DNA of 12,417 nt. Origin: SAR324 cluster bacterium. GTDB lineage: Bacteria > SAR324 > JACQKK01. Each line of letters begins with the position of its first letter. Position 1 is the first letter of the stretch. Below are positions 1-12,417 of the stretch, piece after piece. Position numbers and translations under genes: made by a program. Where the stretch lies: assembly GCA_027296185.1 (NCBI GenBank), contig JAPUJL010000025.1, positions 1-12,417 of the forward strand. Direction: 5' to 3'. Below the pieces are notes generated by a model, which had not been told where the DNA came from, searched no databases, and saw nothing but the letters and a program-made list of their open reading frames with translations.

Positions 1-274
1 CCAGGTTGCGGTCCCTGGGGGCCATGCCGGTGATGTTCTCCCCGCCGATCCAGATCGCGTCGTCGTTGTCGGGCCGTTCCAGTCCGGCGATGCAGCGCAG
101 GGTGGTGGTCTTGCCGCAGCCGGAGGGACCCAGCAGCACCAGCAGCTCGCCGCCGGCCACGTCCAGGTTCACGTCGCGGCACGCCTGGACGCGCCCCTGC
201 TGGAAGGTTTTCTGCAAGTGCTGCACGCGGATGCCGGGGGCGGGCGTGTTCATCGGGTCGGCAGAATCTATCAT
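1..274 (-). CDS. ABC transporter ATP-binding protein, MalK/UgpC-like (N-terminal part only)
   Basis: This is the ATPase that would energise the ABC importer encoded just upstream; it acts at the cytoplasmic face of the inner membrane. The visible ~91 residues hold the usual N-terminal ABC fold with a clear Walker A motif, GPSGCGKTT, followed by [11 protein letters not shown], typical of CUT1 (sugar and sugar-phosphate) ATPases. The left edge cuts the gene just before the Q-loop, so signature motif, Walker B and any C-terminal regulatory domain are not seen. The start is ATG at 274, preceded by GGAAGG only three bases away. A second in-frame ATG at 253 has no better ribosome site. The gene follows the MalG-like permease by 64 bases on the same strand, so it is the last visible gene of the ABC operon. 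The family is certain; the substrate cannot be told from this part. Confidence 0.9.
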
Positions 275-338
275 GGGCCTTCCAGGGGTGTTGGGGGCCG
301 GACGGCCGGGATAGGTTCCGCGGCTCCCGCTGCGGCAT

Positions 339-1157
339 TCACGTCGAGAAGGTGCGGGAGAGGTGCTTCTGGGCGATCATGTAGAGGATCACCGGAGGAA
401 TGCCGGTGATCAGGGTCATCACCATCATCACCTCCCATTCGATCCGCTCGCCCCCGGCGGTGGCCACGTAGATGGCCACCGAGGCGGTGCGGGGTCCGTC
501 GCCCGTGGTCAGCATGTTGGAGAAGAGAAAGTCGTTCCACCCCAGCAGAAAGCTCAGGAAGGCCACGGAGACGATCACCGGCTTGGCCAGGGGCAGCATC
601 ACCTTGTAGAAGGCCTGGAACTGGGTGCAGCCGTAGACCATGGCGCACTCCTCCAGGTGGCGGGGCATGCGGGCGAAGTAGCCGCGAAGGATCCACACCG
701 AGAAGGGCACGGCAAAGATCTGGAAGGCGATCAACAGCCCGACGATGCTGTTGTACAGCCCCACCTGAATCCACGTGATGGTGATCGGCACGATGAGCAG
801 GATGAACGGAAAGATCAGCGTCCCGACGATCAGGTAGAACAGCACCTCGCGGCCCCGGAAATTCTTGCGGGCGAAGACGTACGCCCCCGGCACCGAGATC
901 AGGAGCGACAGCACCGCGCAGCCCACCCCCGCCAGCAAGCTGTTCCACAGATAGCGGTGGAACTCGTTGATCGCGAACACCTCCCGCCAGGCGTCCACGC
1001 TCAATTCCTCGGGAATCCAGGTGACCTCGAAGATCTCGCCGGGAGTCTTGAAGGCCGTGACGACGATGTAGCTGTAGGGCACCAGCACCATCGCCAGCAA
1101 GGCGATCAGCCCGGCATAGGCCAGCACCCGCTGAAATCCCGTGGCGCGATCGGACAT
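339..1157 (-). CDS. ABC transporter permease, MalG-type (CUT1)
   Basis: This is an inner-membrane subunit of a binding-protein-dependent importer. Its 272 residues match the usual MalG/UgpE length and show about six hydrophobic segments, the first at residues ~10-33. The cytoplasmic EAA loop that docks onto the ATPase is at residues ~169-189, reading EECAMVYG and ending in LP, with the conserved glycine at 176. The ATG start has no clear Shine-Dalgarno sequence. It lies only 9 bases after the stop of the preceding permease gene, which points to translational coupling. Together with the MalF-like partner it would form the heterodimeric channel. Substrate is unknown; CUT1 systems mostly take up oligosaccharides, polyols or glycerol-3-phosphate. 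Confidence 0.92.
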
Positions 1158-1166
1158 GGCGGGGGC

Positions 1167-2060
1167 CTAGTGGCCCGGCCTGAATTGGCGCTGGAAGAGC
1201 CAGGCGAAGGGAAGGATCAGCACGAGCGTGAACACCACCAGGAAGATGCCGACCGTGAAGGCCATGCCGAAATCGCCGGACATGAAGGCGAAGCGGTAGA
1301 CCAACACGCTGAGGATGCTGGTCTCGTAGCCGGGCCCACCGCCGGTGAGCTGAAAGGGCTGGTCGATCTTCGCCAGGTTGAAGGCCAGGCGGAGGATGAT
1401 CACCACCAGCAGCGCGCTCCACAGATGGGGCAGCGTCACGTGGCGGAACCGCTGCCACAGGTTTGCGCCGTAGACCTCCGCCAGCTCGTAATGAGAGTCG
1501 GGGATCGCCTGCAGTGCCGACAGGAGGATCAGGAACATGAACGGCCAGAACGTCCAGGTGGCCACGAAGGTGATGATCCACTTGGCCCAGGAGCCGTCGG
1601 AGAACCAGTAGATGGGCTCCTCCAGGATGCCCCAGCCGATCAGGTAGTGGGTCACCATCCCCAGCCCCGGATCGAGCAGGAACAGCCAGAACGCTCCCAC
1701 CACCACCGGCGGCATGGCGTAGGCGACGAGCATCACTCCCCGCCACAGGGTGCGCCACCGGATGAAGCGCTGCTTGAGCACCAGCGCCGCCACCAGGGCG
1801 ATGGCCAACTGAAACACGGTGGACAGGGAGTAGATCAGCGTGGATTGCAGGGCGACCCAGAAGTATTCGGCGTTCACGAAGGCCGTATAGTTGCCCAGCC
1901 CGCGCCACTCCGGGTCGCCCATGAAGGGCCAGCGGTGCAGGCTCATCCACACGCCCTGGAGGAAAGGATACCAGAGCAGCAGCAGCATGAAGGCGACCGT
2001 CGGCAGCAGGAACGCCACGATCAGCCAGCGCTCCTCGGAGGCTTGCATTCCTGAACGCAT
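1167..2060 (-). CDS. ABC transporter permease, MalF-type (CUT1)
   Basis: This is the second inner-membrane subunit of the importer, 297 residues. That is the normal length for short MalF/UgpA-type permeases lacking the large periplasmic loop of E. coli MalF. It is strongly hydrophobic, beginning with a segment at ~13-32. The EAA loop is at residues ~192-211 (ELAEVYG, ending TLP), which contacts the ATPase. The start is uncertain: ATG at 2060 has only a weak upstream GGA, and an in-frame ATG at 2048 sits directly after AGGA. The gene lies 84 bases after the binding-protein gene and 9 bases before the MalG-like gene, in the usual binding protein - F - G - K order. Confidence 0.92.
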   Translation of the reverse strand: MRSGMQASEERWLIVAFLLPTVAFMLLLLWYPFLQGVWMSLHRWPFMGDPEWRGLGNYTAFVNAEYFWVALQSTLIYSLSTVFQLAIALVAALVLKQRFIRWRTLWRGVMLVAYAMPPVVVGAFWLFLLDPGLGMVTHYLIGWGILEEPIYWFSDGSWAKWIITFVATWTFWPFMFLILLSALQAIPDSHYELAEVYGANLWQRFRHVTLPHLWSALLVVIILRLAFNLAKIDQPFQLTGGGPGYETSILSVLVYRFAFMSGDFGMAFTVGIFLVVFTLVLILPFAWLFQRQFRPGH

Positions 2061-2090
2061 CGGAGTCGCTGTCCAATCCCGGAAGTGCCG

Positions 2091-2104
2091 GGGGGCGGGC
2101 CCCC
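2091..2104. other. Strong GC hairpin between binding-protein and permease genes
   Basis: Five G and five C residues flank a 4-base loop (GGGGG CGGG CCCCC) in the 84-base gap between the ABC binding-protein stop and the permease start. There is no T-run after it on either strand, so it is not a classical terminator. In known importer operons (malE-malF type) hairpins here protect the upstream mRNA and lower downstream expression. That role is inferred. Confidence 0.45.
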
Positions 2105-2111
2105 GTGGATG

Positions 2112-2135
2112 GAGCGCCAGAGCGCCGGAGCGCCC
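2112..2135. repeat. Octamer tandem repeat, 3 copies (GAGCGCCN)
   Basis: GAGCGCC occurs at 2112, 2120 and 2128, giving three back-to-back 8-base units that differ only in the last base (A, G, C). The 8-base period does not fit coding sequence. The repeat lies between the binding-protein stop and the permease start, next to the GC hairpin. Function is unknown; slippage-prone spacer DNA is as likely as a binding site. Confidence 0.6.
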
Positions 2136-2144
2136 GACGGCCGG

Positions 2145-3542
2145 TCAGGCGCGCAACGCCTCGTTGACCTCGCGGGTGTAATTGCGCAATTCTTTCTCGA
2201 CCGGGGCGCCCTGCATGGCCTGCTGGAGGTGGGGCGCGAAGAGGTTGTACTGGATGTCCACGCTCTTGGGGTGATTGGCCCAGACGCCCGGATTGACCAC
2301 CATGCGGGTGACCGCCTCGGCATACCCGTCTGGGGAACCCATCAGTTGGGGCCAGAGGTCGCGGCGGGCGCACAGCCCCGCCGACTTGGAATAGGCGATC
2401 ATGTTCTCCGGCCGGAACCACTCCTTGACGAATTCCCAGGCGGCGGCTTCCTTCAGCGCCGCGTCCGGCCCTTCCTGCTTCACGATGTGGAACGTCACGA
2501 ACGCCAGGAACGTCTGCGATCCGGACGTGCCGCCGCTGATGGGGAAGTGTGGCGCCCACTGGAACAGCCCGTCGCGCAGCTCGTCCGGCATGCGCTCCAG
2601 GAGCGTGCCCCGGTTGAGGATGTCGGCGTGGATGAGGCTCTTGCGCCCGCGGATGAGCAGTTCCACCGCGTCCTCGTCGGTGCTCTGGGGCGAGTTGGGC
2701 GAGCTGAACTTATACTTGCGGAACAGGTCCACGTAGAACTGCACCGCCTCGCGCCAGGCGGGACTGTCGCAGTTGCAGCGGCTCCAGTCGGCGTTGATGA
2801 AGCCGCTGGTCTCGATATCGAGGGAGCGCACCCAGCCGTTGAGCTGGGTATCCCCCGCGTCCCAGATCTTGCCGTACACCTCGGTGGGGTACCGCACCCC
2901 CGCTCCCTCGCGCAGTTGGCCGAGCAGTTCGAGAAAATGATCGGAATCCCGCGGCGGCCAATCGCGCTCCCAGTCGATCCCCGCCTTCTCCCAGTGGTCG
3001 CGCCGGGTGAGCACGGGCGCCTGGGGCACCAGGCCGAAGGGCAGGTCGTAAATCTGATCGCGGTCCGCGTAGCCCTGGTTCTGGCGCTTCACCAGGGGGA
3101 TCAGCCAGGCTGTGCCTTCCCGGGATTCGGCGTCCCAGCTCCCCTCCATGAAGTCGTTCAGGGGCCGCAGGAAGCGACGCAACTGACCCGTCCAGCGGCC
3201 CGATGCATCGAACACGGTGGGCCGGATGCCCCCCTTGAAACTGGTGCGGTACTTGGGGCCGATGATGCTGCCGTAACTGTCCCAGGTCGTGTTGACCGTG
3301 GCGCCCGTCCGCCGCTCGAAGGCGGTCACGATGGCCTCCGACAGCCGGCGCACGGTCTTGTTCTGCACGCCGACCATGTTCCAGTAGTCGATCGTCACGC
3401 CCTTCAGGTCGGTGCGTGCCTGGCCGAAAATCGCCTCCGGCGTCAGACTTGTGGTTATCCCCATGGCCGCCAGGGAGGCGGTCAACTGCAGCAACTCCCG
3501 GCGGCTGTACGCTCTTGCGGTCTCGGTACCCACGGGCCCCAT
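2145..3542 (-). CDS. ABC transporter extracellular solute-binding protein, Tat-exported
   Basis: This is a periplasmic receptor of the ABC importer, 465 residues, within the usual 400-470 range of family 1 (MalE/UgpB-like) binding proteins. The N-terminus has a twin-arginine signal: SRRELLQL at residues 13-20, a hydrophobic stretch to ~33, and a likely cleavage after FGQA (residue 42). It would therefore be exported folded through Tat rather than Sec. The mature part begins with a strand (GVTIDYWNMVG) typical of the fold. The start may be GTG at 3533 (residue 4) rather than ATG at 3542, because the purine-rich AAAGGA lies about 8 bases before the GTG but touches the ATG. It is the first gene of the ABC cluster, followed by both permeases and the ATPase. 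The substrate is not recognisable. Confidence 0.9.
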   Translation of the reverse strand: MGPVGTETARAYSRRELLQLTASLAAMGITTSLTPEAIFGQARTDLKGVTIDYWNMVGVQNKTVRRLSEAIVTAFERRTGATVNTTWDSYGSIIGPKYRTSFKGGIRPTVFDASGRWTGQLRRFLRPLNDFMEGSWDAESREGTAWLIPLVKRQNQGYADRDQIYDLPFGLVPQAPVLTRRDHWEKAGIDWERDWPPRDSDHFLELLGQLREGAGVRYPTEVYGKIWDAGDTQLNGWVRSLDIETSGFINADWSRCNCDSPAWREAVQFYVDLFRKYKFSSPNSPQSTDEDAVELLIRGRKSLIHADILNRGTLLERMPDELRDGLFQWAPHFPISGGTSGSQTFLAFVTFHIVKQEGPDAALKEAAAWEFVKEWFRPENMIAYSKSAGLCARRDLWPQLMGSPDGYAEAVTRMVVNPGVWANHPKSVDIQYNLFAPHLQQAMQGAPVEKELRNYTREVNEALRA

Positions 3543-3590
3543 CCTTTGCTAGCTGTCCATGAGGTGCGCCATGACGCCGAGCGGCGGCCT

Positions 3591-3620
3591 GGTGCCCGGC
3601 GTGCGTGCCGGTCCCGCACC
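3591..3620. promoter_or_regulatory. Imperfect 10-bp inverted repeat in the leader of the ABC binding-protein gene
   Basis: GGTGC-CCGGC is followed by a 6-base loop and then GCCGG-TCCC-GCACC. The arms pair over 5+5 bases with a 4-base bulge on one side. It lies about 50-80 bases upstream of the binding-protein start, so it could be an RNA hairpin in the leader or an operator. I see no matching known regulator site. Confidence 0.35.
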
Positions 3621-3642
3621 ACTATGACAGAGTGCGCCGGGG

Positions 3643-3663
3643 AAGCAAGGCGGGGCCTCCGCC
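3643..3663 (-). terminator. Weak terminator-like hairpin after the TRAP binding-protein gene
   Basis: Read on the minus strand, GGCGG and CCGCC form a 5-bp stem around a 5-base loop, followed by TTGCTT. It begins 26 bases after the TRAP gene stop. The stem is short and the T-run is broken, so at most partial termination is expected. The ABC genes downstream could be read through. Confidence 0.35.
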
Positions 3664-3689
3664 GGATATCCCGGAAAGTACCCGGGCGC

Positions 3690-4820
3690 CTAGTCCTCCA
3701 GGTAGGTGGTCTTCATGTGCTGCGCTTCCTTCCAGACCTTGTATTTTTTCCGGAAGTCGAAGTAGTGCTCGGCCACTTTCTTGAACAGCGGGTCCCGGGC
3801 CGACTCCTCCGCGACCACCTCCATCCAGGCCTCTTCCATGATTTTCAGCGTGGAATCCGGCCAGCGTTTTTGCTGGACGCCGTGTCGATCCGACATCTCC
3901 CGCATGGCGTCGAAGTTCAGGGCCTCCGCCTCGGCGTAGGTGTACCCCACCTGATGGCCCAGGGCGACCCGGACGATCCGCTGGTGCTGGGGGGAGAGCG
4001 CATCCCACGCATCCTTGTTCATCAGGAAATCGCCGATGGAGGACTGCTGGTGCCAGCCGGGGAAGTAGTTGTACTTGGCGATCTGGTAGAATCCCAGGGC
4101 GAGATCGATGGTCGGCAGGGAGAATTCCGTGGCGTCGATCACGCCGCGCTCCAGTGCCGGATAGATATCGGCCGCGGCCAGCAGTTGGGTCGAGACGCCC
4201 AGCTTCTGCATCACTTTGGCGCCCAGGCCGAAGAAGCGCATCTTCATCCCCTTCAGCTGATCCAGCGAGGTGATCTCTTCCCGAAACCAGCCCGAGGTCT
4301 CCGGCCCGATGGCGAAGTTGTTGATGGCGTACAGATCGTGCCGTGCGTAGATTTCCTGCTTGAGCTCGTCGCCCCCGCCGAACCACAACCAGGCCGTCAA
4401 CTCTCCGATGTCGGGGCCGAAGGGCACGGTGGTGAAGAAGGCCAGCGCCGGGTATTTCCCCGTGTGATACCCGGGAGTGGTCCAGCACGACTCGATGGCG
4501 CCTTTGGAGACCGCGGTGAAGCATTCCAGCGGCGGCACCAGCGCCCCGGGCTCGAAGAACTTGATCTCCAGCGTTCCGCCGGACATCACGAATACGTCCT
4601 CGGCGAAACGGGTCGCCGAAGGTCCGGCATGGGGCAGCTTGCTGCCGAAGGCGCTTTGCATCTGCCAGCGCACCATGCGCTGCGTGCTGGCCGCCACATC
4701 CTCGTCTGCCCCCCTCCCCGCTCGCTCGGTGCAACCGCCCAGCCCGCCCGCCAGGACCATGGCGATCCCGGCGGCGGCAATCCGTACGAAATGTGGCCGA
4801 AGAATCCTCGACGCCTTCAT
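3690..4820 (-). CDS. TRAP transporter substrate-binding lipoprotein, TakP-like
   Basis: This is an extracytoplasmic receptor of the tripartite ATP-independent (TRAP) family; relatives such as TakP bind 2-oxo acids and other carboxylates. The protein has 376 residues. It starts with a lipoprotein signal peptide: basic residues, a hydrophobic core at ~11-27 and the lipobox LGGC with Cys30. The body carries TakP-type features: EIKFFEPGALVPPLE, GADIYPALE-like AADIYPALERG, DATEFS and YNYFPGWHQQ. It also has the conserved Arg (residue 195, in MKMRFFG) that binds the ligand carboxylate in this family. The start at 4820 is fixed by GGAGGG six bases upstream; the frame stays open further back but is not signal-like. 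The next gene downstream, after 147 bases, is an ABC binding protein, not DctQ/DctM, so the membrane partners are missing here. The ligand is inferred only from family. Confidence 0.9.
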   Translation of the reverse strand: MKASRILRPHFVRIAAAGIAMVLAGGLGGCTERAGRGADEDVAASTQRMVRWQMQSAFGSKLPHAGPSATRFAEDVFVMSGGTLEIKFFEPGALVPPLECFTAVSKGAIESCWTTPGYHTGKYPALAFFTTVPFGPDIGELTAWLWFGGGDELKQEIYARHDLYAINNFAIGPETSGWFREEITSLDQLKGMKMRFFGLGAKVMQKLGVSTQLLAAADIYPALERGVIDATEFSLPTIDLALGFYQIAKYNYFPGWHQQSSIGDFLMNKDAWDALSPQHQRIVRVALGHQVGYTYAEAEALNFDAMREMSDRHGVQQKRWPDSTLKIMEEAWMEVVAEESARDPLFKKVAEHYFDFRKKYKVWKEAQHMKTTYLED

Positions 4821-4826
4821 GATCGA

Positions 4827-4832
4827 CCCTCC
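4827..4832 (-). promoter_or_regulatory. Ribosome binding site of the TRAP lipoprotein gene
   Basis: GGAGGG is followed by a 6-base spacer and ATG at 4820. This near-ideal Shine-Dalgarno site decides the start in favour of the lipoprotein signal peptide over the 39-codon upstream extension. Confidence 0.8.
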
Positions 4833-4892
4833 GATCGAAGTGAAACCCACGGTGACCCCCGGCGCCGGTCCCGGAAACGCATGCGCACCGCA

Positions 4893-4936
4893 CCCGGCGG
4901 TGCCACGCCCCGCGCCCGGCGGTGCCGTGCCCCGCA
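4893..4936. repeat. 22-bp tandem direct repeat, 2 copies, in the TRAP gene leader
   Basis: Two adjacent 22-base units at 4893-4914 and 4915-4936 agree at 19 of 22 positions. Both begin CCCGGCGGTGCC and share GCCCCGC; differences are at unit positions 13, 14 and 22. The next bases (CCC) begin a third copy. The 22-base period is not a multiple of three, which supports a non-coding role. The repeat lies 73-116 bases upstream of the TRAP lipoprotein start, downstream of its proposed promoter, and about 190-230 bases upstream of the divergent iron-sulfur gene. Confidence 0.75.
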
Positions 4937-4965
4937 CCCCTGACCGGTTGGGGAAGGGACGCTAC

Positions 4966-4995
4966 AGCCTACTAGGGCCGGATTCGGCGGGTCAA
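4966..4995 (-). promoter_or_regulatory. Candidate sigma-70-like promoter for the TRAP lipoprotein gene
   Basis: On the minus strand TTGACC (4995-4990) is followed after 18 bases by TAGGCT (4971-4966), giving a strong -35 and a poor -10. The element TTGACC-15-TAGTAG recurs upstream of the methionine synthase gene in the same orientation and with identical spacing, which is the main support. It would give a leader of roughly 140 bases. Confidence 0.4.
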
Positions 4996-5041
4996 GCCAA
5001 GAGCCGCCCCAGATTCGGCCCGCCGCCTCGACCGGGTATGA

Positions 5042-5070
5042 TTGAGGGTACCGGGCCGGTGTGGTAAAAC
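5042..5070 (+). promoter_or_regulatory. Candidate promoter for the iron-sulfur/ferredoxin-reductase gene pair
   Basis: TTGAGG (5042-5047), a 17-base spacer and TAAAAC (5065-5070) match the sigma-70 consensus at four of six positions each. TGG just before the -10 gives an extended -10. A start near 5077 would leave a leader of about 48 bases before the GTG at 5125. No CRP-like or FNR-like palindrome is visible here. Confidence 0.45.
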
Positions 5071-5124
5071 CAGCGGCGGAGGTCTTGGGCGGGCACGTGA
5101 CCCGAGCGCGATCGGTGCACGGCA

Positions 5125-8100
5125 GTGGAGACCAATCCCGAATTCTCCACGCACGCCGCAAAGCGTTTAACGGGCTGGGGGGAACGATTCCCAGTGTTTG
5201 CCAAACTCACCGAAAGACAGGCACTTGCCATCCGGATGGCGCTAGCCGCCGTATGGATGGTGCTGATCGTTTCTCTGTTCTGGGACCCGATCACGCCGCT
5301 GCTGACGCGCGCGGAAAATTCCTACAGCCCCTTCCGGCTCAACCGGGCCGGAAGCACCGAGGTGTCCGAGCCGTACCGCTGTCCGCTCTACGTTGCCGAC
5401 CCCTCCAGCGGCACCGAATTCGTCGACTGGGGGGCGCATCCGGCCGGCGAGTGCGATGCGCGCTGCCTGCGGGTGCAGGGCCAGTGCGTGATCGAGCGGC
5501 CCTACCGGATGGCGCCGCGCATCTTCTGGGCAATGGTGATCCCGATCATTCCGCTCTTCCTGCTGATCTTCGGCCACGAGGCCTGGCGGCGCATCTGCCC
5601 GTTCTCCTTCTTCTCCCAGATCCCGCGCCTGCTGGGCATTCAATGGAGGGTGTCCTCGATCAATCCGGAGACCGGCTACGTGGAGAAAAAGTCCCTGCTC
5701 GTCGCACCGGGCTCGTTGCTGGAGCGGTATCACTGGTTCATCCAGTTCGGCCTGCTCTTCCTGAGCCTCTCCGCGCGCATCCTGTTCACCAACTCCGATC
5801 CGATCGGCCTGGCCACCTTCTTTCTGGTCTTCATCGGCTCGGCCATGACGGTCGGCTACTTCTTCGGTGGCAAGACCTGGTGCAACTACTTCTGCCCGCT
5901 GGCGCCGGTGCAGAAGGTGTACACCGAACCCCGCGGCCTCCTGGAAAGCCAGGCGCACCAGCCCAAACAGATCATCACCCAGTCCATGTGCCGCCAGCCC
6001 GTGAGCCAAGGGCCGGACGAGAGCACCTGCGTCGGCTGCATCTCCCCCTGCCCGGACGTGGATCTGGAGCGATCCTATTGGGAGCGGCTCGATAAGCCCG
6101 GGCGGCGGTTCGTGTACTACGGCTACCTGGGGCTGGTGATCGGCTTCTACACCTATTACGTCCTGTACGCGGGCAACTGGGACTACTACTTCTCCGGCGC
6201 CTGGACCCACGAGGAGGATCAACTGCTGCGGATCTGGGATCCCGGGTTTTACATCGCCGGGTTCGGCCTGCCCATACCCAAGCTGCTCGCCGCGCCCCTC
6301 ACCATCGGCGTGTTCATCCTGGCCACCTACCTGATCGGGCGCGCGCTCGAATCCGCCTACAATGCCTACAGCCGGCGCAAGGGGCGCACGCTGACCCAGG
6401 AGCAGCTGCTGCACCGCACGTTCAGCGTCGCGACGTTCCTCACCATCAACACCTTCTACATGTTCGGGGGACGACCCAATCTCAATCTGCTCCCGAGCTG
6501 GCTGTTGACCCTGTTCGACATCGCCGTGATCGTGCTCAGCAGCTTCTGGCTCTGGCGTACCCTGGGCCGCACGGCGTTGGAGTACCGGCGGGAGGGGCTG
6601 GCGGAAGGGCTGCGCCGCGGCTTAAGCCGGTTGAATTTCGATTTCGCCAAATTGCTGGAAGGCCGCTCGCTGGAGGACCTCTCCGCCAGCGAAACCTATG
6701 TCCTGGCCAAGACCCTGCCCGGAATCACGCGGGAGCAGCGCTACCGGGTCTACAAGGACGCGTTGCGCGATGCCCTCCGCTCCGGCTACGCGGACGCGAG
6801 CAGCATGGCGACGATTCAGGACCTCCGGCAGAACCTGGAGCTGAGCGAGCAGGAACACGCCCAAGCCATGATGGAGCTGGGGATCGAGGACAGCGGCTTG
6901 CTGGACCCGGAGCGGTTGCGCTCCCAGGAGAGCCAGATCCGGCTGGACAACTTCCGTCACGCCATCGAGTCCCTGCTGAAGCAATGGGTGCAGGAAGGCA
7001 CGCCCATCAAGCTGGCCCTCCAGCAACCCGAGGCCAACGCCCAAATCCAGAACTTGCAGGCCATGTACAACATCTCCGAGCAGGAGCAGGCGGAGGTGTT
7101 GCCCGAACTGTTGGACGAGCGCGGGTCGATCGTTCAGGATGCGGGCCGGTGGGTCGACCAGCTGCGGGAAATGGCTCTGTGGCGCGGCGCGATCAACTCC
7201 GTGGTGCTCGAGCACCAAACCTCCATCGGCCTGCTGAATCACCTCATTTCCCAGCGGCAGAAGATCGTCATCCAGCGGTTGCTCAACGTGCTGCAGTTAC
7301 TGGAAAACACCCCCGAGGGGATCGTGCTGGCGTTCGCGCTCGCGAAGTTGGCCCCGGAGGAGGTCGACGCGTTGCTGAGCAGCGCCGATTCCTTCGAGGG
7401 ATTCGAGTCGGGGTGGAGCGATCTGCTGCATGCGGAGACCTTACAGATTCTCGAAAGCAAGCCGGACGCGAGGCCGCAGGTGGGGACGACGCTGATACCC
7501 AACGAGGATTTCCGGGCACTGCTCCGGAACCCGCCCCCCGCCGAGGATGTGCTCACCACGCTGATCCGGGGGCCCGAGGCGAGGTTCCAGGCGCCGGCGC
7601 TGTACTTGCTCTCCCGGTTCGACCGCGCCCGCTCCGTCGAGGAAAGCGCCTGGCTGATGGAATCCGGCGAGCCGGATTCGATCGCGAGGAATCTCGCCGA
7701 ATGGCTGATCCGCAATCCCCAGGCGAAGACAGCGGAGGAAAGCGCCGGACCGGGCTACCGGGTGCGGCAGGCGACCACGTTCCGCAAGCTGCTGTTGCTC
7801 TACGAGAGCGACTTCTTCAACCACCTTCCGATGGAAGATCTGGCCCGGCTGGCGCTCGATGCCGAAGTGCGCATGTATCCCCAGGGCAGCATCATCTGCC
7901 GGCAGGACGATCCCTCGGACGAGGTGTTGCTGCTCAGCTACGGCGCCGTCGACGTGAATATCCACTCGGAGGGCAAGGACCTGAAAGTCGTCATGAACAA
8001 GCCGGGTGAAACCATCGGCGAAATCGGCGTGATCATGCACACCCCCCGCTCCGCCACGGTCGTCGCCGGCGAAAGCTCCGCCATGGTCTTGGCCATGAAG

Positions 8101-8208
8101 GGTGAACAGTTCGAGGCGTTCGTGGAACAGGATTCGTTCACCGCCATGAGCTTCATGCGCCAGGCCTTCGAACGGTTGCAGCGCATGTCGGACCGCATCT
8201 CGGGATAG
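5125..8208 (+). CDS. Membrane iron-sulfur protein fused to helical repeats and a cyclic-nucleotide-binding domain
   Basis: This is a 1027-residue multidomain protein that I cannot match to a named system. Residues ~35-480 form a membrane domain with about seven hydrophobic segments (near 36-54, 133-149, 204-221, 228-250, 329-350, 388-408, 455-478). It carries NapH/NosR/CcoG-like iron-sulfur motifs: RRICP (Cys158), WCNYFCP (Cys253, Cys257) and CVGCISPCP (Cys302, 305, 309), with Cys289 nearby. A loop after the first segment holds four cysteines (86, 110, 114, 121). Residues ~484-890 are helical, with a repeated unit around 564-585 and 641-662. Residues ~898-1015 form a CRP/PKA-type cyclic-nucleotide domain, with GE at 965-966 and Arg975 in PRSATV, the residues that hold the cyclic phosphate. 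The start is GTG without a clear ribosome site; GTG at 5194 after a G-run is an alternative. The next gene begins 10 bases on. Electron transfer controlled by cAMP or cGMP is inferred. Confidence 0.85.
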   Translation: METNPEFSTHAAKRLTGWGERFPVFAKLTERQALAIRMALAAVWMVLIVSLFWDPITPLLTRAENSYSPFRLNRAGSTEVSEPYRCPLYVADPSSGTEFVDWGAHPAGECDARCLRVQGQCVIERPYRMAPRIFWAMVIPIIPLFLLIFGHEAWRRICPFSFFSQIPRLLGIQWRVSSINPETGYVEKKSLLVAPGSLLERYHWFIQFGLLFLSLSARILFTNSDPIGLATFFLVFIGSAMTVGYFFGGKTWCNYFCPLAPVQKVYTEPRGLLESQAHQPKQIITQSMCRQPVSQGPDESTCVGCISPCPDVDLERSYWERLDKPGRRFVYYGYLGLVIGFYTYYVLYAGNWDYYFSGAWTHEEDQLLRIWDPGFYIAGFGLPIPKLLAAPLTIGVFILATYLIGRALESAYNAYSRRKGRTLTQEQLLHRTFSVATFLTINTFYMFGGRPNLNLLPSWLLTLFDIAVIVLSSFWLWRTLGRTALEYRREGLAEGLRRGLSRLNFDFAKLLEGRSLEDLSASETYVLAKTLPGITREQRYRVYKDALRDALRSGYADASSMATIQDLRQNLELSEQEHAQAMMELGIEDSGLLDPERLRSQESQIRLDNFRHAIESLLKQWVQEGTPIKLALQQPEANAQIQNLQAMYNISEQEQAEVLPELLDERGSIVQDAGRWVDQLREMALWRGAINSVVLEHQTSIGLLNHLISQRQKIVIQRLLNVLQLLENTPEGIVLAFALAKLAPEEVDALLSSADSFEGFESGWSDLLHAETLQILESKPDARPQVGTTLIPNEDFRALLRNPPPAEDVLTTLIRGPEARFQAPALYLLSRFDRARSVEESAWLMESGEPDSIARNLAEWLIRNPQAKTAEESAGPGYRVRQATTFRKLLLLYESDFFNHLPMEDLARLALDAEVRMYPQGSIICRQDDPSDEVLLLSYGAVDVNIHSEGKDLKVVMNKPGETIGEIGVIMHTPRSATVVAGESSAMVLAMKGEQFEAFVEQDSFTAMSFMRQAFERLQRMSDRISG

Positions 8209-8218
8209 AGCGCATTCG

Positions 8219-9946
8219 GTGAAAGACGAAGCCCCGCCGGCCGGCGCTAACGGCCAGGAGGAGCTGGACGCGCTGCTGGCCGGCCTGCCCTTCCGCATCT
8301 TCGTGTGGATCGCCGAGGCGATCTCCGCCATCGAGACGGGCGAGGTGGAGATTTTCCTCAACATGCTCGGCCGGCCCCGCTGGTGCAGGAGCGCCGGGGC
8401 GCGGGAGCTGATGACCCAGGCCGCCGGCGCCTACACGGCCCACTGGAAGGCCTACCAGAGCGGAGAGCTGATCCGGGAGCTCTACCCGGTGCAGGAAGCG
8501 GTGCAGGCCCTGCAGCGGGGCCTGGCGACCGATGAGGCGAAGCTCCTCGTCCGCGACCTGGACTACCTGGCCCAGGCCATCGCCCGCAGTTCCAGCCGGT
8601 TCCTCGGCATCGGCTACATCCGCCGGGAACAGCAGCGGGCGCTCAACCAACTCTCCGTGGCGCTGGACGGGCAGCTCGTGCTCGGGGGGCCGGGTGGCGC
8701 GGAATCCGCCGAGGCGGTGCCGCTGGAAGGGCCGGAGGCGCCTCCCCACGCCAGCTACATGCCGCTGGCCGTGGTCAAGCCGGAGCATCTGAGCCGTTGG
8801 GAGAAGGGCAAGCTGCTCGTGCGGTGCGTGGAGATCGTCGACGTGACCCACGACGCGAGGACCTTCCGGTTCGTCAGCGACCCCCCGACGCTCTTCCAGT
8901 ACAAGCCCGGCCAGTTTCTCACCCTGGAGTTGGAAATCGACGGGAAGCCCACCCACCGCTCCTACACGATTTCCTCCACCCCCTCGCGCCCCCATGCGCT
9001 GGAGATTACGGTCAAGCGGGTGGCGGGTGGCCGGGTCTCCAACTGGCTCCACGACAACCTGCGCGTGGGAGCCACGCTCTCGGTGAAAGGGCCCAGCGGC
9101 CGCTTCAACTGCTTCGATCATCCCGCGCGCAAGATGCTCCTCATCTCCGGCGGCGCCGGCATCACGCCGGTGATGTCCATGGCCCGCTGGGTGCTGGATA
9201 CCGCCGCCGATTGCGACCTGGTGTTTCTCCACGCCGCGCGGACGCCGGAGGACATCATCTTCCGCACCGAGCTGGGGATGATGGAGCAGCGGCACCGCAA
9301 CTTCCGGCTATTCCTCACCGTCTCCCGGCCCCCGGCAGGCGGAGGCTGGGAGGGATTCAGCGGTCGCATCTCGCCGGAGCTGTTCCGGCGGGTTGCCGCG
9401 GACTATCGGGAGCGCTCGGCCTTCGTCTGCGGGCCGACGGGATTCATGGATGCCACCCGGCACATCATGGAGGGGCTGGAATTTCCCATGGAGCACTACT
9501 ACGAGGAGAGCTTCGGCGAGGCCGCCGCGGGAGCCGGCAAGGCGGCCCCCCGGGTGGGCGCGCCGGGGACGGTGCTGGGCCTCCTTCCGCGGCCCGATCC
9601 CGGGAGCCGGATGAAGCGGCTGGTGGGAGACCTGGTGCTGGACGAGGCGGCCGCCGCACCCCGTCCCGCGCCCGCCGCTCCGGAGCAGATCGTGGTGTTC
9701 GCCCAGTCCGGCCTGGAAGGCGCCAGCGACGGCGAGACCACCATTCTCGATCTGGCTGAGGAGCTGGGGGTTCCCATCCCCAGCGCCTGCCGTTCGGGGG
9801 TCTGCGGCACCTGCAAGGTCAAGAAGATGGAAGGGGACGTGGAAGAGGACGAGCAGGCCGACGGGCTGGAGCCGGACGAAATCGAGGCGGGTTACATTCT
9901 CACCTGTGTGTCCCGCCCCAAGGGCCGCGTGGTGCTGGATACGTAG
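8219..9946 (+). CDS. NAD(P)H:ferredoxin reductase with N-terminal helical domain and C-terminal [2Fe-2S] ferredoxin
   Basis: This is a 575-residue soluble flavoprotein that should pass electrons from NAD(P)H through a flavin to a [2Fe-2S] cluster. Residues 1 to ~185 are helical and unrecognised. Residues ~195-425 are a ferredoxin-NADP-reductase fold, with the flavin motif RSYTISS (247-253), nucleotide-binding SGGAGITPV (310-318) and VCGPTGF (403-409). A Pro/Ala-rich linker leads to a plant-type ferredoxin whose cluster ligands are C524-X4-C529-X2-C532-X30-C563. The order reductase then ferredoxin resembles Hcr and the phthalate-dioxygenase-reductase group, but those lack the ~185-residue front part. 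It starts at GTG 10 bases after the iron-sulfur/cyclic-nucleotide gene with no good ribosome site, so it is probably translationally coupled and feeds electrons to that protein. No oxygenase or hybrid-cluster gene is next to it. The partner is inferred. Confidence 0.9.
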   Translation: MKDEAPPAGANGQEELDALLAGLPFRIFVWIAEAISAIETGEVEIFLNMLGRPRWCRSAGARELMTQAAGAYTAHWKAYQSGELIRELYPVQEAVQALQRGLATDEAKLLVRDLDYLAQAIARSSSRFLGIGYIRREQQRALNQLSVALDGQLVLGGPGGAESAEAVPLEGPEAPPHASYMPLAVVKPEHLSRWEKGKLLVRCVEIVDVTHDARTFRFVSDPPTLFQYKPGQFLTLELEIDGKPTHRSYTISSTPSRPHALEITVKRVAGGRVSNWLHDNLRVGATLSVKGPSGRFNCFDHPARKMLLISGGAGITPVMSMARWVLDTAADCDLVFLHAARTPEDIIFRTELGMMEQRHRNFRLFLTVSRPPAGGGWEGFSGRISPELFRRVAADYRERSAFVCGPTGFMDATRHIMEGLEFPMEHYYEESFGEAAAGAGKAAPRVGAPGTVLGLLPRPDPGSRMKRLVGDLVLDEAAAAPRPAPAAPEQIVVFAQSGLEGASDGETTILDLAEELGVPIPSACRSGVCGTCKVKKMEGDVEEDEQADGLEPDEIEAGYILTCVSRPKGRVVLDT

Positions 9947-9980
9947 CCCCGCCGCCTGGAATTCGATTTTCCGGATCCGT

Positions 9981-11006
9981 TCAGCCGGTACCGAGCTCGG
10001 CGCGCACGATGGCGGCACCGGCGCCCAGGGCGCGCAGTTTGCCCATGGAAACCTCGCGGGATAGCGGCACCATGCCACAATTGGTGCAGGGGATGATCCG
10101 CTCGACCGGCACCACCTCCATGGCCCGGCGGATGGTCTGCGCCACGGCTTCCGGGGTCTCGATTTCGGGGGTCGCCACGTCGATCACGCCCACCATGATC
10201 TCCTTGCCTTCCAGCAGGCCCAACACCTCGATCGGCACGCGCGATCCCGCGCACTCCAGGGAAATCTGATCGACGCGGCTCTTGGCCAGTACCGGGAACG
10301 TCCGCTCGTACTGCCGCCACTTGTCCCCCAGGGTGCTCTTCCAGTCGATGTTGGCCTTGATCCCGTACCCGTAGCAGATGTGGACGGCCGTCTTGCACTT
10401 GAGCCCCTCGAACGCCCGGTGCAGGGCTTCGATCCCCCACTCCTCCACTTCCTCCAGGTAGACGTTGAAGGCGGGCTCGTCCAGTTGGATCACGTCCACC
10501 CCCGCCGCCTCCAGCTCCCGCGCCTCCTCGTTGAGGATGCGGCCGAACTCCATCGCCAGACGGGGGCGGTCGCCGTAGTGCTCATCCGCGATGGTATCCA
10601 CGATGGTCATGGGCCCGGGTAGGGTGAATTTGAGCTGCCGGCCGGTGTGGGCCCGCATGAACCGGGCTTCCGCCGAGTGAATGGGCCCCGGCCGGGCCAC
10701 GGGTCCCACCACCCGCGGGCAATCCGCCTCGTAGCGCTCCGCCCGAATGCCGATCCGCTTCTTGTTGACGAAATCCAGCCCCTCGATGCGCTCCAGAAAG
10801 CCGTGGACGAAGTGCTGCCGGAACTGCTCGCCGTCGGTCACGATATCGATCCCGGCGGTCTCCTGCTCCTTCAGCACCACCAGCGCCGCGTCCCGCTTGG
10901 CGCGCTCCAGCTCCTCCCCAGAAAACCGCCAGGGCGCCCAGAGCTGCGCCGGCTCCACGAGCCAGGCGGGTTTGGGGAGGCTTCCTGCGATGGTGGTGGG
11001 TAGCAT
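9981..11006 (-). CDS. mesD: Short cobalamin-independent methionine synthase, MesD-like (MetE C-terminal family)
   Basis: This enzyme is likely to methylate homocysteine to methionine in the cytoplasm. The 341 residues correspond to the catalytic C-terminal barrel of MetE (E. coli MetE is ~750) without the N-terminal folate-binding half. All four zinc and thiol ligand positions are present: His209 and Cys211 in AVHICYGYG, Glu251 in ISLEC and Cys310 in TNCGM. The opening TTIAGSLPKPAWL, TDGEQFRQHF and YGIKANIDWK fit what I remember of the MesD group, which does not use methyl-folate and depends on a partner, MesX (DUF1852). No MesX gene lies in the window. The start at 11006 has GGAGG eight bases upstream; an open 47-codon extension is not conserved-looking. 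It ends 34 bases from the convergent reductase gene. The family is sure; the MesD subgroup is from memory. Confidence 0.85.
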   Translation of the reverse strand: MLPTTIAGSLPKPAWLVEPAQLWAPWRFSGEELERAKRDAALVVLKEQETAGIDIVTDGEQFRQHFVHGFLERIEGLDFVNKKRIGIRAERYEADCPRVVGPVARPGPIHSAEARFMRAHTGRQLKFTLPGPMTIVDTIADEHYGDRPRLAMEFGRILNEEARELEAAGVDVIQLDEPAFNVYLEEVEEWGIEALHRAFEGLKCKTAVHICYGYGIKANIDWKSTLGDKWRQYERTFPVLAKSRVDQISLECAGSRVPIEVLGLLEGKEIMVGVIDVATPEIETPEAVAQTIRRAMEVVPVERIIPCTNCGMVPLSREVSMGKLRALGAGAAIVRAELGTG

Positions 11007-11014
11007 GGCGTGTT

Positions 11015-11019
11015 CCTCC
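11015..11019 (-). promoter_or_regulatory. Ribosome binding site of the methionine synthase gene
   Basis: GGAGG (within GGAGGAA on the minus strand) lies 8 bases before ATG 11006. This supports that start over the longer open frame beginning at 11147. Confidence 0.75.
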
Positions 11020-11051
11020 GCGCTTGCTGAACTTCTACGCTTCCAGGAGCG

Positions 11052-11120
11052 GTGACGGGGACGGCCGCCGAACGTCACAGCGGCGAGCTTGCCCCTGGGC
11101 GGCCCGGTGCATGGCCGGGC
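11052..11120 (-). promoter_or_regulatory. Foldable leader of the methionine synthase gene (two inverted repeats)
   Basis: Two perfect 6-bp inverted repeats lie in the leader. GTGACG (11052-11057) pairs with CGTCAC (11073-11078), and GCCCGG (11102-11107) pairs with CCGGGC (11115-11120) around a 7-base loop. Further GC pairing is possible between them. I do not recognise a SAM, SAH or cobalamin riboswitch core by eye. In DNA this GC-rich some pairing is expected by chance, so a regulatory role is only possible. Confidence 0.35.
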
Positions 11121-11165
11121 TGGGCGCAGGCCGTCGAACCGCGACAACGAATCCGTCGGGACCGG

Positions 11166-11195
11166 AATCTACTAGGCCGGGCGGGAGCGGGTCAA
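11166..11195 (-). promoter_or_regulatory. Candidate promoter for the methionine synthase gene
   Basis: On the minus strand TTGACC (11195-11190) is followed after 18 bases by TAGATT (11171-11166), which matches TATAAT at four of six. It shares TTGACCCGC, GGCC and TAGTAG at identical spacing with the TRAP lipoprotein promoter region. The leader would be ~150 bases. Its -35 lies back to back with that of the divergent lipoprotein gene, five bases apart. Confidence 0.45.
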
Positions 11196-11200
11196 GATTC

Positions 11201-11229
11201 TGGAGAATTCGCAGAAAAACTGCTATTCT
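11201..11229 (+). promoter_or_regulatory. Candidate extended -10 promoter for the unknown lipoprotein gene
   Basis: TGGAGA (11201-11206), 17 bases, then TATTCT (11224-11229) preceded by TGC, giving an extended -10. The region is clearly more AT-rich than its surroundings. A dyad, GAAT..GCAG-AAAAA-CTGC.ATTC (11205-11228), fills the spacer and could be an operator. The leader would be ~87 bases. Confidence 0.5.
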
Positions 11230-11322
11230 ATTCCACTTGAACGGGTGGACGATTATGGGGTGGGACGCCTCCGCGAGCGATGACGCGCCGCCGAGGTCGA
11301 AACTTCGATCGGGAGTTCGAAC

Positions 11323-12147
11323 ATGAAGTCGAGATGGCGTAAGCCTTTGGGGACGTGTGTTTCCCTCATAACCGTTGCGGTGCTGGCGATGGCCTTGGCC
11401 TCCTGCGAGGAGGACACTTCGGTCAACAAGCCGAATTCCGACGAGCAGGCCGGCATCGACGCCGCGGGCGCCGTCGGATCGGCCCTGGAAAACGCGTTAG
11501 CCGCCGAGGATCAGAATCCCGACACCCTTCAAGCGGCACCCGGCGTCTCGCCAAGCCAATTGGCCCGCCTCAGCCGGGGCCTCCCGGGCCTCGGGCTGCG
11601 GGGCGCCATCCTCGGCGCTCTCAATGAGGTCCAGCAAACCGGCAGCGCCAGCGTCACCTGGGACGCGAGTTATGGCTGTACCGGAGGGGGCACGGTCGAA
11701 GTTTCTGGATCCGCGACCTGGTCGGCGACGTGGGATTCGGTCGAGCCGGTGTTTTACGACGAGACGTTTATGCTGGACAACGTCCTGTTGACCCTCACCG
11801 ACTGCTCCGAAGACGGGTATACCCTCAACGGCACGGCCACCTTTACGGCGACCAACTCGTTCAATTTCACCCAGACCGCGGTGGGCTCCTCGCTGTTCGA
11901 TATCGGCCTCGAAATCGACGAGAGTGCCGCCGCGGACATCACGGCCCTGCAGCAAGCCACGGGTAGCACTTTCACGCTGATTATGTCCTGGGCGCAGTTT
12001 GGCACCCTGACGGGGCAAATCAACGTGGTGACCGAGGAAGCGACGATCACCAGCGTCGACTTTACCGCCACGATCACGGTCAACGGCACCACCTGCACGG
12101 CGCGTTGGACGAATCCGAACAAGGAACCCACGTACTCCTGCCAGTAG
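11323..12147 (+). CDS. Hypothetical lipoprotein, unknown function
   Basis: I do not recognise this 274-residue protein. It begins with a lipoprotein signal peptide: basic MKSRWRKP, a hydrophobic core at ~12-26 and lipobox LASC with Cys28. The residue after the cysteine is Glu, not Asp, so in an enteric-type Lol system it would go to the outer membrane. The region after the cysteine is acidic and probably flexible (~29-75). The rest is rich in Ser, Thr, Gly and aromatic residues with alternating patterns (VEVSGSATWSATW, LNGTATFTATNSF) that suggest beta-sheet. Four cysteines (119, 161, 258, 273) could form two disulfides. The ATG start has GGGAG seven bases upstream. It stands alone, divergent from the methionine synthase gene and followed by hairpins, so it is probably monocistronic. 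The exported lipoprotein call is firm; the function is unknown. Confidence 0.85.
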   Translation: MKSRWRKPLGTCVSLITVAVLAMALASCEEDTSVNKPNSDEQAGIDAAGAVGSALENALAAEDQNPDTLQAAPGVSPSQLARLSRGLPGLGLRGAILGALNEVQQTGSASVTWDASYGCTGGGTVEVSGSATWSATWDSVEPVFYDETFMLDNVLLTLTDCSEDGYTLNGTATFTATNSFNFTQTAVGSSLFDIGLEIDESAAADITALQQATGSTFTLIMSWAQFGTLTGQINVVTEEATITSVDFTATITVNGTTCTARWTNPNKEPTYSCQ

Positions 12148-12171
12148 GGAGCCCCTTCCCTTGAATTTCCT

Positions 12172-12205
12172 GGGCGGCCGCCGATCGTTGCAGCGGCGGC
12201 CACCC
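12172..12205 (+). terminator. Terminator-like hairpin after the lipoprotein gene
   Basis: GGGCGGCCGCCG, a 10-base loop, then CGGCGGCCACCC form an 11-bp stem with one C/A mismatch, starting 25 bases after the lipoprotein stop. The downstream sequence is CT-rich but lacks a T-run, so an intrinsic terminator is not certain. It could instead protect the mRNA 3' end. Confidence 0.5.
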
Positions 12206-12216
12206 GCCTCTTCCCA

Positions 12217-12247
12217 ATTCCGCGGAATGCATTGGGGCGGCGGCCCC
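12217..12247. other. Palindrome and GC hairpin between convergent genes
   Basis: A perfect 12-bp palindrome, ATTCCGCGGAAT, lies at 12217-12228, framed by CCA and TGG. It is followed by GGGGC-GGCG-GCCCC, a 5-bp stem with a 4-base loop, at 12234-12247. Both are in the gap between the lipoprotein gene and the minus-strand gene at the right edge. No function is assigned. Confidence 0.4.
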
Positions 12248-12273
12248 TTGCGAGGTTGTTGGACGGCCTGACG

Positions 12274-12309
12274 GGGAGCTTTATAAGCCCGATAGGCTTT
12301 TGAACTCCC
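12274..12309 (+). terminator. Second terminator-like hairpin, overlapping the stop of the right-edge gene
   Basis: An inner stem AAGCC-CGATA-GGCTT (12285-12299) is followed by TT, and an outer GGGAG/CTCCC pair frames it. In the plus direction this resembles a small intrinsic terminator. On the minus strand it includes the last codons and stop of the partial gene, so it may simply be coding sequence. Confidence 0.35.
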
Positions 12310-12417
12310 GATCCCCCCGGAGCCGGAAGAGCCGCTGAAGTGGGTCGGCCGCGAGCTTTGCGCGAAGGTTGATTTTGTTCCAGATGGACGCGGCGAATCC
12401 GGAGCCGTCCTCAGCCG
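12281..12417 (-). CDS. C-terminal end of an unrecognised protein (partial)
   Basis: An open minus-strand frame enters from the right edge and ends at TAA (12283-12281), giving 44 residues. The sequence looks like real protein: SIWNKINLRAKLAADPLQR, then LFRLRGDREFKSL, basic and balanced in composition. The opposite strand is interrupted by TGA codons in this stretch. I do not recognise the family from this tail. It would converge on the lipoprotein gene. Confidence 0.5.
   Translation of the reverse strand, partial: AEDGSGFAASIWNKINLRAKLAADPLQRLFRLRGDREFKSLSGL

What the first reader, a model, noticed from the sequence alone, without database searches (positions are those of the whole stretch)
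5125..9946. Two-gene electron-transfer module apparently gated by a cyclic nucleotide
Seen: a membrane NapH/NosR-like iron-sulfur domain and a CRP/PKA-type cyclic-nucleotide domain are in one 1027-residue chain. Ten bases later a reductase with flavin, NAD(P)H and [2Fe-2S] sites follows on the same strand. Known: NapH/NosR/CcoG-type proteins move electrons at the membrane, and ferredoxin-reductases feed [2Fe-2S] carriers. Inference: NAD(P)H electrons flow through the second protein into the membrane clusters of the first, switched by cAMP or cGMP. I know of no described redox protein in which a cyclic-nucleotide domain sits on the membrane iron-sulfur subunit itself. No terminal reductase, oxygenase or cytochrome gene lies next to it.
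Basis: partly seen in the sequence, partly recalled or inferred. Interest (0 to 1): 0.82.

Follow-up and report, generated by a model that had tools for sequence, protein, structure and literature searches.

The report
Messenger-tailed membrane iron-sulfur redox pair
Two neighbouring genes encode a reductase and a membrane iron-sulfur protein that very probably pass electrons to each other, and the membrane protein carries a built-in receptor domain for a small signalling molecule, which suggests a redox pathway that the cell can switch by a second messenger.

Summary
ORF 5125-8208 (true start probably GTG 5194, 1004 aa; "P1") joins a multi-helix membrane Fe-S domain to a CRP/PKA-type cyclic-nucleotide domain with an intact phosphate-binding cassette. 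ORF 8219-9946 ("P2") is an FAD/NAD(P)H/[2Fe-2S] reductase. P1 belongs to a large family, distantly related to NapH/CcoG, for which I found no described function. Evidence for partnership: same-strand adjacency in SAR324, Pseudomonadota and cyanobacteria (26 of 79 loci); all 7 P2-positive genomes in a 194-genome cyanobacterial sample also have P1; congruent trees; one natural fusion of P1's membrane domain to a P2-like [2Fe-2S] domain. The cyclic-nucleotide tail is a plug-in: in one cyanobacterial order 40 of 71 P1 genes lack it, a few carry EF-hands instead, others add FHA domains. Most cyanobacterial tails lost the phosphate-binding arginine, so gating is credible for the window protein (its genome has 13 class III cyclase matches) but is not a family rule. 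One cyanobacterial branch has no P2 next door and often lies beside nitrate-type ABC transporter genes. The acceptor is unknown; a quinone is my guess. Structure prediction never finished.

The parts
5194..8208 (+). P1: membrane Fe-S protein with C-terminal cyclic-nucleotide domain (ORF opens at GTG 5125; probable start GTG 5194)
   Evidence: family starts align at residue 24
5227..6558 (+). P1 membrane domain, about eight helices in my reading; N and C ends cytoplasmic
   Evidence: alignment-averaged hydropathy: six clear peaks (centred near 44, 140, 213, 237, 396, 462-471), one marginal (440); an aromatic segment 331-350 was placed by eye; loop 151-202 strongly positive (mean 11.0 K+R against 3.3 D+E)
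5575..5601 (+). H151-E-x-W-R-R-x-C158-P: half of a CX3CP motif, first Cys replaced by Trp154
   Evidence: W154, R155, C158 in 85 of 85 rows and 93 of 93 loci
5881..5898 (+). C253-x3-C257-P Fe-S motif (inside the Fer4_5 match)
5989..6051 (+). C289-x12-C302-x2-C305-x3-C309, probable [4Fe-4S] site on the cytoplasmic face
   Evidence: 85 of 85; in 93 loci only C289 of L124 is missing
6583..7794 (+). P1 helical linker; its first part is kept in many P1 forms without a nucleotide domain
7870..8133 (+). cyclic-nucleotide-binding domain PF00027
8005..8058 (+). phosphate-binding cassette with E966 and R975, PKA-like spacing (recalled)
8219..9946 (+). P2: NAD(P)H/FAD/[2Fe-2S] reductase
8219..8788 (+). 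P2 N-terminal domain, possibly TerB-like; FHA stands in its place in cyanobacterial P2
   Evidence: TerB PF05099 below cut-off in one relative (19.2 against 24.4 bits); no Pfam match in the window's own copy
8828..9109 (+). FAD-binding domain with RSYT (RSY in 39 of 39 rows)
9140..9460 (+). NAD(P)H-binding domain (GxG, CGP)
9722..9922 (+). plant-type [2Fe-2S] domain, C524-x4-C529-x2-C532-x30-C563

Best explanation
P1 and P2 form a two-protein membrane electron-transfer module. P2 takes a hydride from NAD(P)H onto FAD and passes single electrons through its C-terminal [2Fe-2S] domain (inferred from the domain families). That domain docks on the cytoplasmic face of P1 and reduces P1's Fe-S clusters (inferred from adjacency, co-inheritance and a natural fusion of P1's membrane domain to a P2-like [2Fe-2S] domain). 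P1 hands the electrons to an acceptor in or at the membrane, most likely a quinone (guess). P1's cytoplasmic tail is an interchangeable regulatory module: in the window a cyclic-nucleotide domain with an intact binding cassette; elsewhere FHA plus a nucleotide domain, EF-hands, or nothing recognisable. In the window organism cAMP or cGMP binding most likely changes docking of P2 or access to the clusters (inferred). How likely: redox partnership 0.85; ligand control in the window protein 0.5; quinone as acceptor 0.3.
For: Same-strand neighbours within 1.5 kb in 26 of 79 loci, 25 with P2 downstream, gaps -4 to 613 (loci are the best 80 of 400, one without a called P1 ORF). In a 398-genome phylum sample 2 genomes have P1, one being the sample's chosen centre; both have P2 adjacent. 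In 194 cyanobacterial genomes P1 is in 25 and P2 in 7 (both at E up to 1e-60), and all 7 have P1 (hypergeometric 2.6e-7; 2.0e-6 without the chosen centre; not corrected for kinship); 5 of the 7 are adjacent. Distances of 27 pairs correlate at 0.956 (largest of 2000 permutations 0.353), and well-supported clades do not conflict. Fusion: L129, 622 aa, P1 membrane domain plus Fer2 (PF00111 47.9 bits, PF12801 22.7, both over cut-off). Seven conserved cysteines on the side I read as cytoplasmic. Cassette Glu and Arg present in the window. Genome has 13 class III cyclase and 10 nucleotide-domain matches. In L125 a P1 with intact cassette is followed on the same strand by a Ser/Thr kinase and a class III cyclase. 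EF-hand pair instead of the nucleotide domain in L152 (47.4 bits).
Against: No P2 within 1.5 kb in 53 of 79 loci (7 of these hold under 1.5 kb downstream) and none at E up to 1e-60 in 18 of 25 P1-positive cyanobacterial genomes. The cassette Arg is lost in 67 of 74 cyanobacterial loci and in 2 of 6 other P2-paired loci, L030 and L041; in the Pseudomonadota pair L148 Pfam sees FHA but no nucleotide domain. Only one fusion was seen, on a long branch, and that genome has no P2 at E up to 1e-60, so its electron donor is unknown. No acceptor gene is linked. No structure was obtained. Co-inheritance partly reflects kinship of the organisms.
Confidence: 0.6

Rival explanations
1. Electron-transfer pair without cyclic-nucleotide gating: the nucleotide fold is a docking or structural domain, or binds another ligand, as seems likely in relatives that lost the arginine.
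For: 67 of 74 cyanobacterial nucleotide domains lack the Arg; 40 of 71 P1 genes in one order have no such domain, 11 of them still beside P2.
Against: The window and L021, L079, L095 keep both Glu and Arg, as does L125 near a cyclase; 56 of 85 rows of A3, which I picked for diversity, keep both.
Confidence: 0.3
2. Redox signalling device rather than a bulk electron carrier: P2 charges P1, and P1's redox state or conformation controls a partner such as a transporter; in cyanobacteria the nitrate-type ABC importer.
For: nrt-like genes near P1 in 12 of 79 loci (7 directly upstream on the same strand, 4 upstream on the opposite strand, 1 downstream) and in 11 of 71 (all upstream, same strand); nucleotide, FHA and EF-hand tails look like signalling; no terminal reductase nearby.
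Against: nrt-linked P1 never had P2 within 1.5 kb (0 of 79, 0 of 71); no nrt genes were recognised in the window; a full flavin/[2Fe-2S] reductase is more than a sensor needs. Only L138's transporter was checked by NCBIfam, the others by BLAST similarity to it; TIGR01184 may also match bicarbonate or cyanate paralogues (recalled).
Confidence: 0.2
3. Electrons run the other way: P1 oxidises quinol or another membrane donor and P2 reduces NAD(P)+ or a soluble acceptor.
For: NapH is named 'quinol dehydrogenase ferredoxin subunit' by NCBIfam.
Against: The closest P2 models are reductases that take electrons from NAD(P)H (recalled): GbcB 386 bits, PRK10684, PaaE.
Confidence: 0.1
4. P2 is an ordinary oxygenase reductase (GbcB-like) and its place beside P1 is incidental.
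For: Best NCBIfam match is GbcB, below its cut-off (386.4 of 500 bits).
Against: Conserved adjacency, co-occurrence and the fusion; no oxygenase gene among the ORFs scanned.
Confidence: 0.04

Closest known systems
NapH/MauN (TIGR02163) and CcoG/RdxA/FixG (TIGR02745) membrane ferredoxin-type proteins
   Same: Weak profile matches over the Cys-bearing membrane core (NapH 10.3 to 24.8 bits, CcoG 10.9 to 17.6 bits); shared Fer4_5-type motif.
   Different: Far below the cut-offs of 213 and 317 bits; one full and one half CX3CP motif, a single C-x12-C-x2-C-x3-C site, and a long cytoplasmic tail.
FNR-type reductases with C-terminal [2Fe-2S]: GbcB, PRK10684 (Hcr, recalled name), PaaE
   Same: Domain order FAD - NAD(P) - Fer2 and key residues.
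   Different: Extra N-terminal domain (unassigned, or FHA), a linker before Fer2, and a membrane Fe-S protein as conserved neighbour; below the cut-off of all 25 NCBIfam models listed.
NqrF of the Na+-translocating NADH:quinone reductase
   Same: May work alike: NADH to FAD to [2Fe-2S] to a membrane Fe-S partner and quinone (mechanism recalled; sequence similarity).
   Different: NqrF has its [2Fe-2S] domain before the FNR module and is membrane-anchored (recalled); no Nqr subunit was recognised here.
PKA/PKG regulatory domains, CRP, MlotiK1-type channels
   Same: Cyclic-nucleotide domain with matching cassette.
   Different: Attached to an Fe-S membrane protein instead of a kinase, DNA-binding domain or channel.
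Synechocystis slr0593, 'cAMP binding membrane protein'
   Same: The annotation would fit a P1 protein (table row in PMC3516471, passages seen); two P1 copies occur in Synechocystis salina.
   Different: That slr0593 itself is a P1 homologue is my recollection and was not tested; no function found in print.

Membership tests
NapH/MauN, CcoG, NosR | Score over the curated family cut-off | tested here: not met
   9 membrane domains: at most 24.8 bits against 213.05 (NapH), 17.6 against 316.7 (CcoG), 10.5 against 1000 (NosR)
NapH/MauN, CcoG, NosR | Fer4_5-type membrane Fe-S core (PF12801) | tested here: inconclusive
   window 19.1 bits, below 22; relatives on both sides of the cut-off, up to 28.2
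NapH/NosR | Two CX3CP motifs plus two four-Cys ferredoxin motifs (definition recalled) | tested here: not met
   one CX3CP, one half motif with W154 in place of Cys in 85 of 85 and 93 of 93, one four-Cys motif
Cyclic-nucleotide-binding domain | PF00027 over cut-off | tested here: met
   53.3 bits against 27.5
Cyclic-nucleotide-binding domain | Cassette Glu and Arg | tested here: met
   window E966, R975; not general: Arg in 7 of 74 cyanobacterial and 5 of 8 other loci
Cyclic-nucleotide-binding domain | Binds cAMP or cGMP | not testable with these tools
   needs purified protein
FNR-Fer2 reductase (GbcB/Hcr/PaaE type) | FAD, NAD(P) and plant-type [2Fe-2S] sites | tested here: met
   (39 of 39 rows keep RSY, both glycines of GxG and four Cys)
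GbcB | Over NCBIfam cut-off and beside an oxygenase gene | tested here: not met
   386.4 against 500 bits; no oxygenase among the window ORFs scanned
TerB-like N-terminal domain of P2 | PF05099 over cut-off | tested here: not met
   only L148, 19.2 against 24.4 bits; no TerB match in 6 other N-termini

The most novel reading that the evidence does not exclude
A family of ligand-gated electron-transfer proteins: a membrane Fe-S conduit, fed by NAD(P)H through a flavin/[2Fe-2S] partner, whose cytoplasmic tail is an exchangeable second-messenger receptor (cAMP or cGMP, Ca2+ through EF-hands, phospho-threonine through FHA), so that signalling switches membrane redox chemistry directly instead of through transcription.
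Probability: 0.35. Interest if true: 0.85.

Novelty: new variant of a known kind. Interest (0 to 1): 0.68.

Why it matters
Second messengers are known to open channels, activate kinases and bind transcription factors; direct allosteric control of a membrane electron-transfer protein would be a new kind of output. The family is large (945 and 2158 homologues in two searches, each limited to 8000 scored candidates), occurs in cyanobacteria, Pseudomonadota and SAR324, and offers natural variants with different tails on one core, so the question can be tested by comparison. It also gives a candidate function to proteins now labelled only 'cyclic nucleotide-binding domain-containing protein', 'FHA domain-containing protein' or 'hypothetical protein'.

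Tried and rejected
Incidental adjacency: rejected by conservation, co-occurrence and the fusion. Membership in NapH, CcoG or NosR: rejected on scores. Cyclic-nucleotide control as a rule for the whole family: rejected, Arg lost and tail often absent. A cyclase as regular neighbour of P1: seen within 3 kb only in L125; four other hits to one cyclase query lay 3.7 to 7.5 kb away, three of them on the other strand. H151 as a necessary cluster ligand: Y, F or V in four divergent relatives. A nitrite reductase gene beside P1: none found by BLAST with one NirA-like query over the ORFs of the loci. Thr-rich tail motif T-x-[LIV]-[RK] as FHA docking site in P2-adjacent P1 without a nucleotide domain: 14 in 11 tails against 2.2 in shuffles, but the motif was chosen after seeing the data and is also raised (12 in 25 against 3.5) without P2.

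No fold search could be made, so topology, cluster geometry and the P1 fold rest on sequence alone.

The Mantel set also leaves out L048 (P2 cut by the contig end). The tree leaves out two ORFs under 440 aa. Nine of the 40 P1 ORFs without a nucleotide domain are shorter than 500 aa, matches in G654 and G673 hold a stop codon, and L199 is short beside close relatives with the domain, so some of the 40 may be broken genes. My FHA profile is narrow and missed FHA domains that Pfam finds in L030, L033 and L079, so FHA counts are minima. The samples share genomes and are not independent.
Full report
WHAT IS THERE. The window is one contig of a 2.7 Mb, 73.6% complete genome. On the plus strand ORF 5125-8208 and ORF 8219-9946 follow one another with 10 bases between them. 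The first, P1, has a membrane domain with a Fer4_5-type Fe-S motif (sub-threshold in the window itself) and ends in a cyclic-nucleotide-binding domain (53.3 bits). The family start and a jump in GC3 put the true start at GTG 5194. The second, P2, has FAD, NAD(P)H and plant-type [2Fe-2S] domains, in that order, after an N-terminal domain of about 190 residues that Pfam does not recognise in the window's own copy. The recognised neighbours, all on the minus strand, are two ABC permeases, two solute-binding proteins and a metE-like gene.

THE FAMILY. P1 has 945 homologues in one protein search and 2158 when a cyanobacterial member was the query; each search scored 8000 candidates and listed 120, mostly 930-1160 aa, the shortest listed 830. 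The source names seen are generic: cyclic nucleotide-binding domain-containing protein, FHA domain-containing protein, hypothetical protein. Against the PDB the profile finds PKA, PKG, CRP and channel nucleotide domains; the 60 of 228 hits shown all have their best stretch in that part. Against NCBIfam the membrane domain gives weak NapH and CcoG matches, up to 24.8 bits. P1 is thus a distant relative of the NapH/CcoG superfamily and not a member of those families.

ANATOMY OF P1. Alignment-averaged hydropathy gives six clear helices, one marginal one near residue 440, and I place an aromatic eighth at 331-350 by eye. The loop 151-202 is strongly positive (11.0 K+R against 3.3 D+E), so I put it inside; by helix count 248-330 is then inside too, although the stretch 248-385 as computed has balanced charge. 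Seven cysteines, C158, C253, C257, C289, C302, C305 and C309, are kept in 85 of 85 homologues; in 93 loci the only exception is C289 in L124. All lie in those two loops. C289/C302/C305/C309 look like one [4Fe-4S] site; C158/C253/C257 would leave a second cluster one ligand short (inference). H151 was a candidate for the eighth ligand but is replaced in four divergent relatives.

P1 AND P2 BELONG TOGETHER. The genome collection gave 400 loci, of which the best 80 were kept, mostly cyanobacterial. In 79 of them a P1 ORF was called; P2 lies within 1.5 kb in 26, always on the same strand, 25 times downstream, with gaps of -4 to 613 bases. Pairs come from SAR324 (L021; the window is in the same family as that genome), Pseudomonadota (L030, L079, L095; L041 is labelled Proteobacteria and has P2 upstream) and several cyanobacterial lineages. 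In an evenly drawn sample of 398 genomes from L030's phylum 2 have P1, one of them the chosen centre, and both have P2 adjacent. In 194 cyanobacterial genomes P1 is in 25, P2 in 7, and all seven P2 genomes have P1; leaving out the chosen centre it is 6 of 6 with 24 of 193, p = 2.0e-6, not corrected for kinship. In five of the seven the genes are adjacent. Twenty-seven pairs have strongly correlated distances (0.956), and the well-supported clades of the two trees do not conflict. In one genome, G546, the P1 membrane domain is fused to a [2Fe-2S] domain 41% identical to P2's, with no nucleotide domain; that genome has no P2 at E up to 1e-60. The next four matches to the fusion are P1 ORFs of 592-617 aa without a nucleotide domain; three of the four have P2 next door. 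Outside cyanobacteria the module is rare: 2 of 52 genomes in the window's own phylum, the window's own included, 1 of 150 in the order of L095 (the centre itself), 5 of 188 in the phylum of L041, the centre included. Of the other four of those five, L124 and L125 have a nucleotide domain but no P2 among the ORFs fetched, and L121 and L122 are membrane domain only.

THE TAIL IS A PLUG-IN. In one cyanobacterial order 59 of 148 genomes match; I fetched and classified all 71 matches listed. Thirty-one have a nucleotide domain (at least 7 of them with FHA), one is the Fer2 fusion, and 39 have neither. Three of the 39 match an EF-hand pattern; two more, L170 and L203, show EF-hand loops by eye. For L152 (the same place as L172) Pfam confirms an EF-hand pair at 47.4 bits against 30. 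On a quick tree of 75 rows the tail type changes at least 13 times. P2 adjoins 11 of the 40 P1 genes without a nucleotide domain and 5 of the 31 with one, all five of those with FHA. Some short ORFs may be broken genes (see Tried and rejected). So the core is the membrane domain plus P2, and regulation is variable.

IS IT CYCLIC-NUCLEOTIDE GATED? In the window the cassette reads GETIGEIGVIMHTPRSAT, with the Glu and Arg that bind the ribose and phosphate in CRP and PKA (roles and PKA-like spacing recalled). The genome has 13 class III cyclase and 10 nucleotide-domain matches. In L125 a P1 with an intact cassette is followed on the same strand by a small ORF, a Ser/Thr kinase and a class III cyclase with a sub-threshold HAMP match. 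Against a general rule, Arg is kept in only 7 of 74 cyanobacterial loci and in 5 of 8 others, and L148, a Pseudomonadota pair, shows FHA but no recognised nucleotide domain. Gating is therefore a fair hypothesis for the window and unlikely for most cyanobacterial members.

A SIDE BRANCH. A strongly supported cyanobacterial clade of 51 rows has no row with P2 next door (one row, P0114, has no known context) and holds all 14 loci of that tree with neighbouring nitrate-type ABC transporter genes. In the later, quicker tree one P2-adjacent P1, L188, falls at the edge of the corresponding group on a long branch, so the split is not absolute. P1 is the gene after nrtD in L138 and L139. Twelve of 79 and 11 of 71 loci have this neighbourhood, never together with P2. 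Of 20 loci without adjacent P2 that I submitted, 19 genomes were held, and 5 have a P2 elsewhere (matches of 322 bits or more); one of the five, from L029, whose P1 ends 47 bases before the end of the DNA held, may be adjacent across a contig break. Free ferredoxin may replace P2 in the other cyanobacteria (guess).

LITERATURE. Nine searches, among them the nucleotide domain combined with NosR, CcoG, NapH, FHA, Fe-S or nrtABCD, returned nothing on this family (listings only, plus passages of PMC10710835, which mention the two terms separately). Synechocystis slr0593 appears as 'cAMP binding membrane protein' in an expression table (PMC3516471, passages); its identity with P1 is recalled and untested. 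The library holds open-licence papers only, so a subscription paper could have been missed.

VERDICT. The pair is real and is very probably a conserved NAD(P)H-driven membrane redox module. Its second-messenger tail is real in the window and modular in the family. Direct gating is the interesting, unproven step; the acceptor is unknown.

Noticed in passing
L152 6250-8433 (same place as L172); also L170 and L203: P1 proteins whose tail holds EF-hands in place of the nucleotide domain (PF13499 47.4 bits in L152; L170 and L203 by eye).
   Followed up: partly
L138 1872-9980, L139 554-9547, and 11 of 71 survey loci: P1 directly after nitrate-type ABC transporter genes, never with P2 next door.
   Followed up: partly
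L021 7197-9614 and 9891-11552: Downstream of the SAR324 pair: a metallo-beta-lactamase protein with two cyclic-nucleotide domains, then a nucleoside-phosphorylase-type protein.
   Followed up: partly
L125 3566-10371: P1 with intact cassette, small ORF, Ser/Thr kinase and class III cyclase on one strand.
   Followed up: partly
L164, L167, L155, L156 and similar P1 C-termini: Thr-rich tails with T-x-[LIV]-[RK] motifs in P1 forms that lack the nucleotide domain; possible phospho-threonine sites for P2's FHA domain (post hoc).
   Followed up: partly
L107 22-1788, L109 52-1794: Nitrite/sulfite-reductase-like proteins (NirA-type by eye) with a fused C-terminal [2Fe-2S] domain close to P2's; L109 is followed by an NrtA-like gene.
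   Followed up: no
L080 8838-9973, also L093, L099, L100, L076: ParA-type ATPase (PF10609) and a small protein without Pfam match directly upstream of P1 in Crocosphaera and Cyanothece genomes.
   Followed up: no
L123 7433-10186: Short P1 (425 aa, membrane domain only) next to a Na+/H+ exchanger gene in the genome of L040 (a Nostoc).
   Followed up: no
L079 6390-8339: GGDEF (diguanylate cyclase) protein 11 bases downstream of P2.
   Followed up: no
G000:C258:2203-3105: A 1065-aa open frame in the window's genome with two cyclic-nucleotide domains.
   Followed up: no
window 11497-12417: 306-aa minus-strand open frame running off the contig with no Pfam or NCBIfam match.
   Followed up: no
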